A stretch of 64,000 nucleotides of DNA from Spirochaetota bacterium (GCA_016928865.1 JAFGJX010000120.1:1-64000); one strand, 5' to 3'; positions 1-64,000 are shown, numbered from the stretch's first letter. Made by a program: numbers and translations. Notes: generated from the sequence alone by a model not told the origin.

Positions 1-1
1 A

Positions 2-442
2 CCGGCCGGCGGGGAACGGGCGGCACACGGCAGGCCCGGGATACAGGGTAGGACTGTTGAGGAGATACGGAAGCTGGCTGATTACTATGCCTCGGTAAAC
101 CAGGTCCCGTCGGGGCTTGTGAAAGCGGTTATCGAGACCGAATCGAATTATAATCCCCGGGCGGTTTCCCCGAAGGGCGCGAAGGGCCTGATGCAGCTCA
201 TGCCGTCGGTGATCAAGGACTTCGGCGTGAGCGATCCCTTTGATCCGAATGAAAACATAAGCGCGGGAACGGGGCTGTTGAAGGACCTTCTGGCTGAATA
301 CGGCGGTGACTATGCGAGCGCGCTGGCCGCATACAACGCCGGCCGGCGCGCGGTGAGTGAAAGCGGCGGCATGCCCGGGTTCAGCGAAACCAGGGAATAC
401 GTAAAAAAAGTGATAGACTCATACCTGAAAAACAGCGAGTGA
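2..442 (+). CDS. lytic transglycosylase, Slt/SLT-domain family (5' end outside window)
   Basis: The reading frame is open back to base 2, so the GTG at 119 is only an internal codon and the N-terminus lies outside the window. The visible part is the catalytic SLT fold. It has the catalytic Glu in ETESNYNP, the GAKGLMQLMP motif and a downstream AAYNAG motif, which are the three family signatures. Such enzymes cleave the MurNAc-GlcNAc bond of peptidoglycan in the periplasm, producing 1,6-anhydro ends. The next gene starts 10 bases downstream and looks like the flagellar protein FlbB, so this copy may open peptidoglycan for periplasmic flagella. The flagellar role is inferred from context; the enzyme family is clear. 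Confidence 0.88.
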   Translation, partial: PAGGERAAHGRPGIQGRTVEEIRKLADYYASVNQVPSGLVKAVIETESNYNPRAVSPKGAKGLMQLMPSVIKDFGVSDPFDPNENISAGTGLLKDLLAEYGGDYASALAAYNAGRRAVSESGGMPGFSETREYVKKVIDSYLKNSE

Positions 443-452
443 GAGGCCATCC

Positions 453-1058
453 ATGAGAAATATATCCGACAGATCAAAAATACTCTACCTGGTGCTGCTG
501 ATTATATTTATTATCGCTTTCGGCCTTTTCTGGATGGATTACATAGGCCTCCTTGACATATCGAAATATGTAAACAGGTTCAGGGGCGAGCCGGCCCTGG
601 TAACGGATGTGACGGACGACGAGCCCTCGCTGATGGAGCGTGAGGAGTTCGAGAAGGAAAAGCTGAAATTCGCTGAACGGATCGAGGATCTTGATAAGCG
701 TGAGGCGCTGATCGCCGAGAAAGAAAAGGAGATTGACGCGCTGAAGGAGAAGATCGAGGAGTCACGCAAGGGCCTTGAGCTCGAGAAGAAGAAGCTGGAA
801 CAGGAAAAGACCCGTTATTCAGGATACAGGAAAAATGTCAGGGTCCTGGCCGCCAAGACGGTCAGCATGCCGCCTGAAAATGCGGTGGATATAATGCTGA
901 ACTGGGAGGACCCCCTTATCATAGACGTGCTCAGGCAGATCGATGCTGACGCCGAGGAGGCGGGCAGGATGAGCGTGTCATCGTATCTGTTGCAGAAGAT
1001 GTCCGAGAAGAAGGCCGAACGGGCCAGCCGGATTATGTACCTCATGACTCAGATATAA
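453..1058 (+). CDS. flbB: FlbB/MotE-like periplasmic flagellar protein (probable)
   Basis: The protein has 201 residues. One membrane helix at about 9-31 (rich in I, L and F) is followed by a long charged coiled coil at about 65-130 and a C-terminal helical domain at about 135-201. The last domain contains PPENAVDIMLNW and ends with repeated KKAERASRIM-type helices, like the MgtE-N/MotE domain. This order and length fit FlbB of spirochaetes, a collar protein of the periplasmic flagellar motor, and the related chaperone MotE. It follows the lytic transglycosylase by 10 bases. No other flagellar gene is in view, so the identity is a family-level inference. A generic MgtE-N coiled-coil protein is the alternative. 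Confidence 0.55.
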   Translation: MRNISDRSKILYLVLLIIFIIAFGLFWMDYIGLLDISKYVNRFRGEPALVTDVTDDEPSLMEREEFEKEKLKFAERIEDLDKREALIAEKEKEIDALKEKIEESRKGLELEKKKLEQEKTRYSGYRKNVRVLAAKTVSMPPENAVDIMLNWEDPLIIDVLRQIDADAEEAGRMSVSSYLLQKMSEKKAERASRIMYLMTQI

Positions 1059-1160
1059 AGTGGATCGTGTATCATCCGTCAACCTCTGCGGGTGGTTTCC
1101 CGTTCTGCCCGGTATTTTCATCACCAGCAGGCGGGATGTAATAAAATCAAAATTAAAAAC

Positions 1161-1190
1161 TTGACAGTATTGCTATTGGTCGTTTACATT
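1161..1190 (+). promoter_or_regulatory. candidate sigma70-type promoter for the diguanylate cyclase
   Basis: A perfect TTGACA (1161-1166) is followed after 18 bases by TACATT (1185-1190, four of six matches to TATAAT). The surrounding sequence is AT-rich, unlike the coding flanks. It would give a leader of about 85 bases before the ATG at 1283. Confidence 0.45.
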
Positions 1191-1282
1191 ATTTTGACGA
1201 TATGATGCGTGCTGCTCCCCGATCCATGGTTGCCGGAAACGGGCGGTATTAAATCATCCACTTATTTTTTGCAGGTGCTGTA

Positions 1283-2068
1283 ATGAGCGACGATAACAAC
1301 AGAGATGACAAAGAGCGGGAACTGGGCAGCTTTGACATCAACATTATCAATATCATGACACATCTCTACAAGAGTGCGGCTGTTGAAGATGAGGTGATGG
1401 AGACGCTTCGGAAGCTCAATTTCGAATATCATTCGCTCCTCGATAAGAACAACATCCTTGAAGAAAAAGTCAATATCGACTGGAAGACCAATCTCCTCAA
1501 GTACCGGGACGATTATCTCACCATGATAATAAAATCCGCCTCGCGGATACTGGATATTATTCCGAATGAAAAGTATGTCATATCATACGTGCGTTTCGAC
1601 ATCGATAATTTCTCGATGCTGAACAACCGCTTCGGCCATGACAAGGGCGATATAGTTCTTGTCGATCTGGCGAACGTGCTGCGGAACAATTCACGGCCGA
1701 CGGATTACATTATCCGCTTCGGCGGCGAGGAGTTCGACGTGATCCTGCCATCCACGGACCTCAAGGGAGCCATCACGTACATGGACAAGATTTATAAGAA
1801 TTTCAGTTCACTGAAGTATAATTTCGAAAATACCGATGTCCGGGTCACCGTCAGCTCTGGTGTGGCGCTCCTCGCGATGGATTTCAGGCAGATCAAGCGC
1901 ATTAACGGCGATATGATCAAGGATGAGTATATCAAGCTTCAAAAGGCCGCGGACGACGCGCTCTACGACGCAAAGCTCTCGGGCAAGAACCAGTATAAAA
2001 TATACAATGACAAGATCGATTACAAGGACATCCGCACCAGGTATGCCGCAATGACCGTGAAGGCGTAG
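1283..2068 (+). CDS. diguanylate cyclase (GGDEF domain) with I-site
   Basis: This 261-residue protein should make cyclic di-GMP from two GTP. The N-terminal ~75 residues are helical with no membrane segment or recognised sensor. The GGDEF domain spans about 95-245. It carries GGEEF as the active site, preceded by exactly five residues after RPTD. That spacing is the canonical RxxD inhibitory I-site, so product feedback inhibition is expected. The motif SYVRFDIDNFSMLN holds the metal-binding Asp. The start is ATG 1283 with AGGTG eight bases upstream. It appears to be a single-gene unit with its own promoter and converges on engB. The input signal is unknown. Confidence 0.92.
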   Translation: MSDDNNRDDKERELGSFDINIINIMTHLYKSAAVEDEVMETLRKLNFEYHSLLDKNNILEEKVNIDWKTNLLKYRDDYLTMIIKSASRILDIIPNEKYVISYVRFDIDNFSMLNNRFGHDKGDIVLVDLANVLRNNSRPTDYIIRFGGEEFDVILPSTDLKGAITYMDKIYKNFSSLKYNFENTDVRVTVSSGVALLAMDFRQIKRINGDMIKDEYIKLQKAADDALYDAKLSGKNQYKIYNDKIDYKDIRTRYAAMTVKA

Positions 2069-2073
2069 CGGCG

Positions 2074-2676
2074 TCAGTCGGCGGTCCGCCCGGGCACGCC
2101 GGCGTATTCTCTTATCAGCCCCAGTATTTCACGCCTTCCAGCCCCGGTTTTCGATGAAGTGGGGAAGAGCGATTCGCGGGAAATTCCCAGCTCCTCGCTT
2201 ATATGACGCATGCGCTGCGCGCACTGGCTGCGCGAAAGCTTGTCGCACTTGGTGAGGGTGATCGCGGACGGAATCTGACGCTTTGCCAGGAGGTCGACAA
2301 GATCGATCTCGAAGCTGCCCGGGGTCCTCCGGATATCAATCAGTAAAAAAGCGAGCCTTAGGTTGTCGCGTTTCTCGATGTAATTCTTTATGAGGGGAAG
2401 AAAGTCCTTCCTGATATTGTGGGGGAGCCTGGCGTACCCGAACCCGGGCATGTCAGCGATGGATATCGTTTCGTTCAGGAGGAAGAAGTTAATCATTTTT
2501 GTTACGCCCGGGCGCGAACCGGTCTTCACCAGGTCTTTCTTATTCATGAGCATATTTATGAGGGAGGACTTGCCCACGTTTGACCGGCCGAAGAATGCGA
2601 ATTCGGGCCACGAATATCGGGGGAACTGCGAGAGAGCGGTGCAGCTTTTCAGGAAATGAACTTCTTTTATTTTCAC
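2074..2676 (-). CDS. engB: ribosome biogenesis GTP-binding protein EngB/YsxC
   Basis: This 200-residue TRAFAC GTPase is needed for maturation of the large ribosomal subunit. G1 is GRSNVGKSSLIN, G3 is DMPGFGYA, G4 is TKCDK and G5 is SSKTG, all in the normal order; length matches the family. The start codon is GTG at 2676, overlapping the rimI stop in GTGA (2673-2676), so the two genes are translationally coupled on the minus strand. It converges on the diguanylate cyclase with only 5 bases between the stop codons. Confidence 0.96.
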   Translation of the reverse strand: MKIKEVHFLKSCTALSQFPRYSWPEFAFFGRSNVGKSSLINMLMNKKDLVKTGSRPGVTKMINFFLLNETISIADMPGFGYARLPHNIRKDFLPLIKNYIEKRDNLRLAFLLIDIRRTPGSFEIDLVDLLAKRQIPSAITLTKCDKLSRSQCAQRMRHISEELGISRESLFPTSSKTGAGRREILGLIREYAGVPGRTAD

Positions 2677-3113
2677 CTGCCGGGACCCCGTTCCATAAGT
2701 ATGGCGTCTATGCCATTATAGTAATTTTTTCTGCGCCCTGTCTCAGTAAAACCATGTTTCCGATAAAACAGGAGTGCGGATCTGTTTTCAGCGCTTACCT
2801 CGAGGAAGATCTTCCCCGGCGACCCATGATCAAAGGAGGTCGTAACGACGTGGTTCATCAGCAGGGAGCCCATGCCGCGGCGCCGGTATTTTTTTCGCAC
2901 ACCGATGTTGTTGAGCTGTATGTCCCCCGCCACATGCCAGATAACGGCAAAACCGGCTACCTCGCCCTGTTCCTCGATAATGTGGACCGCGGAGAAATTG
3001 AGCTTCAGCTCTTCTGCGAACTGGCCCCGGTTCCAGCGGTTCTGCCCCTCGCTTTCTATGAGGAGGAGATCGTTGATGTCCTCAGGGGTTGCCGGTCTGA
3101 TCATCGGTTCCAT
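2673..3113 (-). CDS. rimI: ribosomal-protein-alanine N-acetyltransferase RimI (GNAT family)
   Basis: This 146-residue GNAT enzyme would transfer acetyl from acetyl-CoA to a protein N-terminus, classically ribosomal protein bS18. The acetyl-CoA pyrophosphate loop is RRRGMGSLL. The C-terminal signature is NRSALLFYRKHGF followed by GRRKNYY, typical of RimI. It lies directly before engB with a 4-base overlap. In other genomes rimI often sits near tsaB or other ribosome/tRNA genes, so the partner fits. Substrate is inferred from the family. Confidence 0.85.
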   Translation of the reverse strand: MEPMIRPATPEDINDLLLIESEGQNRWNRGQFAEELKLNFSAVHIIEEQGEVAGFAVIWHVAGDIQLNNIGVRKKYRRRGMGSLLMNHVVTTSFDHGSPGKIFLEVSAENRSALLFYRKHGFTETGRRKNYYNGIDAILMERGPGR

Positions 3114-3138
3114 TGTTAATGTATATCTTATGAATATT

Positions 3139-3173
3139 CCTCCCCTCCCTTGATGGGAGGGGCCGGGGGAGGG
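3139..3173. repeat. G/C-rich palindromic intergenic repeat, copy 1
   Basis: CCCCTCCC (3142-3149) pairs with GGGAGGGG (3155-3162) around a 5-base loop. A further GGGGGAGGG run continues to 3173. Similar elements lie at 34261-34282 and 35659-35705, always between genes. This looks like a REP-type dispersed element. It could also fold as an RNA hairpin between enoyl-CoA hydratase and rimI. Confidence 0.6.
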
Positions 3174-3181
3174 TGATATAC

Positions 3182-3958
3182 CTACCTGTCTTTCGCAACC
3201 GGATCTCTTTTTTCCAGGAACGCGGCGATTCCCTCGCGCTTGTTTTCAGTTTCGCACAGGGCGCCGAAGGCGTCCCGCTCCATCTTGAGCGCCGCGTTGA
3301 ATTCCATGAGGAGCCCTTTTTGTATGACCTCCATCGCCGCCTTGACGGCGGGGCGTCCCCGGAGGGCGATTGCTTTTGCGAGCTTGATCGCCTCGTTGAC
3401 GACTTCTCCTTTCGGAACGCAGCGGTTGACGATGCCGTACTCGGCCGCCTGGCGGCCGGTGATGAAATTCCCGGAGAGGATGAGCTCGTAGGCGCGGCCG
3501 GTGCCGAACTGACGCGGCGCGCGCTGGGTGCCGCCGAAGCCCGGGATGATGCCGAGCTTGATTTCGGGGAGGCCCATCTGCGCGTTCTCGTCAGCCAGAC
3601 GGATGTGGCACGCGAGCGCGACCTCGCATCCGCCTCCCAGCGCGAAGCCGTTAATCGCCGCGATGAAAGGCTTGTTCGCACCGGCGATCAGGTTCAGCGC
3701 TTCCTGGCCGGGCTTGAGCCAGTCGCTCCCCGCCTGCTGCGTGTTAAGGTCGGTGAACTCGGTTATATCCGCCCCGGCGATGAAAGCCTTCCCCTCGCCG
3801 GTGAAGACCACGACCCGCACGCTGTCATCGGCGAGCGCCTTTTCAACGGCCTGCCGGATATCGGCAATAACCGCCGTTCCCAGCGCGTTCATGGGCGGCT
3901 TGTTGATCTTCATCAGCGCGACGCCGTGCTCATCCACGGTATAAGTGCATGTTGACAT
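3182..3958 (-). CDS. enoyl-CoA hydratase/isomerase (crotonase family)
   Basis: This 258-residue crotonase would hydrate trans-2-enoyl-CoA, as in fatty-acid beta-oxidation or the butanoyl-CoA route. The oxyanion-hole motif is AFIAGADI near residue 65. The core NGFALGGGCEVALACHIRLA and LPEIKLGIIPGFGGTQR hold the two catalytic Glu residues. A longer frame begins at 4033, but AAGGAG lies 8 bases before ATG 3958 and the family start (MSTCTYTV) fits, so 3958 is chosen. The substrate chain length cannot be read from sequence. Confidence 0.92.
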   Translation of the reverse strand: MSTCTYTVDEHGVALMKINKPPMNALGTAVIADIRQAVEKALADDSVRVVVFTGEGKAFIAGADITEFTDLNTQQAGSDWLKPGQEALNLIAGANKPFIAAINGFALGGGCEVALACHIRLADENAQMGLPEIKLGIIPGFGGTQRAPRQFGTGRAYELILSGNFITGRQAAEYGIVNRCVPKGEVVNEAIKLAKAIALRGRPAVKAAMEVIQKGLLMEFNAALKMERDAFGALCETENKREGIAAFLEKRDPVAKDR

Positions 3959-4065
3959 GAATTGGCTCCTTCTGTTTTGTGCTGTCCCTTGATGTTTAAA
4001 AAGACTCTGACCGGGGGGCGTTTTTGTAAACAACTTTTTACATGCAGGATCAGTGGCGAGTAAGT

Positions 4066-4407
4066 TCAGGCTCTGAAAATGAAATAGACCGCCCCGACAA
4101 GGCAGAGGGCGGCCCAGAGGTAGTTGAGCCGCATCGGCTCCTTCATGTAAAGGATGGCGAAGGGGACGAACACGGAAAGCGTGATGACCTCCTGGAGAAT
4201 CTTGAGCTGGGGCAGGGACAGCGCCGTGTAGCCGATACGGTTTGCGGGGACCTGCACCATGTATTCAAAAAAGGCGATGCCCCAGCTCGCAATGGCGGCA
4301 ATGTACCAGGCCGCGTTGTTCAAATTTTTCAAATGGGAATACCAGGCGATTGTCATGAAGACATTCGATATGGTGAGCAGGATGATGGTCTTCGTCAGGA
4401 TGTTCAT
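4066..4407 (-). CDS. DMT family small membrane protein (DUF486)
   Basis: The protein has 113 residues and four predicted membrane helices at about 5-25, 33-50, 62-85 and 92-112. It matches the pattern of DUF486, a compact relative of drug/metabolite transporters; the YSHLKN and RIGYTALSLPQLKILQE segments are typical of that family. The transported substrate, if any, is unknown. It is a single gene on the minus strand, divergent from the HTH-ferredoxin gene across 199 bases that include the palindrome at 4547-4565. Confidence 0.8.
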   Translation of the reverse strand: MNILTKTIILLTISNVFMTIAWYSHLKNLNNAAWYIAAIASWGIAFFEYMVQVPANRIGYTALSLPQLKILQEVITLSVFVPFAILYMKEPMRLNYLWAALCLVGAVYFIFRA

Positions 4408-4546
4408 TGTCGCCCTCGGATACGGTTAACGACAGGTACAGGAATTTCCGGGGCAATAAAAAATCAACATTTTTTTTTGCCGTCCGTGAATTTCCATTGA
4501 GCCCTTTCCCCGGATCGTGCGGCATGATAAATAATACTTGCCAATT

Positions 4547-4565
4547 AACATAACATTGTTATGTT
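4547..4565. promoter_or_regulatory. perfect 19-bp palindrome, candidate operator
   Basis: AACATAAC, three central bases ATT, then GTTATGTT: an uninterrupted 8-bp inverted repeat. It lies 41 bases before the ATG at 4607 of a protein with an N-terminal HTH-like region, and 139 bases before the divergent DUF486 gene. The size and symmetry fit a dimeric repressor/activator site. Autoregulation by the downstream protein is inference. Confidence 0.6.
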
Positions 4566-4606
4566 TGACTGGAGAATGATAATCCACACGAGAAGTGAGG
4601 CAACAC

Positions 4607-5689
4607 ATGACGGATGATATCTACCGCAAGCTGGCGAGGATACTCGATTCGATGCCGAATGGCTTCCCTCCCACAGGCGATGGCCTTGAAATCAGGATTT
4701 TAAAGAAGATCTATACTCCGGAAGAAGCGGAAATCACAACGAAGCTCAAGATGAAATTTGAGACCCCGGAAGCCATCGCGTCCCGGACCGGCCTGGATGC
4801 CGGGTATCTGAGGGAGGTGCTCCAGAAGATGGCAAACCAGGGGCAGATTTACGGCGTTACCATAGGAGACGCTAAGATCTACAAGCTGGCCCCCTTTGTA
4901 TTTGGCATATACGAATGGCAGCTCAACCGTCTCGACCGGGAGCTGTCGGAGATGGTCGAGGACTACTTCAAACGCGACCTGGGTCCGGAATTCTTTGACA
5001 ACAAGCCGGCCCTGATGAAGGTGATTCCCATTGAAAAAGAGATCCCCGCCGGATCGACGATAGAACCGTACGAAAGCGCGGCAACCCTGATTGAGGGGGC
5101 AAAGTCGTGGGCAGTGGGGGAATGTATTTGCAAAAAAGAGAGAGGTCTCATGGGCCACCCCTGCTCCAAACCGACCGAGGTATGCATGGCACTCGCGCCG
5201 CTGGAGCATTATTTTGACGACTATTTCTGGGGAAGGCCGATAACCAGGGATGAAGCGCTGGGCATCCTGAAGATGGCGGAAGAAGAAGGCCTGGTGCACA
5301 TGACCTCAAATGTCCAGAACGGGCATATCTATATATGCAACTGCTGCGAATGCTGCTGCGGCATATTGCGAGGCATGAATGAGCTGGGGCACCCGGAAGT
5401 GCTGGCTCGATCAAATTACCGCGCTGTTGTCGACCCTGACCTCTGCACTGCCTGCGGGGCCTGCCTGGACCGCTGCCAGGTGCGGGCCATCGACTTCGAC
5501 TCTGTCGCCGCCGTTAATGACCGCTGCATAGGGTGCGGACTGTGCGTGTCGGCATGCCCGGTGGACGCGCTGGCCATGGTGCGGAGGGATGCTTCCGAGA
5601 TCGAGGATGTGCCGGTCGATGACAAGGACTGGAATATAAAACGGGCGCGATCAAGGGGCAGGGATGATTACCGGGAGCTCCTCAAGTGA
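4607..5689 (+). CDS. 4Fe-4S dicluster protein with N-terminal helix-turn-helix-like region
   Basis: In 360 residues there are three parts. Residues about 30-90 resemble a winged helix (ETPEAIASRTGLDAGYLREV then QGQIYGV). A middle part has clustered cysteines (CICKKE, CSKPTEVC, ICNCCECCCG). The C-terminus has two ferredoxin-type clusters, CTACGACLDRC and CIGCGLCVSAC. It therefore looks like a DNA-binding or regulatory redox protein, or an electron-transfer protein with a helical cap. The GTG at 4595 is in frame, but GTGAGG sits 6 bases before ATG 4607, so 4607 is chosen. A perfect palindrome lies just upstream. No enzyme partner is adjacent, so the function remains open. Confidence 0.8.
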   Translation: MTDDIYRKLARILDSMPNGFPPTGDGLEIRILKKIYTPEEAEITTKLKMKFETPEAIASRTGLDAGYLREVLQKMANQGQIYGVTIGDAKIYKLAPFVFGIYEWQLNRLDRELSEMVEDYFKRDLGPEFFDNKPALMKVIPIEKEIPAGSTIEPYESAATLIEGAKSWAVGECICKKERGLMGHPCSKPTEVCMALAPLEHYFDDYFWGRPITRDEALGILKMAEEEGLVHMTSNVQNGHIYICNCCECCCGILRGMNELGHPEVLARSNYRAVVDPDLCTACGACLDRCQVRAIDFDSVAAVNDRCIGCGLCVSACPVDALAMVRRDASEIEDVPVDDKDWNIKRARSRGRDDYRELLK

Positions 5690-5717
5690 CCGTGGCGGGG
5701 ACAGGCGCAGGTGAAAA

Positions 5718-5746
5718 TTGACTGGACGCTGCTTGCCATGTATGGT
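5718..5746 (+). promoter_or_regulatory. candidate promoter of the peptidase-efp operon
   Basis: TTGACT (5718-5723, five of six) and TATGGT (5741-5746, four of six) are 17 bases apart, about 80 bases before the ATG at 5828. This is the best-spaced promoter-like pair seen in the window. Confidence 0.5.
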
Positions 5747-5827
5747 AGTATGAAGAGAGCGCGCCGGGCCGCATTCGCGTAACTGACGGACAGCGTGTGA
5801 AATGATACTTTCATTACAGGAGCAGCC

Positions 5828-6895
5828 ATGCGGTTAAAAAAGCTCATCAGGTCGTTGAAACAAGAGAATAGACTGCCGTATCTGGTTACCGATCTGGTGA
5901 ATATACGATATCTCACCGGTTTTGCCGGTTCTTATGCCTATCTGCTTGTTGGTGACGGGCGTTCATATTTCATATCCGACACACGGTACGAGGAATATGC
6001 GCGTTCGATTTTGCCGAAAGCGGCAGAATTCGTATTGCAAAAGACGGATTTTCTGGATTCACTGAATGATATCCTGAAAAAACAGGGCGCCAGGGAGCTT
6101 TTCATCGAAGAGCATTCAACACCCCTGTCGGTTTATCGAAACATGCAGCGCACCCTGAAGAAGGTCAGGCTCTCGCCGGGCGGCGACGAGGTTAACATGG
6201 TGCGCATGGTCAAGGACGAAGACGAGATCGGCGTACTCAAGCAGGCCGCGCGGATAACCGATGCATGCATTGATCATCTGAAAAAAATAATCAGGGCGGG
6301 AGACGGCGAATGGGACATCGCCGTTGAGATCGAGCACTTTTATCGCAGGCACGGGTGCCGGAAAAGCTCCTTTGACTCCATTATCGCCTCCGGAGCGGGT
6401 TCATCCATGCCCCACTATGCAACATCGATGGAAAAGAGGGTCGGCCGGGGCGAAGTGCTTCTGATTGATATGGGTTGCGAATACCAGGGTTACAATTCAG
6501 ACTTGACAAGAACAATGTTCATCAATAGTGTTGACCCCGCCCTTGAGCGGGTCTACCGTGTTGTGCAGGAGGCGCAGGAGGCAGCGGTTCAGGCTGTCCG
6601 GCCCGGCATCACGACCGGAAAGCTCGATGCTGTTGCCCGGAACATCATAACAGGTGCGGGGTATGGAGATCGTTTCGGCCATTCCCTGGGGCACGGGATA
6701 GGAATGGAAGTCCACGAACTCCCGGCAGTCAAGAAAGGCGATCTGAAGCTGAAAAAGAACATGGTTCTCACCATCGAGCCGGGCATATATCTTCCCGGCA
6801 TCGGAGGCGTCCGTATCGAGGACATGGTGGCGGTCACGGCGAAAGGGTGCGAAGTACTAACAAAATCATCGAAAGACATCATCGTAATAGGATAG
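5828..6895 (+). CDS. Xaa-Pro aminopeptidase/dipeptidase (M24 family)
   Basis: This 355-residue metallopeptidase removes residues next to proline. The N-terminal creatinase-like domain covers about 1-130 and the pita-bread catalytic domain about 135-355. The five dinuclear-metal ligands are visible: two Asp in IDMGCEYQGYNSDLTRT, His in GHSLGHGIGMEVHE, Glu in TIEPGIY and Glu in RIEDMV. A strong AGGAG lies 6 bases before ATG 5828. The stop is 6 bases before efp, a gene order common in Gram-positive and other bacteria, so the two are one operon. Whether it is an aminopeptidase or a dipeptidase is not decided by sequence. Confidence 0.93.
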   Translation: MRLKKLIRSLKQENRLPYLVTDLVNIRYLTGFAGSYAYLLVGDGRSYFISDTRYEEYARSILPKAAEFVLQKTDFLDSLNDILKKQGARELFIEEHSTPLSVYRNMQRTLKKVRLSPGGDEVNMVRMVKDEDEIGVLKQAARITDACIDHLKKIIRAGDGEWDIAVEIEHFYRRHGCRKSSFDSIIASGAGSSMPHYATSMEKRVGRGEVLLIDMGCEYQGYNSDLTRTMFINSVDPALERVYRVVQEAQEAAVQAVRPGITTGKLDAVARNIITGAGYGDRFGHSLGHGIGMEVHELPAVKKGDLKLKKNMVLTIEPGIYLPGIGGVRIEDMVAVTAKGCEVLTKSSKDIIVIG

Positions 6896-6901
6896 TGCGG
6901 T

Positions 6902-7465
6902 ATGATCTCAGTAAACGACCTCAGGCGGGGGAACGTAATCATCATTGACGGAGACCTCTTCTCCGTGATAGAACAGCAGCATCATAAACCGGGGAAGGGC
7001 GGGGCCATCGTCCGCGTCAAGCTCAGGAACGTCAGGAAGGGCAACGTGATAGATCGGACCTACAACGCGGGCGTCATGGTTGAAGACGTGCGACTCGAGA
7101 AGCGGCCCATGCAGTTCCTGTACCGCGAAGGGGACGCGGTCGTGTTCATGGATACCGAGACCTTCGACCAGGAGCACGTCCCGGTTGATGCGATCGGCGA
7201 TCCGCTCCAATTTCTGAAAGAGGAGGACGTCTGCCAGATCGCCATGTACGAGGGCGAGGTTCTCACCGTGGAGCCGCCGCAGACGGTCGTGCTCAAGGTC
7301 ACCTACGCGGAGCCGGGCGCCCGGGGCGATACGGCTACCAACGTGAAAAAGCCCGTAACGGTTGAGACCGGGGCTGAGGTGCGGGTGCCCCTCTTCGTCA
7401 ATGAGGGCGACTATATCAAGATTAACACCGAGACCGGCGAATACCTTGAGCGGTCAAAGGGGTAA
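6902..7465 (+). CDS. efp: translation elongation factor P
   Basis: EF-P binds between the P and E sites and relieves ribosome stalling at polyproline. The 187-residue length and three beta-barrel domains are normal. The tip loop HHKPGKGGA carries Lys32, the position of the modified Lys34 of E. coli. The C-terminal signature is VNEGDYIKINTETGEY. No modification enzyme (EpmA/B or EarP) is in the window, so the tip state is unknown. It lies in an operon with the M24 peptidase upstream and a DUF2273 protein three bases downstream. Confidence 0.97.
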   Translation: MISVNDLRRGNVIIIDGDLFSVIEQQHHKPGKGGAIVRVKLRNVRKGNVIDRTYNAGVMVEDVRLEKRPMQFLYREGDAVVFMDTETFDQEHVPVDAIGDPLQFLKEEDVCQIAMYEGEVLTVEPPQTVVLKVTYAEPGARGDTATNVKKPVTVETGAEVRVPLFVNEGDYIKINTETGEYLERSKG

Positions 7466-7467
7466 CA

Positions 7468-7695
7468 GTGGATTTCTTCGAACAGATCGCCGAGTGGACG
7501 AAGGCAAATCCGGGCAAGACCGTTGGCGCGCTCATCGGTTTTGTCACGGGAATACTGATCTTTACGATCGGCCCGCTGAAAACCATAATCGTTGCCTTTC
7601 TGGTCGTTATCGGATTCATCATAGGGAAGTCCCGTGACGATAATGTCTCCATCGTTGATCAGATCACCGGCTTTTTCAGGCGAAATCGTGATTGA
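7468..7695 (+). CDS. small integral membrane protein (DUF2273-like)
   Basis: This 75-residue protein has two membrane helices (about 18-35 and 37-53) with a short turn. The layout, WTKANPGKTVGALIGF followed by a second helix ending in GKSRDD, matches DUF2273 proteins, which often accompany Asp23/Gls24 envelope-stress proteins. No Asp23 gene is here. The GTG start lies two bases after the efp stop, and the 3' end overlaps the next gene, so it belongs to the efp operon. Its role is unknown. Confidence 0.7.
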   Translation: MDFFEQIAEWTKANPGKTVGALIGFVTGILIFTIGPLKTIIVAFLVVIGFIIGKSRDDNVSIVDQITGFFRRNRD

Positions 7696-8936
7696 CGGAC
7701 GGGACGCCGTCCTTCTATAATCATTCCGTGAATTACCCCCAGGAAAATTATCGTCTGATCAGGGACGCATACCGCTCTCTGGGCAGAAAGAAATTTCAGG
7801 AGGCCATACTCCTCCTGGAAAATGCGCTCTCTTCTGGGGCGGGCGATATCTACGTCCTGCTCCTTCTCTCGGTCGGGTATCTCCACGCGGATCAGTTTGG
7901 AAAGCTCGCGCGATGTATCACGAAGATGAAGGAGAAGGACCGTTCCTACCTCCCGCTCATCCAGCTGGAGGCGTTTCTGAAATTGAAATCCGCGGCCTCG
8001 CGTGACGAGGCCCTGGGCGTGTATATTGATCTCGCAGCCAGATATCCCGCCGATCCCCATCTTCATCGTGCCAGGGGGCTTGTCGGCGACGCCGATGATT
8101 TCTCGACATTCCAGAAAGCGGCCCGACTCCAGGATTTCGTTTCTGTTCCGCGTCCCCCGCAGGGCATGAAGAAAGCGGGCCGTAAAAAAGTGGATGCCGG
8201 TATCCCGGACCGGCGGGGTGTTGCATCGCGGCATGGCAGCATCCGCCGGAGGCCGCTCTTTACTGTGATGATCATATCCGCCGCCCTTGCGCTGGGTGTG
8301 GCGGGCGCCTGGTTCCTCGCGCGCGGCGTATTCCTCGATGGCGCGCAAGCAAGGCGGCACGGGACACGCCCGGACTTCGGCAGTGTTGATCTCGTATCGC
8401 TGAGCGGCACGGAATATGACCTGGTGAAAAACGTGCCCGCCGGCAGGGTCGCAGTCCATTACCGGTCGGTGCGCGATGTCACCTCCGACTTCGACAGGGC
8501 CCGCCGGTTGATCAAATCCGGCAAATACAACGAAGCGGTTTTTATACTGAACGGTTTGTATAACAGCAACGTTAATTTCGTCGTAAAGGAAAAGGTCGAT
8601 TTCCTGATAAAGTTCGTCACTGACATTGATGATCGCGATTTTGATCCCGTACCGTACTCAAAGGTGGCAGAGTCCAAGTTCCGATACCGCGGATATGCGG
8701 TGCGCTGGCAGGGTACGATCGGCAGGATACGTGAGCGGACTAACAGCCGGATCATACTGCTTAAGGTCGAGGCACCGGGTGGCGGGGAGTCGGGGGAAGC
8801 CGACGTTTTTACTGACAGAAACCCTGTCGGCATGGATAAGAACAGCCGGGTCGTTATTGAGGGCGTTATTGTCGATTTCCCCGGAAAGGAGCAGCGGGTA
8901 TACGTCGCGGCGCGGAGCATGCGGCTGTTGAAATGA
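7692..8936 (+). CDS. TPR protein with one membrane helix and a C-terminal OB-like domain
   Basis: The protein has up to 414 residues. An N-terminal part of two or three TPR-like repeats (YRSLGRKKFQEAILLLENAL and following) is cytoplasmic. A basic stretch RRRP precedes a membrane helix at about 197-217. A short helical repeat follows (SGKYNEAVFIL), then a beta-rich domain at about 315-414 ending in RVVIEGVIVDFPG, which resembles an OB fold. The start is unclear: TTG 7692 overlaps the preceding TGA, and GTG 7728 is an alternative. Function is unknown; it may anchor a complex at the inner membrane. Confidence 0.7.
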   Translation: MTDGTPSFYNHSVNYPQENYRLIRDAYRSLGRKKFQEAILLLENALSSGAGDIYVLLLLSVGYLHADQFGKLARCITKMKEKDRSYLPLIQLEAFLKLKSAASRDEALGVYIDLAARYPADPHLHRARGLVGDADDFSTFQKAARLQDFVSVPRPPQGMKKAGRKKVDAGIPDRRGVASRHGSIRRRPLFTVMIISAALALGVAGAWFLARGVFLDGAQARRHGTRPDFGSVDLVSLSGTEYDLVKNVPAGRVAVHYRSVRDVTSDFDRARRLIKSGKYNEAVFILNGLYNSNVNFVVKEKVDFLIKFVTDIDDRDFDPVPYSKVAESKFRYRGYAVRWQGTIGRIRERTNSRIILLKVEAPGGGESGEADVFTDRNPVGMDKNSRVVIEGVIVDFPGKEQRVYVAARSMRLLK

Positions 8937-8962
8937 CCTGAACAGGCGGCATGGGCCGGCCG

Positions 8963-11569
8963 TCATGCCGGCGTCCGGTTCCTTTTTATGATAACCATCG
9001 AAACATCGTCCGAAAGCGAATAATCATCAAGTGCATTCAGAACGGCGTCCCTGATCTCCTCCGGGCGGAGCGACCGGTTCCGGAAAAAGACCTCCTGAAG
9101 CCGCTCCAGTCCGAACATGTCGCGCTCTGGATCGCGCCTGTTGCGGATGCTTCCCTTGCGCCATGATTCCGTGATGCCGTCTGTATAGAGGAGCATGATG
9201 TCACCGGGCTCAAGCCGGATCTCCATCTCTCCCGGAGGATAATCGATCGCTCCCTTGAGCCCCAGAATTATCCCGCAGGTCCTGATTGTTTCAATGCTGT
9301 CATTACCTGCACGGTAGATCAGAATGTCCTGATGCATGCCCGATGCTGAAAAAACGCCGTTGTCCATGCATGCCAGGACCGTGATGGTCATGAATTTTTC
9401 CTCGTTCAGCTTCCTGATGTTATCGGTGATGACGCTATTAATCTGATCGAGAAGCGCGGAAGGCCTGATGCCGGGATTGCCCGCGAGCACGGTGTGTATC
9501 GATGTCTGCACCATCATCATAATGATCCCCGCCGGGACCCCGTGCCCGGAGACATCGCCGATAACAATCCAGTCAAGTCCGTCGGTATTGATGATATCGT
9601 AATAATCGCCGCCCACCATCTCGGCCGGCAGCATGTAGCCAGTGATTTCGTAGCCGGCTATGGACGGTTCTGCGGGGATCAGTATTGTCTGCATTTTACG
9701 GGCCAGTTCCATTTCACTCCAGAGAGCGTCGCGCGCGTTTTTCAGCTCTTCAGTGCGTTCCTGTACCATCTTTTCGAGATTTTCCGCGTAGTCGGACATG
9801 ACCTCTTTCGACAGGCGCAGTGCGCTGGTCATCTCGTTGAAATTGTGTGAGATTGATCCGATCTCATCACGAACCGGGACCGGGATGACGATGCCGTCAT
9901 TGCCGGCACGCACCTTGTTGATGGCTGACAGGATCCGTCTCATGGGGCGGACAAACACGCCCAGGAAGAAGAACCGGAAAGCTGCAAATATTAAAACCAG
10001 TATGACCGCAAGGATCAGGATGAATTTCATCGCCATGGGGTGCTGATATTCCCGGTAGGTCCGGTAATCGAAGCCGGCTTCGTACACGGCCCGGCGTTCC
10101 GCATCAACGAGTATATAGGCGGTGAAATGTTGCAGCGTCGATCTGTTCGAACGGTACCTCCTGATCCCCGACGGATGCATCCGCGACACGATTTTAAGCA
10201 CCTCGCGCTTGAGTGCAGCCCCCGAGAGGCGTCCGTCCCTCATGATGTCGATCATGGCAGTTTTAAAGGGATCCATGTCGGGATGGACGATTTTCAGATA
10301 GCGTGCGAGATGCTCAGCGAACCTGTCGTCCGGCAGGGCGGAAATGTTCGCGGCATAGTAACGTACGCGCCATCGCAGTGATTTAATATATGACAAGATT
10401 TTTTCCGCCGCGTTGGGGCCGCCAGGCGCAACATTGAACCGGGCCTCGATTGCGTTGCGGTAGCCCCTGAAACAGGTCTTTTCTGTTTTCAGGATGGCGC
10501 TCAATTCTGCCTGGTATTTATCGGGGTTAAGATTTATCAACCCTGCGATTCGCTCGTATTGCGCCGTATTGAACAGCTCGCTTTGCGCCACTTCGAAATC
10601 GTTGATATCCGGAGCGCCCATGGAATTATTGATGATCTTAGAAAGGCCATTATCAAGGTAGTATCTGATACAGTAGGATATTTCCGGTGAGAAATATCCT
10701 GCCCTGACAGCGAGTGAAAGCTCCTGGCGGCGGTGCTCGTCATAGGTTTTGTCGAGTTCGGTCAGTGAAAAGTAGGAAAGCCCCTGGAACATCATCAGGA
10801 ATGTCGCAAGGGTGATGCTCATGATTTTCATCATCAGACTGGTGCGGTCCAGGGTGGTGTTCATGTAAATCACAAAAAGCGCGAAGAAGCCGATGATGGT
10901 GAGAAGGTCCTGCGTTACCTGATAGACGCCGCGGTCAAGGTAGTCCACCCTGCTCAGGAGGTTGGTTGTTGCGGGTATCGCTATCAAGCTGAAAACGATG
11001 AGGATGATCGCCAGGAGATACATGCGTGCTTTAGACTGTGAGGCGTAGATCTTCCTGATTCCCGTGATCAGCATGATAACGAGATTTACGAGTATTAAAA
11101 CGGCAACCACGGTGCTTGCCGCATCGGCATCGAAGTCCCAGTAGTGCCCGTCAAAGTGATAGACCCTTTTCGATCCGTATGTCGAAAAGATAAAATAGAT
11201 TGTCACCGCGACCGATAGCGCGTAGAGAGACACCCCGATTTTTGCGGCCGGACCGGTATTTTTATCTTCAAGATAATAAAGGACGAAGATGATAAAATGG
11301 ACCTCGGTCAGAGTGACGATTCCCGCCGTTATCCACCGGTGATAGGCGGCCACAGGATGGTAGAGCGTGGCCGCAATGATATATCCTGAATAAAAGACTG
11401 CGAGCAGAAGGTAGACCAGCCCCAGATGAAGGGTTGATTTCGATTTTTTGGGGATCCTGAGAAGAATGACGGCGAGCGTTAGAGTAAAGCTAAAAGGCAC
11501 GATCGCGCATACCGAAAAATAATTCAGGTAAAGCGAATGCAAGATGTTGGCTAACTGTTCATGCCCCAT
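8963..11569 (-). CDS. 7TM/sensor/HAMP SpoIIE-type protein phosphatase (PP2C, RsbU-like)
   Basis: The 868-residue protein has about seven N-terminal membrane helices (15-240), another at about 248-270, an extracytoplasmic sensor region (about 275-515), a helix at about 522-545, HAMP (about 546-600), a coiled linker and a C-terminal PPM/SpoIIE phosphatase domain (about 635-865). Metal-binding Asp residues are in VGGDYYD, GDVSGHG and LYTDGI, and the end has SDDVSMV. Such proteins dephosphorylate anti-anti-sigma factors in partner-switching pathways. No anti-sigma partner is adjacent. It is a single gene on the minus strand, converging on the TPR gene after 26 bases. Confidence 0.9.
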   Translation of the reverse strand: MGHEQLANILHSLYLNYFSVCAIVPFSFTLTLAVILLRIPKKSKSTLHLGLVYLLLAVFYSGYIIAATLYHPVAAYHRWITAGIVTLTEVHFIIFVLYYLEDKNTGPAAKIGVSLYALSVAVTIYFIFSTYGSKRVYHFDGHYWDFDADAASTVVAVLILVNLVIMLITGIRKIYASQSKARMYLLAIILIVFSLIAIPATTNLLSRVDYLDRGVYQVTQDLLTIIGFFALFVIYMNTTLDRTSLMMKIMSITLATFLMMFQGLSYFSLTELDKTYDEHRRQELSLAVRAGYFSPEISYCIRYYLDNGLSKIINNSMGAPDINDFEVAQSELFNTAQYERIAGLINLNPDKYQAELSAILKTEKTCFRGYRNAIEARFNVAPGGPNAAEKILSYIKSLRWRVRYYAANISALPDDRFAEHLARYLKIVHPDMDPFKTAMIDIMRDGRLSGAALKREVLKIVSRMHPSGIRRYRSNRSTLQHFTAYILVDAERRAVYEAGFDYRTYREYQHPMAMKFILILAVILVLIFAAFRFFFLGVFVRPMRRILSAINKVRAGNDGIVIPVPVRDEIGSISHNFNEMTSALRLSKEVMSDYAENLEKMVQERTEELKNARDALWSEMELARKMQTILIPAEPSIAGYEITGYMLPAEMVGGDYYDIINTDGLDWIVIGDVSGHGVPAGIIMMMVQTSIHTVLAGNPGIRPSALLDQINSVITDNIRKLNEEKFMTITVLACMDNGVFSASGMHQDILIYRAGNDSIETIRTCGIILGLKGAIDYPPGEMEIRLEPGDIMLLYTDGITESWRKGSIRNRRDPERDMFGLERLQEVFFRNRSLRPEEIRDAVLNALDDYSLSDDVSMVIIKRNRTPA

Positions 11570-11768
11570 TCAATACCTATGTCAGAAAAATCGGTGTTAG
11601 TCTTATGACGAAATTTATACGCGCCGAACGCATCAGAGGATGCGTAACTTTGCATGATACCCGTAAAAATATGATTAATAATACTGCATGATTGGCATGT
11701 ATAGCAATCAATATTTTAACATGCCGGATATTTTTTTGGGACCCGGAAGGGGTGTGCGCGGAAAGGTG

Positions 11769-11789
11769 GCCCTGCCGTGGCGGCAGGGC
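11769..11789 (-). terminator. hairpin downstream of acyl-CoA ligase
   Basis: GCCCTGCCG (11769-11777) pairs perfectly with CGGCAGGGC (11781-11789) around three bases. It lies 14 bases after the minus-strand stop at 11804. The following RNA is only partly U-rich (CACCUUUCC), so termination is likely but not certain. Confidence 0.5.
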
Positions 11790-11803
11790 GATTATTTGCG
11801 CTA

Positions 11804-13384
11804 TCAGTTCACTGCAGAAAACATCTTTTTAAGCTCCCGCTTCAGGATCTTTCCCGACGGGTTTTTGGGAAGCGAATCAACCAGGATGATCTTTTTAGGG
11901 CATTTAAATGCCGCCAGGTTGGCCTTGCAGTACTCTATGATATCCTGTTCGGAGGTCTGCGCTCCATTTTTCAGGACAACAACTGCCGAGACAAGCTCGA
12001 TCCAGCGCGGGTCAGGAAGGCCGATTACCGCAGCCTCGCTTACGTCAGGATGACGGTACAGCACTTCCTCAACTTCACGCGACGCGACATTTTCTCCGCC
12101 GGTCTTGATCATGTCCTTCTTGCGGTCGACAACATAGAGGTAGCCGTCCTCGTCGAACATGCCGAGGTCGCCGCTGTGGAACCATCCATAGGCGAATGCC
12201 TCATCTGTCTTTTCTCTGTCATTGAGATAGCCGGTCATGACATGTCCCGAACGGTGAACGATTTCTCCTACGGAACCTACCTGGACAAAGTTGCCGTCGT
12301 CGTCCATGAGACGGGTTTCGACATTGGTGACGGGCTTCCCGGCAGAGCCAGGCTTCAGCATCTGGTCTTCCGGCTTGAGAATGGTCGCCACCGGACCCAT
12401 TTCAGTCTGTCCGTAATAGTTCCAGAGGCGGAGCCCGGGGAAGGTGTCGGTGAGTCTCTTGATGATTTCTACCGGCATGATGCTTGCTCCGTAGGCCGCC
12501 TTTCTGAGGCTTGAGAGATCAAATTCAGCGAGTTGCGGATGGTTCAACAGTCCTATCCAGACCGTTGGGGGAGCGAACATATGAGTAACCCGGTATTTTT
12601 CGATACACTGAAGCATTTCCAGCGGATCGGCCCGGTGCAGAATGATGTTCTCAATTCCCGTGTAGAGGAATGGCATGAGAAAGCAATGAAGCTGGGCGCA
12701 GTGGAACAGCGGCAGGGCGTGGAGACCAACGTCCGAGGTCTCGTACTGTCCGTCAATTATGCAGCTGTAGTACTGTGACATCAGCGCGCGATGTGAGAGC
12801 ATGGCTCCCTTGGGTCTGGACTCGGTACCGCTCGTGTAGGGGATCTGGACGATGTCTTCGGCCTCTACAATGACATCGGGATCATCGCCGGGCACGGCTG
12901 CCATTTCGTAGTCGAGATCAAAAAATCCAGAGGGGGTTTCCCCGCCGGCCAGGGGTATCAGGCCCCATATGGCGATGTCTTGAAAAAGGTCTTTTCTTGA
13001 TTGCAGCACGGGAAGAAGGGAATCCTCGACCAGAAATATTTTTGCACCGGAATGTGTGACTACATAATCAATCTCTTCCGCGTTGAGCATGTAATTGATC
13101 GGAACCTGGACAGCGCCTATCTTCGCGAGGCCCAGAAGGCTGATCGGATAATGATGGGAGTTGTATGAATTGATTGCTACCCGGTCGCCTCTTTTTACGC
13201 CGAGTCTGGTCATGAGGTTCGCGAATCGACATGCGTTTAGTTCTAATTCTCTATAGGTAAGCTGTTTTTCTCTGAATATAAGCGCTTGTTTTTCTCTGAA
13301 TATCAGGGCTTTTTTGTCAGGGTACTTTAATGAAGCTCTCCGGGAAATATCACCTATTGTGTCACGATTGATCTTGTTGCACAT
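11804..13384 (-). CDS. acyl-CoA synthetase (AMP-forming, ANL superfamily)
   Basis: The 526-residue enzyme would activate a carboxylic acid with ATP and join it to CoA. The phosphate loop is YTSGTESRPKGAM (TES replaces the usual TTG). Also visible are YYGQTEMGP, the hinge region GWFHSGDLGMFDEDGYLYVV with DRKKDMIKTGGENV, and the C-terminal catalytic Lys in NPSGKILKREL. Near residue 30 the eight residues ALIFREKQ occur twice in tandem, encoded by a 24-bp DNA duplication with two mismatches. Relatives have one copy, so this is probably a recent insertion. Substrate is probably a medium or long-chain acid, but that is not shown. It is a single gene on the minus strand. Confidence 0.9.
   Translation of the reverse strand: MCNKINRDTIGDISRRASLKYPDKKALIFREKQALIFREKQLTYRELELNACRFANLMTRLGVKRGDRVAINSYNSHHYPISLLGLAKIGAVQVPINYMLNAEEIDYVVTHSGAKIFLVEDSLLPVLQSRKDLFQDIAIWGLIPLAGGETPSGFFDLDYEMAAVPGDDPDVIVEAEDIVQIPYTSGTESRPKGAMLSHRALMSQYYSCIIDGQYETSDVGLHALPLFHCAQLHCFLMPFLYTGIENIILHRADPLEMLQCIEKYRVTHMFAPPTVWIGLLNHPQLAEFDLSSLRKAAYGASIMPVEIIKRLTDTFPGLRLWNYYGQTEMGPVATILKPEDQMLKPGSAGKPVTNVETRLMDDDGNFVQVGSVGEIVHRSGHVMTGYLNDREKTDEAFAYGWFHSGDLGMFDEDGYLYVVDRKKDMIKTGGENVASREVEEVLYRHPDVSEAAVIGLPDPRWIELVSAVVVLKNGAQTSEQDIIEYCKANLAAFKCPKKIILVDSLPKNPSGKILKRELKKMFSAVN
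13263..13310. repeat. 24-bp tandem duplication inside the acyl-CoA ligase gene
   Basis: Copies at 13263-13286 and 13287-13310 differ at two positions only. The duplication is in frame and repeats ALIFREKQ in the protein. Confidence 0.85.
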
Positions 13385-13484
13385 ATAGAACCTCCGTGTG
13401 CACTTTTGTCCAGTCTTGTATACAGTACACCCGGTGTCTACAAAATTATACTACCGGTTTTTGTGATTTTTCATAATCATAAAA

Positions 13485-13577
13485 GGGTCAGAGTAAATAT
13501 GGATTCTTTGAATTTTTCCGGTAGTTATCGGTTAATTTCCGGGGTCAGAGTAGTATTTGGATGGATAGTTATCGGTA
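13485..13577. repeat. two-copy intergenic repeat with GGGTCAGAGTA and the CCGATA/TATCGG dyad
   Basis: GGGTCAGAGTA occurs at 13485-13495 and 13542-13552, 57 bases apart. Each copy is followed by a dyad: CCGGTAGTTATCGG (13518-13531) and TGGATAGTTATCGG (13562-13575). The same dyad core recurs at about 20825, 21255, 45237-45358 and 57626. The spacer between tspO and acyl-CoA ligase holds no credible gene. It may be the remains of a small mobile repeat. Confidence 0.7.
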
Positions 13578-13606
13578 TTAAAGCTGATGATACTATATAT
13601 CCCTGA

Positions 13607-14095
13607 CTAGATATTCAGCCGCCACAGGAAGAAATTCAGCATTACGGCAAAACTTACCCATAAGAGATAGGGAATCATCAGGAGCCCGGCAGAGATAGAT
13701 ATCCGGAGGAAGGCCAGCAGGGTTACAAGTATGGCAAGCCAGAGAAGTATGATTTCAATGAATGCTGCGCTGGGCATATGCATATGGAAAAACAGGAAAG
13801 ACCAGAGGATATTGAGCGCCAGCTGTACTCCAAAGAAGGCCATTGCCCACCGTACATCCTTTCTTTCAGTGCCCTTTATCCAGACCAGCGCCAGCGCGAT
13901 TCCCATAAGAAGATAGAGTATTGTCCAGACCGGACCAAAAATCCAGTTTGGCGGGTTAAAGGACGGCTTGGCAAGTCCGGCATACCAAGTGGGGATGGAG
14001 GGCATGGTAAAATATGATCCTATCGCCGCTGCAGCCTGTGGCAAGAGTATACTGGCGGCAAATATCGAAAAGCGCGCTCTTTTTTGCATTTCCAT
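13607..14095 (-). CDS. tspO: TspO/MBR family protein
   Basis: This 162-residue protein has five membrane helices. It carries the family signature WYAGLAKPSFNPPNWIFGPV and the later LWSFLFFHMHMPSAA and LLWVSFAVMLNF stretches. TspO proteins bind tetrapyrroles and related ligands in the outer or cytoplasmic membrane and act in stress or porphyrin handling. The frame extends to 14131, but AGGAG lies 8 bases before ATG 14095, and that start gives the usual family length. The gene follows malQ by 28 bases on the minus strand, so the two are probably co-transcribed. The metabolic link between them is unclear. Confidence 0.93.
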   Translation of the reverse strand: MEMQKRARFSIFAASILLPQAAAAIGSYFTMPSIPTWYAGLAKPSFNPPNWIFGPVWTILYLLMGIALALVWIKGTERKDVRWAMAFFGVQLALNILWSFLFFHMHMPSAAFIEIILLWLAILVTLLAFLRISISAGLLMIPYLLWVSFAVMLNFFLWRLNI

Positions 14096-14123
14096 TCTGT
14101 TTTCTCCTGCAGCTATGGATGTA

Positions 14124-15647
14124 TTATTCATCCAGCCTGTTGTATATCTCTCCCATGCGCCTGAGCCTGAGTAGCATCTCTTCCGTTATGCTGTCTCCCT
14201 TCAATTTGAACCGCCAGTTGCCCTCGGCGGTCCCGGGTCGGTTCATCCGGAATTCTTCTCCGTATCCCGGTATGTCCTGGGCCATTATGATGATCAGGTT
14301 TGCCACGCTTCGATATGCCTGCCGGATCAATTTCCAGTTAAAATCAGACCATTCTTCAAACCCGAGATATTCAAGAACATAATTTCGGGTGTTGTCGTCG
14401 ATTTCTTTGCCATAAAACCAGCCGTTTGTTGTGTTATTGTCATGTGTTCCGGTATACAGGACACAGTTGTGGTTGTCAATATTATGGGGAAGATAGTAAT
14501 TTTTATTGTTGAAGTCAAAGGCGAACTGGAGTATGCGCATGCCGGGCAGGCCCAGGTTGTCCCTGAGCTCCTCCACCTCTGGCGTGATGACGCCCAGGTC
14601 CTCTGCGATCAGGCGGAGTGTGCCTGCCTCTTCACGGAGCTTATTAAAGAATTGCACTCCCGGCCCTTTGACCCAGGTCCCTTTTATCGCAGTTGTTTCG
14701 TCTGCAGGGATTGACCAGTAAGCCTCGAAGCCGCGAAAGTGGTCGATGCGTATGATGTCAACGAGCTTTTCCAGGTGCGTGATCCGATTTACCCACCAGC
14801 GAAGGGTTTCAGGGGACAGGGTGTTTCCTTTCTTCCAGCGATAAACCGGGTTGCCCCATCGCTGTCCGGTCTCACTGAAGTAGTCGGGCGGGACCCCGGC
14901 TACTGAAAGTGGCTGGTGCGTCTCATCATCAAGGATGAGCATGTCCTGGTTGGCCCAGGCATCGGCGCTTTCAAGGGTAATGTAGATCGGGATATCTCCG
15001 ATTATTTTAATGCCAATGCTTTTGCAATGCAGTTTTAATTCATTCCACTGCTTGAAAAAAAGATACTGTAAAAACTTGTGGAAACGGATGCGGTCGGCAT
15101 GTTTTTGTTCCATCAGCGAAAGGTATTTCGGGTTTCGTGAAGCGCATTTCGGGTCCCATTTGGGCCATTCGAATGTTCCTTCATGCTCTGCTATCGCTGA
15201 ATAGAGCGCATAATCGTCCAGCCAGGATGACTCGTCAGCACAAAATTTCTCATAATTCCGGATGTCCGGGGCGGGTGCTCTGGAGAAAAAATCTCCATAT
15301 GCGGATTTGAGAACAGGCATCGTTATCGCGATCACATCCTCGTATGAGACAACATGGTTTTCGTCGGCGGTCGGGGCGGGGAGAGTGGCGGTGAACCATT
15401 GTTCTTCGGCCACCGCCTCGATACTGATGAAAAGCCAGTTCCCTGCGAAGGTGGAAGTGGACGCGTAGGGGGAATAGTCGAAACGTGCATCAACGGGCCC
15501 GACGGGGAGAATCTGCCAGTAACTCATTCCCGCCCGAGCGAGCAGATCCGCAAAATTTTTCGCTTCCGGCCCCAGAGTTCCTATGCCGTATCTACCGGGA
15601 AGGCTGGTTATGTGGAGTAGTACGCCGCTCGAACGTTCCAGTTTCAT
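14124..15647 (-). CDS. malQ: 4-alpha-glucanotransferase (amylomaltase), GH77
   Basis: This 507-residue cytoplasmic enzyme transfers alpha-1,4-glucan segments between maltodextrins. GH77 signatures are clear: SPYASTSTFAGNWLF near the N-terminus, the nucleophile Asp in RIDHFRGFEAYW, the acid/base Glu in AEDLGVITPEV, and the stabilising Asp in YTGTHDNNTT. Length is normal for bacterial MalQ. No glycogen or maltose genes are adjacent. The upstream spacer holds a large inverted-repeat element at 15671-15778. Confidence 0.96.
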   Translation of the reverse strand: MKLERSSGVLLHITSLPGRYGIGTLGPEAKNFADLLARAGMSYWQILPVGPVDARFDYSPYASTSTFAGNWLFISIEAVAEEQWFTATLPAPTADENHVVSYEDVIAITMPVLKSAYGDFFSRAPAPDIRNYEKFCADESSWLDDYALYSAIAEHEGTFEWPKWDPKCASRNPKYLSLMEQKHADRIRFHKFLQYLFFKQWNELKLHCKSIGIKIIGDIPIYITLESADAWANQDMLILDDETHQPLSVAGVPPDYFSETGQRWGNPVYRWKKGNTLSPETLRWWVNRITHLEKLVDIIRIDHFRGFEAYWSIPADETTAIKGTWVKGPGVQFFNKLREEAGTLRLIAEDLGVITPEVEELRDNLGLPGMRILQFAFDFNNKNYYLPHNIDNHNCVLYTGTHDNNTTNGWFYGKEIDDNTRNYVLEYLGFEEWSDFNWKLIRQAYRSVANLIIIMAQDIPGYGEEFRMNRPGTAEGNWRFKLKGDSITEEMLLRLRRMGEIYNRLDE

Positions 15648-15670
15648 ACCTTCTGTCCTTCTTTACCAAC

Positions 15671-15778
15671 CATTGTGGGCATAATGTCCCGCGAGCAGGC
15701 GCCATGGATGGCGCCGGAAGCCGAGTCTTACAGGACGTAAATACGAGGCGGAGCGAGCGGGGTATTATGCCCACAATG
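15671..15778. repeat. 108-bp inverted-repeat element with inner hairpin
   Basis: Perfect 15-bp arms CATTGTGGGCATAAT (15671-15685) and its reverse complement (15764-15778) enclose 78 bases. Pairing can extend through GTCCCGC with GCGGGGT using G-U pairs. Inside, GGCGCCAT (15698-15705) pairs with ATGGCGCC (15708-15715). The right arm ends exactly at the stop codon of the UPF0182 gene (15779). It may be a small non-autonomous mobile element, and as RNA it could also terminate the UPF0182 transcript. Confidence 0.75.
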
Positions 15779-18487
15779 TCACTTCAAGCTGTTCATTCTC
15801 TCGAGAATTTCTTTTAGCATATTAAGATGCTCGCCATATTTGGTCCAGTTGCCCTCACGCATGCTTGACTCTGCCTGATTGTAGTGGTTCATTGCCCTGA
15901 CCGCCAGGTCCTTGAGACGCGATTCCATGGAGGCGTCCATGAAAGGGCCCGAATCGATAAAGGCTCCTCCTGAAAAAAGCCGTTCAAGCGCGGCGGGGAG
16001 ATCCTTCTCCATTACAATCTTGTCTGAGAAGGCGACGATAACCCGCTTGAGCTCGGGCATCTCGCTTGATTCGGACTTGAGGTAAAGTGGCTCGATGAAA
16101 AGTATTGACTCCTCGATTGGAATGGCCAGCATTGTTCCTCTGATCACTCCTGATCCTCTCTGGTTCCAGAGCGATAGCTGCTTCGAAATGTCAGGGTTCT
16201 GGTTGATGCGGCTGTCGACCTGGAGGGGCCCGTATGAGAGCTTGTCCTTCGGCAGCTGGTAGAGCTTGAGCTCGCCGTAATCAGGCATGTCGCACTTGGC
16301 AGTAAGAAAGGCGATCATGTTGTCTTTCTTATACGGAGTGAAGGGGAGGATCATGATGAACTCGTCCCGCTTTTCATCGGGAAGCCGGGTGACCAGGTAA
16401 TAGCTCCGCATCTCGTCTTCCTTGTTGTCCTGGACCTGGCGCGCGATGTGCCAGGCATCCTCGTTATTATAGAAGACATCCGGTCTGGTCATATGATAGC
16501 GGAGCAGCGTGCGGGCCTGAATGGTAAAGTAGCTCTCGGGGTAACGGATGTGGCTTTTCAGGTCAGCGGGCATATTCTTCATTTCCTTGAATATCCCGGG
16601 AAAGATATTCGCGTAGACCTTGATAATCGGGTCATTCTCATCCGAGATATAATAATCCATTGTGCCGTTATATGCGTCTATTACGATTTTTACGCTGTTG
16701 CGCACATAGTTGATTTTTCTATTCCCGATATCAGTGGGGGTTGAGTATGGGAACTGGTCGGTCGTGGTGTATGCGTCTATTATCCAGTACATCTTTTTAT
16801 CTGATATCACCAGGTATGGATCGCCGTCGAAATCAAGGAATGGCGTGTATTCTCTCACCATTTCGACAATATTGCGGCGATAGTGAAGCCGGCTGTTTTC
16901 GCTGATAGTGCCGGAGATAAGAATGTTGATATCCTTGTAAACCGCGGCGAACATGATTCGCTTGAACAGGGAATCGAGCTGTGTACCCCCTGTTCCATTG
17001 TAGATTGTGAATTTGTTTTCTTCGCCGTAGGGGTAGTCGAACTCCTTCATGCTGGTGTTGGTGATGATGTACGCGTTGTCATGCTCCCCGAAGTAGATTT
17101 CCGGCCGCTCGATAAGGATATCGACGCTGAATTTTGGCGGAATGTCATAAATGAGCATCTCCGGCTGGCCTTCAGATGTAATTTTGTCCACGCGCGAAAG
17201 CACCGCGCCGTAGCCGTGAGTATAGAGCAGGTGACGGTTCTGCCATGTCTGGCTGTTTTTCCCGAGGCGGTTGATGTCAAGCTCCCGCGCGGAAAGATTG
17301 ACGGCTATTTTTCGATTATTGATCATATACCGGTCGACATCGACATCGTTAAAGTAGTAGTATGGCTTCAGCTCCTGGAGCTGCTTGTAGCTCTTTTTAA
17401 GCGGCTGCCAATCCCATATCCGCACATTATCGAGGGTATTCTTATTCTTGAGGATATCCTGATAGGTGAGATTTTGCTTGTTGGCGAATGGCACTTCACG
17501 TGCCTTCGCAATATCATAGGCGATACGGGTGAATTTGATATTGTGTTCGATATATGGCCGTTCCTTGTCCAGTTCGTTTGGCTCTACGATGAACCGCTGC
17601 TGGATGCCGGGGAACGCGCTCCCCAGGATAAAGAAGACGGGGATAATGGTCGCGAGCACGATGAGGGGAAGCATAAAGCTTCGCTTGAAAATATTGAAAA
17701 GGAAGAGCGCTGCAGCTATGAAGGATATGACCATGGCTGCGTGATAGGCCAGGAGGTTCGCATGCACAGCGGTATATCCGGCCCCGTAGAATTTTCCGAT
17801 TTTTGAGAACAGGAGTTCATATGCATCTAACTTGTAGCCGATTCCGTACAGGAATACGATCATAGCCAGCAGAGTTGAGATGTGCGCCCGTGCAAAAAGA
17901 GAAAATTCTATTTTGGTATCCCGGATCAGGATTCCTCCGTTGACAATATGGAATACAATGGAAAAGAGCGCTGTAATAACCAGAGAGGTCATAAGCCATC
18001 CGTACAGGAATTGAAAGAATGGAAGCTTGAATACATAGAGACCGATATCCATTGAGAAGATGGGATCCTTCGGAAACCCCGTGAAAGCGACGGCATTTTT
18101 AAATAGTAGATATTCCTTCCAGAACGCCGAGGCCGCGCCTCCCATCATAAAGCCCGCGGCCAGTACGCTTATTGCAAGGAGGATAAAGAGCGCGCGTTTT
18201 GGAGTGCCGAGAAGCGGCAGTTGAAGCTTGCTCAGAATGTTGCTTGTAAATATTCTTCCTTTGCCGCCAAGAAGGCGGATCAGGAGGAAGTTGAATGAAA
18301 ATATCCCGATAAAAATAAGAGCGAAAAGGATGTGAACATTAAATTTGGTGAAAAACAGCACCCAGAAGATATTGAGGCCCTTATACATTCTGAACCATTC
18401 ATAATCGGCATAGAAGCCGGATGAAATGGAGATAAGGGCATAGAGTGCGATAAAAAGAGTGATGGCGATTATCATTTTTTTATTCAT
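15779..18487 (-). CDS. UPF0182 family membrane protein
   Basis: The protein is 902 residues from ATG 18487. A longer frame starts at TTG 18562, but the 25 extra residues are polar and the family begins just before the first membrane helix. Seven or so membrane helices lie in the first ~300 residues. A large soluble domain of about 600 residues follows, with the family-type segments VEPNELDKERPYIEHNI, LTYGYGAVLSRV-like LYTHGYGAVLSRV and YPESYFTIQARTLLRYHM. The C-terminal ~60 residues are helical. UPF0182 proteins are of unknown function and widely distributed. Composition is slightly more AT-rich than neighbours. Confidence 0.9.
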   Translation of the reverse strand: MNKKMIIAITLFIALYALISISSGFYADYEWFRMYKGLNIFWVLFFTKFNVHILFALIFIGIFSFNFLLIRLLGGKGRIFTSNILSKLQLPLLGTPKRALFILLAISVLAAGFMMGGAASAFWKEYLLFKNAVAFTGFPKDPIFSMDIGLYVFKLPFFQFLYGWLMTSLVITALFSIVFHIVNGGILIRDTKIEFSLFARAHISTLLAMIVFLYGIGYKLDAYELLFSKIGKFYGAGYTAVHANLLAYHAAMVISFIAAALFLFNIFKRSFMLPLIVLATIIPVFFILGSAFPGIQQRFIVEPNELDKERPYIEHNIKFTRIAYDIAKAREVPFANKQNLTYQDILKNKNTLDNVRIWDWQPLKKSYKQLQELKPYYYFNDVDVDRYMINNRKIAVNLSARELDINRLGKNSQTWQNRHLLYTHGYGAVLSRVDKITSEGQPEMLIYDIPPKFSVDILIERPEIYFGEHDNAYIITNTSMKEFDYPYGEENKFTIYNGTGGTQLDSLFKRIMFAAVYKDINILISGTISENSRLHYRRNIVEMVREYTPFLDFDGDPYLVISDKKMYWIIDAYTTTDQFPYSTPTDIGNRKINYVRNSVKIVIDAYNGTMDYYISDENDPIIKVYANIFPGIFKEMKNMPADLKSHIRYPESYFTIQARTLLRYHMTRPDVFYNNEDAWHIARQVQDNKEDEMRSYYLVTRLPDEKRDEFIMILPFTPYKKDNMIAFLTAKCDMPDYGELKLYQLPKDKLSYGPLQVDSRINQNPDISKQLSLWNQRGSGVIRGTMLAIPIEESILFIEPLYLKSESSEMPELKRVIVAFSDKIVMEKDLPAALERLFSGGAFIDSGPFMDASMESRLKDLAVRAMNHYNQAESSMREGNWTKYGEHLNMLKEILERMNSLK

Positions 18488-18670
18488 GGCATTATTCCGG
18501 TAATTAGTTTCAGGCGATATAGATCGGTTTTTTATGACTGATGGATTATCCGTGTTGTGCAAGGTATATATTTAAACACGGGTAAATCAAGCTATTTTTT
18601 TATTGCTTGATGGAATTGAGATTTTCATCACGGCAGAAAAACTCTTTTGATCTGATCTAATTGCTTGACA

Positions 18671-18700
18671 TTGAACGGTTTTAACCACTCAATGTATAAA
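18671..18700 (+). promoter_or_regulatory. candidate promoter of the aminotransferase gene
   Basis: TTGAAC (18671-18676) and TATAAA (18695-18700) are 18 bases apart. A perfect TTGACA sits just upstream at 18665-18670 but is too far from the -10. The pair lies 20 bases before ATG 18721. Confidence 0.4.
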
Positions 18701-18720
18701 ATTTTTATCATCATGGGTCG

Positions 18721-19905
18721 ATGGGACGTATGGAGAATCCGGATAATAAGAGGAAAATGATCTCCCGCAAGGTGGTGGGAGTTAAGTCCTTCATGGTCAT
18801 GGATGTCATGGCACGGGCTGAACAACTCGAGCATGAAGGCAAGGATATTATACATCTCGAGGTGGGAGAGCCGGATTTTGAAACGCCGGGAGTTGTAAGG
18901 GAATCTGCTATTGCGGCAATCCGTTCAGGCAAAACGCATTACACGCATGCAATGGGCATACTGGAATTACGCGAGGAGATCTGCGCCCATTATTACAGAG
19001 AATACGGGGTCACTGTGACCCCGGACCGAGTACTGGTTACCTCGGGGACCTCCCCGGCGATGCTCCTGATGATGCTCTCCCTGCTTGAACCTGATGATGA
19101 AGTTATCCTGTCAAACCCCCGTTATTCATGTTATCCCAATTTTATCGAGGCCGTGGGCGGGAAGGTGGTCGAGGTGCGCACCTATCCTGATGACGGATTC
19201 CGGTTCCGACCCGAGCAGATTCGCACGGCGCTTACTGATAAAACAAAGGCCATCATGATTAATTCACCGTCAAATCCGACCGGTATTGTCATGACTGAAA
19301 AAAACATGCAGGAGATCGCATGCTTCGGCGACCGCTTCATTCTTTCCGATGAAATATATCACGGCCTGGTATATGAAGGAAAGGCCCATTCGATTCTCGA
19401 GTATACCGATCGTGCATTCGTCATTAATGGTTTTTCCAAGCTCTACGCCATGACAGGATGGCGCCTGGGATATCTGATATTCCCCAAAGAGTTTTCAACG
19501 GTGATGGAGCGATTGCATCAGAATTTTGCCATATCCGCCAACAGCTTTGTTCAGATAGCAGGGATCTCGGCCCTGAGGCATGGCGGTCCGGATGTAGACC
19601 GGATGAAGTGTGTCTACAACGAGCGACGCGTCTATATGATACGACGTCTTAAAGAATTGGGTTTCCGTATCCATGTTGAGCCAACCGGGGCATTCTATGT
19701 CTTCGCGGATGCCTCTCACTTTTGTACCGATTCATATCACGAGGCGTTCAATATTCTTGATACGGTTAAAGTTGGCGTGACTCCGGGTATTGATTTCGGA
19801 TCCGGGGGGGAAGGCTACATACGGTTTTCGTACGCCAATTCACTGGAGAATATCAAAGAAGGCTTGAACAGGATAGAGCATTATCTGAAAATTAGGACAT
19901 CCTGA
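18721..19905 (+). CDS. PLP-dependent class I/II aminotransferase
   Basis: The 394-residue fold-type I enzyme transfers amino groups using pyridoxal phosphate. The Schiff-base Lys is in NGFSKLYAMTGWRLGYL. Other hallmarks are EVGEPDFETP at the N-terminus, SPSNPTG (phosphate/ring site), LSDEIYHGLVY (Asp and Tyr around the cofactor) and the late Arg in EGYIRFSYANS. It resembles aspartate/alanine-type aminotransferases; the amino-acid substrate is not decided. ATG 18757, with AGAGG before it, is a possible alternative start that removes 12 residues. Confidence 0.93.
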   Translation: MGRMENPDNKRKMISRKVVGVKSFMVMDVMARAEQLEHEGKDIIHLEVGEPDFETPGVVRESAIAAIRSGKTHYTHAMGILELREEICAHYYREYGVTVTPDRVLVTSGTSPAMLLMMLSLLEPDDEVILSNPRYSCYPNFIEAVGGKVVEVRTYPDDGFRFRPEQIRTALTDKTKAIMINSPSNPTGIVMTEKNMQEIACFGDRFILSDEIYHGLVYEGKAHSILEYTDRAFVINGFSKLYAMTGWRLGYLIFPKEFSTVMERLHQNFAISANSFVQIAGISALRHGGPDVDRMKCVYNERRVYMIRRLKELGFRIHVEPTGAFYVFADASHFCTDSYHEAFNILDTVKVGVTPGIDFGSGGEGYIRFSYANSLENIKEGLNRIEHYLKIRTS

Positions 19906-19969
19906 ATTTGGATCATATGCAGTGAATATCGATCGCATTGCTCTATCTCGAATGAGACAGACCCGCTTT

Positions 19970-20794
19970 TCAAGAAATGCCATGGTACTTCATAGAAAAC
20001 ATTTTTGCCACGATACGATCGAGAATCCTTCCCGGGATTAATGTTTCGAGATATGACAGCATCCTGCTGCTGGCAATAATATACCTGTTTTGAGGTCGCC
20101 TGCAGGTTATTTGCTTGAATATATGCGCGGTTGCTTTTTCAGTATCCATTCCCATCGCTCCGGCCCGAATAAATTTATTGCGAAAAGCATTGATGCTTTC
20201 AGAATATTTTTTATCAATAAAAGATGAATCCTGCTCGAGAGCCTTGTTCCATATCGGTGTCGCTATCCCTCCCGGTTCAATTAGTATGGTGGTGATTCCC
20301 AATGGATTAAGCTCACGCCTGATGGAATCACACCATCCCTCAATGGCAAACTTTGATGCCGTATATGGCGAGAGAAAAGGAAGTGCTATTCGACCAGCCA
20401 TGGATCCATTGATGATGAGACGCCCTCGGTTCCTTATAAGTCCGGGTAATAGTTTTTGTGTGAGCAATATCATCCCGAAAAGATTCACTTCCATAACCTG
20501 ACGATAGATTGAAATTGGCAGATTTTCGAAGGGCCCACCCAGCGCAATGCCAGCGTTATTAATAACATATTCAAGGCGGTTGCCTTTGTTTACAAGGGTA
20601 TTGACCAGGGTTGCGAAGGAGTCAATATCTTCCGAGGAACGAAGGTCGAGTTTAGATGATATAATATCCGGGTGTTCTTTGAAAGGATTGTGATCAAGAT
20701 ATGACAGTATGACCTTGTACCCGGTTTTTATAAATCTGGGGACAAGTGACTTTCCTATGCCGCTGTCGCAGCCTGTTATTACCGCGAGTTTCAT
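19970..20794 (-). CDS. short-chain dehydrogenase/reductase
   Basis: This 274-residue classical SDR is NAD(P)-dependent. The nucleotide-binding motif is TGCDSGIGKSL, NNAG follows at about 91, and the catalytic Ser (in NGSMAGR) precedes YTASKFAIEG with the Tyr and Lys. The C-terminal ~70 residues resemble membrane-associated SDRs that act on lipids or retinol-like substrates. It is a single gene on the minus strand and divergent from the unknown gene at 20903. Substrate cannot be told. Confidence 0.92.
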   Translation of the reverse strand: MKLAVITGCDSGIGKSLVPRFIKTGYKVILSYLDHNPFKEHPDIISSKLDLRSSEDIDSFATLVNTLVNKGNRLEYVINNAGIALGGPFENLPISIYRQVMEVNLFGMILLTQKLLPGLIRNRGRLIINGSMAGRIALPFLSPYTASKFAIEGWCDSIRRELNPLGITTILIEPGGIATPIWNKALEQDSSFIDKKYSESINAFRNKFIRAGAMGMDTEKATAHIFKQITCRRPQNRYIIASSRMLSYLETLIPGRILDRIVAKMFSMKYHGIS

Positions 20795-20824
20795 GGCCGG
20801 TTCTTTTATAATATAATAAAAATA

Positions 20825-20838
20825 CCGATAACTATCCG
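20825..20838. repeat. CCGATA/TATCGG-type dyad in divergent spacer
   Basis: CCGATAACTATCCG lies between the SDR gene (minus) and the gene at 20903 (plus), directly before a run of nine T. The same core recurs at several places in the window. Its place in a divergent promoter region fits a regulator site or a dispersed repeat. Confidence 0.5.
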
Positions 20839-20902
20839 ATTTTTTTTTAATTATTGTTCTGCCTGTTCGTTACATACCTAAAAATATTAGCAGGTGATAA
20901 TT

Positions 20903-21403
20903 ATGATAATTGAAACGACCATTAATATGCGCCACAGCGTTTTCACGAGAATAGACTTGGCTTCAAAAAGGCTGAACAAACCCCGGACCTATATAATTCG
21001 CATCCTGCTGGCGAAGATGATGGAGGAAGATAAGAAATTGCTTCACATCTGGACTCCTGTGGAATATCAACGCGGGGATGTTTCAGATAGGTGGAAAACT
21101 TTTCACCTGACCTTGAGGCAGGATGAATATGAATATTGCCTGGATTTGAGGAAGATTTTCAGAATGTCTCTTTCGGCGATTGTTGGGTATGCTACTGATA
21201 AATTTCTTGATGATTTGATAATACTTTTTTCAAAACAGGATGACTCTAGTATAACCGATAACTATCTATATAGAAATTATATAATTGCATATAGACTTAT
21301 TGATGGCGTGCATTCCTGGAGAATTTACTGGGGATATACACACACCGACCTCTTCGAAGAACAGCCCAGACCGGCCCTGCTCAATGAAATTGTCCCTACT
21401 TGA
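20903..21403 (+). CDS. hypothetical protein with possible ribbon-helix-helix N-terminus
   Basis: This 166-residue protein is not recognised. Residues 4-40 (a short strand followed by two helices, with RIDLASKRLNKPRTYIIRIL) resemble a ribbon-helix-helix DNA-binding unit. The middle carries LSAIVGYATDKFLDDLI, another possible helix pair. The C-terminus has aromatic residues (WRIYWGYTH). GTG 20894 is in frame, but AGGTG lies 6 bases before ATG 20903. The gene is more AT-rich than its neighbours, which may suggest transfer, and a copy of the window's dyad lies inside it at 21255-21268. It overlaps the opposite-strand gene by 8 bases. Confidence 0.6.
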   Translation: MIIETTINMRHSVFTRIDLASKRLNKPRTYIIRILLAKMMEEDKKLLHIWTPVEYQRGDVSDRWKTFHLTLRQDEYEYCLDLRKIFRMSLSAIVGYATDKFLDDLIILFSKQDDSSITDNYLYRNYIIAYRLIDGVHSWRIYWGYTHTDLFEEQPRPALLNEIVPT

Positions 21404-22670
21404 TATTCTTCACAATATGATCCATTACTGAATCGAGCCGATCGTTTGTAGCCAGCTTGCGGGGAAGCGTGAGAATCAATTCAACGGTGTCCTCATGACC
21501 CATGAGGACAAGGAAAAACGGGGCATATTCGTTTGCCGGAGGTATCGCAAATATTCCGGTGGTAGTGAATCCGGCGGCTTGATAGGCTGATAGGTCCATC
21601 CTGCCGAAGTTGGATATGAATCCCGAAATACTGTAAATGCCGTTTTTATGCCTGTCGTGAATGATTTTTGCTCCGGTCTTTTTCATCAACCACAGTGGAA
21701 CGTGACGAATCAGGTCATCGCCTTTTGAGAGCATGCCTTCGCGTTTCTGCTCAATCTGGAGTTTAATATCATCGGCGATCTGTTCGGGGGTTGAGTCTTT
21801 CTTGATTTCGATATAGATGGCGAAGGTCAGGTTGGCGGTTGATGCAAGGCCGCGTTTCCTTGGCCGCATGTCAACAGGTATCCCGAAGCGGACGATGCCA
21901 TCAGAATGCCGCCATGCTTCCTGCGCGGCCAGAATGGCTGTTTGCGCGAGCAGGTGGTGGGGCCGGGCATTGACGCTCACCCGCCGCCAAACAAATCCCG
22001 ACTCTTTCATGTCGGCTTTCCCGGTGGGAGGAATGTGCTCTGTTGGATACGGCTTCCGGAAGTTCTTCTGGATGCTTCGGGCCAGATCGGTGTCGGTCAA
22101 TCGTGACGACGAGCCAATGCAACGTTCTCCGCGAAGAGCCCGGAATACATCTTCCACCCAGGTGAGAGTTCCGCGTCCATCCATGGCGGCGTGCATCGTG
22201 CGAAATACCACACGCGGTGTATCGCCCGGTATAAGGAGGACTTCGCATGTCGGGCCGACCTTCGGATTGAGCGGGCTCTCGAGAAACGGCGCGTGTTCCG
22301 AGCAGTATCCGTCCCACCTGCTGCCAATGACCTCGGTGACCGGCGGCGTGGAGCCGGAATCAACCCACCGGCATGTACCGAGTATTCCCTTGAGAATCAA
22401 GCGGCTGCCCGGGTTTGCTTCCGAGGCGGTTGCTACCGCTTCCAGCCAATGAGCGTAATCTAACCTGCCCGTCCCTTCGCAGACAATCTGATTTGCCAGG
22501 GGCGGTGATAACTCAGCTCCGGTGAGAAACGCCCGCTCGTTAAAGGACAGTTGCCTGGTGTAGTGCGCCGGCTTGAAGGAGAGCAATTTGAGTTTTGTCT
22601 TCCCGTGGCTGGAGATGTTCTCCGCTGTAATAGTTTGTTTTTCCGCAGTTTGATATTGTCCCACGATCAT
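21396..22670 (-). CDS. condensation-domain-fold acyltransferase (CoA-dependent, unknown substrate)
   Basis: The 424-residue protein carries a MHAAMDGRG motif near residue 160. It fits the HHxxxDG catalytic motif of the condensation/chloramphenicol-acetyltransferase/PapA superfamily, with the second His and the Asp kept. A later RFGIPVDMRPR and SISGFISNFGRMDLS match the DFGWG-like and dimer/solvent-channel region of the fold. No NRPS or carrier-protein gene is next to it, so a stand-alone O- or N-acyltransferase in lipid or siderophore-like metabolism is possible. The exact product is unknown. Confidence 0.7.
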   Translation of the reverse strand: MIVGQYQTAEKQTITAENISSHGKTKLKLLSFKPAHYTRQLSFNERAFLTGAELSPPLANQIVCEGTGRLDYAHWLEAVATASEANPGSRLILKGILGTCRWVDSGSTPPVTEVIGSRWDGYCSEHAPFLESPLNPKVGPTCEVLLIPGDTPRVVFRTMHAAMDGRGTLTWVEDVFRALRGERCIGSSSRLTDTDLARSIQKNFRKPYPTEHIPPTGKADMKESGFVWRRVSVNARPHHLLAQTAILAAQEAWRHSDGIVRFGIPVDMRPRKRGLASTANLTFAIYIEIKKDSTPEQIADDIKLQIEQKREGMLSKGDDLIRHVPLWLMKKTGAKIIHDRHKNGIYSISGFISNFGRMDLSAYQAAGFTTTGIFAIPPANEYAPFFLVLMGHEDTVELILTLPRKLATNDRLDSVMDHIVKNIK

Positions 22671-22922
22671 ATACCCCGTTTGCTTTTTAGCGTGATCTGT
22701 ATTATTGCCGTGCGAAGAGCGATTATATGCGATCGGACTCCGAATGGACAGTTGTCATGATTTGTATAAAAACAGGGATATTCTATGCATTGAAACAGAG
22801 GAAAATCCTATCAAAATCAATTTGAATTGAATGTGAGAGGTGAAAATTGCTTCTCCGCAGTCAGCAACTTCTCGCAGTGCGCTTTTTATTTTTCAAAGAT
22901 GTGTCAACTGAGATGAAATGAA

Positions 22923-24050
22923 TTATATTGCAATCTGGAAAATCCTGTATCCCTTGTACCTGTCTGCGTTAACAAATTTAAGCGCGCCGATCATCTTTTT
23001 ATTTGTCTCTACGATAAGGGAGCAGTCGGACTGGATATATCCCATCCCAATACCGATCTCCATCGTCATGAGGATAAGTATCTGGTCGATGTCCTGTCCC
23101 CGGTATTCCGGCTCCACGCCCATGAGGATTGTCCTCAGAGTCCTTGTCCTTTTCACATGCCAGAGGAGCTTCAGAATCCTCCAGGGATAGAGTTTGCCGT
23201 TCAGGTACCTGAACCCGGGGTTGGCATCCGGAACTGAAAATATAAAGCCGACTGGTTTTCCATCTTTTTCAGCGAAGATGGCCAGTTCTGGAATGATGAC
23301 CAGTTTGAGCTCATTGAACATCAGGTCGAACTGCCTGTCGGTAAGTGCCAGGTGGTCCTTGTTGCCTTCCCATGCCGCGTTAAATATTCGTTTCACGTCG
23401 TCGGCCCGCTTGGGGATGTCCCTCTTTTTTGAAACGATAAATTTTATGTCGGTCTTTTTCGCCATCTGTTCGCGCATTTTGAAAAATGGCTCCCAGTTGA
23501 TGCCCTCCTTTTTTACCATGAAGCAGTACCAGTCGATATATTTTTCAAAACCGAATGCGAGCGCGTGCTTTTCATACCAGTGAGCGCCGTGGAACATGCC
23601 GATGACCGGCATCCTGCCGTTGTTCATGCAGTCAAAGCCTACCGAGTCATATATAGTAAAGCTCTGCGGGCCGTTCATCTTCTTCTTTCCCCTGGCGCGG
23701 AGCCATTCACGTGCTGCTTCAAAAAGGGCCTTTGAGACATTGAGATCGTCGATGCATTCATAGAAACCGAAAAACCCAGTGTCTTTATCGTATTTCTCCT
23801 CGAACCGGGAGTAGGTATGTGCGGTTATCCTTCCCGCCGGTTTTCCGTCTTTATAGGCGATGAAAAACTCGGCTTCGCCATGCTCGAAAAAATACCCCTG
23901 TTTCGGGTCAAACATGTGCAGCTGATCCTTTATAACGGGCGGAACCCATGCCGGATCATATTTGTAGATTTCAGCAGTCCAGGGAACCTTAATGAATTCC
24001 ATCATCATTTTTTTGTCAGCGACTTTTTTTATCTCAATCGGTGCAGTCAT
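22923..24050 (-). CDS. GNAT-like family protein, unknown substrate
   Basis: The 375-residue protein looks like a duplicated acetyltransferase-type fold. FIAYKDGKPAGRITAH in the N-terminal half and IFAEKDGKPVGFIFSV in the C-terminal half are GNAT strand patterns. The late segment GVEPEYRGQDIDQILI fits the acetyl-CoA loop region but lacks a clean RxxGxG/A. Conserved GFDCMNNGRMPVIGMFHG lies between the halves. Similar proteins are common in Deltaproteobacteria and spirochaetes, but no substrate is known to me. It is a single gene on the minus strand. Confidence 0.65.
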   Translation of the reverse strand: MTAPIEIKKVADKKMMMEFIKVPWTAEIYKYDPAWVPPVIKDQLHMFDPKQGYFFEHGEAEFFIAYKDGKPAGRITAHTYSRFEEKYDKDTGFFGFYECIDDLNVSKALFEAAREWLRARGKKKMNGPQSFTIYDSVGFDCMNNGRMPVIGMFHGAHWYEKHALAFGFEKYIDWYCFMVKKEGINWEPFFKMREQMAKKTDIKFIVSKKRDIPKRADDVKRIFNAAWEGNKDHLALTDRQFDLMFNELKLVIIPELAIFAEKDGKPVGFIFSVPDANPGFRYLNGKLYPWRILKLLWHVKRTRTLRTILMGVEPEYRGQDIDQILILMTMEIGIGMGYIQSDCSLIVETNKKMIGALKFVNADRYKGYRIFQIAI

Positions 24051-24344
24051 GGGCGTATCCTTGTAATCCTGTGTGTGAGATATATCGGGTGAAAGAGTCT
24101 TCCCTTTAATGGCCGTACAGTATGGTACTATAGTGTATTATGTCCATTCTTTTTTAAAATTAAGGGTATGTCGGGGACCGGATGCAGCAGTCGGTATCTG
24201 CACCTTAAATAAGCGAATTAATAAAGTTCTTTACAAAAAAAAGCCTCATTATTAATTTCCCTTAAATCATTTCAGAAACAGTGCCTGTGACGGACCAGAA
24301 GGCGCCTGCGCGGGCTTATCTGATATCGTGTTGGGAGGTCCCTG

Positions 24345-26456
24345 ATGCTCAAGGAATACAAAGCTGAACAGATACGGAATATCGCCATCATTGGCCACGG
24401 CGGAACCGGCAAATCGACCCTGTTCGATGCCATGCTTATGGCAGGCGGGAAAATTGACAGGATAGGAAATCCGAACCAGGGGACACTCACCTCCGATTAT
24501 GATGAGGATGAAAAGAAGAAGATGATGTCCATACGGAGCGCGCTCGGCTTCGTGGAGATCGACGGCGTCAAGATAAACATTATTGATACGCCGGGCACGG
24601 CCGACTTCATCGGCGAGGCCCGGGCAGCCATCCAGGTCGCGGAGGCGGTTGTCCTCGTCGTTGATTCTGTTGACGGCGTTCAGATCGAGACGGAAAAGGC
24701 GTGGCGGTACCTCGCGGAACGCGGCATCCCGCGGATTATATTTGTCAATAAGATGGACAAGGAGCGGGCAAGCTACCAGAAGGTCATGGATAACCTCAAA
24801 TCCGCATTCAAGGCCAATATTGCGCCGCTCTCGGTTCCCGCGGGCGAGGGGGAAAAATTCAACGGTATAATCGATATTTTACAGATGAAGCTCCAGACAT
24901 CCAAGCCCGGCGCGAAAGACGTGACGGTGGGGGAAGTCCCGGCTGATATGAAGGCGAAGGCCGAAGAGGAACGCAACAAGCTGATCGAGGTTGCTGCGGA
25001 AGCGGATGACGCACTGATAGAGAAGTTTCTGGAAGGAGGCACCCTGACGGACGAAGAGGTGCGACGAGGCGTCCAGGTTCAGCTCGCAAGCGGCAAGCTC
25101 CAGCCGGTCGTGTGCGGGTCCTCTCTGTCTGCAGTTGGCGTGAAAAACCTCCTTCAGGTCGTCAAGGAGTTCGTGCCATCGCCGAAAATGGGAGCGGAAT
25201 ACGTCGGGCATGACCCGGACGATGCGGCAAAGGAGATAAAAGTCCAATCCGGAGAGGGCGGGCCCCTGGCCGCTGTTGTCTGGAAAACATATATCGATCA
25301 GTATGCCGGCCGCTTTACCTATCTGAAGGTCATATCCGGGAGCCTCCTTCCTGACAGCGAGGTTCTGAACGCTAACAAGAAATACAAGGAGCGTACTTCA
25401 AAGGTATATTCCATGATTGGCAACAAGCAGGAGGATGCGCCGAAGATTAATGCCGGCGATATCGGCGTGGTAGTCAAACTCGATAAAACATCAACCGGCG
25501 ATACCCTGTGCGATTCCAAGAGCCCGGTGGCTATCGACCTGATACAGCTTCCAAACCCGGTATTTTCCTACGCTATCGAGATGGTCAACAAGGCGGATGT
25601 TGATAAGGTCGGTCAATTTTTCAACAGAGTGACGGAGGAGAATCCTACTCTAACCTATGCCCATAACGCAGAGACGGCGGAGTCCGTCCTTTCAGGCATG
25701 GGTGAAATCCAGCTCGGGATCGTCCTGAACGCCCTCAAGGAGAAGAACAAGATCGAAGTCGTGACCAGGGAGCCCAGGGTGCCGTACCGGGAGACCATCA
25801 CGAAAAAGGCCGAATCCAACTACCGCCACAAGAAGCAGTCGGGCGGACACGGGCAGTTTGGCGAGGTATACATCAGGCTGGCCCCGCGCCAGCGCGGTTC
25901 CGGGTTTGAATTCAAGGAGACAATCTTCGGCGGAGCGATACCGAAGCAGTATATCCCCGGCGTTGAAAAGGGCCTCGTCGAAGCGCTTGAGGAGGGCGTG
26001 CTGGGCAAGTTCCCGGTCGTGGACGTCGAGGTCGAGCTGTACGACGGTAAATATCATGACGTTGACTCGTCGGAGCTCTCCTTCAAGATAGCCGCGCGCA
26101 CGGCGTTTAAAATGGGAATGGAAAAGGCGGGCCCGCAGCTCCTGGAACCTGTCATGGACGTGAGCATCTATGTCGACAAGGAATTCATGGGAGACATCCT
26201 GAGCGATGTTACGAGCCGCCGCGGCAAGGTGCTCGGCATGGACAGCGGCGATGATTCCGGCGGCGGAGTATCGGTCATCAGGGCCCAGATCCCGCTTGCC
26301 GAGATGCTGCGCTACAGCATCGACCTGCGCGGCATGACGAGCGGCAAGGCGACGTTCGAAATGAAGTTCTCCCACTATGATCCGATCTCCGGCAGGGAAG
26401 CGGACAACGTGCTGGCAGCACGCAGGAAGCTGCTCGAAGAAGAGGCCGCCAAGTAG
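24345..26456 (+). CDS. elongation factor G-like GTPase (EF-G2 type)
   Basis: The 703-residue translational GTPase has the five-domain order of EF-G. The P-loop is GHGGTGKST rather than GHIDAGKT of canonical EF-G, and this variant marks the EF-G2-like paralogue group. G3 is DTPGTADFIGE and G4 is NKMD. The late segment HKKQSGGHGQFGEVYI and the C-terminal DVTSRRGKVLG match domains IV and V. A strong GGGAGG precedes ATG 24345 by 6 bases. No str operon genes (rpsL, rpsG, tuf) are near, which also fits a paralogue. A role in translation under special conditions is inferred. Confidence 0.9.
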   Translation: MLKEYKAEQIRNIAIIGHGGTGKSTLFDAMLMAGGKIDRIGNPNQGTLTSDYDEDEKKKMMSIRSALGFVEIDGVKINIIDTPGTADFIGEARAAIQVAEAVVLVVDSVDGVQIETEKAWRYLAERGIPRIIFVNKMDKERASYQKVMDNLKSAFKANIAPLSVPAGEGEKFNGIIDILQMKLQTSKPGAKDVTVGEVPADMKAKAEEERNKLIEVAAEADDALIEKFLEGGTLTDEEVRRGVQVQLASGKLQPVVCGSSLSAVGVKNLLQVVKEFVPSPKMGAEYVGHDPDDAAKEIKVQSGEGGPLAAVVWKTYIDQYAGRFTYLKVISGSLLPDSEVLNANKKYKERTSKVYSMIGNKQEDAPKINAGDIGVVVKLDKTSTGDTLCDSKSPVAIDLIQLPNPVFSYAIEMVNKADVDKVGQFFNRVTEENPTLTYAHNAETAESVLSGMGEIQLGIVLNALKEKNKIEVVTREPRVPYRETITKKAESNYRHKKQSGGHGQFGEVYIRLAPRQRGSGFEFKETIFGGAIPKQYIPGVEKGLVEALEEGVLGKFPVVDVEVELYDGKYHDVDSSELSFKIAARTAFKMGMEKAGPQLLEPVMDVSIYVDKEFMGDILSDVTSRRGKVLGMDSGDDSGGGVSVIRAQIPLAEMLRYSIDLRGMTSGKATFEMKFSHYDPISGREADNVLAARRKLLEEEAAK

Positions 26457-26462
26457 GTTGCG

Positions 26463-26498
26463 GCCGCGCCGCCGATGAGGGTGCTGATGCGGCGCGGC
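26463..26498 (+). terminator. GC-rich stem downstream of the EF-G2 gene
   Basis: GCCGCGCCGC (26463-26472) pairs with GCGGCGCGGC (26489-26498) around a 16-base loop. There is no U-tract, so it may attenuate rather than stop transcription into the next gene. Confidence 0.35.
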
Positions 26499-26521
26499 GG
26501 CCATTGGGTATCGAACAGCCT

Positions 26522-27790
26522 ATGAACATCATCATATTTGAAGATGGGCTCCACGACAACTTTTATCCTCTTTCTCTGACCCGCCCGCTGTGGGATCTCA
26601 GGTCAGGATTCTTCTCGTTTCGCGAGCGGCTGGAGGTGTGGATCAGGAATGACCCCCGCCTCTCGGGAAGCGACTGCTACTACTTCACCAGGGACTACCT
26701 GGCCCCCTGGTTCAGGGAACAATACCCGGGTGTGCGGATTAATGATTACTCTGTTTTTGAGTCGGACGGTGATGCCCTGTTCATCAACGCGGTGCGCTAT
26801 CCTTCTGCAGCGGATTTCGGCATTGAAAAGGGGAGTGCCCTGACAAGTGACGGGGTCGTTGCTGCCGCTTGTGCGGATTGCAGTGCGATGAGGGGTATTA
26901 CTGGCTCGATAGCAGGTACACTCGCGGGATTGGGGCTGCGCGAGGTCCGTCTTCCTGAAAGCGGCGACGCCGTATCCGGCAGTAAGGCCGGATATATATG
27001 GAATCTGGTTGACCGCAATCCAGATATTATTCGGGAGGATTTCAGGCTGTCCGGGCTCCGCGGCAATGGAAACGGACGGAAAGATGTAACTATTTCAGGA
27101 GATCCGGGTCAGGTTTATATTGAAGATGGCGCGGAATTCGATCCGTTTGTCAGTATCGACGCAACCGCGGGACCGGTAGTGATTGGCTCGGGAACGAAGG
27201 TGCATTCCTTCACCCGGATCGAGGGTCCCTGCGTGATCGGGAGGAATTGCCTCATCCTCGGCGCAAAAGTGCGTGCAGGCACAACAATCGGCGAGTGTTG
27301 CAGGATCGGGGGAGAAATCGAGCAGTCAATATTTCAGGGTTTCAGCAACAAGTACCATGACGGATTTATAGGACATTCCTTCGTTGGCGAGTGGGTCAAT
27401 CTGGGGGCCCTCACCACCAACAGCGATCTGAAAAATAATTACACAAACGTGAAGGTATACGTCCCCGGCGCCCGGAAGAGAACGGGTCTCAGAAAGGTGG
27501 GCTGCTTCATAGGAGACCATGTGAAGACCAGTATCGGCACTCTCATAAACACGGGAACCAGCATCGGCACCGGGGCCATGCTCGTGCACGCCGGCCGTCT
27601 GACGCCCGGCCATATCCCGCCCTTCTCCTGGTACATGGATAATGAAGTCGCCCGTACGAACATCGCGGACCCTTTTATCTCGATATGCCGCGAAGCCATG
27701 TGCCGCAGAAATTTCGACATTTCGGAAAATTATATTATATTGATTAATACCGTTTTCGAATTATCTCTGCGCGAAAAGGACCGGCAATGA
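26522..27790 (+). CDS. GlmU-like sugar nucleotidyltransferase with left-handed beta-helix
   Basis: The 422-residue protein has an N-terminal domain of the NTP_transf_4 type (NIIIFEDGLHDNFYPLSLTRP, then DLRSGFFSFRERL) and a C-terminal hexapeptide-repeat helix from about 190. That helix shows IGSGTKVHSFTRIEGPCVIG and INTGTSIGTGAMLVHAG. The usual LAAGxGTRM loop of GlmU is absent, as in this subfamily. It probably makes or modifies a nucleotide sugar for the envelope. ATG 26522 is preferred over TTG 26504. Its stop overlaps the next start in ATGA (27787-27790), so the two genes are coupled. Confidence 0.8.
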   Translation: MNIIIFEDGLHDNFYPLSLTRPLWDLRSGFFSFRERLEVWIRNDPRLSGSDCYYFTRDYLAPWFREQYPGVRINDYSVFESDGDALFINAVRYPSAADFGIEKGSALTSDGVVAAACADCSAMRGITGSIAGTLAGLGLREVRLPESGDAVSGSKAGYIWNLVDRNPDIIREDFRLSGLRGNGNGRKDVTISGDPGQVYIEDGAEFDPFVSIDATAGPVVIGSGTKVHSFTRIEGPCVIGRNCLILGAKVRAGTTIGECCRIGGEIEQSIFQGFSNKYHDGFIGHSFVGEWVNLGALTTNSDLKNNYTNVKVYVPGARKRTGLRKVGCFIGDHVKTSIGTLINTGTSIGTGAMLVHAGRLTPGHIPPFSWYMDNEVARTNIADPFISICREAMCRRNFDISENYIILINTVFELSLREKDRQ

Positions 27791-28689
27791 ACCGGCACGC
27801 TGACATACAGATATCGCTCACGCTGCTGATCTCCTTTTTTATCCACCTGGTTCTCCTGGCCGGCTTCATCGCGCCGCAGCTCGATGACATGTGGGGAAAC
27901 GTGAGACTTCTCAAGCAACTTTTCGGGGACGGGGCCGCATCGCGGGATATTATTGTCAACATCAACCAGGATGACCGGCGGGTTGTTACTCCGGAGACAC
28001 TCCTCTCCGACCGCGATTCGTCGGCGAAAGGGTATATTACGAAGAAGACCGGAAACCGCTGGCTCAACAATTCGCTTGATTTCAGGGCTCTCAGGGGAGA
28101 CCGGGCCCAGGGCAGGGGCGCTGACGCCACGGCGTCAGGCGCGGGGAGGGAGCGCGTACTGCAGTCGGACGAATCAGAGATGACCGCAGTAATCGAGCGG
28201 AACGACGCGGCGGGCGGCCGTGCGGGAAACTACGGCCTGTTTGACGAGACCCTCATTCCGGACAAGAACGACGTCACCCGCGAAAACGCCCTTTTCTATT
28301 CGAATGACGGTCGCTTCAGCTTTAACACCGTCAAGTTCAAGGACTTCAGGTATTTCCTGAACATGAAGAGCAAGATCGCATCGAACTGGTACCCGCCGGA
28401 TATGGCGAGAGCCATCATGCACGGCTATAACCCGCTCTCGGGGGCCTACACGCCCGGGAGCACGCGCATCATGGCTATCCCGAGCCAGGAAGTCAAGACG
28501 GTGTTTGTCCTCGATAAAAATGGCGACGTCATCCATATACAGATACTCGATTCGCTCGGCCAGAAGCCGCTCAACGCTTCCTGCTATGACGCCATCAGAC
28601 TTTCTAAGAATTTCGGCCCCCCGCCCCGGGAATTGCTGAAGGGCGATGTGCTGGTGATCCCTTTCATATTCGGGTACTACGTGTATTGA
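27787..28689 (+). CDS. TonB-like energy-transducer family protein
   Basis: In 300 residues there is an N-terminal signal-anchor helix (about 9-31), a charged and disordered periplasmic middle (about 45-165), and a C-terminal TonB-like domain (about 215-300) with VFVLDKNGDVIHIQILDSLG and SKNFGPPPREL, a pattern of TonB_C folds. The middle lacks the proline-rich spacer of classical TonB. No ExbB/ExbD is adjacent, though a TolQ/ExbB homologue lies at 50783. Its ATG overlaps the stop of the nucleotidyltransferase. The role may be structural rather than energy transfer. Confidence 0.65.
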   Translation: MNRHADIQISLTLLISFFIHLVLLAGFIAPQLDDMWGNVRLLKQLFGDGAASRDIIVNINQDDRRVVTPETLLSDRDSSAKGYITKKTGNRWLNNSLDFRALRGDRAQGRGADATASGAGRERVLQSDESEMTAVIERNDAAGGRAGNYGLFDETLIPDKNDVTRENALFYSNDGRFSFNTVKFKDFRYFLNMKSKIASNWYPPDMARAIMHGYNPLSGAYTPGSTRIMAIPSQEVKTVFVLDKNGDVIHIQILDSLGQKPLNASCYDAIRLSKNFGPPPRELLKGDVLVIPFIFGYYVY

Positions 28690-28707
28690 CCCGCACGGCG
28701 GCGAATC

Positions 28708-30999
28708 CTATTCCCGATCGAGCAGGTCTTTCACCGTCAGGTCGCCGACCGCTTTTTTCCTGCTCGCGGCTATCTGTTTAAAGAGCGTGTCAAGAAAGTG
28801 CCTGAGCCTGGATTTTCCCGGTGTAACCGGCATGTCAAGGCTGATGTGCATGATGGCATCGATGACCCTGTTCAGCTTCATGTTCTTCGGGCTGTTCGCG
28901 GGAAGGTACTCCTGGTCGCCGTTCTGCAATATGATTTTCGAGTTGATCAAAAGCTCGAGATAGCGTTCTATCTGATCGGTTTTGACTCCCGTGCCTTTCT
29001 GCAGTGCTTTCAGGGACGTCGCCCCGCCGCCGCGCTCAAACGTGTGGTAAATCTGCATGAGGGTCATGATGCCGTAATAGACATGGAGGTCGTCCCTGTC
29101 CCTGGATGCCGTTTTCAGGCTTCGGTATGATTCCGGATGCACCAGGGTGTAGGAGACTTCCGCGCCGAACAGCATGATCATGGATGATGCGTGCACCATG
29201 ATCAGGAAGAGAGGTATCGCCGCCAGGGCGCCGTAGATGGCGAAGGTGCCCTGTGCGAATCCCCTGACGTATACGATGAAGAGCAGAATGAAGATGACCC
29301 ACACCGCTGCGGTGAACGAGGCCCCGATTGCCGCGGGCCTGAATGGCACCTTGATATTGGGGAGAGTGATATAGGCGATCAGGAAGAGGAGCCATATGAA
29401 GCCGAATGGCGCGAGAAAGTTGATTATCGTATATCCGAAATTTTTCCCTTTCGTGATTGTTTCCCATGAACCACCTCTGTCGGTTGATGCCATGATGGTG
29501 CCGGTGTCGCCGATGGCCCACAGGCGGTTGTTGCGGTACATAAGCTGGTTGATACGCATGGCCGGCATCTTCCTCCTTTCCCAGCTCGCGCCGCCGTTTC
29601 CGGTCCTGATGACGGCCCCGTTTTCGCCGCCCACGATTCCCTCCTCCGGGTTATAGAACCACGCGGTGTAATACGCGTTATTGTCGAATCTCCTGGCCTT
29701 CCATTTCAAACCACCGTCGTCTGAGTGGAGGAGCAGGCCGTCTCCTCCCGTGAGCCATATCCTGCTCTCGTCGATGAAAAATGCGCAGTAGATGTTTTCC
29801 GGGCGGTTGTGGCGTTTCGCCTCATCCAGCAGCGATTGCTCCCACGTTTTTCCGCCGTCCGCAGTCGTCAGTATCGTCCCCCGGCTGCCGGTGATGATCC
29901 CCTTTTCCCGGTAGAACGCGATCGAGTAGAAATTCGGCCGTCCCTCCCACTCCTGCGCCTCCCAGCTTGCTCCCCCGTCGGCGGTCGTCATCACGATGCC
30001 GCCTTCCGCGGCGATAAACCCGCGGGTATCGCTCACCATGCGGATCGCGTTGAAGTTGATGGAGCCGAATTTATGCAGCTGCCAGGTTATGCCGCCGTCA
30101 TCGGTGATGAGGAGCATCCCGTCGGTCCCGGCGATCCATCCCCTGGTGCCGATGAACTGCACGTCCCGGTATCGTATCTTCTTTAATTCAACGGGTTCGA
30201 GGCGAAGGTCCTGCTCCGTGAATGTCGCGGTGGAGTAGTCATACGAATATATCCGCTGATTGCCCAGGTCGATTCTGCCGCCGTCGGCGGTCACGCCGGT
30301 CAGGCGTATCTTGCCTGTCTCCGTTTCAAGCAGTGTTGATCTGTCTCCCACGACCCAGAGCCGGCCCTCGGCGTTAACGGCGCCGGCGTTGTAGCTGGGT
30401 GATGAGAGCGCCGCGGAGAGCTGGGTCGCGACGGTCATGCCCGCGGCCAGCATGATGGGGCCGAGGGTGAGGGCTGCCCAGTAATAGACGATCTTCAGGA
30501 ATATGGGGCGTCCCTGTCTTACCTTCCAGATCCTGTTCATCGATTTTTCCATGGTGCGGAGCATGGCTGTCGCCGAAAATATCATGACCGCAGCGCTTAT
30601 CCCCCCGATTTTCCCCGCGTTTTCAATGAGTCCCAGAATGGCGTCGAATATCGGGTCAATGTTTATCTTGATGTTATGCTCTGTCATGAACAGGAGGATG
30701 CTGTCAAAGAGCTCCTTCCTGTTCTGCCCCATCCCGTAGTAGAGGGAGTAGAAAGAAAGGGCGACTGTCAGTGCGGGGACCAGTGAGAGGATGAGCGTAT
30801 AGGTTATGGATGATGCTTCTGTGGGGCAGTCGTCCCTGATAAATTTACGCCCGGCAACAATGAGTACTTTGGCCGCTTTTATTATGCGGCCGAGCATTCC
30901 GGGGAACACGCCGCCACCATGGCAGATGTTCCTGACAAGTCCGCGGGCCTTTCCCATGGTTCCCGCCACTCTTTTTTTGATCTGTTTTTTCCATTTCAT
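28708..30999 (-). CDS. YihY/RNase BN-family membrane protein with inserted Asp-box beta-propeller
   Basis: In 763 residues the YihY membrane domain is split. Helices at about 62-88, 132-155 and 166-192 come first. A soluble insert follows (about 205-515), then helices at about 522-545, 555-580 and 590-615. The insert contains six Asp-box/YCF48-like repeats, each ending in a G-G-x-(S/T/K)W motif: TDDGGITW, TADGGASW, TADGGKTW, SDDGGLKW, TGNGGASW and TDRGGSW. The C-terminus (about 640-763) is a winged-helix-like region. AGGAG lies 7 bases before ATG 30999. The catalytic label 'RNase BN' is historic and not supported; the propeller may bind a ligand or protein outside the membrane. Confidence 0.85.
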   Translation of the reverse strand: MKWKKQIKKRVAGTMGKARGLVRNICHGGGVFPGMLGRIIKAAKVLIVAGRKFIRDDCPTEASSITYTLILSLVPALTVALSFYSLYYGMGQNRKELFDSILLFMTEHNIKINIDPIFDAILGLIENAGKIGGISAAVMIFSATAMLRTMEKSMNRIWKVRQGRPIFLKIVYYWAALTLGPIMLAAGMTVATQLSAALSSPSYNAGAVNAEGRLWVVGDRSTLLETETGKIRLTGVTADGGRIDLGNQRIYSYDYSTATFTEQDLRLEPVELKKIRYRDVQFIGTRGWIAGTDGMLLITDDGGITWQLHKFGSINFNAIRMVSDTRGFIAAEGGIVMTTADGGASWEAQEWEGRPNFYSIAFYREKGIITGSRGTILTTADGGKTWEQSLLDEAKRHNRPENIYCAFFIDESRIWLTGGDGLLLHSDDGGLKWKARRFDNNAYYTAWFYNPEEGIVGGENGAVIRTGNGGASWERRKMPAMRINQLMYRNNRLWAIGDTGTIMASTDRGGSWETITKGKNFGYTIINFLAPFGFIWLLFLIAYITLPNIKVPFRPAAIGASFTAAVWVIFILLFIVYVRGFAQGTFAIYGALAAIPLFLIMVHASSMIMLFGAEVSYTLVHPESYRSLKTASRDRDDLHVYYGIMTLMQIYHTFERGGGATSLKALQKGTGVKTDQIERYLELLINSKIILQNGDQEYLPANSPKNMKLNRVIDAIMHISLDMPVTPGKSRLRHFLDTLFKQIAASRKKAVGDLTVKDLLDRE

Positions 31000-31241
31000 G
31001 ACGATGCTCCTGGGATGGGATGCTGGGAACGAGTAGTAAATATGACTATATTCCCGCGCCGGTGGTCAACAAGATTTTACTTCACAATGACATGCAGTAC
31101 CATCCCCGGATAAAAGGGCAGATAAATGAGGATAACCCGGGCCCGGGCGCGCATTTTTAATTGACAAAAAAATGATGCTTCACTAAGGTGCCAGACACTG
31201 CGTGCAAAGTAATCAATTTTTATAAAAAGGATGTGATCTGG

Positions 31242-31517
31242 ATGACGAGCCCTTTAGAAGTCGAAGTGAACGGCGATATCGAAAAAGCCTTCAAGAATCT
31301 GAAGAAAAAGATGGCATTTGAAGGCATTTTCAAAGAGCTGAAGAGGCGCCGCTACTATGAGAAGCCGAGTGAAGAAAAAAAGCGGAAGAAAGAAGAAGCG
31401 GAGCGCCGCAGGCTGAAAAAGATACGCCGCATGAACGTGTCCTCGGGCAGGATAAAGCGGGCCCCCGCGCGGGGCGGACGGGAATCCTCCCGTGATGAAA
31501 GTAGCACCGAATCATAA
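31242..31517 (+). CDS. rpsU: 30S ribosomal protein bS21
   Basis: From ATG 31242 the protein has 91 residues. It carries the bS21 core VEVNGDIEKAFKNLKKKM followed by ELKRRRYYEKPSEEKKRKK and RRLKKIRR. The usual length is about 70, so the C-terminus is extended by a basic then Ser/Glu-rich tail. bS21 binds near the anti-Shine-Dalgarno region of the small subunit and aids initiation. A frame starts at 31188, but the family N-terminus begins here. A TTGACA at 31161 may be its promoter, though the -10 is weak. A perfect terminator follows. Confidence 0.93.
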   Translation: MTSPLEVEVNGDIEKAFKNLKKKMAFEGIFKELKRRRYYEKPSEEKKRKKEEAERRRLKKIRRMNVSSGRIKRAPARGGRESSRDESSTES

Positions 31518-31530
31518 GAGAAATGAATAC

Positions 31531-31577
31531 TGTACAGACAAAAAAATCCGGCATTGCCGGATTTTTTTGTCTGTACA
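31531..31577. terminator. 47-bp palindromic bidirectional terminator
   Basis: TGTACAGACAAAAAAATCCG... opens a perfect 23-bp stem (31531-31553) with one loop base (31554) and the matching arm (31555-31577). The A7 and T7 runs sit within the stem, so an intrinsic terminator forms on either strand. It lies 13 bases after the rpsU stop and separates rpsU from rarA. Confidence 0.9.
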
Positions 31578-31605
31578 ATTGAAGCGAGCACCCGTATAAC
31601 GAAGT

Positions 31606-32889
31606 ATGGAAACGAAAGACACCTTCAGTCCCCTTGCGGACCGGTGCCGGCCCCGGACCATTGAAGAGTTCGTCGGGCAGGAGCACCTCCTGTCGGAGCA
31701 CAAGATCCTGAAAACCATTATAGACAAGGGCGCGGCCTTTTCGCTCATTCTCTGGGGCGAGCCCGGCTCCGGCAAAACGACGCTGGCGCGTCTGATAGCG
31801 TCATACTGCAGCATGGACTCCCATTTCCTGAGCGCCATATCCGCGGGCGTGGCCGATGTGCGCAAGGTCATCGAGAAAGGAAAGCAGAACCGGGAGAAGG
31901 GCGTGCAGACCCTGCTTTTCCTGGACGAGATACACCGGTTCAACAAGGCCCAGCAGGACTCCGTGCTCGGTTCCGTCGAGTCCGGCGATATCATCCTTGT
32001 CGGCGCGACCACGGAGAACCCCTCCTTCAACGTTATATCGCCGCTCCTGTCGCGCACCAGGGTGCTGAAGCTCTCACGGTTGTCGGAAAAGAATCTCCTC
32101 GATATACTCGACCAGGCGATGCGCGGGGACGAGGTGCTGAAGGAGGGGAACGCCCGTTTTGAAGAGGATTCCACGAAGGAAAAGCTCGTGGCCATTTCCA
32201 ACGGCGACGCACGGCGCATGCTCAACATCCTGGAGACGGCGTTCGCCCTGTCGCAGGACGGCATCATCACCCCGGCGCATCTCGAGGAGGCGGTGCGCAA
32301 CAGCATGCTCTATTACGACAGGGCGGGCGACCGTCACTACGACACCATCTCCGCGTTCATCAAGTCGCTCAGGGGCTCGGACCCCGACGCAGCGGTCTAC
32401 TATCTGGCGCGGATGATACTCTCGGGCGAGGACCCGGTTTTCATCGCCCGGCGGATGGTGATCTTCGCCTCGGAGGACATCGGGAACGCTGCGCCGAACG
32501 CGCTCACCCTGGCGGTTTCCGCCATGACCGCGACCCAGAACATCGGCCTGCCGGAGGCCCGGATTATCCTTGCGCAGTGCGCCACGTTTCTCGCCTCCGC
32601 GCCGAAGAGCAACGCCTCATACCTCTCCGTGGAGGCGGCCCTGTCCGCGGCAAAGGACTCGAACTATGAGATACCCCTGCACCTCAGGAACGCGCCAACG
32701 GACCTGATGAAAAAGCTCGGGTACCACAAGGGCTACAAGTATCCCCATGATTATGACCGCCATTTCGTAAAGGAGCAGTATCTTCCCGACGAGCTGAAGG
32801 GGGATGTCTTTTACCGGCCAACGGAGGAAGCAGGGGAGAAGGCGATACGCGAGCGCCTGAAGTCACTATGGCCGGAGCGGTATAAGTAA
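31606..32889 (+). CDS. rarA: replication-associated recombination protein A (RarA/MgsA)
   Basis: This 427-residue AAA+ ATPase acts at stalled replication forks. Walker A is GEPGSGKTTLAR, Walker B is LLFLDEIHRFNKAQQD, and the sensor region is GATTENPSFNVISPLLSR with the arginine finger. The C-terminal MgsA_C domain runs from about 250 with YLARMILSGEDPVFIARR and HLRNAPTDLMKKLGYHKGY. The domain order and length match the family. It follows the rpsU terminator and is followed closely by a transglutaminase-like gene. Confidence 0.95.
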   Translation: METKDTFSPLADRCRPRTIEEFVGQEHLLSEHKILKTIIDKGAAFSLILWGEPGSGKTTLARLIASYCSMDSHFLSAISAGVADVRKVIEKGKQNREKGVQTLLFLDEIHRFNKAQQDSVLGSVESGDIILVGATTENPSFNVISPLLSRTRVLKLSRLSEKNLLDILDQAMRGDEVLKEGNARFEEDSTKEKLVAISNGDARRMLNILETAFALSQDGIITPAHLEEAVRNSMLYYDRAGDRHYDTISAFIKSLRGSDPDAAVYYLARMILSGEDPVFIARRMVIFASEDIGNAAPNALTLAVSAMTATQNIGLPEARIILAQCATFLASAPKSNASYLSVEAALSAAKDSNYEIPLHLRNAPTDLMKKLGYHKGYKYPHDYDRHFVKEQYLPDELKGDVFYRPTEEAGEKAIRERLKSLWPERYK

Positions 32890-32922
32890 CGCCCCGGTGT
32901 TTGCCGAATGAACTGATTCAAT

Positions 32923-33615
32923 ATGGATACTATCGAACAATATCTCAAACCGACATATTTCATTGACTGTGATGACCCTTCCATCATCAGTCGCACACGA
33001 TCTATCATCGGGCCTGACGACGGCGACATCGAAAAAGCCGTGAAGCTCTTCTATGCCGTGCGGGACGGGATTCCGTATAATCCCTATCGGACCTCGTTCG
33101 AACGGGATCACTACCGGGCCAGCTTCATCCTGAAACAGGGGGACGGCTTTTGCGTGCAGAAGGCCATACTTCTCGCGGCGCTTTCGCGTGCAGCGGGCGT
33201 GCCATGCCGTCTCAGGTTCGCCGATGTGCGCAACCACCTGGTGACCAGGCAGCTCAGGGAATTGATGCAGACCGACGTGTTTGCCTTTCACGGCTACAAC
33301 GAGTTCAACCTCGGTGAGAGATGGATAAAGGCCACGCCCGCGTTCAACCTGTCCCTGTGCGAAAAGTTCGGCATTCACGCGCTTGATTTCAACGGCCGCG
33401 ATGATTCAATCCTCCATCCTTTTGACCAGCGGGGAAACCGGCACATGGAATACCTGCGGGATTACGGTCCCTTTGACGACCTGCCTTTTGAAATGATGAT
33501 GGCGGAATACCACCGGCACTATCCGCACCTTGCCGCGCTCATTGAGAGGGCGGGCGCGGGAGGCGCGCGGCCGGGCGATTTCGAGCGGGAAGCGGGTGAG
33601 GAGAACGACGGCTGA
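32923..33615 (+). CDS. transglutaminase-like (papain-fold) protein
   Basis: The 230-residue protein has the Cys in GDGFCVQKAILLAALSRAAG and the His in FAFHGYNEF. After the second comes RWIKATPAFNLSLC. In most transglutaminase-like proteases that region has Asp (W..VDPT); here a Thr replaces it. Sister proteins known to me share KATPAFx..LC and a later DFNGRDD, so this is a subfamily trait and not a local mutation. Whether it is active is uncertain. No signal peptide is visible. The start follows the rarA stop by 33 bases. Confidence 0.75.
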   Translation: MDTIEQYLKPTYFIDCDDPSIISRTRSIIGPDDGDIEKAVKLFYAVRDGIPYNPYRTSFERDHYRASFILKQGDGFCVQKAILLAALSRAAGVPCRLRFADVRNHLVTRQLRELMQTDVFAFHGYNEFNLGERWIKATPAFNLSLCEKFGIHALDFNGRDDSILHPFDQRGNRHMEYLRDYGPFDDLPFEMMMAEYHRHYPHLAALIERAGAGGARPGDFEREAGEENDG

Positions 33616-33639
33616 GCGCCGGAGAACCAGGGGGATCAT

Positions 33640-34203
33640 ATGGGGATCAGCAGCACGATGACAGAAATTCTTGATTACATCCTGAACCGGGCAACGAAGT
33701 ACGAACTCGAGCTCGTTGGCGAGGCCCTGCGCAAGCGCATGGAGCGTGAATCGACCCTGGGTCTTGGGCAGGTCGATGTCCGCCAGATGGCGCGGAGCAT
33801 GGCGGAGGGGATCGAGAAGCAGATGGGAGTGGACGGCGACGGCATCCACGAGATGACAAAGCGCCTGGTTGCGGAGATGATCCGTAAAGAGAAGCCGGAG
33901 ATCGGCGAGGCCGAGGTGCGGAAGCTGGTGGACCATTTTGTCCCTGGCGGGAAACAGGCGGCCGCGCCTCCCTCGTCCATTCCCCGGGAGATGCTTCTCG
34001 CCATGATCACGCAGTTCGTCAAGTACGGGACCGGCGCAATGAGCGAACAGGAGAAGAGGGAGTTTCCGGACGGCTGGTATGAAAAATACTGGAGCGCGTT
34101 TCCCCCCGATATTCAGCGGCTCGTGAGGGACTATCTCAGCGGGAGTATCGGCAAGGACAGCTTCTGGAAGGGGATAGGCGAATCGTCCGCCATGAAGAAA
34201 TAG
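33640..34203 (+). CDS. hypothetical protein, helical, cytoplasmic
   Basis: This 187-residue protein is not recognised. It is predicted mostly helical, rich in Met, Arg and Glu, with no membrane segment or signal. A Pro/Ala linker at about 108-117 (KQAAAPPSSIPRE) separates two helical parts. The C-terminal part contains FPDGWYEKYWSAFPPDIQRLV. It sits between the transglutaminase-like gene (24 bases upstream) and pyrE, and may be translated with the former. Good codon use and spacing support a real gene. Confidence 0.65.
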   Translation: MGISSTMTEILDYILNRATKYELELVGEALRKRMERESTLGLGQVDVRQMARSMAEGIEKQMGVDGDGIHEMTKRLVAEMIRKEKPEIGEAEVRKLVDHFVPGGKQAAAPPSSIPREMLLAMITQFVKYGTGAMSEQEKREFPDGWYEKYWSAFPPDIQRLVRDYLSGSIGKDSFWKGIGESSAMKK

Positions 34204-34260
34204 TTCTTGCGCTGAAAGACTGCGTATGGATTCCCTGTAAAAAATTCACGTTCTTTCACG

Positions 34261-34282
34261 CCCCCTCCGGGGGACGGGGGGG
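34261..34282. repeat. G/C-rich palindromic intergenic repeat, copy 2
   Basis: CCCCC (34261-34265) pairs with GGGGG (34269-34273) and further G runs continue to 34282. It lies between the hypothetical gene and pyrE, 19 bases before ATG 34301, overlapping the region where the ribosome binds. It could be a repeat copy or an attenuating hairpin for pyrE. Confidence 0.5.
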
Positions 34283-34300
34283 ATTGATCGAGGTAATGCC

Positions 34301-34888
34301 ATGAGTTCCAGTCGGGACAGGCTGTTTGACATACTGTACAAAAAGTCGTTTATCTACCGGGAGGATCCGCCCTTCACGCTGGTATCGGGACGGCAGAGCT
34401 TTTACTACTTTGACTGCAAGGGCGCGACCCTTGATGCCGAGGGTGTTGCTCTCACCGGCGAGGTCATGCTTGACGCCCTGGCGCCGTTCATCGGTCCTGA
34501 TGGAATTGGCGGTATCGGCGGCCTGACCCTCGGGGCTGATCCGATCTCGATCTCCACCGCGATCGCGGCGTACCGGAGGGGAATAGCCCTGTGTCCCCTG
34601 ATCGTCAGAAAGGAGCCGAAGAAGCACGGAACGCAGAAATGGATAGAGGGAGACGCGGGCAGGCTAAAGAAGGTCGTGGTCATTGACGATGTCATTACCA
34701 CCGGCGGGTCCACCATTACGGCCATTGAGCGCCTGAGGGAATCCGGACTCGAGGTGGTCAGGGCCGCGGTGGTGATCGACCGGGAGGAAGGAGGCCGCGA
34801 AAATATTGAGAAGACGGGGATCAAGGTGGTTTCGCTGTTCAGGAGATCTGACTTTGACGCGAGGCGGCTTACCGCATCTCCTCAATGA
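34301..34888 (+). CDS. pyrE: orotate phosphoribosyltransferase
   Basis: This 195-residue enzyme converts orotate and PRPP to OMP in de novo pyrimidine synthesis. The PRPP-binding motif is VVVIDDVITTGGST. The N-terminal SGRQSFYYFDCKG and the middle GGLTLGADPISISTA with KEPKKHGT are typical. GAGGT precedes ATG 34301 by about 7 bases. No other pyr gene is adjacent. The tail overlaps the convergent lipoprotein gene by 20 bases. The G-rich hairpin just upstream might regulate it. Confidence 0.95.
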   Translation: MSSSRDRLFDILYKKSFIYREDPPFTLVSGRQSFYYFDCKGATLDAEGVALTGEVMLDALAPFIGPDGIGGIGGLTLGADPISISTAIAAYRRGIALCPLIVRKEPKKHGTQKWIEGDAGRLKKVVVIDDVITTGGSTITAIERLRESGLEVVRAAVVIDREEGGRENIEKTGIKVVSLFRRSDFDARRLTASPQ

Positions 34889-35426
34889 AGGTAATCCCGC
34901 AGTCGGCCTCGATGGTAATGGTGAAATCAACCGGATCGGGCGAGAAGGTTGTAAACCTGATCCGGTAGATGGATGCGGCATCCAGTTTTTTGAAAAAGTC
35001 CGATGTGTTTGATATAAGTGTCAGTTCTTTCACACGGTTCCAGTCAGCATCAAAGTTTCTTCCAATTTCCGCATACAGGTCCTTGCGCGTCATGGAGGCG
35101 AACCGGGACATGTCGATGCGCTTTTCCACGATGAAGTATGTCTTTTTAGTTTTTTTCGCGCCCGTGATGTCGGCTACGTATTCGGCCGAAATCCCGATGG
35201 TCATGGCCTCGATCTCCTTTTCGAGCCTGAAGTGCTGGGCAAGGGCGGGGTACCGGTCAATAGGGTCGCCGGCGTGCCTTATCTCGTCCGAAGAGAAAGA
35301 TTTTTTCGCGCTGATCTTGTAATCTCTCCTGTCGCCGGCAGTCACGCACCCGGTCGCGACAGTGGCGGCCAGCAGGCTGCAGAGTATTCGCGAGGTCGAT
35401 ATCAGTATATATGGTTTGCCGGGCAT
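34869..35426 (-). CDS. predicted lipoprotein, unknown
   Basis: The 185-residue protein has a signal peptide ending in a lipobox, ATVATGC, with the lipidated Cys at residue 27. The mature part is mixed alpha/beta with no recognised domain. Motifs such as YFIVEKRIDMSRFASMTRKDL and IRFTTFSPDPVDFTITIEADCG may be a beta-rich fold. It converges on pyrE and overlaps its tail by 20 bases. Likely anchored in the inner or outer membrane; no partner is adjacent. Confidence 0.75.
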   Translation of the reverse strand: MPGKPYILISTSRILCSLLAATVATGCVTAGDRRDYKISAKKSFSSDEIRHAGDPIDRYPALAQHFRLEKEIEAMTIGISAEYVADITGAKKTKKTYFIVEKRIDMSRFASMTRKDLYAEIGRNFDADWNRVKELTLISNTSDFFKKLDAASIYRIRFTTFSPDPVDFTITIEADCGITFIEEMR

Positions 35427-35789
35427 GCCTCTTGTATGTGACGGATACTGGCCCGGTCAAGGAGTTTTTTCAAGGATACGAAAGGTATTTTTTTTGTTTG
35501 ACGTGAAAATATTCTTGCATTATGTCGTCAAGATAACCTTTAAGTATAGGCGCGGTTTTCCTGGTGCGCCAAGGGCGTTTGCTCCGTGGTGTCCGCGACT
35601 GCCTGAAAAGCAATCTTCAGCGCCCCTTGCCCATTGGAAAAGGGAGGGAACTCCTTATCCTCCCCCGTGGACGGGGGAGGTGGCCGTAGGCCGGAGGGGG
35701 CGTTCTGACCCGGCATATTCGGTCAGGTTGTATGAGCAGATGCGCCTTCATGTTATAACTGTGATATTTCATAATCTGGTATAGTACTT
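35427..35789. other. intergenic region with G-rich repeat, no gene
   Basis: This stretch of 363 bases separates the lipoprotein (minus) from smc (plus). It holds an AT-rich part near 35480-35545 with TTGACG (35498-35503), and the G-rich repeat at 35659-35705. No coding frame is convincing. No clear Shine-Dalgarno precedes smc; TATAGT lies at 35780-35785, only 4 bases before the ATG, so a very short leader is possible. Confidence 0.6.
35659..35705. repeat. G/C-rich palindromic intergenic repeat, copy 3
   Basis: CCTCCCCCGT (35659-35668) and ACGGGGGAGG (35671-35680) form a perfect 10-bp stem with a 2-base loop. GGCCGTAGGCC follows, then GGAGGGGGCG. The layout matches the copy at 3139-3173. Confidence 0.65.
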
Positions 35790-38537
35790 ATGTTCCTTAA
35801 ATCCATGGATTTATACGGGTTCAAGTCGTTTGCGGACAGGACCCAGATCAATTTTGAGCCCGGCATCACGGTGATCATCGGCCCGAACGGATGCGGGAAG
35901 TCAAACGTGGTGGACGCGATCAAGTGGGTCCTGGGCGAGAAGCAGGCAAGGAACATCCGTGGCGAAAAAATGGAGGATATCATATTCGCGGGGACCGAGC
36001 AGCGAAAACAGCTCTCTCTCTCCGAGGTGTTTATCACCATCGACAATACCGGCCGGGTCCTTGATTTTGATTCGGATTCTGTTACTGTCGGCCGGCGCAT
36101 ATTCCGCGACGGCGAATCGGAGTATCTCATAAACAAGTCGCCGGTGCGCCTGAAGGACGTCGAGAAGCTCTTCATGGACACCGGCATCGGCAAGTCGTCC
36201 TACTCCGTCATGGAGCAGGGGAAGATGGACCTGATCCTCTCCACGAAGCCGGAAGACCGGCGGTACATCTTCGAGGAGGCCGCCGGCATATCGAAATACA
36301 AGTTTCAGAAGAAAGAATCCCTGAAGAAGCTCACGGAGACAAGCGACAACCTTGAAAGGATCAACGACATCATCAAGGAGATAGAGCGGGAGAAGGATTT
36401 TAAATCGAAGCAGGCCGAGACTACCAAGGTTTACCTCTCGCTTAAAGGCGAGCTGGCCGACCTCGACATCAAGATTAACTGCCTGCGCTACCAGGAGCTG
36501 TCGCGCAGGCAGGCGAAGATCCAGGACGATATCGAGCGGCACAACATGGAGCGAGAATCGATATCCGCGAGGGTCTCGACAACGTCAGCCGACAATGAGA
36601 AGGACGAGAAGCGGAAAAATGATATTCAGCACCAGCTCTTCGAGCTGGAGAAGCGCCTGCACGCCTACCGCATCCGCGTCGAGGACATTGACGTCAAGAC
36701 CGAGAAGAACCGGACCCTCATAGAAGAAGAGAAGACGCTCAAGAAGGGCGTTGAAGACAAGGTCGTGGAGCGGAAGAGGAACCTCGACCGTCTCCTGGAA
36801 GAAAAGAAGAAGGCCGAGCAGTCCGGGATAGAGATCGGGCGCAGGATCGAGGATGACCGGCAGAAGCTCGAGGCCTTTTTCGCGACCCGCAAGAGGAAGA
36901 TCGATTCCATCCACGCCTCGCGCGACTCCATCGAGGAAAAGAAGCGGCAGATCAAGGACTCGGACGGGTCCATCAAGGAGCTCAGGGCCCGGCTCGAGGA
37001 CGTTATCCGGAAGCTGGTCGACGCCATCGAGAAGCGGAAGGCTGAACTGGAGGGGTCGGAGCAGGAGCGTGTCGAGGTGCGCAGGCTCATCGATGAACGG
37101 ATCGCCGCCATAGAGGAATCGCTCCGCAGGACCGCCATGGAAATCAGGGGCGGCATGGCGGAGAGCGCCCTGGCACTCCTCGCCGCGATCGACATGGCAT
37201 CGCTGAAACGCGACATCCAGAAATTCGAGAGCTACGAGGACGGTTTCCGTTCGATCCTCTTCGACAAGACCGGCATCCACGCCGAGAAGGAGGGGCTGGA
37301 CCGCAGGATCAGGGAGCTGATCGAGGGGATTGATCGCCTGCGGAGCGAGATTGCTTCGCTTGAGGCGTATATCCAGCATGAGCAGTCCGAGCTTGAAGAC
37401 GTCAACCAGATGATCACGCGGATCGAGAAGGACCTGTCACGGAACGAAACAGAGCGCGATTGGAACGAGAAGCACCTGCAGTCGCTGGGGGCGCAGATCG
37501 TCGATTTCCGGAAGCAGATCGAGCATTACGGCGAGGAGATTGTCCGGGCGGACAGAAAGATCGAGGAGCTCACCGCCGAAATACGGGAATGGGACCAGCG
37601 CCTCGTCGAGTTTAATGAGCGGAGCGAATCCCTCCTGAAAGAGATTGCCTCGCTTACCGAGAAGCGGGTCGGAATCGAGAATACAATCCACGAGCGCAAG
37701 AACGTGGCCCGCAAGGACGAGGAAGAGCTCCAGCGCGTTGTTGATAAGATAACCAATCTCGACAAGTCGCAGGTGGAGCTGATCTTCAAGAAGAACAGCA
37801 TCGAGGAGCACCTCTGGATCGAATACGAGAAGAAGATCGATGACATCAAGGATCTGAACGTCAGGGACGCGCAGATCGATTCGCTGGTGGCGCGGAGCCA
37901 GGATCTGAAAAAGCAGATCCAGGACCTCGGCCCCATTAACAACCTCGCAATTGAGGAATACCGCAATCTCAAGAAGCGTTTTGAATACTACATCAAGCAG
38001 AAAAAGGACATTGAAAAGGCCCGGGAGGACATTTTTACCGTTATAGAGGATATCAACCGGACTTCGATCGAGATGTTCATGGAAACCTTCAAGAGCATTC
38101 AGAAGAATTTTTCGGACATATTCCGGCAGCTTTTCGAGGGGGGGGAGGCGACCATCCAGCTTGACGATATGGACAATGTCCTCGAATGCGGCATCGAGAT
38201 ACTGATACGCCCCCCGGGAAAGAAGCTCAAAAGCATCAATCTGCTTTCCGGCGGAGAGCGGGCGCTGACCGCCATTGCGCTTCTGTTCGCGACCTACATG
38301 GTAAAGCCATCGCCCTTCTGTTTCCTGGACGAGATTGACGCGCCACTGGACGAGCAGAATGTGGGACGCTTCGTGAGACTGTTAAAGGAGTTTGCCCGCG
38401 GCTCGCAGTTTGTCATTGTCACGCATAACAAAAAGACGATGAGCATTGGCGAGACCCTTTATGGCGTCACCATGGAGGAGCCGGGTATTTCCAAGCTGAT
38501 TTCAGTAAAAATGGACAGGATTGAAGGCGCCAATTGA
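35790..38537 (+). CDS. smc: chromosome segregation protein SMC, short and hinge-poor
   Basis: The 915-residue ATPase holds the SMC head halves. The N-terminal Walker A is GPNGCGKSNVVDAIKWVLGE, followed by the Q-loop region MEQGKMD. The C-terminal signature is LLSGGERALTAIALLF and Walker B is FCFLDEIDAPLDEQN. Two long coiled coils lie between. Canonical bacterial SMC is about 1150-1190 residues with a ~150-residue hinge. Here only about 45 non-coil residues (about 450-495) lie at the turn, with no glycine-rich hinge motif. Short SMCs are known from spirochaetes. No scpA or scpB is in the window. Start ATG 35790 fits the family N-terminus. Confidence 0.93.
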   Translation: MFLKSMDLYGFKSFADRTQINFEPGITVIIGPNGCGKSNVVDAIKWVLGEKQARNIRGEKMEDIIFAGTEQRKQLSLSEVFITIDNTGRVLDFDSDSVTVGRRIFRDGESEYLINKSPVRLKDVEKLFMDTGIGKSSYSVMEQGKMDLILSTKPEDRRYIFEEAAGISKYKFQKKESLKKLTETSDNLERINDIIKEIEREKDFKSKQAETTKVYLSLKGELADLDIKINCLRYQELSRRQAKIQDDIERHNMERESISARVSTTSADNEKDEKRKNDIQHQLFELEKRLHAYRIRVEDIDVKTEKNRTLIEEEKTLKKGVEDKVVERKRNLDRLLEEKKKAEQSGIEIGRRIEDDRQKLEAFFATRKRKIDSIHASRDSIEEKKRQIKDSDGSIKELRARLEDVIRKLVDAIEKRKAELEGSEQERVEVRRLIDERIAAIEESLRRTAMEIRGGMAESALALLAAIDMASLKRDIQKFESYEDGFRSILFDKTGIHAEKEGLDRRIRELIEGIDRLRSEIASLEAYIQHEQSELEDVNQMITRIEKDLSRNETERDWNEKHLQSLGAQIVDFRKQIEHYGEEIVRADRKIEELTAEIREWDQRLVEFNERSESLLKEIASLTEKRVGIENTIHERKNVARKDEEELQRVVDKITNLDKSQVELIFKKNSIEEHLWIEYEKKIDDIKDLNVRDAQIDSLVARSQDLKKQIQDLGPINNLAIEEYRNLKKRFEYYIKQKKDIEKAREDIFTVIEDINRTSIEMFMETFKSIQKNFSDIFRQLFEGGEATIQLDDMDNVLECGIEILIRPPGKKLKSINLLSGGERALTAIALLFATYMVKPSPFCFLDEIDAPLDEQNVGRFVRLLKEFARGSQFVIVTHNKKTMSIGETLYGVTMEEPGISKLISVKMDRIEGAN

Positions 38538-38668
38538 AAATAACTTGACATTTCATATATATTAATTTATATTCTTTTAAAGAGGATTCTGTGTACCTCT
38601 GTGGTCGCAGGACTCTAATGACCGCCCGGTCTAGATTCTTTCTATCGAAGCACAAAGGAAGGTGTAAA

Positions 38669-39235
38669 ATGAAAGTATCAATTGATGGAATACTTGGTAC
38701 TGCCAAAAAGATCAACAGCCAGAGGGAACTGGAAGAAAACAATTCCAACAGGAAGAAAAGCGAGATAAAGACCGATTCGATCTCTATCGGCAGCAGGATC
38801 AACACGCGCCTTGATGCCATGGAGGCTGAATTCAAAGATGTTCAGTCGTCTCTTACGAGGAACCAGATCATCAGGGACGGAATTGAGCAGTTGCGCGCCG
38901 ATTACCAGAAGGGCGGACAGGAAAGCCGCGCCATTATCAACAATGTCACGTTTGACGGCAAAAAGGTCCTTACAGACTTTGATGCCGAGGCCATTACGAG
39001 CGAACTGATGGAGGCCCGGCTGGAAAATACCGCGCGCCGCATCAATGATGACGTGACCAGGCTCAAGCGGCTCCAGGTTGAGCTTGACAATATCATGGCA
39101 TCAAACCTGGTGGGGCAGGACCGGCTCCAGAATATTATGACCAATATAGATTCAATCTTTTCCCGCTCCGGGATGACGAACATCGAGAGTATTTCGTCGC
39201 TCAGGCCGGATACGGTCATGAGACTTATAAAATAG
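38669..39235 (+). CDS. hypothetical coiled-coil protein
   Basis: The 188-residue protein starts at ATG 38669 with GGAAGGTG before it, not at the in-frame ATG 38591. It is predicted almost wholly helical: SRINTRLDAMEAEFKDVQ and LENTARRINDDVTRLKRLQ show heptad-like spacing. There is no signal peptide or membrane helix. It lies 131 bases after smc. No family is recognised. A structural or adaptor role is only a guess. Confidence 0.7.
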   Translation: MKVSIDGILGTAKKINSQRELEENNSNRKKSEIKTDSISIGSRINTRLDAMEAEFKDVQSSLTRNQIIRDGIEQLRADYQKGGQESRAIINNVTFDGKKVLTDFDAEAITSELMEARLENTARRINDDVTRLKRLQVELDNIMASNLVGQDRLQNIMTNIDSIFSRSGMTNIESISSLRPDTVMRLIK

Positions 39236-39572
39236 CGTATCTGCCGGTTCACTTCCCGGCCTTTGCCCCCGCGTCCTATTCGCATACTAACATCGCCGGC
39301 GCCGGTCCGGGTGCCCGAAACTTCCATTCAGGCCCGTACTTACAGCCACGGATCAATATGCGCTTTCCCGACCGTCAAGGTGTGGGATGAATTTTTCAGG
39401 GAAAAAATAATTTTTTTTTGACAAAAAAAAGGCGTAATATTTTCTGATTCTGATATTTACTCTGCGCGAAAAAGTTGTTACTTTAGAACCAAGTGTTGTT
39501 TCTGTACGGGGTATCGATGCCTGAAAGATAGCCGCAGGACCGACCGCTATATTTTACAACCAGGGTGGGGAC
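39236..39572. other. intergenic region, no gene seen
   Basis: These 337 bases hold AT-rich DNA around 39400-39480 with TTGACA at 39418-39423 after a run of T. Only a weak -10 is seen downstream. The segment likely holds the promoter for the zinc-ribbon-uvrA operon. No coding frame, RNA fold or repeat stands out apart from a small GC palindrome near 39296. Confidence 0.5.
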
Positions 39573-39934
39573 ATGGCCAGGGATTACCACGAAAAAGACT
39601 ATGACGATGAAGTATATGAAGACGGCTATTACGAAGAGCATTATGAGGAAGAAGAGCTGGAGGATGAAGCCGAACTCCTAGAAGAAGAAGATGACGGGAG
39701 CATTGAAGAGGTCGATCGGGTCGATGATGAAGAGGTAGAGGCGGTGGTCGCGGAGGAGGGCGATGAGGAGGTCGCCTGGGACGAAGATGACCGGAAGAAG
39801 GTTACCGTCAGCTACGCCTGCGAAGAGTGCGACTATCGCTGGGATGACATTATCATAAAGAAGAAAGGGGTTATAGAGGATGAAGAGCCCGATGCCATCT
39901 GCCCCATGTGCGGTTCCATGAATGTAACCCTGAT

Positions 39935-39938
<4 letters not shown>
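39573..39938 (+). CDS. acidic protein with C-terminal zinc ribbon
   Basis: In 121 residues the first ~78 are mostly Asp, Glu and Tyr. The end is a zinc-ribbon: CEECDYRW with CPMCGS about 35 residues later, two CxxC pairs separated by a charged loop ([15 protein letters not shown]). Such small ribbon proteins often bind RNA polymerase, ribosomes or DNA. Its stop overlaps the uvrA start in ATGA (39935-39938), so translation is coupled. The repair link is inferred from that overlap only. Confidence 0.75.
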
Positions 39939-42775
<2,837 letters not shown>

Positions 42776-42945
42776 GAGCTGCCAAAAAAAAGTTGCAAAT
42801 AATTCCATTCTCCCTATCATGGTTTTAATACACTATCCATCGTTTTTTCGTGCGGCAGCGCATACGGTCGTGGCTAACGATCAGTGATTGCGAACCGGCG
42901 ATATTTTCTATTCTAAAGTTTGCAAAGATATTGAGGGTTACGCTT

Positions 42946-43599
42946 ATGATGTGCAAGAATGCTGGTCTGCGTGTATTGTTCTGTGTCGTTCTTTCAATGC
43001 TGTTTCTTGCCGGATGCGGATCCATCACCCGGCATGCGACGAGGGGAGATGTTGACGGCATCAGCAAGTATATCCGTGAAGGGGGCGACATCAATCTGTA
43101 TGACAGGTGGGGTTGGACTCCGATCATGTGGTCTGTCTATTACGGCTATTATGACGCCGTAAAGTTAATGCTTGAAAACGGCGCCAACCCGAACGCGCGC
43201 ACGCAGAAGGATTATGGATCGATCATGAAGGACAGCACACCACTTATCATCGCTGCCTATTACGGCCAGGGCGGGATCGCCAACCTGCTTCTCAAGCGCG
43301 GGGCCAACCCGAAAAATATCAACAGGCGCGGCGAGTCAGCCTACTCGCTCGCTGAAAAATACAATTTCACCGAGATACTCGACCTGCTTGAGGGAAAGGC
43401 CACCCGGCATTATTCATGGGATAAGCGAGAGCAGGAGGATCGCGACAGGGAGGAGGGAAACCAGACCATCCTGATGAATGACGGGAGCAAGATCGTGGGC
43501 AAGATCGTTTCCCAGACCCGTACGCATGTTACGGTCAAAACGAAATACAGCACCATGACGATCGAAAAAGACCGGATCAGCGAGATGAAATTCAAGTAG
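42946..43599 (+). CDS. ankyrin-repeat lipoprotein with C-terminal beta module
   Basis: The frame opens at 42850 but the signal peptide begins at ATG 42946, with GAGGG before it. The lipobox is FLAGC. Two to three ankyrin repeats follow: GDINLYDRWGWTPIMWSVYYG, MLENGANPNAR, TPLIIAAYYGQGG and LLLKRGANPKN. The last ~45 residues (LMNDGSKIVGKIVSQTRTHV then TIEKDRISEMK) form a small beta module resembling the C-terminus of the FecR lipoprotein at 44206. The protein is probably envelope-bound and mediates protein contacts. Confidence 0.85.
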   Translation: MMCKNAGLRVLFCVVLSMLFLAGCGSITRHATRGDVDGISKYIREGGDINLYDRWGWTPIMWSVYYGYYDAVKLMLENGANPNARTQKDYGSIMKDSTPLIIAAYYGQGGIANLLLKRGANPKNINRRGESAYSLAEKYNFTEILDLLEGKATRHYSWDKREQEDRDREEGNQTILMNDGSKIVGKIVSQTRTHVTVKTKYSTMTIEKDRISEMKFK

Positions 43600-43616
43600 G
43601 AAACGGGGAGGGTGTA

Positions 43617-44168
43617 ATGAAGATGTACAAGCATGCCGGAATTATTGCTATATTCGTCGCCTGTTTTATCCTTGCCGGGTGTGGCACGATGCTGGTACAG
43701 GGGCCGATACGCTCACAAAATCAAATATGGATGTTTACCTTCGAGAAATTGAAACTGGAAACGAATGAATATTCTACCGGGAAGGATAATCCCTATTATA
43801 ACGGGGATGCATATAATGTTGAATTCAGATATGATAAAAATGGAACCTTGACGATTTACACCCCCAAAGATCCGTCTGATTGCCTGCTATGGATGAAAAT
43901 CACGGTTAAAAATATTGCTAAAGAAGAAAAGGAATTTGATTTTTCCAGAATACGGTTGATATCTGATAACCGAATAGGTAAGCCTGATTTTATCTATTCG
44001 GAGGCCCCCATCTATAAAGAAGGATTTTTTCACAAAATCAAGCCCGGGGAGGATTTTACCCGGTGGCTTGTATACCTCTTTCCTGTTAACACGACTCCGT
44101 ACCGGCTGGCATATGATTATATTATCAATAACAGGCTGGTTGATAAACTTGCGTTTGATATAAAATAG
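43617..44168 (+). CDS. predicted lipoprotein, DUF4352-like beta fold
   Basis: The 183-residue protein has a signal peptide and lipobox ILAGC. A strong GGGAGGGTG precedes ATG 43617. The mature part is beta-rich with LLWMKITVKNIAKEEKEFDFSR and a later PGEDFTRWLVYLFPVN, a pattern seen in DUF4352-type immunoglobulin-like domains. The gene is more AT-rich than its neighbours. It lies 17 bases after the ankyrin lipoprotein and is likely co-transcribed with it. Confidence 0.75.
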   Translation: MKMYKHAGIIAIFVACFILAGCGTMLVQGPIRSQNQIWMFTFEKLKLETNEYSTGKDNPYYNGDAYNVEFRYDKNGTLTIYTPKDPSDCLLWMKITVKNIAKEEKEFDFSRIRLISDNRIGKPDFIYSEAPIYKEGFFHKIKPGEDFTRWLVYLFPVNTTPYRLAYDYIINNRLVDKLAFDIK

Positions 44169-44205
44169 AACTTAAAAATGATTGAGGGGCTTCGCCCACA
44201 ATCTA

Positions 44206-45114
44206 TTACCGCATCCGTATCGTCTTTATGCTCCCCGTCGGCACCTGGATGACTCCGTGGACCGTGTGGATGCGCGCCACCGAGGCATTCTGATAGATGA
44301 CGGCGCCTACCAGTATGGTGCCGTCATCGAGGCTAACTTCCTCGAGCTTCCGGTAGTACTGCCTGATCGCCTTTTCTGTTTTAAGCTCGGGCGCCGGTTT
44401 TTCGGCAATCCGGCTAAACGCTTCGGCCTGTCCATCCTCGACAAAGGAACCCTCGTGAGCGGATATTTTTTGCAGCGTCGATTCCTCCCGCGTAAGCTCG
44501 TCGAGGGTATTCCTGGGAATTGCCGTTGCATCGGTTGCGGGTATGATGTCCGATACCTCTATCATTTCACCCTTCCTGACCAGGCAGGAGAGCTGGGGCC
44601 TGTTGAGCGCGGCCACGTGCACCGTTCCGCTCAGCACCTTGACGCCGGTACGGGGCCCTGCGTCCGATCTCCCCGCATCATCGACCGATACCATGAAGGT
44701 GGTGCCCCGGACCGACGCGACCGCGGTCGGGGTCTTTACCCTGAGAGAGCCGGGCTTTGCGAGTTTTGATATGACGAGCAGGGCCCCTCCTTTTTTGGCG
44801 ATGAACTCTGTTTCATCATCGCCGGCCGTCCCTGCAGGACCCATCACGGAAATAATAAATTCTGATTTTTCATAGACCCGTACAGCGGAATCCATAGGAA
44901 AAGAAAGGGTCACCATTGATTTGTCGCCGGTCAGTATTCTGTCGCCAACATGCAGGGCCGCATCGACCGGTAAATTGTTGCCCGGGATGTTCAGGCTTAC
45001 CGTCCCGACTTTATTCACAACGGTAACCGGTATTTCTGCCTTTTTTTCCTTTACGCACCCGAATGCTATAACAACAGGAATAATTGCGGCGACTATCGCA
45101 TGTTGATGGCGCAT
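44206..45114 (-). CDS. FecR-domain lipoprotein
   Basis: In 302 residues there is a signal peptide with a Cys at residue 20 (VVIAFGC). The FecR domain (about 35-180) shows TVSLNIPGNNLPVDAALHVGDRI-like start, then TPTAVASVRGTTFMVSV and GVKVLSGTVHV, the usual FecR core. A helical part follows with TREESTLQKI and KAIRQYYRKLEEV. The end has SLDDGTILVGAVIYQNASVA, the beta module shared with the ankyrin lipoprotein. FecR lipoproteins of this sort are common in leptospires and other spirochaetes; they are not classic iron-signal transducers. It converges on the lipoprotein at 43617 and diverges from 45497. Confidence 0.85.
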   Translation of the reverse strand: MRHQHAIVAAIIPVVIAFGCVKEKKAEIPVTVVNKVGTVSLNIPGNNLPVDAALHVGDRILTGDKSMVTLSFPMDSAVRVYEKSEFIISVMGPAGTAGDDETEFIAKKGGALLVISKLAKPGSLRVKTPTAVASVRGTTFMVSVDDAGRSDAGPRTGVKVLSGTVHVAALNRPQLSCLVRKGEMIEVSDIIPATDATAIPRNTLDELTREESTLQKISAHEGSFVEDGQAEAFSRIAEKPAPELKTEKAIRQYYRKLEEVSLDDGTILVGAVIYQNASVARIHTVHGVIQVPTGSIKTIRMR

Positions 45115-45496
45115 GTCGTTCTCCGAAAAGCGTTATTATTTGTTATTAGAATAGTTGGGGAATCCTATCCGGTCAAGGATATTTTACAATCGTATTCCTG
45201 TTCACAAGATAGGGGGGTAACCCACAGCGTAACTTGGATAGTTATCGGTAGCTGTCCGATAGTTATCGGTAGCTGTCCGATAGTTATCGATAGCTGTCCG
45301 ATAGTTATCGGTAGCCGTCCGATAGTTATCGGTACCTGCCCGTTATCGGTTTTTATCCATACCGGAAGTGAAACCCAAAAAAACTCTTGCATTATGTCGC
45401 ATTTATGTATAAAAATGCACTAATTTGTTATGTCGCTAATCAAAGGGTCAATTTTTTCAAAATTCATCGCCTGGAGAAGTCGATAATATATCAACC
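45115..45496. other. divergent intergenic region with tandem repeat array
   Basis: The 382 bases between the FecR gene (minus) and the TPR-NHL-vWA gene (plus) hold the repeat array (45237-45358). A promoter-like TTGCAT (45387-45392) and TATAAA (45408-45413) point to the plus gene, with a 15-base spacer. Both strands give open frames through the array because 21 is divisible by 3. They have no start signal or family match, so no gene is called. Confidence 0.6.
45237..45341. repeat. 21-bp tandem repeat array, five units
   Basis: Five adjacent 21-bp units start at 45237, 45258, 45279, 45300 and 45321, with a decayed sixth to about 45358. The core is GATAGTTATCGG followed by TAGCTGTCC in most units; variation is one to three bases per unit. 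Each unit contains the dyad that is dispersed elsewhere in the window. It could be a regulator-binding array, a structured RNA or a slipped-strand repeat. Confidence 0.85.
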
Positions 45497-47530
45497 ATGG
45501 TTTCGATCAGAACAACCTGTATAAAACGGTCATGGGCGCCGGTTCTTATCATGTCCATTCTCTGTTTGTATCCTCCGCTGGCCTTCTCCGAGATTCAGGA
45601 CATGGTCAAGTTCGAGGTTGCAAAGAATTATTACCGCCAGGGGTGCGCTCATTTTAATGCCATGCGGTATCTTGCCTCGGTTGAATTTTTTCGCAAGGCG
45701 GTGAAGGAATACCCTGATTATTACACTGCCCGTGATCACCTGGCCCGGGCGTACAAGCTCGCAGGCTTTGCTGACGCCGCTCTCAAGGAATGGGAGAACC
45801 TCGCCGAGATATCACCCGACAATGTCGCAGTCCTCTCAAAGATCGAGGGTCTTCGCTTTCAGGACGCCGCGCAGGAGCGGCCAATGGACGGATCGGAATA
45901 CGTGGAGTATGATGCGTATAAGTCATCCGCCTATAACCGGTATCGCTTTAAGAATCCGGTCGATATCGCTGTGGACACTGAAAAGAATATTTACATAACC
46001 TCCTTTTCAGAGGGATCCCTGGTCAAGCTCGATACCAACGGCCGCGGGGTTTTCTCCATAAAGACATCGATCTCCGGCACGCTCTACGGCGTTGACTGTC
46101 ACGAGGGTAAAATTGCCGTATCCGACTTCAGGGGCGACCGGATCTTTATTCTGGATGCGAACGGCGGCGTCCTGCTGCGATTCGGCGCAAGCGGCAATGG
46201 TGAAGGGAAATTTCATGGTCCGGAAGGCCTCTGCTTTAATGAAAAAGACGAGCTCTATGTAGTTGATTCGGGTAACAGCAGAGTCCAGAAATTCGATGAT
46301 AGCGGCAAATTCATCCTTCAGTTCGGCAAAAAGGGAGAGTACGAGGGCGAGCTTTCCAAGCCGACTGATGTTGTGACGTTCGGCGACAGGGTGTATGTTA
46401 CCGACACCGGGAATAAGCGTATCGCCTGCTTTGACGATTCAGGGAATTTTATAAAGAACATATCCGGCGAGGCGCTCGATTCCCCGCGGGGCATTACCCG
46501 CCACCGGGACCTGCTCCTGGTGTCTGATGAGAAGAAAGGGCCGGTTTTTTATCGGCCGGCGGAGAACGCGTTTGCGCCATTTGGCGAGGGATCGAGCCTG
46601 TCGCGTGCGGTGTCGTCAGCGGTGGACAGGGACGGCTACATCTATTGCCTCGATTATGACCGGGAGTCGGTCGTGCTGTTTTCCCCGGTGCAGAAGCAAT
46701 ACTCCAGCATGAGTCTCGAGATCACCTCGGTGGACACGGCGAGCTTCCCGGTCGTTGCATTTTACGTCAATGTCAGGAACAGGGACGGCAGCGCGGTCTA
46801 CGGGCTCGATAAGACCAATTTCACCATAACGGAAGACGGCGCCCTGATAACGAATATTTACAGCGATTATCTCAAGAGACTCATGCCGTCGGTTTCGATC
46901 TCCCTCTGCGTTGACCGGTCGAAAAATGCGGAGCGGTACCGAGGTGACCTCCCCTGGACCGCGGAGTTCATTCTTCAGAAGATGCGGAAAAACGATTCAT
47001 TAGAGGTGGTGAATTTCAACCGCGAATCGTGGGTCGGAAACAGGTTCGACTGGAGCAGGCGCAGGGCCCTTAAGGCCATCAGGGAGCGCGATTACGGGGA
47101 AGGGAAGAATATCGGCAAGGCCCTCTATGCGGCTATCAGCGACCTGGTGCCGCGGCTTAATCGCAGGGGCGTGGTCATGATTACGGACGGAAGCGTTGAC
47201 GGGGATTCATTCCGGAACTACACGCCGGAGAACATCATTAACTACGCAAAATCGCACTATATCCCAATTTACATTATCTCATTCCGCGAGCCGGACGAGA
47301 GGCTCAGGGACATAGCCGTGGAGACCGGCGGCGGCCTGTTCAGGCCCCGGGACGTGGACGGCCTCAGGTCGATCTATTCGCGCATCAAGAATGCTGAGGA
47401 ATACCGGTACGTGCTGGTATACTCCACCTTCAAGCTGAAATCGTTCAGGGGATGGTGGGCCGACGTAAAGATCGAGGCTGACCACAAGGGGCAGAAGGGC
47501 GTTGAGTGGGGCGGTTACTTTGTGCCGTAG
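45497..47530 (+). CDS. exported TPR-NHL-vWA protein
   Basis: The 677-residue protein has a signal peptide (about 1-31), a TPR-like stretch (about 40-110), NHL-type six-bladed propeller repeats (about 150-400; for example GPEGLCFNEKDELYVVDSGN and VTDTGNKRIACFDDSGNF), and a vWA domain (about 465-660). The MIDAS motif is DRSKN rather than DxSxS, so metal binding may be weakened. The later part keeps VVMITDGSVDG. It probably acts in the periplasm or at the surface as a scaffold. The pcm gene follows 15 bases later, so they share a transcript. Confidence 0.82.
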   Translation: MVSIRTTCIKRSWAPVLIMSILCLYPPLAFSEIQDMVKFEVAKNYYRQGCAHFNAMRYLASVEFFRKAVKEYPDYYTARDHLARAYKLAGFADAALKEWENLAEISPDNVAVLSKIEGLRFQDAAQERPMDGSEYVEYDAYKSSAYNRYRFKNPVDIAVDTEKNIYITSFSEGSLVKLDTNGRGVFSIKTSISGTLYGVDCHEGKIAVSDFRGDRIFILDANGGVLLRFGASGNGEGKFHGPEGLCFNEKDELYVVDSGNSRVQKFDDSGKFILQFGKKGEYEGELSKPTDVVTFGDRVYVTDTGNKRIACFDDSGNFIKNISGEALDSPRGITRHRDLLLVSDEKKGPVFYRPAENAFAPFGEGSSLSRAVSSAVDRDGYIYCLDYDRESVVLFSPVQKQYSSMSLEITSVDTASFPVVAFYVNVRNRDGSAVYGLDKTNFTITEDGALITNIYSDYLKRLMPSVSISLCVDRSKNAERYRGDLPWTAEFILQKMRKNDSLEVVNFNRESWVGNRFDWSRRRALKAIRERDYGEGKNIGKALYAAISDLVPRLNRRGVVMITDGSVDGDSFRNYTPENIINYAKSHYIPIYIISFREPDERLRDIAVETGGGLFRPRDVDGLRSIYSRIKNAEEYRYVLVYSTFKLKSFRGWWADVKIEADHKGQKGVEWGGYFVP

Positions 47531-47545
47531 GAGAGTGAGGGACCG

Positions 47546-48169
47546 ATGCAGTACATACACGACGGCATGATTGCCGCTCTCAGGAAAAAGGGCGTGTCAT
47601 CGGAGCCGGTTTTACATGCGATGGCGTCCGTACCGCGCCACCTGTTTGTTTCCGAGGCGCTCCGCTTCCACGCATATAATGACATTTCCCTCCCGATCGG
47701 CCACGGGCAGACCATATCCAAGCCGTCGGTGATCGGGAAGATGGTGCAGGCGCTCGGTCTGACCGGCAGGGAGCGCGTCCTTGAGATAGGGACCGGATCA
47801 GGGTATCAGTCGGCCATTCTCTCTCGCCTTGCAGACTTCCTGGTCACCATGGAGCGGATACAGGAGCTGGCGAACCGGGCCCGAGGCCTTCTCTTCGGCC
47901 TGGGCTACCGCAACATACGTTTCATCCATTCCGGTGATTTCAACGAGGCGCAGGGCGTCTTTGACGCGGTCATCGTGGCCGCCGGAGCGGACATACTGCC
48001 GGTCTCTCTGTTCGGCAAGATCGTTCCGGGAGGAAGGCTTATCATTCCCGTGGGCAACGGTCGCGGCCACCGCATCAAGAAATTCACCGTGAAAGGCAAT
48101 GGCGTCGTCTCCGAGGAGGATGTTGGCGACGCTACCTTCGTGCCGTACATCATCGGCGAGACAGCGTAA
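47546..48169 (+). CDS. pcm: protein-L-isoaspartate O-methyltransferase
   Basis: This 207-residue SAM-dependent enzyme repairs isoaspartyl residues in aged proteins. The SAM-binding motif is VLEIGTGSGYQSAILSRLA; the N-terminal VPRHLFV with GHGQTISKPSV is typical, and VPGGRLIIPVGN follows. Length is normal. GAGG precedes ATG 47546 by 5 bases. It lies 15 bases after the TPR-NHL-vWA gene. Many bacteria place pcm near surE, rpoS or nlpD; here its partner is unusual. Confidence 0.93.
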   Translation: MQYIHDGMIAALRKKGVSSEPVLHAMASVPRHLFVSEALRFHAYNDISLPIGHGQTISKPSVIGKMVQALGLTGRERVLEIGTGSGYQSAILSRLADFLVTMERIQELANRARGLLFGLGYRNIRFIHSGDFNEAQGVFDAVIVAAGADILPVSLFGKIVPGGRLIIPVGNGRGHRIKKFTVKGNGVVSEEDVGDATFVPYIIGETA

Positions 48170-48293
48170 TAGTCCGTTTGGAAAAATCTTTTTATGGGCG
48201 ACCGCGCGATCTGGTTATTCGCCAGAGTATCATACCGGTGCGTACAGCAGCACCGGCTGCAGGCCTTTAAACTTGAATTGTCACATCATGGAA

Positions 48294-49499
48294 TCATGAC
48301 GCCGGTATGCGTCGCAAAAGGACGTCCTTTAATCTATGAAATGGATATTCGATAATCAGGTATAGCACTAATGAAATAACGAAAGTCCCTGCCAGGTATA
48401 CCATGAAGATTCCGTAAAAATTAAGATAATTCATTTCGGTGGTCTTCAGACTGAACAAGCCGACAGTAAACATGGACGTGACAATGTGCCAGAGGTACAT
48501 GGTGAAGCTTACGCGAGAAAGGGGTACAAATATCCGCATGCTCAAAAATCTATCAAGGAAATTAACGCCGGCCAGCAACGACAGCACGATCATTCCGTAT
48601 CCAAGCGAAAACAGGTTGAACCTTATCACACTGGTATACAAGGCGGCTGATTCGGGCTTGTAGATATGAGATATAGCCAGAATGATTAATCCGGACAACA
48701 TAATGAGATTGGCGCGATACCCCCGTAATGCCTGCAAATAATTTTTCTTATGCACATATACTTCCATGAGCATAATCCCTACGATAATTGACTCAAAGCG
48801 CATGTGCTCGCTGAATAAAGCGGGAGGCTTGCCTGACCATGTCCCGGCTGACTGGGCCGCCGCGAACCGCATGGCGAGAAATGCAACGTATAGAGCCCCC
48901 AGTATCGCGATTTTCCCTGAAAAACCTCTTTTAAAATAAACAAAAAAGCCGATGACTGGAAACACAAGATAAAACTGCTGGAGCGTCGATATTGCCCAAA
49001 GGTGAGGGATGCCGCCGCTGAAAATATTCGCGATAAAGAATACATCAAATAGCGTATTGCGCAGTAGCATCTCTATCGTTTTAATGTTATTCACTATTTC
49101 TTCTCCTGATGGCATGGATTTCAGGACAGATAGCTTGAAGAACATCAATGCAAATGAAAGTATAAGCAGAAAATAGTAAGCGGGTACTATTCTGAAAAAC
49201 CGCTTTATGTAGAAACGAGAAAAAAAATGGGATTTCTTTTGCCAGGCGGCGGAGAGTTCAAGAGAAATAAGGAATCCGCTGAGAATAAAGAAAATGTCCA
49301 CTCCGGACAACATATTGGAATGAATGTTCCTTGCCGTTGCATTCATATTGTCAAATATCCCCATTGCTCTGATTGCCATATCAAAGTGATAAAGCATTAC
49401 AAAAATGATCGCAATTGACCGCATGCCGTTCATGGATTTGATTTCATTATCGTTTACCGATAATATTGAATTCAGCGCTCCTGCCATAGCACCTCGCAT
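48294..49499 (-). CDS. acyltransferase family 3 (OafA/YrhL-like) membrane protein
   Basis: The 401-residue protein has about ten membrane helices. The signature NGMRSIAIIFVMLYHF at about 24-39 holds the His of the family, and SGVDIFFILSGFLIS follows. Such proteins O-acylate sugars or lipids of the cell envelope using a cytoplasmic acyl donor. The C-terminus lacks an SGNH domain. The gene is AT-rich and no polysaccharide cluster is adjacent, so the target is unknown. It is a single gene on the minus strand. Confidence 0.9.
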   Translation of the reverse strand: MRGAMAGALNSILSVNDNEIKSMNGMRSIAIIFVMLYHFDMAIRAMGIFDNMNATARNIHSNMLSGVDIFFILSGFLISLELSAAWQKKSHFFSRFYIKRFFRIVPAYYFLLILSFALMFFKLSVLKSMPSGEEIVNNIKTIEMLLRNTLFDVFFIANIFSGGIPHLWAISTLQQFYLVFPVIGFFVYFKRGFSGKIAILGALYVAFLAMRFAAAQSAGTWSGKPPALFSEHMRFESIIVGIMLMEVYVHKKNYLQALRGYRANLIMLSGLIILAISHIYKPESAALYTSVIRFNLFSLGYGMIVLSLLAGVNFLDRFLSMRIFVPLSRVSFTMYLWHIVTSMFTVGLFSLKTTEMNYLNFYGIFMVYLAGTFVISLVLYLIIEYPFHRLKDVLLRRIPAS

Positions 49500-49733
49500 T
49501 GGTATATCTGAGAATTATCAGGAATATTCGTTCTCTTCAGTTCGGGCCACGGCGATAATGCGAGAGCGGTTCCGCCACCGGGGCTATGTAAACTGCCCGC
49601 GGAATAGAATGCGCGGGATAGAGAATATAGAGTTTACGGGAAGATCAACGGTCCCCACCCGGGAATAGTATTGTAACCGCTAACAATAATGGCAAGCAGT
49701 TTTTTATCGCAATCCATGACGGTGAATTGCCAT

Positions 49734-50783
49734 TTAAAACCCTATGTAAAATCCCCGGTTCTGTACCGCCAGCTCTTTCAGGAAGTCGACCGCGTCCGAA
49801 TCTTCCTGATTTCGGAATTCAGTGCCGATGCCGACGGTAAATATCTTTTTATCGGACCTGTTCATGCCCCTGATCTTTTTAAGAAGTGCTTCCCTGGAGA
49901 GTTTTTTCTTTCGTATCGAATCCGGCTGTCCGTCGCTGAACAGGATGATTCCCGCGGCATCCTCGTACTTCCTGTTTGTGAGGACAAATTCGAGCGCCGT
50001 TTCGGTCGGCGTGTCGTGGTATGGCTGTAGGCAGGCTATCTTTTTATAAAAGCCGTACTTGTCGTTTTCCGAAAGGATGTTGACGAGCTTGCCCTCGAAG
50101 TATCCGTATTTGTAGCAGGTGAGGGCGGGGTTGTCATAGGCCTCGTCGCGCAACTCGTACTGTTTGCAGCGCCTGTCCGGCTCCGGTCGTATCGTGAACC
50201 CGGGATATACCTCCCTGTTGATGTTTTCCGAGAAAGCGGGGAAGTAGACTATATCGATCCAGTAGCGCTCGTCCATGGCCGCGATAAACATTTTGAGAGC
50301 GGCCTTGACCTGGGAAAGCCGGTCCTCCCGGTATTTATTGTTTTCCGCAGCCATGCTTCCGGAAAGGTCGACAACCATCACGATTTTATGTGGGATCCTG
50401 AAGGCGATCAGCTCGCTCGTGTCGTCGGCCGCCTTGAACAGCTCGTTCTTGATCTCGGATATTTTTTTCATGACGTTCGCGAATTTCTCGGTCGTCGCAT
50501 CGATGATCTTCGTGATGGACGATATCTTTTCGATAGTCCGCGGGTGCTCCGTCCGGTATGCCTGGAGCTCCTTCCTTGTCTCCGCCAGCTCCTCGGTCGT
50601 TTTCGCGAGCTCGTTTGACGCGGTGATCAGCTCGGACTTGACGTCCTGGCAGGTCATCGATTCCACGTCGATTTTCTGCGTCAGCAGAATCAGCATCAGT
50701 ATCATGACCGCGCCAAGTGCGCCGCAGATGGTGTCGAGCATAGATATATTAAAGCTGTTTATTTCCCTGTTCGGACGTTTCAT
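49734..50783 (-). CDS. vWA-domain membrane protein with ExbD-like TM segment
   Basis: In 349 residues there is a short cytoplasmic end, a single membrane helix (about 18-35) preceded by FNISMLDTICGALG, a coiled coil (about 45-120) and a vWA domain (about 130-349) with an intact MIDAS start (DLSGSM) and IILFSDGQPD. Asp17 before the helix matches the place of ExbD Asp25 and MotB Asp32, which carry protons. The TolQ-like gene's TGA shares one base with this ATG (TGATG), so translation is coupled. It is likely the power-receiving partner of the channel, with the vWA domain in the periplasm. Confidence 0.85.
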   Translation of the reverse strand: MKRPNREINSFNISMLDTICGALGAVMILMLILLTQKIDVESMTCQDVKSELITASNELAKTTEELAETRKELQAYRTEHPRTIEKISSITKIIDATTEKFANVMKKISEIKNELFKAADDTSELIAFRIPHKIVMVVDLSGSMAAENNKYREDRLSQVKAALKMFIAAMDERYWIDIVYFPAFSENINREVYPGFTIRPEPDRRCKQYELRDEAYDNPALTCYKYGYFEGKLVNILSENDKYGFYKKIACLQPYHDTPTETALEFVLTNRKYEDAAGIILFSDGQPDSIRKKKLSREALLKKIRGMNRSDKKIFTVGIGTEFRNQEDSDAVDFLKELAVQNRGFYIGF

Positions 50784-51577
50784 CAGCTGTTCCGCTTGCC
50801 CGTGACATGAAGCCTGTTAATCAGGTTTGTCAGCACGTACTTGCCCGACCTGTTCAGCGCGTTTTCCTCGCCCCGCTGCACCACGTTCCACAGGAAGACC
50901 AGAATGGCGCTCAGGGCGAGGGCGACGATCGTGGTTCCGAACGCGAAGCCGAGGTCCGCCGTGATCTCCTTGAATATCATGACCTTCTCCGTGGTCGCTC
51001 CCATGAATTTATTGATGTCCATCCGGCCCAGAGCGTTTGCGATGCCGATTACCGTCCCCATGAATCCGAAGGTCGGTATGGCCCAAACCAGGTACCTTAT
51101 GATTGAATAATTAAGGTCGAGACGATGGATGTTCAGGTCAAGATTGCTGTTCAGCACGGAGATGGTGTCGCTGATCGAGTGGGATTTGGTGTACTGGATG
51201 ATGCTGTTGTTTATCAGGTCCGGGAGAAATGCCCCGGCCCGCACCGCGGCGTTGGCCACATTGATCCTGATTGTCTCGATGTCCGCGTCGCTTTCCAGGA
51301 GCACGCCGTCTTCTTCGGGAAGAAAACCTGATTGAGAGAGGAATACGGTCTCTTCGTAGGTGCAGAGCCACCGGACCCAGAGCTGCCCGAGCCCGATGAA
51401 GAAGAGCAGGTGCATCAGGTTCTGGAGGGAGAACGGGTAGACCTTCGAACCGGTTTCCCCGATCAGTATGTTACCCCAGAAGCTGCCCCCGATAAAAACC
51501 GTCAGGAGGGCGATTGCGATGATTGCGACGGCGACCGAGGCGCCGAGCGCGATCCAGTTTCTGACAGAATAATTCAT
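50783..51577 (-). CDS. MotA/TolQ/ExbB proton-channel family protein
   Basis: The 264-residue protein starts at ATG 51577; GGAG lies about 8 bases before it, while the frame opens further out at 51664. Helices are at about 8-30, 48-68, 162-185 and 205-232, with a long cytoplasmic loop between the second and third. IPTFGFMGTVIGIANAL and GFAFGTTIVALALSAIL hold the small and Thr residues that line the TolQ/ExbB channel. It would form a pentamer around two copies of an ExbD-like partner, here probably the vWA protein encoded next. The upstream neighbour is the predicted outer-envelope coiled-coil protein, 32 bases away. Confidence 0.9.
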   Translation of the reverse strand: MNYSVRNWIALGASVAVAIIAIALLTVFIGGSFWGNILIGETGSKVYPFSLQNLMHLLFFIGLGQLWVRWLCTYEETVFLSQSGFLPEEDGVLLESDADIETIRINVANAAVRAGAFLPDLINNSIIQYTKSHSISDTISVLNSNLDLNIHRLDLNYSIIRYLVWAIPTFGFMGTVIGIANALGRMDINKFMGATTEKVMIFKEITADLGFAFGTTIVALALSAILVFLWNVVQRGEENALNRSGKYVLTNLINRLHVTGKRNS

Positions 51578-51609
51578 GTGTGATGCTCCTTTACCTGATT
51601 GAGTGCCAT

Positions 51610-53130
51610 TTATTTTCTCGGAACGCATTCCCCCTTTTCGTCCCGGTAATAGCCGTCTTTGCATACGCAGGCGTTTTTACGGTCCGACCACGCTTCGTTT
51701 TTCTTCGAGCATTTTTTTATACATATATACTTGTTCGGCCCTTTCCAGTGGCGCACCTTTTTTTCATCCGGCCCGCACGCGTCCGTGCACGCGCCGTAGT
51801 AGTTGACCAGCTCGCATGGCTCGCACCGGTCCGTTGTACTGTTCAGTTCGTATCCCTTGACGCACACGCAGGCGCTCCGGTCGGAGTTCCACTGCTCGTG
51901 CTCGCGGCAGTCACAGTAGCCGTATTCGTTAATGATCCCGCGCCGGGCCGCGCATTCTGCCTCAAGCTTTTCCCTCTTCCTCTTCTGGACCGCGTGTTCT
52001 TTTTCCCAGCTCTCTTTCTGCCGCTTGAATTCCTGGAATTCCCTGTCGAGCTCGACCTGCCGCTGCTCCACCCGTTTTTCTTCCGCCTTTCTCGCTTCGC
52101 CGGCAAGCCTATCCCTGATAGAGGCCTTAGCCTGATCGAGCTCTTTTTGCTTCATGAGCAGATCGCTTTCCCTGTCATCGAGCTTGCGTTTGGCCTGGGA
52201 CAGCTGGTCCCTGGTGGAAACAAGCTCGGTCCTGGTGCTTTCGAGTTCACGTTTCATGCCGGAGAGCTGGTCCCTGGCGCTCATCAGCTTCCCCCGCGTA
52301 TCGGATAGCTCGTCCACGGTCGTGTCGAGGTTCTCTTTTATGCCGGCAAGCTCCGATTTCGTTCCCGACAGCTCGTTTCTGGTCCTGGCGAGACTGTCCG
52401 ACGTTGCTTTAAGCTCGTCCCGTGCTGTGTCCAGCCTGCCCTTTGTCGCGTCCAGTTCGCCCCGCGTTCTGCCGAGCTCTCCGGCGGTTTTGTCGAGCTC
52501 GCCTTTTGTCGCGTCCAGCGTTTTGCTCAGCTCGCCGTATCTGTCTCGCGAATCGTCGAGCTCTTCCTGGAGCGACCGCTGCCGGGCCAGCATTTTTGAA
52601 ACACCGCCGAAATTATACCGCGCCGCGATGCCCCAGTTGGCGTCGAACTTGTTTTTCGGGGTTATAAGATAGGCCGGGGCCGCGAAGAGTGACAGGGTCA
52701 GCGGATATTTGGTGAAGGGCATTGAGAGCCCGATGGTCGCCCGGACGTTGCTGTAAAAGTCCTTGTCCTGGTAGTCATATCCGACAAGCCCGCCGACGCC
52801 GTAAAAGAAGCGCAGGTGCAGGTCGGCCGACCGGTAGAGCGTGAGATGCTCGAAGAGGAAATCCAGGGTAAATACGAAGTCCCGCCTGATCGTGGATCCG
52901 ATGGTGAAGTCGATGCCGAAGATATCGACGATCCACCACCGCGCGTTTATGCCGGAGGGCATCCCCGCCACGCCCCCAAGCTCAAAGTTGCCCTTCTGCG
53001 AGAAGGGATAGAGCTCCGCCATGGATGCAGGCTTGCTCTGTTTCGGCGCCGTATCTGCCGCTGTCCCGAAAACAGGAAGCAGGCCCACGCAGATACAGGT
53101 AAGGGATATGATGACCAGCTTGCTTTTCAT
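51610..53130 (-). CDS. exported protein: barrel-like region, long coiled coil, Cys-rich end
   Basis: The 506-residue protein has a signal peptide (about 1-24). Residues about 48-176 alternate hydrophobic and polar positions with aromatic ends (FELGGVAGMPSGINARWW, then NWGIAARYNFGG), like outer-membrane beta-barrel strands. A heptad coiled coil covers about 180-390, with repeated xELxxTR units. Residues 393-506 hold 14 Cys (CDC, CVC, CEPC, CKDGYY) in an EGF-like pattern. This is the first gene of the TolQ-vWA cluster. The coiled coil could span the periplasm. No family is recognised. Confidence 0.78.
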   Translation of the reverse strand: MKSKLVIISLTCICVGLLPVFGTAADTAPKQSKPASMAELYPFSQKGNFELGGVAGMPSGINARWWIVDIFGIDFTIGSTIRRDFVFTLDFLFEHLTLYRSADLHLRFFYGVGGLVGYDYQDKDFYSNVRATIGLSMPFTKYPLTLSLFAAPAYLITPKNKFDANWGIAARYNFGGVSKMLARQRSLQEELDDSRDRYGELSKTLDATKGELDKTAGELGRTRGELDATKGRLDTARDELKATSDSLARTRNELSGTKSELAGIKENLDTTVDELSDTRGKLMSARDQLSGMKRELESTRTELVSTRDQLSQAKRKLDDRESDLLMKQKELDQAKASIRDRLAGEARKAEEKRVEQRQVELDREFQEFKRQKESWEKEHAVQKRKREKLEAECAARRGIINEYGYCDCREHEQWNSDRSACVCVKGYELNSTTDRCEPCELVNYYGACTDACGPDEKKVRHWKGPNKYICIKKCSKKNEAWSDRKNACVCKDGYYRDEKGECVPRK

Positions 53131-53303
53131 GAGCGTGAACTCCCGTAGGCCAACCAGATTTAGTATCAGTATTGCATCACGGGTTACAATTTAATCTTAA
53201 AAAATGGATACACGCCTGTTAAGGAACCGGTATCCGGCAAATAAATAATTGCTGTGTTTAGCGATAAAAACCGGATGCGAGTGGATGTCGTCTATTCCGC
53301 TAA

Positions 53304-54245
53304 TCATGTATTGACCTGTTTCGCCACCCATACCTGAGACTTTCTGAACTGCGCGTTTCCGCCCGCGCTGTTACCGTCCTCGGGATAGACCTCCATCACC
53401 TTCTCGCTCAGGATATGGTTAAAGAGGCTGAATACGCATTCGGGCGGCGCTATGGGGTCCTTGAAGCCGACCGTTGCCAGCACCGGGCAGTGAATCATGT
53501 CGGTGAAGTTGACCGCGTCGAAGTAGGTAAGGTTTTCCTTTATGAGCTTTTTCTTGTTCCGGGCCGCGGCGATGAACTCGTTTATCTCCCTGCTCGCGTC
53601 GCTTGCCGCAAGGTTCTGGCTCAGGGGCAGATGGCAGAAGGCGGGGGTTTCCAGCACCAGCGCGGCGATGCGGTCGGAGAAGGCGGCCATGAAGAGGGCC
53701 ACGGCCGCGCCGAAGCCTTTGCCCATGGCGCCGATTGCGCTGCAATTGATGTCGGGTATGAGCCGCAGCATGTCGATTGACCGGTAGGCGTCAAGGTAGA
53801 CCGCCTTCACGTAGTAGGTGTCCCGGTCCAGTATGTTCTCCATCATGTATCCGGGGGATGCGGGCTCCTCTTCAGCCGCGGCGGGTTTGAGGATGTTCGC
53901 GTGTCCCCGCAAGGTAATGAAGAGGTGCGCCAGGGAATCTTCGAGCTCCTGCTGGGGGCGCGGCACATGCCTGTTGTAGTCGTGGATGTGCACCAGCACC
54001 CGAGGCTTCGGCGACTTGCGCGGCATGAGCAGTTCTGCTGTTACCGCAGTTCTTGCAAAGCCCTTGTACGATACGTCATAGGAGGTAAACCGGTGCGATG
54101 TTTTTCTGTTGTTTTTAACCAGCTCGGTTTCAAGGGGCGTCTTTTTTATCTCCGCAATGGAACGCTCCCAGAACTGGTTGAAATCTCCCCTTTTGTCCTT
54201 CGGGGGAAGGTTCATGAAGTATTTGTCGAAATTGCTGAGGGGCAT
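53304..54245 (-). CDS. acetyl-esterase-like alpha/beta hydrolase, catalytic residues lost
   Basis: The 313-residue protein resembles the AXE1/cephalosporin-deacetylase fold: a central VLVHIHDYNRH strand, an Asp in GFKDPIAPP (263) and a pre-nucleophile region AIGAMGKGFGAAVAL. The nucleophile elbow normally reads GxSxG; here Gly176 replaces Ser. The His expected near 288-295 (YPEDGNSAGG) is also missing. It is therefore probably a non-catalytic binding protein. It lies 8 bases after the small membrane protein gene on the minus strand. The fold is fairly clear; the lack of activity is inferred. Confidence 0.72.
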   Translation of the reverse strand: MPLSNFDKYFMNLPPKDKRGDFNQFWERSIAEIKKTPLETELVKNNRKTSHRFTSYDVSYKGFARTAVTAELLMPRKSPKPRVLVHIHDYNRHVPRPQQELEDSLAHLFITLRGHANILKPAAAEEEPASPGYMMENILDRDTYYVKAVYLDAYRSIDMLRLIPDINCSAIGAMGKGFGAAVALFMAAFSDRIAALVLETPAFCHLPLSQNLAASDASREINEFIAAARNKKKLIKENLTYFDAVNFTDMIHCPVLATVGFKDPIAPPECVFSLFNHILSEKVMEVYPEDGNSAGGNAQFRKSQVWVAKQVNT

Positions 54246-54253
54246 CGCGTTTT

Positions 54254-54670
54254 TCAGCTGCTGGTTAATTTATATAAAAGATAGTAATTGTTGCTGAACA
54301 ACAGGTACAGTAGAAAGAGAAGCGCGGCTGATATCACGATAAAGAAGAAGAATATGGACAGATAATAGAACGGCTTCCGAAACAGATACCCGGCGATCTC
54401 TTTTTCCGGCAGTCCTTCCTTTTTTAAGTGCCTGATCTTCAGGCCGACCGCAATCAGGATGATTGCAAGCAGACCGAACAGGGAAAGGTCCCTGACGATG
54501 AAGTTGAAGGTCTCCTTGTTCCGCACCGCAAAGAGGGTGACCGGGTAGACCAGGAGGTTCATTATCAGAACCGATACTGCGGCTACCGCCAGCGTGAAAG
54601 CGGCGAGGGTGACCAGGTCCCTGAACCGGTCGCGCAGCCTTCTCTTTTCATACAGGTTTCCGTTATACAT
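54254..54670 (-). CDS. small membrane protein, three helices
   Basis: This 138-residue protein has helices at about 18-45, 61-80 and 100-130, with basic ends (RRLRDRFRD and KIRHLKKEG). No family is recognised. It lies 8 bases before the esterase-like gene and 38 bases after the HEAT-repeat gene, all on the minus strand, so the three may form an operon. Confidence 0.65.
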   Translation of the reverse strand: MYNGNLYEKRRLRDRFRDLVTLAAFTLAVAAVSVLIMNLLVYPVTLFAVRNKETFNFIVRDLSLFGLLAIILIAVGLKIRHLKKEGLPEKEIAGYLFRKPFYYLSIFFFFIVISAALLFLLYLLFSNNYYLLYKLTSS

Positions 54671-54708
54671 GCCGGCCTTAATTTGTTACGGGGTGACAGA
54701 TTCTCGCG

Positions 54709-55779
54709 TTATTTTTTCGCGCCTTTCTTTTCTTCGGTTTCAACACCCATCTCTTCAAGGGCCTTTTTGGCCGCTTTCTGAACGCGGAGATTGGGATCAT
54801 ATTTCATCTTGTATTTTAAAATGTCAATTGTTCTTTTGTCCTTGAACCCTTTTATAAGGCTGATTGCCTTCAGCCTCACCTGCGCGCTGTTGCTTCTGAG
54901 CGATTGTATCAGCTTCGGAATGGCCTCCGGGTCGCCGAGCCGCGCCAGCGCGGCAATGGAATAGAGATAGAGGGTGTAATACCGCTTGCGCTTTTTGCTT
55001 TCATAGGCGTCAATGGCGGCCATGACCTCCTTGATATCGCCCGCGGCCTCCTTGATGCCGAGCTTTGAGAGAGAATTGACCGCATAGGCCCTGAGCGTGT
55101 TTTCTTCCGCCTCGTCTTTGTAAATCTTCAGGAGTATCTCCTTCGATTCCGCCGCGGGCACCTTCCCGAGGAAGATCACCATTTCTTCCTTGATTGTCTT
55201 GGACGTTTTCGGGCTTTGCAGGGATTCCCTGATAAAGGGGACCATCTCGGCCGCCTTGAACTCGCCCAGGGCGTCGATGAGCGCGGAGGTGTAGGTGCTG
55301 TTCTCTCCCAGGTCGCGGCCCTTCAGCTTTTCCACGAGGCGGTCTTTCGCTTCAGTCGCCTGTATCTTTTTCAGCCCGTAGACCGCGGAGGTGCGCACGT
55401 CTTCAGACCGGTGCTCTAGTTTTTCCGTCATGAGGGAGCGCGCCGACGGCTCCTTCATCTCGCCAAGCACGGTCATCGCCTTTATCAGCAGTTCAGGGTC
55501 TTCCTCGTCTTTCATGAGCGAGATCACCTTTGCCGCGAGCTTTGCCCGCAGGCCTGGATCCTTGAACTTCTGGATGGTTCCCATGGCGCGCGCCCGTTCC
55601 TCCTGTATGCCGTATTCCAGGGTCTGCTCGAGCATGTCCGCCTTTTTCTCGTCGGACATGGCGGTCTCTTTCGCCGCGGGCGCGGCCGCCTTTTCGGATT
55701 TCTTCGCGGCCCCGGCCGCGCGTGCCGGGGCGGTGGATACTGCCGCCGTGATTATCAGGCACAGAAGCGCTGTTTTCAT
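54709..55779 (-). CDS. exported HEAT-repeat protein
   Basis: From ATG 55779 (GGGAGAAGG before it; the frame runs further to 55833) the protein has 356 residues with a signal peptide ending near ARAAG. At least six HEAT/PBS-lyase-like repeats follow, for example MKEPSARSLMTEKLEHRSEDV, ALIDALGEFKAAEMVPFIRE and IAALARLGDPEAIPKLIQSL. The ends are Lys/Ala-rich. HEAT solenoids bind proteins; this one is likely periplasmic. It is first in a minus-strand run with the small membrane protein and the esterase-like gene. Confidence 0.85.
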   Translation of the reverse strand: MKTALLCLIITAAVSTAPARAAGAAKKSEKAAAPAAKETAMSDEKKADMLEQTLEYGIQEERARAMGTIQKFKDPGLRAKLAAKVISLMKDEEDPELLIKAMTVLGEMKEPSARSLMTEKLEHRSEDVRTSAVYGLKKIQATEAKDRLVEKLKGRDLGENSTYTSALIDALGEFKAAEMVPFIRESLQSPKTSKTIKEEMVIFLGKVPAAESKEILLKIYKDEAEENTLRAYAVNSLSKLGIKEAAGDIKEVMAAIDAYESKKRKRYYTLYLYSIAALARLGDPEAIPKLIQSLRSNSAQVRLKAISLIKGFKDKRTIDILKYKMKYDPNLRVQKAAKKALEEMGVETEEKKGAKK

Positions 55780-55876
55780 GGTACCTTCTCCCTGTGCGGA
55801 CCGGGGTGCTGGTCCGCGATTATTCATTGACAAAAGCGTGATCGGCCGTCATTTCATTATCGGAGGAATATACAGC

Positions 55877-57931
55877 GTGGCGCATGACTTGTCCATAAAA
55901 AAAAGGTTTCAGGATATAATCGGCTTTCTCATCAGGCGGCCGGATAAAGGCGCCCCGGTTATCGGGATCGATTTACCCGGCCAGTTCAGGCCCGGGGAGC
56001 AGGATGAGGCCGCCATCGCAAGGAACCTGAACGCGGCTTTTCTTGTCGCTCTCTCCGGTCCGGATGCCTCCGGATTCCACGCCGCTGCCGGTTATCTTGA
56101 ACAACACCGGGGGCCCGCTTCGGAATTTTTATCACTCGGGCTGGATCTGGTCCAGCTGGAAGTCGCTGAGCGGTATGGTGCTGACCCGGTCTTCCGGCGT
56201 GATCTCGACGAGCTGCACGGGTATGTCGCGGCCGTCCGGGACCGGGACGACCGCGATGCGATCGCGCGCGTATGGCGCCTCTTTTTTCCCGAAGGGATTT
56301 TCGCTTCCGGTTTCAGCGCCGGCGTGGCCGCCATTCGCGACAAGAGAAGGGTGAGGATCACGGAGCTCAATCCGCGTCCGATCAGTGCGCCCGGGCGCGA
56401 GGTGCTCTTCACCGCGAACGCGCTCCTGACCGTGCCGCCGCAGTCGGGCGGGATTGCCCGTCTCGACCCCGGGATGCGCGAGGCCGCACTCGCCGCTGCT
56501 GAGGAAGAGCAGTGTTATTGGTATGATCACCCGGTGCCGCTTGCCGATGACGACGAGAACGAGCTGATTTACGGGCTGCGCGGCCTGTCAAGGGCGTTTG
56601 CATTCGAGGAGAGGGCGGGGAACAAGGAGCCGGACAGGGACGTCGACTGCGTGCTTTCCGTCTCGGTGACGCATCCGCGGCTGCGCGGCGCCGCCAGGCC
56701 CTGGATCGAGTCGCTGCTTTCCCGTGAGTCCGGGCTGCGGGGAATCAGCCTGCACGTTATTACTGAAGACGATACGGCACGGCTCCTGGACGAGGTGCTG
56801 TTTCCCGCTGCGCATCGCTGGTTCGGCGGAACTGAAGAGGCCCCGCTCAGGGAGGTCTTCGGCGTGGACGGCGAATACGGGAGGCATTACAGCTTTCTAA
56901 AGGCGATCGCCCCGCTCTGGCGCGTGTGCGTTGCTCCCGGGATACGGGCCGTCTTCAAGATCGACCTGGACCAGGTCTTCCCCCAGGAGGAGCTGGTCCG
57001 CGAAACCGGCGCCACGGCGTTCGGCCACCTGAAAACGCCGCTCTGGGGCGCCCGGGGCGTCGACAGCGAAGGCGCGGAGGTCTGGTTCGGCATGCTGGCC
57101 GGCGCCCTGGTGAATCGGAAGGACATCGCCGCGTCGCTCTTTACGCCGGACGTGCCGTTCCCATCGGCAGCGCCGGCAGGCGACGAGGTAGTGTTCCGGA
57201 GCGCGGTGCCACAGGCGGTATCCACGGCGGCCGAGATGGCGGGCGATCCGGCAGGCGCGGGCATGGCGCTCCAGCGCGTACATGTCACCGGGGGCACGAC
57301 CGGTATACTCACCGAAGCCCTGGAGCGGTATCGGCCCTTCACCCCTTCCTGCATCGGCAGGGCCGAGGACCAGGCCTACCTGCTCTCCGTCCTGTACCGG
57401 CCGGACGAGCGGGGTCTTCTCAGATACGCGCATTGCCCGGGGCTCGTGATGCGCCATGACGCGGACATCTTCTCGGCTGCGGCGGACGCTGCGCGGGCCG
57501 GCAAGGCGCTCGGCGACCTGGCGCGCATCATGCTCTTTTCAGACTACGCGCGGGCGCTTCCCTGGCCGGTGGAGCGGATCAAGGAGGCGCTCGATCCCTT
57601 CACCGGGGCCTTCATCTCACGGATACCGATAACTATCGTATACCTGCGCTTTGCGCTCAAGGCGGCGCGGCTGTTCGCGGACGACCCGCGCGAGGGGCTC
57701 CGCTATTTTAATGACGGCGTGCGCCGCCTTGCCGGCATGATGGAGAAGCGCGGGTCGGGCGGGGCTTCGTTCGCTGAAAGGTACGTGCGGGAAAAGCGGG
57801 GGTGGGATCTCTACTACGACGTCGTTCAAGCCCTGGAAGAAAGATGCGCGGCCGGCGACGCGTTCGCCCTCCGGCTCAGGGAGAAGGCGGGATCCATAAT
57901 CGCGTCGCTGAAGGTCGGCGCCCGCGCCTAG
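55877..57931 (+). CDS. possible glycosyltransferase-like protein
   Basis: The frame opens at 55391, but it runs back over the divergent HEAT gene there. The GTG at 55877, with GGAGG ten bases upstream, is the credible start, giving 684 residues. The middle has the pattern VLSVSVTHPRLRGAARPWIE... and ISLHVITEDD, then VFKIDLDQVF, a DxD-like motif of GT-A enzymes, and FGHLKTPLWGARG. The C-terminus is helical. I do not recognise a family. The gene is very GC-rich. A dyad copy at 57625-57639 lies inside it and encodes RIPITIVY. Convergent with the lipoprotein at 57928. Confidence 0.6.
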   Translation: MAHDLSIKKRFQDIIGFLIRRPDKGAPVIGIDLPGQFRPGEQDEAAIARNLNAAFLVALSGPDASGFHAAAGYLEQHRGPASEFLSLGLDLVQLEVAERYGADPVFRRDLDELHGYVAAVRDRDDRDAIARVWRLFFPEGIFASGFSAGVAAIRDKRRVRITELNPRPISAPGREVLFTANALLTVPPQSGGIARLDPGMREAALAAAEEEQCYWYDHPVPLADDDENELIYGLRGLSRAFAFEERAGNKEPDRDVDCVLSVSVTHPRLRGAARPWIESLLSRESGLRGISLHVITEDDTARLLDEVLFPAAHRWFGGTEEAPLREVFGVDGEYGRHYSFLKAIAPLWRVCVAPGIRAVFKIDLDQVFPQEELVRETGATAFGHLKTPLWGARGVDSEGAEVWFGMLAGALVNRKDIAASLFTPDVPFPSAAPAGDEVVFRSAVPQAVSTAAEMAGDPAGAGMALQRVHVTGGTTGILTEALERYRPFTPSCIGRAEDQAYLLSVLYRPDERGLLRYAHCPGLVMRHDADIFSAAADAARAGKALGDLARIMLFSDYARALPWPVERIKEALDPFTGAFISRIPITIVYLRFALKAARLFADDPREGLRYFNDGVRRLAGMMEKRGSGGASFAERYVREKRGWDLYYDVVQALEERCAAGDAFALRLREKAGSIIASLKVGARA

Positions 57932-58173
57932 GGAGCGGTGCCCTCGCGGCCTTTGCAGCTCATTATGCTCAGCACCACGGCGCGGGATTCGTTGTCAAAG
58001 CATTCGCCGTAGTCCACGTAGCCGTTATCGTCCAGGTAATCGGCGTCGTTGCAGTATGAATCCACCACCATCAATTCAATCATGGCGTTCCGGTCGCAGT
58101 CGGCGCCGGTATCGTCATCGCATGAGCAGAAGATGAGCAGCGCCGCCGCGACTGTCATGAGCAATGCTTTCAT
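57928..58173 (-). CDS. small predicted lipoprotein
   Basis: The 81-residue protein has a signal peptide with CSC after LLIF, a loose lipobox like many in spirochaetes. The mature part is acidic with several Cys (DCDR, SYCND, GECFDN, SCKGRE), which may form disulphides. It overlaps the preceding plus-strand gene by 4 bases and lies 15 bases after the thiamine-binding-type gene on the minus strand. Confidence 0.7.
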   Translation of the reverse strand: MKALLMTVAAALLIFCSCDDDTGADCDRNAMIELMVVDSYCNDADYLDDNGYVDYGECFDNESRAVVLSIMSCKGREGTAP

Positions 58174-58188
58174 GCCGGTATCCTCGTG

Positions 58189-58491
58189 TTACTTCTCGTC
58201 CAGTATTCTGTTCAGGGACTCGACCTTTCCCTTCATTCTGTGATCAATGCCCGAGCGGTAGTCAACCTTGAGCACCATGTAGACCCTGCTGCATTCGTTA
58301 TTCATGACGTCCATGCAGTCTTTTACCACGCGGATGACCGTGTCCCAGTCGCCTTCGAAGCAGGTGCTCATGGGGCCGATCTGATACTCCAGCCCGCTTG
58401 TCTGCACTACCTTTACCGCTTCCGCGACGTACGAGCTGACGCTTTCACCCTTGTCCAGCGGAAATATCGTAAGATCGGCGATTGCGCTCAT
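58189..58491 (-). CDS. MTH1187/YqgV-family thiamine-binding protein
   Basis: The 100-residue protein shows the family's GESVSSYVAEAVKVVQTSGLEYQIGPMSTCFEGDWD core and the KVDYRSG end; the family is also known as UPF0045. Members bind thiamine or related pyrimidines and form tetramers of ferredoxin-like folds. AAGGAGG precedes ATG 58491 by 6 bases. No thi gene is adjacent, so the ligand is inferred from family. The small lipoprotein follows on the same strand. Confidence 0.85.
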   Translation of the reverse strand: MSAIADLTIFPLDKGESVSSYVAEAVKVVQTSGLEYQIGPMSTCFEGDWDTVIRVVKDCMDVMNNECSRVYMVLKVDYRSGIDHRMKGKVESLNRILDEK

Positions 58492-58557
58492 CTGGTCCTC
58501 CTTCCGGTATAATGGTGCGCCGTAGCTGATGCTTTCATCCGGTATACGGCATATAAA

Positions 58558-58992
58558 TCATGGGTATTCAGGCTTCACATCGATCCGCTTAATAAACATT
58601 CCGGTTTTTCGATCGATATAATCGGTTGAAAACGCGGTTCGCTCCACCACCAGAAAAAAACCGCCGGGGTCTATCGAAAACCCGTTGTGATAATCCGACA
58701 CCATGACCGCCTGGTGCGGAGTGAGCTCAACCGCCCGCTCAGAGCTTCCGTCGCTCAGCAGCAGTCCCATTCTGCCGCCCAGGCACACGAAGAGCTCGGG
58801 GCAGGAGTGCTTCTCCAGCATCTCGATCCCGTCAGGTCCCCGGTGTTCCGGGAGATAGACGCCGGCGCGCCAGCCGCCTTCATCCCTGAACAGGACTGTC
58901 CAGACAGCGTCCGGGCGCAGTGTGATGATGTCTGTGTGCATGCGCGTGTCCATTCGCTGAGAAGGCGCGGTCACGTGACCCCGCCTTCCCAC
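58558..58992 (-). CDS. hypothetical protein, cupin-like
   Basis: Up to 144 residues; start is uncertain (58992, 58953 or 58941, the last two fitting MDTRM/MHTD). The core CPELFVCLGGRMGLLLSDGS with VELTPHQAVMVSDYHNGFSI has the strand spacing of a cupin barrel, with Glu and His possibly binding metal. No family is firmly recognised. It lies 66 bases before the thiamine-binding gene on the minus strand and may be transcribed with it. Confidence 0.55.
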   Translation of the reverse strand: MGRRGHVTAPSQRMDTRMHTDIITLRPDAVWTVLFRDEGGWRAGVYLPEHRGPDGIEMLEKHSCPELFVCLGGRMGLLLSDGSSERAVELTPHQAVMVSDYHNGFSIDPGGFFLVVERTAFSTDYIDRKTGMFIKRIDVKPEYP

Positions 58993-59085
58993 TTTCTCAT
59001 CCGTTGGTTCATGGCTACTACATGCGCCGGATTACGTCAAGAACTATATGACGCATGTCGCAGCGTATCCGTATCCAATTAACCC

Positions 59086-59114
59086 TTGACACGACTGGAA
59101 GGAATGTATTTGAT
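59086..59114 (+). promoter_or_regulatory. candidate promoter of the DUF937 gene
   Basis: TTGACA (59086-59091) and TTTGAT (59109-59114, four of six) are 17 bases apart, 40 bases before ATG 59154. A very strong Shine-Dalgarno (GGAAGGAGGTG) follows. Confidence 0.45.
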
Positions 59115-59153
59115 GTTGATGTCAATACAAAAATTGAGGAAGGAGGTGTACCG

Positions 59154-59747
59154 ATGAGCGGCGTAATTGACATGCTGGCCAGCGGTCTCGGCACGGACGC
59201 TGTGGATGCAATAAGCCAGAACCTCGGCATTGATAAAGACAAGGCCTCGGTGGCGGTGTCCGGTGCGATCCCGATGCTGGTCAAGGCGCTTGCAAGGAAC
59301 ACGGAGGACGAGAAGGGGGCTGAATCCCTCTTTAATACGCTTGAGAAGAAACATGACGGATCGGTCCTCGACGACATCGCCGGTTATCTCAACAATGCTG
59401 ACATTCAGGATGGGGGCAAGATTCTGAAGCATGTTCTCGGCGGCCAGCGGGGCGCGGTGGAGAAGGGGCTCGGCAGCCTGGCAGGGCTCAACGCCTCGCA
59501 GGTGGGCAGCGTGCTGGCGACGCTCGCGCCCCTAGTGCTCGGCGCTCTCTCCCGCAGCAAGGGAGAACAAAGCCTTGACGCGGGCGGGCTTGCCGACCTC
59601 CTCAGGTCGGAAAGCAAAACGGCGGAGAAAAAGGCGCCCGATGCCATGGGCGTGCTGGGCAAGCTCCTCGATGCCGACGGGGACGGCAGCATCGCCGACG
59701 ATGTTGCCGATATCGGCATGAAGCTTTTAAAGGGCTTTCTCAAGTAA
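59154..59747 (+). CDS. DUF937 domain protein with C-terminal calcium-like loop
   Basis: The 197-residue protein begins at ATG 59154, not the in-frame ATG 59055, because the strong Shine-Dalgarno lies just before it. DUF937 helical repeats run about 15-150 (LGIDKDKASVAVSGAIPMLVKAL, LNASQVGSVLATLAPLVLGAL). The end has DADGDGSIADDVADIG, an EF-hand/dockerin-like loop. DUF937 proteins are widespread and of unknown role; some are secreted, but no signal peptide is visible here. It is followed 84 bases later by the DUF4332 gene. Confidence 0.87.
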   Translation: MSGVIDMLASGLGTDAVDAISQNLGIDKDKASVAVSGAIPMLVKALARNTEDEKGAESLFNTLEKKHDGSVLDDIAGYLNNADIQDGGKILKHVLGGQRGAVEKGLGSLAGLNASQVGSVLATLAPLVLGALSRSKGEQSLDAGGLADLLRSESKTAEKKAPDAMGVLGKLLDADGDGSIADDVADIGMKLLKGFLK

Positions 59748-59831
59748 AACGGATCGTTCCAGCACGGCAGATTTTTGCATGACGCAAAGCGCTGATCGAC
59801 CAGGTCGCAAATAATTAAAGGAGTGTGTATT

Positions 59832-60236
59832 ATGGCAAAACTTGAAGAGGTTGAAGGAATCGGAAGACAATATGCGAATAAGCTGCGGAAGGCGGGCGTC
59901 CGCTCGACGGGCGAGCTTTTAAAAAAAGGTGCGACCCCGGTGGGGAGAAAGAAGATAAGCCAGAATTCCGGCGTCTCTCCAAAGCTGGTCATGGAGTGGG
60001 TAAACCACGCCGATCTTTTCCGTGTCAGGGGCGTCGGAGAGGAGTATGCTGATCTTCTTGAAGAGGCCGGCGTGGACACCGTGGTCGAGCTGTCCAAGCG
60101 CAATGCGCAGAGCCTGTACGACGCCATGGAGAAAGTGAACCAGAAAAAGCGGCTGGTCCGGGTCCTGCCCGGCATGGCCAAGGTCAAAGACTGGATCGCG
60201 CAGGCGAAAAAGCTTCCCAGGGCCGTCCAATACTGA
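59832..60236 (+). CDS. DUF4332 helix-hairpin-helix protein
   Basis: The 134-residue protein starts at ATG 59832 with AAGGAG 8 bases upstream. Two helix-hairpin-helix pairs are visible: VEGIGRQYANKLRKAGVRS and VRGVGEEYADLLEEAGVDT, typical of DUF4332. These proteins probably bind nucleic acid but have no defined role. The C-terminal part is basic (NQKKRLVRVLPG). It appears to be a single gene, and a long GC-rich spacer separates it from the exchanger gene. Confidence 0.85.
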   Translation: MAKLEEVEGIGRQYANKLRKAGVRSTGELLKKGATPVGRKKISQNSGVSPKLVMEWVNHADLFRVRGVGEEYADLLEEAGVDTVVELSKRNAQSLYDAMEKVNQKKRLVRVLPGMAKVKDWIAQAKKLPRAVQY

Positions 60237-60387
60237 CAGGCGGGCGCGTATCCCGCACCGCGGCTGCTACGGCCTCTGGTGCGTATCAACGCAGCGTGCA
60301 TCTGAAGCCGGGTGCGGGATTGACAGTGCGTGCCCGGTGTTTTGAAAAAATCGAATACTATCCCGTTGAACATTTCCCGAGGCGGTC

Positions 60388-61470
60388 ATGACGATTATTC
60401 TTTTTATCGCCGGACTGACGCTTTTAATTATTGGAGCGGAAGCGCTGGTGCGCGGCTCCTCGCGGCTGGCTGCCGGCCTGGGCATATCGCCACTGATTAT
60501 CGGCCTGACCGTGGTGGCCCTGGGCACGAGTTCGCCTGAACTCGCGGTCGGCGTCAAAGCGGCCCTCTCCGGCAGGGCTGACATTGTGATGGGAAACGTG
60601 GTGGGGAGCAATATCCTCAACATTCTCCTCGTGATCGGCCTTTCTGCGCTGATCGCGCCGCTGGCGGTGTCGCAGAAGCTGGTAAGGTTCGACGTGCCTC
60701 TGATGATCGGGGTCTCGGTTATCGTGCTCCTGCTTTCACTCGACGGGACCATCAGCCGCGCGGAGGGGGCCGCGTTGGCCGCGGCCCTGGCGCTGTATGT
60801 CTGCTTCATGATATGGCAGAGCAGAAGGGAGAGCGATGAGGTGCGGGAGGAATACAAAAGCAAGTATGGCGCCGCCGGGCGGGGAAAAACAGGCTGGATG
60901 CTTAACGCGGTTGCGGTCATCGCCGGCCTGGGCATTCTGGTGCTCGGCTCGCACTGGCTCGTCGAGAGCGCGGTGTATTTCGCCCGCTGCCTCGGCGTCA
61001 GCGAGCTGGTCATCGGATTGACGGTCGTCGCGGTCGGGACCTCCCTGCCGGAAGTGGTAACCTCTATCGTCGCTGCCGTGCGCGGCGAACGCGATATCGC
61101 CGTCGGCAATGTCGTCGGCAGCAACCTCTTCAATCTCCTGGGTGTGCTGGGCGCGGCCGGGATGAGCGCGCCGTCGGGCATAGAGGTTTCCGGCGCCGTC
61201 ATCGGGTTCGATATCCCGGTCATGATCGCGGTGGCGTTCGCCTGCCTGCCGATCTTTTTCTCCGGCGGCGAGATCAGTCGCTGGGAGGGGGGCCTGCTGC
61301 TCGGCTATTACGCGGCGTACACGATATATCTCTTTCTGGCCGCATCCCGCCATGACGCCCTGCCCGGGTTCAGCGCGGTCATGCTCTATTTTGCAATACC
61401 TATCACCCTGCTCACGGTAGTTGTCATAGCCCTGCGTGAACTGCGCGTCAGACGCGGATCGCGGCTATGA
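60388..61470 (+). CDS. sodium/calcium exchanger (CaCA family, YrbG-like)
   Basis: The 360-residue membrane protein has about ten helices in two inverted halves. Each half carries the alpha-repeat: ALGTSSPELAVGVKAAL with GNVVGSNILNILLVIG, and AVGTSLPEVVTSIVAAV with GNVVGSNLFNLLGVLG. The acidic residues in these repeats bind Na+ and Ca2+. It would exchange Na+ for Ca2+ (or another ion) across the inner membrane. The last ~30 residues are basic. No regulatory domain is present. Confidence 0.93.
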   Translation: MTIILFIAGLTLLIIGAEALVRGSSRLAAGLGISPLIIGLTVVALGTSSPELAVGVKAALSGRADIVMGNVVGSNILNILLVIGLSALIAPLAVSQKLVRFDVPLMIGVSVIVLLLSLDGTISRAEGAALAAALALYVCFMIWQSRRESDEVREEYKSKYGAAGRGKTGWMLNAVAVIAGLGILVLGSHWLVESAVYFARCLGVSELVIGLTVVAVGTSLPEVVTSIVAAVRGERDIAVGNVVGSNLFNLLGVLGAAGMSAPSGIEVSGAVIGFDIPVMIAVAFACLPIFFSGGEISRWEGGLLLGYYAAYTIYLFLAASRHDALPGFSAVMLYFAIPITLLTVVVIALRELRVRRGSRL

Positions 61471-61565
61471 TCCCATCGGCCAGACAGACAATCCCGGCTG
61501 TCGGGCGGTGAAAATATCTTGATAATTTCTCAAACGTCCGCATAATGCCTCCTGAAGAAACCTGA

Positions 61566-62435
61566 ATGTTCCGGAGCGGTCCCATCTGGATAGTGCTTTC
61601 AATACTGTGCGCTTTTTTCCTCGCCCTCACCGACCTGTTCACGAAAAAATATTCAGGCCGGTTCAGCGCGGGTGAAATCGCCTTCGGCAGGATCGTCTAT
61701 TCCGTTCCCGTGCTCTGGCTTTACGCGGTCATTGACGGCATTCCCGCTATCGACGCCAGGATCGGGTGGGTATACCTTCTGGCCCTGCCGCTTGAGACCG
61801 TCGCGCTGCTCCTGTACATTAAAGCGCTCTCCCTGTCCCCCCTGTCACTGACAACGCCCTTCCTGTCATTTACACCCGTATTCCTGGTTCTGACCTCGCC
61901 AGTGATGCTCGGCGAGTATCCATCAGCAAACGGGATAATGGGTATTATCCTGATCGTGTCAGGAGCGTATCTCATCAACGTGAGCTCCGTGCGGCAGGGC
62001 ATACTTGATCCCTTCAGGAGGATCTTTCGCGAGAAGGGCCCGCTCCTGATGCTGATCGTGGCCTTTATATACAGCCTCACGTCCAACTTCGGAAAGATGG
62101 GGGTCCTGTATTCCAGTCCGTCCTTTTTTGCGGCAAGCTACTTTAGCCTCCTGGCGCTGGTTTTTTCGTTCCCGGTCGTAAAAAGATCCGGCATGAAGGC
62201 GATCTTTGCGAAAGAGCTCGTTCTTATAGGGGGGCTCTCCAGCATCATGATATCCTTCCATATGGCGGCAATAAGGCTTGTCCAGGTCAGCTACATGATA
62301 TCCATAAAAAGGAGCAGCCTCTTGTTCGGAATTGTCTTCGGTGTCTTCTTCCTTAAAGAAACGGGCCTCAGGGCAAAGCTCGCGGCTGGCCTGGTGATGG
62401 TGATCGGTATGCTGATTATATCATTTGCCGGGTAG
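61566..62435 (+). CDS. EamA-family (DMT superfamily) transporter
   Basis: The 289-residue protein has ten predicted helices in two EamA repeats, with the repeat ends KYSGRFSAGEIAFGRIVYSVPVLW and LEPLT-like SLSPLSLTTPFLSFTPVFLV. The C-terminal half ends with FFLKETGLRAKLAAGLVMVIG. Substrate unknown; relatives export amino acids or other metabolites. Start ATG 61566 has no strong Shine-Dalgarno. It is 95 bases after the exchanger stop, and a minus-strand frame in the gap is not a gene. Confidence 0.87.
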   Translation: MFRSGPIWIVLSILCAFFLALTDLFTKKYSGRFSAGEIAFGRIVYSVPVLWLYAVIDGIPAIDARIGWVYLLALPLETVALLLYIKALSLSPLSLTTPFLSFTPVFLVLTSPVMLGEYPSANGIMGIILIVSGAYLINVSSVRQGILDPFRRIFREKGPLLMLIVAFIYSLTSNFGKMGVLYSSPSFFAASYFSLLALVFSFPVVKRSGMKAIFAKELVLIGGLSSIMISFHMAAIRLVQVSYMISIKRSSLLFGIVFGVFFLKETGLRAKLAAGLVMVIGMLIISFAG

Positions 62436-62960
62436 GGCGGGTGTGCGTTACAATCAATTTCACTCTATTTCAAGTCTATCCCAACAGGTTTATCACGCGC
62501 CGATATGATTCGCGGCCTGCGGAACGCGGACAAAATTGCTGCTAAATTACATTGTTATTCTCATTTCACTTTAAAATACACATATGAATGTATAGCATTA
62601 ATTACACTTCTAGCAACTTTGTATCATTTAATTTTAATTAAAAACAGGCAATTTTCTGATGCATCAATTTTATGCAAGATAAATAATATATAAAATGATA
62701 ATTTAAAATTATCTTTTAATTTTAAAGAAGATTTGTTGCTATGCTATATTTTTAAATATGCTTTTTATAGAACGAAGACTCTAAAAAGCCCTCCCGCCGG
62801 GGCTTCCCGGCGAGCGTGAAATGCAGTTTCGCAACAAATTTAAATTTATTTTTGAAAATATAAGCAAATAACATATATCGGTTGTTTGTTTTTCTGTTGT
62901 TTGCATTATATGGCACAATAATTTATATTATTAATTTTATTATTACTCGGGGTAAACGCC
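62436..62960. other. AT-rich leader region before a surface lipoprotein, no gene
   Basis: These 525 bases are much more AT-rich than the flanks. A perfect palindrome GATAATTT-A-AAATTATC lies at 62697-62713. A GC-rich stem CGCCGGG-gctt-CCCGGCG (62795-62812) is followed by GCGTGAAATGCAGTTTCGC, a second possible hairpin. Open frames here (for example 62505-62693) have no Shine-Dalgarno or family. The region looks like a long 5' leader or transferred DNA before the lipoprotein at 62961. Confidence 0.6.
62795..62812. promoter_or_regulatory. perfect 7-bp GC hairpin in lipoprotein leader
   Basis: CGCCGGG (62795-62801) and CCCGGCG (62806-62812) pair around GCTT. It is the only GC-rich element in the AT-rich leader, about 150 bases before ATG 62961. 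It may be an attenuator or regulatory RNA stem; no known riboswitch class is recognised. Confidence 0.45.
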
Positions 62961-64000
62961 ATGAAACGCTTATCTCCACGCATTATTATCGCTTTAATTA
63001 TTCTCTCATTAACATTTTCATGCTCCAACAGCGGCGGCAGTTCCGCAAAATCAAATACCTCTTCTGGTTTGGACAGTGATTCGGTTACCACGATGATGCT
63101 CGTGACGCTCGGGAGCCGGATTATGGAGATGATATTCGGTTCCGGCAATGCTCCCGTACTGAACGACCTCGTGATAACCAGCACGGATCCGACTTCCATC
63201 ACGCTCTCGCAGCCGACCCTTGCGAAAAAGGGAGAACCTTCGCCGGCGGTACGCGCATTTATCGGGATCAGCGGCAACATTATGAGCTATGCCGGGGTAA
63301 TCTTCAACTACCAGCAGGGCCCGATTGACGTGTCTCAATCGGGATGCGTATTTGAGGATCTGGAGCCGGGTACAACATACACGATCATGGTCGTGGCGTA
63401 TAACGACAATGGGTTTTCAGTAGTTCAGATAATGCAGCGCACGAGCCTGATCCCGCCGGTCCTGAACAGCCTCTCCATAGGGTTTTCCAGTTCAACATCG
63501 ATACTGCTGAACCAGCCGACCTTCGCCACTGCCGGCAATCCGGCACCCACGGTGGAGGCCTACATCGGATACAATGACACCATCACGGTATCAGGCTCAA
63601 CGGTGAGCAACTGGCTTCAGGGCCCGACCGACGTCTCCATGTACTCCTGTCAATTTTGGGGCCTGACCCCGAATGAAACGTATAAAATAATCGTCGTGGC
63701 GGAAAATGACGAAGGATATTCGGTGCAGCAGATAATCCAGAGCACATCGGGCATCGCGCCGGTTTTGAGCAGCCTGTCGGTATCCGGGTATGATACTGAA
63801 TCCATCACGCTCGCGCGGCCGACCTTTTCCACGGCCGGCAACCCGGCGCCGACGGTACAGGCCTACATCGGGCTTACCGGCTCCATCTCGGTTTCCGGCT
63901 CGGTGGTGAGCGGCTCAACGCTCGAGGGTCCGATAGACGTATCGGCTGCCGGATACCAATTCGGCGATCTGGATATCGAGACATCATACACCATCATCGT
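62961..64000 (+). CDS. surface lipoprotein with tandem Fn3/Ig-like repeats (3' end outside window)
   Basis: The open frame runs from ATG 62961 to the right edge (346 full codons); GGGGT lies 8 bases before the start. The signal peptide ends in LTFSCSN, with the Cys at about residue 20. After a Ser/Gly-rich spacer, three repeats of about 100 residues begin with APVLNDL, PPVLNSLSIG and APVLSSLSVSG. Later ones share AGNPAPTVEAYIG and a GPTDVS or GPIDVS turn. Each ends with a TTYTIMVVAYND-like strand. This looks like a fibronectin type III or Ig-like surface adhesin of spirochaetes. More repeats likely follow. Confidence 0.85.
   Translation, partial: MKRLSPRIIIALIILSLTFSCSNSGGSSAKSNTSSGLDSDSVTTMMLVTLGSRIMEMIFGSGNAPVLNDLVITSTDPTSITLSQPTLAKKGEPSPAVRAFIGISGNIMSYAGVIFNYQQGPIDVSQSGCVFEDLEPGTTYTIMVVAYNDNGFSVVQIMQRTSLIPPVLNSLSIGFSSSTSILLNQPTFATAGNPAPTVEAYIGYNDTITVSGSTVSNWLQGPTDVSMYSCQFWGLTPNETYKIIVVAENDEGYSVQQIIQSTSGIAPVLSSLSVSGYDTESITLARPTFSTAGNPAPTVQAYIGLTGSISVSGSVVSGSTLEGPIDVSAAGYQFGDLDIETSYTII

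Follow-up and report, generated by a model that had tools for sequence, protein, structure and literature searches.

Among described systems, the closest to the locus reported here are the motors predicted for the second vWA family of a 2025 study in Mol Biol Evol (PMC12204202), in which a TolQ homologue is paired with a vWA protein and no TolR or ExbD is present. There the proton Asp lies in the helix of the vWA protein and is predicted to sit inside the pentamer, force transduction is considered possible, and gliding is suggested as one possible role for vWA-bearing motors. They occur in Proteobacteria and Verrucomicrobia, and mostly contain two different vWA genes (a predominant rather than a universal arrangement). 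Similar to these motors, our locus has a vWA gene beside a tolQ homologue, a conserved Asp in a single helix and no tolR or exbD; however, comparing by description, it has one vWA gene, belongs to spirochaetes and one other phylum, and carries a dedicated outer-membrane partner. An earlier sequence-only reading of this DNA had held that no described system contains the trio, and this has to be amended: the motor half, a TolQ homologue with an Asp-helix vWA protein, was already predicted (PMC12204202), and what is new is the single vWA gene together with its dedicated outer-membrane partner. The strings 'Spirochaet' and 'coiled-coil' are absent from the text of that paper, and its section on these motors mentions no outer-membrane barrel, coil or Cys-rich partner. 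Moreover, a search among open-licence papers returned nothing on the trio.

Comparisons can also be drawn with three other groups of motors. TolQRA-Pal and ExbBD-TonB share the PF01618 channel, a single-helix partner with an Asp and coupling to the outer membrane, although our locus has no TolR/ExbD domain and no TolA or TonB, and its long reach would come from the outer-membrane side. AglRQS/GltG with CglB (Myxococcus gliding) and GldLM likewise pair a 5:2-type motor with driven periplasmic parts, and CglB contains a vWA domain, whereas here the vWA domain is fused to the motor subunit and no gliding gene set is present. Zorya ZorAB resembles our pair in its MotA-like channel and single-helix B-subunit, but the long ZorA tail, the peptidoglycan domain and adjoining ZorC, ZorD or ZorE are all missing here; membership in Zorya was rejected on the weak PADLOC scores obtained (at best 14.9 bits for ZorA and 12.3 bits for ZorB) and the lack of ZorC-E neighbours.

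The channel and vWA genes

The window, by which we mean the whole 64,000-nucleotide stretch of a Spirochaetota genome (GCA_016928865.1 JAFGJX010000120.1:1-64000), carries on its minus strand, between positions 49734 and 53130, a gene for an exported protein (51610-53130, 506 aa), followed by a MotA/TolQ/ExbB-type channel gene (50783-51577, 264 aa) and a gene for a vWA protein with one membrane helix, a candidate motor B-subunit (49734-50783, 349 aa). Open reading frames and translations bear out the three-gene cluster as first read, including the 32 bases that separate the stop of the exported protein from the channel start at 51577, itself preceded by an AAGGAG ribosome site, and the single base common to the channel TGA and the vWA-gene ATG. 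A longer channel reading frame (293 aa, start at 51664) was set aside because it overlaps the gene before it and is unneeded. Scanning the window for promoters and terminators gave signals barely above shuffled controls. We consider the arrangement to be more than chance because homologues of all three genes co-occur in other genomes (see below). No ExbD/TolR gene adjoins the channel and vWA pair in the neighbourhoods of ten genomes, and no TolA/TonB transducer was seen in the trio neighbourhoods or among the Pfam matches of the three proteins.

The TolQ/ExbB-type identity proposed for the middle gene held up against Pfam, where its product matches MotA_ExbB (PF01618) with 39.2 bits over a cut-off of 22.9. 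Both Thr175 and Thr216 are invariant in 10 of 10 homologues, and we take them to occupy the TolQ/ExbB pore Thr positions in the last two helices; in an alignment with TolQ, MotA and other channels Thr175 is likewise invariant. By hydropathy the first and last helices are strong, with residues 51-72 falling below the threshold used, so that the protein can be read as having three or four helices. Searching the PDB by sequence brought no informative match for either the channel or its vWA partner. The source genome of the window contains three further channels of the MotA/TolQ/ExbB family, and two of these adjoin an ExbD-like gene and a MotB-like gene, respectively.

The vWA protein matches VWA_2 (32.2 bits, cut-off 27); it has no Pfam match to the ExbD/TolR periplasmic domain (PF02472), and its periplasmic part is instead the vWA domain. 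Hydropathy detects a single strong helix at about residues 10-38 (50670-50756, minus strand). Asp17 (codon at 50733-50735, minus strand) is invariant in all ten homologues, so that the loss of conservation which might have spoken against a role for it did not appear. Its placement just before the sole helix needs qualification, since in the AlphaFold2 model, where the membrane part is of low confidence, the residue falls within helix 9-36, near its N-terminal end. A short MAFFT alignment of the helices, in which the MotB Asp failed to line up, was left unused. Beyond the membrane follows a helical stalk of about residues 39-129 (50397-50669, minus strand), modelled with moderate confidence as helices 45-79 and 81-116, and then the vWA domain of residues 130-349 (49737-50396, minus strand), defined by its invariant metal-site motif and its modelled fold. 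The AlphaFold2 model, built on a ten-sequence alignment, thus shows a vWA domain on a two-helix stalk, with most blocks of the domain at pLDDT >82, and among PDB structures Foldseek ranks proteins with a vWA domain highest, inter-alpha-inhibitor heavy chain 1 being one of them. The metal site is complete (D139-x-S-x-S143 with S141 included, T258/T260 and D284) and invariant in 10/10 sequences, as are three Cys of the head, and with this full MIDAS motif the domain is predicted to bind metal.

A predicted outer-membrane barrel with a coiled arm

Against Pfam the whole third protein gives sub-threshold matches only, mostly to coiled coil. Its N-terminus is a likely signal peptide of about residues 1-25 (53056-53130, minus strand), hydrophobic in the ten homologues and modelled as helix 2-17, with the cleavage site placed by eye. 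AlphaFold2, again with a ten-sequence alignment, gives this signal helix, exactly eight strands at residues 49-173 (pLDDT mostly 85-92), long helices over residues 174-395 and a beta-rich tail. The sequence-only reading had pointed to residues 48-176 as barrel-like, and the modelled eight-strand barrel (52612-52986, minus strand) agrees closely with this. Its top PDB match is the N-terminal barrel of OprF (4rlc, E 1.4e-4), ahead of a designed barrel, Ail, OmpW and PagL, and because of the eight modelled strands and this match we read the region as a barrel rather than a soluble fold. The profile of the third protein also reaches stand-alone barrels, 4 of 5 of which match DUF3996 above the cut-off; the barrel of the window protein itself has no direct Pfam match. 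DUF3996 is the family of Borrelia BAPKO_0422. That protein and its Borrelia neighbour have been reported as 8-strand barrels (PMC4939628). Similar to DUF3996 barrels of the BAPKO_0422/BB0405 type, to which the stand-alone proteins provide a profile link, ours is small and eight-stranded, but those consist of the barrel only, whereas ours continues into a coil and a Cys-rich tail. Because an even number of strands puts both ends of a barrel in the periplasm, the coil of this predicted outer-membrane protein should point inwards.

The roughly 200-residue coiled coil and the 14 terminal Cys noted at the outset were likewise found. The coil (residues 174-392; 51955-52611, minus strand) is modelled as helices 174-247, 259-341 and 345-395, contains heptads of the L-x-x-T type and is about 218 residues long in the window's protein. 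The tail (residues 393-506; 51613-51954, minus strand) has a weak, sub-threshold TIL match, and its 14 Cys are all invariant in the ten homologues, with two extra Cys in the other phylum. Between the barrel's end and the first Cys of the tail, the spirochaete coils span 218, 211, 204, 197, 190, 190 and 183 residues (all 7n+1) and those of the other phylum 152, 180 and 180 (all 7n+5), and the coil Leu residues are concentrated in one heptad phase. If lengths were random, six distinct values would fall in one mod-7 class with a chance near 7^-5, a figure that ignores ancestry. As judged from these sequences, the coil lengths vary by whole heptads, a true coiled-coil register being kept while length drifts. 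Recent slippage of DNA repeats was rejected as the origin of this quantised length, the window containing no 21-base tandem array. We also gave up the idea of a ruler: the vWA stalk is 87-90 residues long in all spirochaete proteins, and because the sum of stalk and coil varies (262-310 residues) a fixed end-to-end span is unsupported. A straight stalk and a straight coil together would overfill the usual periplasm.

Co-occurrence and shared inheritance of the three genes

Among 393 spirochaete genomes, full-length relatives of the vWA protein are found in seven, all within the window's order; the channel profile is full-length in the same 7/393, and so is the third protein by profile search (7 of the 46 genomes of the order). 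In 7/7 of these the trio is adjacent and in the same order, and no other gene of the window recurs beside it. A further three genomes (L012-L014) all belong to one small non-spirochaete phylum, from which 28 genomes were searched; here the channel and vWA genes lie side by side and the third protein is encoded full-length on another contig. The full-length third protein occurs in exactly 3/28 of these genomes, the ones with the pair, and elsewhere its profile matches only small stand-alone barrels or coil. In fact, neither a pair without the third protein nor the reverse was encountered among the 393 spirochaete and 28 second-phylum genomes, and one vWA gene is present at each of the ten loci. 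The trio is conserved together in 10/10 genomes, with adjacency in seven and the third gene on another contig in three. Since these last three are related to one another, with channels 74-94% identical, co-occurrence in the second phylum does not amount to three independent events. A neighbourhood-based reading in which the third protein was missing from this phylum was withdrawn once it was found on other contigs, and an EGF-rich lipoprotein adjoining the pair in L012 was likewise dropped as a stand-in partner when the true homologue was found.

The pairwise distances of the three proteins agree within the spirochaetes (r 0.92-0.95, permutation p ~0.001). By identity, G023 and G016 carry the copies closest to the window's and G018/G009 the most distant ones. 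In RpoB, by contrast, the window genome groups with G016 and next with G018/G009, while G023 falls with G033/G024. The five congeners of the window genome have no trio, four of them being 89-94% identical to it in RpoB. Because the three gene trees agree with one another and conflict with that of RpoB, the trio probably moves between lineages as one unit. This reading is based on these comparisons of sequence, and the pattern could alternatively stem from old copies having been lost differentially.

A relative of the motor pair was found on the Rhizobium leguminosarum plasmid pRlBT01d (L061 5875-7485), where the channel is 41% identical and the protein encoded just downstream resembles the vWA protein in helix and stalk alone (33% over 97 residues), with the Asp in place. 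The head of this partner has no vWA domain and no Pfam match, no third protein was seen beside the pair, and no plasmid relatives of the vWA protein were found. Because the Rhizobium partner shares helix and stalk but not head, the motor base seems, by sequence, able to carry different heads. The genes adjoining the Rhizobium pair resemble, by sequence appearance, a Ser/Thr kinase and PP2C phosphatases. The more distant channels of G020 and G086 were set aside, as they belong to other systems with different Asp-helix partners.

A proposed trans-envelope machine and its alternatives

Taken together, the gene content, conserved residues, single-chain folds, co-occurrence and shared history established above lead us to lean, with some reservation, towards one trans-envelope machine, in which vWA heads borne on the dimeric subunit of a 5:2 proton motor act on a coiled arm anchored in the outer membrane. 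We favour this reading because the trio is adjacent in seven genomes with unrelated flanks and co-occurs strictly in both phyla; because Asp17, the metal site, Thr175/Thr216 and the 14 Cys are invariant and no ExbD/TolR lies beside the pair; because the barrel and vWA folds, the PF01618 channel and the congruent gene trees at odds with RpoB all fit it; and because the same motor design was independently predicted (PMC12204202). Counted against it are the third gene being unlinked to the pair in the second phylum, the relatedness of the genomes there, the low confidence of the vWA membrane model, and the overfilled and variable sum of stalk and coil.

In such a machine, five channel proteins would assemble in the inner membrane and enclose the membrane helices of a pair of vWA proteins, and protons passing Asp17 and the pore Thr ring would turn or shift the vWA dimer relative to this pentamer. 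A separate TolR/ExbD would not be needed, the dimer's own stalk holding two metal-dependent vWA heads in the periplasm. The third protein would be anchored by its barrel in the outer membrane, with its coil directed inward to present a disulfide-rich tip. Either this tip or the coil is what the vWA heads would most likely grip, and proton flow might in this way pull or twist the outer-membrane anchor. Proton use, rotation and the 5:2 stoichiometry are here inferred by analogy with the family, while co-occurrence and geometry suggest a direct contact between head and arm. As for purpose, our guess would be a tethering or remodelling of the outer membrane, similar to Tol-Pal. More tentatively, and short of expecting it, we suggest that the trio might represent a third design beside Ton and Tol, with a rotor dimer carrying vWA heads, a reach from an outer-membrane barrel, coil and disulfide tip, and a three-gene cassette that can be transferred.

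The alternative that survives best, though we regard it as unlikely, is that the pair acts on another periplasmic target (peptidoglycan, another outer-membrane protein or a secreted substrate) and that the third protein is a passive tether or spacer in the same process, making no contact with the head. This would agree with the unlinked third gene of the second phylum, with a coil that varies freely by heptads while the spirochaete stalk stays at 87-90 residues, and with the Rhizobium relative, whose different head gives the motor base several possible targets; the strict joint presence of the pair and third protein in both phyla and the joint history of the three genes argue against it. Considerably less probable is a motor for surface motility or adhesion on the model of Myxococcus, where AglRQS drives the vWA adhesin CglB; here the vWA head would likewise displace a contact that spans the envelope. 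Gliding has been named as a possible role (PMC12204202) and vWA folds include adhesins, but here the head is fused to an inner-membrane subunit and lies in the periplasm. Nor does a gliding gene set stand beside the trio in any of the ten loci. Very improbable in turn is a Ton-type energised import or export gate with the barrel as its gated pore, because while an inner-membrane motor and an outer-membrane barrel are both present, the third protein shows neither a plug domain nor a TonB-like transducer in its model and matches, and eight-strand barrels of the OmpA/OprF type have nearly no pore. Equally hard to credit is a regulated proton channel or envelope sensor opened or closed as a signal by a ligand on the vWA head and performing no mechanical work, which the same parts would fit and which the kinase-like and PP2C-phosphatase-like neighbours in Rhizobium (by appearance of sequence) would suit, but beside the trio no signalling genes are conserved.

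Few worked examples exist of how energy passes from the inner to the outer membrane, and the question is still open. If the single machine that we favour exists, a motor, a gripping head and an outer-membrane handle can be assigned one by one within a small, self-contained set of three genes that co-occurs strictly in two phyla, and by supplying a likely target for the head the trio makes the 2025 prediction of vWA motors testable. The Rhizobium relative further suggests a motor base that serves as a platform for interchangeable heads and, if true, the design seen here might be a new route by which bacteria convey energy through the envelope.

Cysteines of the vWA protein and an NHL-repeat neighbour

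Within the trio, the head of the one-helix vWA protein (window 49734-50783, minus strand) carries an insert with three cysteines that are invariant in all ten trio genomes (10/10). Residue 45, directly outside the membrane, is also a cysteine and is conserved in the spirochaetes only; a disulfide through this residue could possibly link the two subunits. Elsewhere in the window, on the plus strand (45497-47530), lies a gene for a 677-residue exported protein with NHL propeller repeats, whose C-terminal region looks vWA-like by eye, including an MITDG motif, and for which no Pfam vWA match was found.

Related channels in other genomes

A channel related to that of the trio occurs with an Asp-helix partner bearing a non-vWA head on Rhizobium leguminosarum plasmid pRlBT01d (L061, 4692-12648), next to genes that by appearance encode a low-complexity exported protein of 1540 residues, a Ser/Thr kinase and PP2C phosphatases, the record being unannotated. 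In genome G086 (L094, 3687-5811, a locus incomplete because it extends past the contig end) the channel has 524 residues with a big additional N-terminal region; the next gene encodes a single-helix protein that carries the Asp motif but differs in its periplasmic part. Genome G020 (L093, 4188-6383) encodes a MotA-like channel and then two differing single-helix proteins, a set that may represent a heterodimer motor of another kind.

Second-phylum genomes and stand-alone barrels

Near the second-phylum trio genes we observe Cys-rich lipoproteins, EGF-like or other (L012, 4760-5809; L045, 317-1804; L044, 1801-4050). One second-phylum record, DYRY01000006.1 (L013), is titled Anaeromyxobacter dehalogenans, probably wrongly: the genome search groups it with two MAGs in one small phylum, and its channel is 94% identical to that of one of these MAGs. 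Trio genomes of both phyla also hold stand-alone DUF3996 barrels of the 8-strand type (L046, L047, L048, L049, L050 and L051), and by profile many further spirochaetes possess stand-alone barrels of this type.
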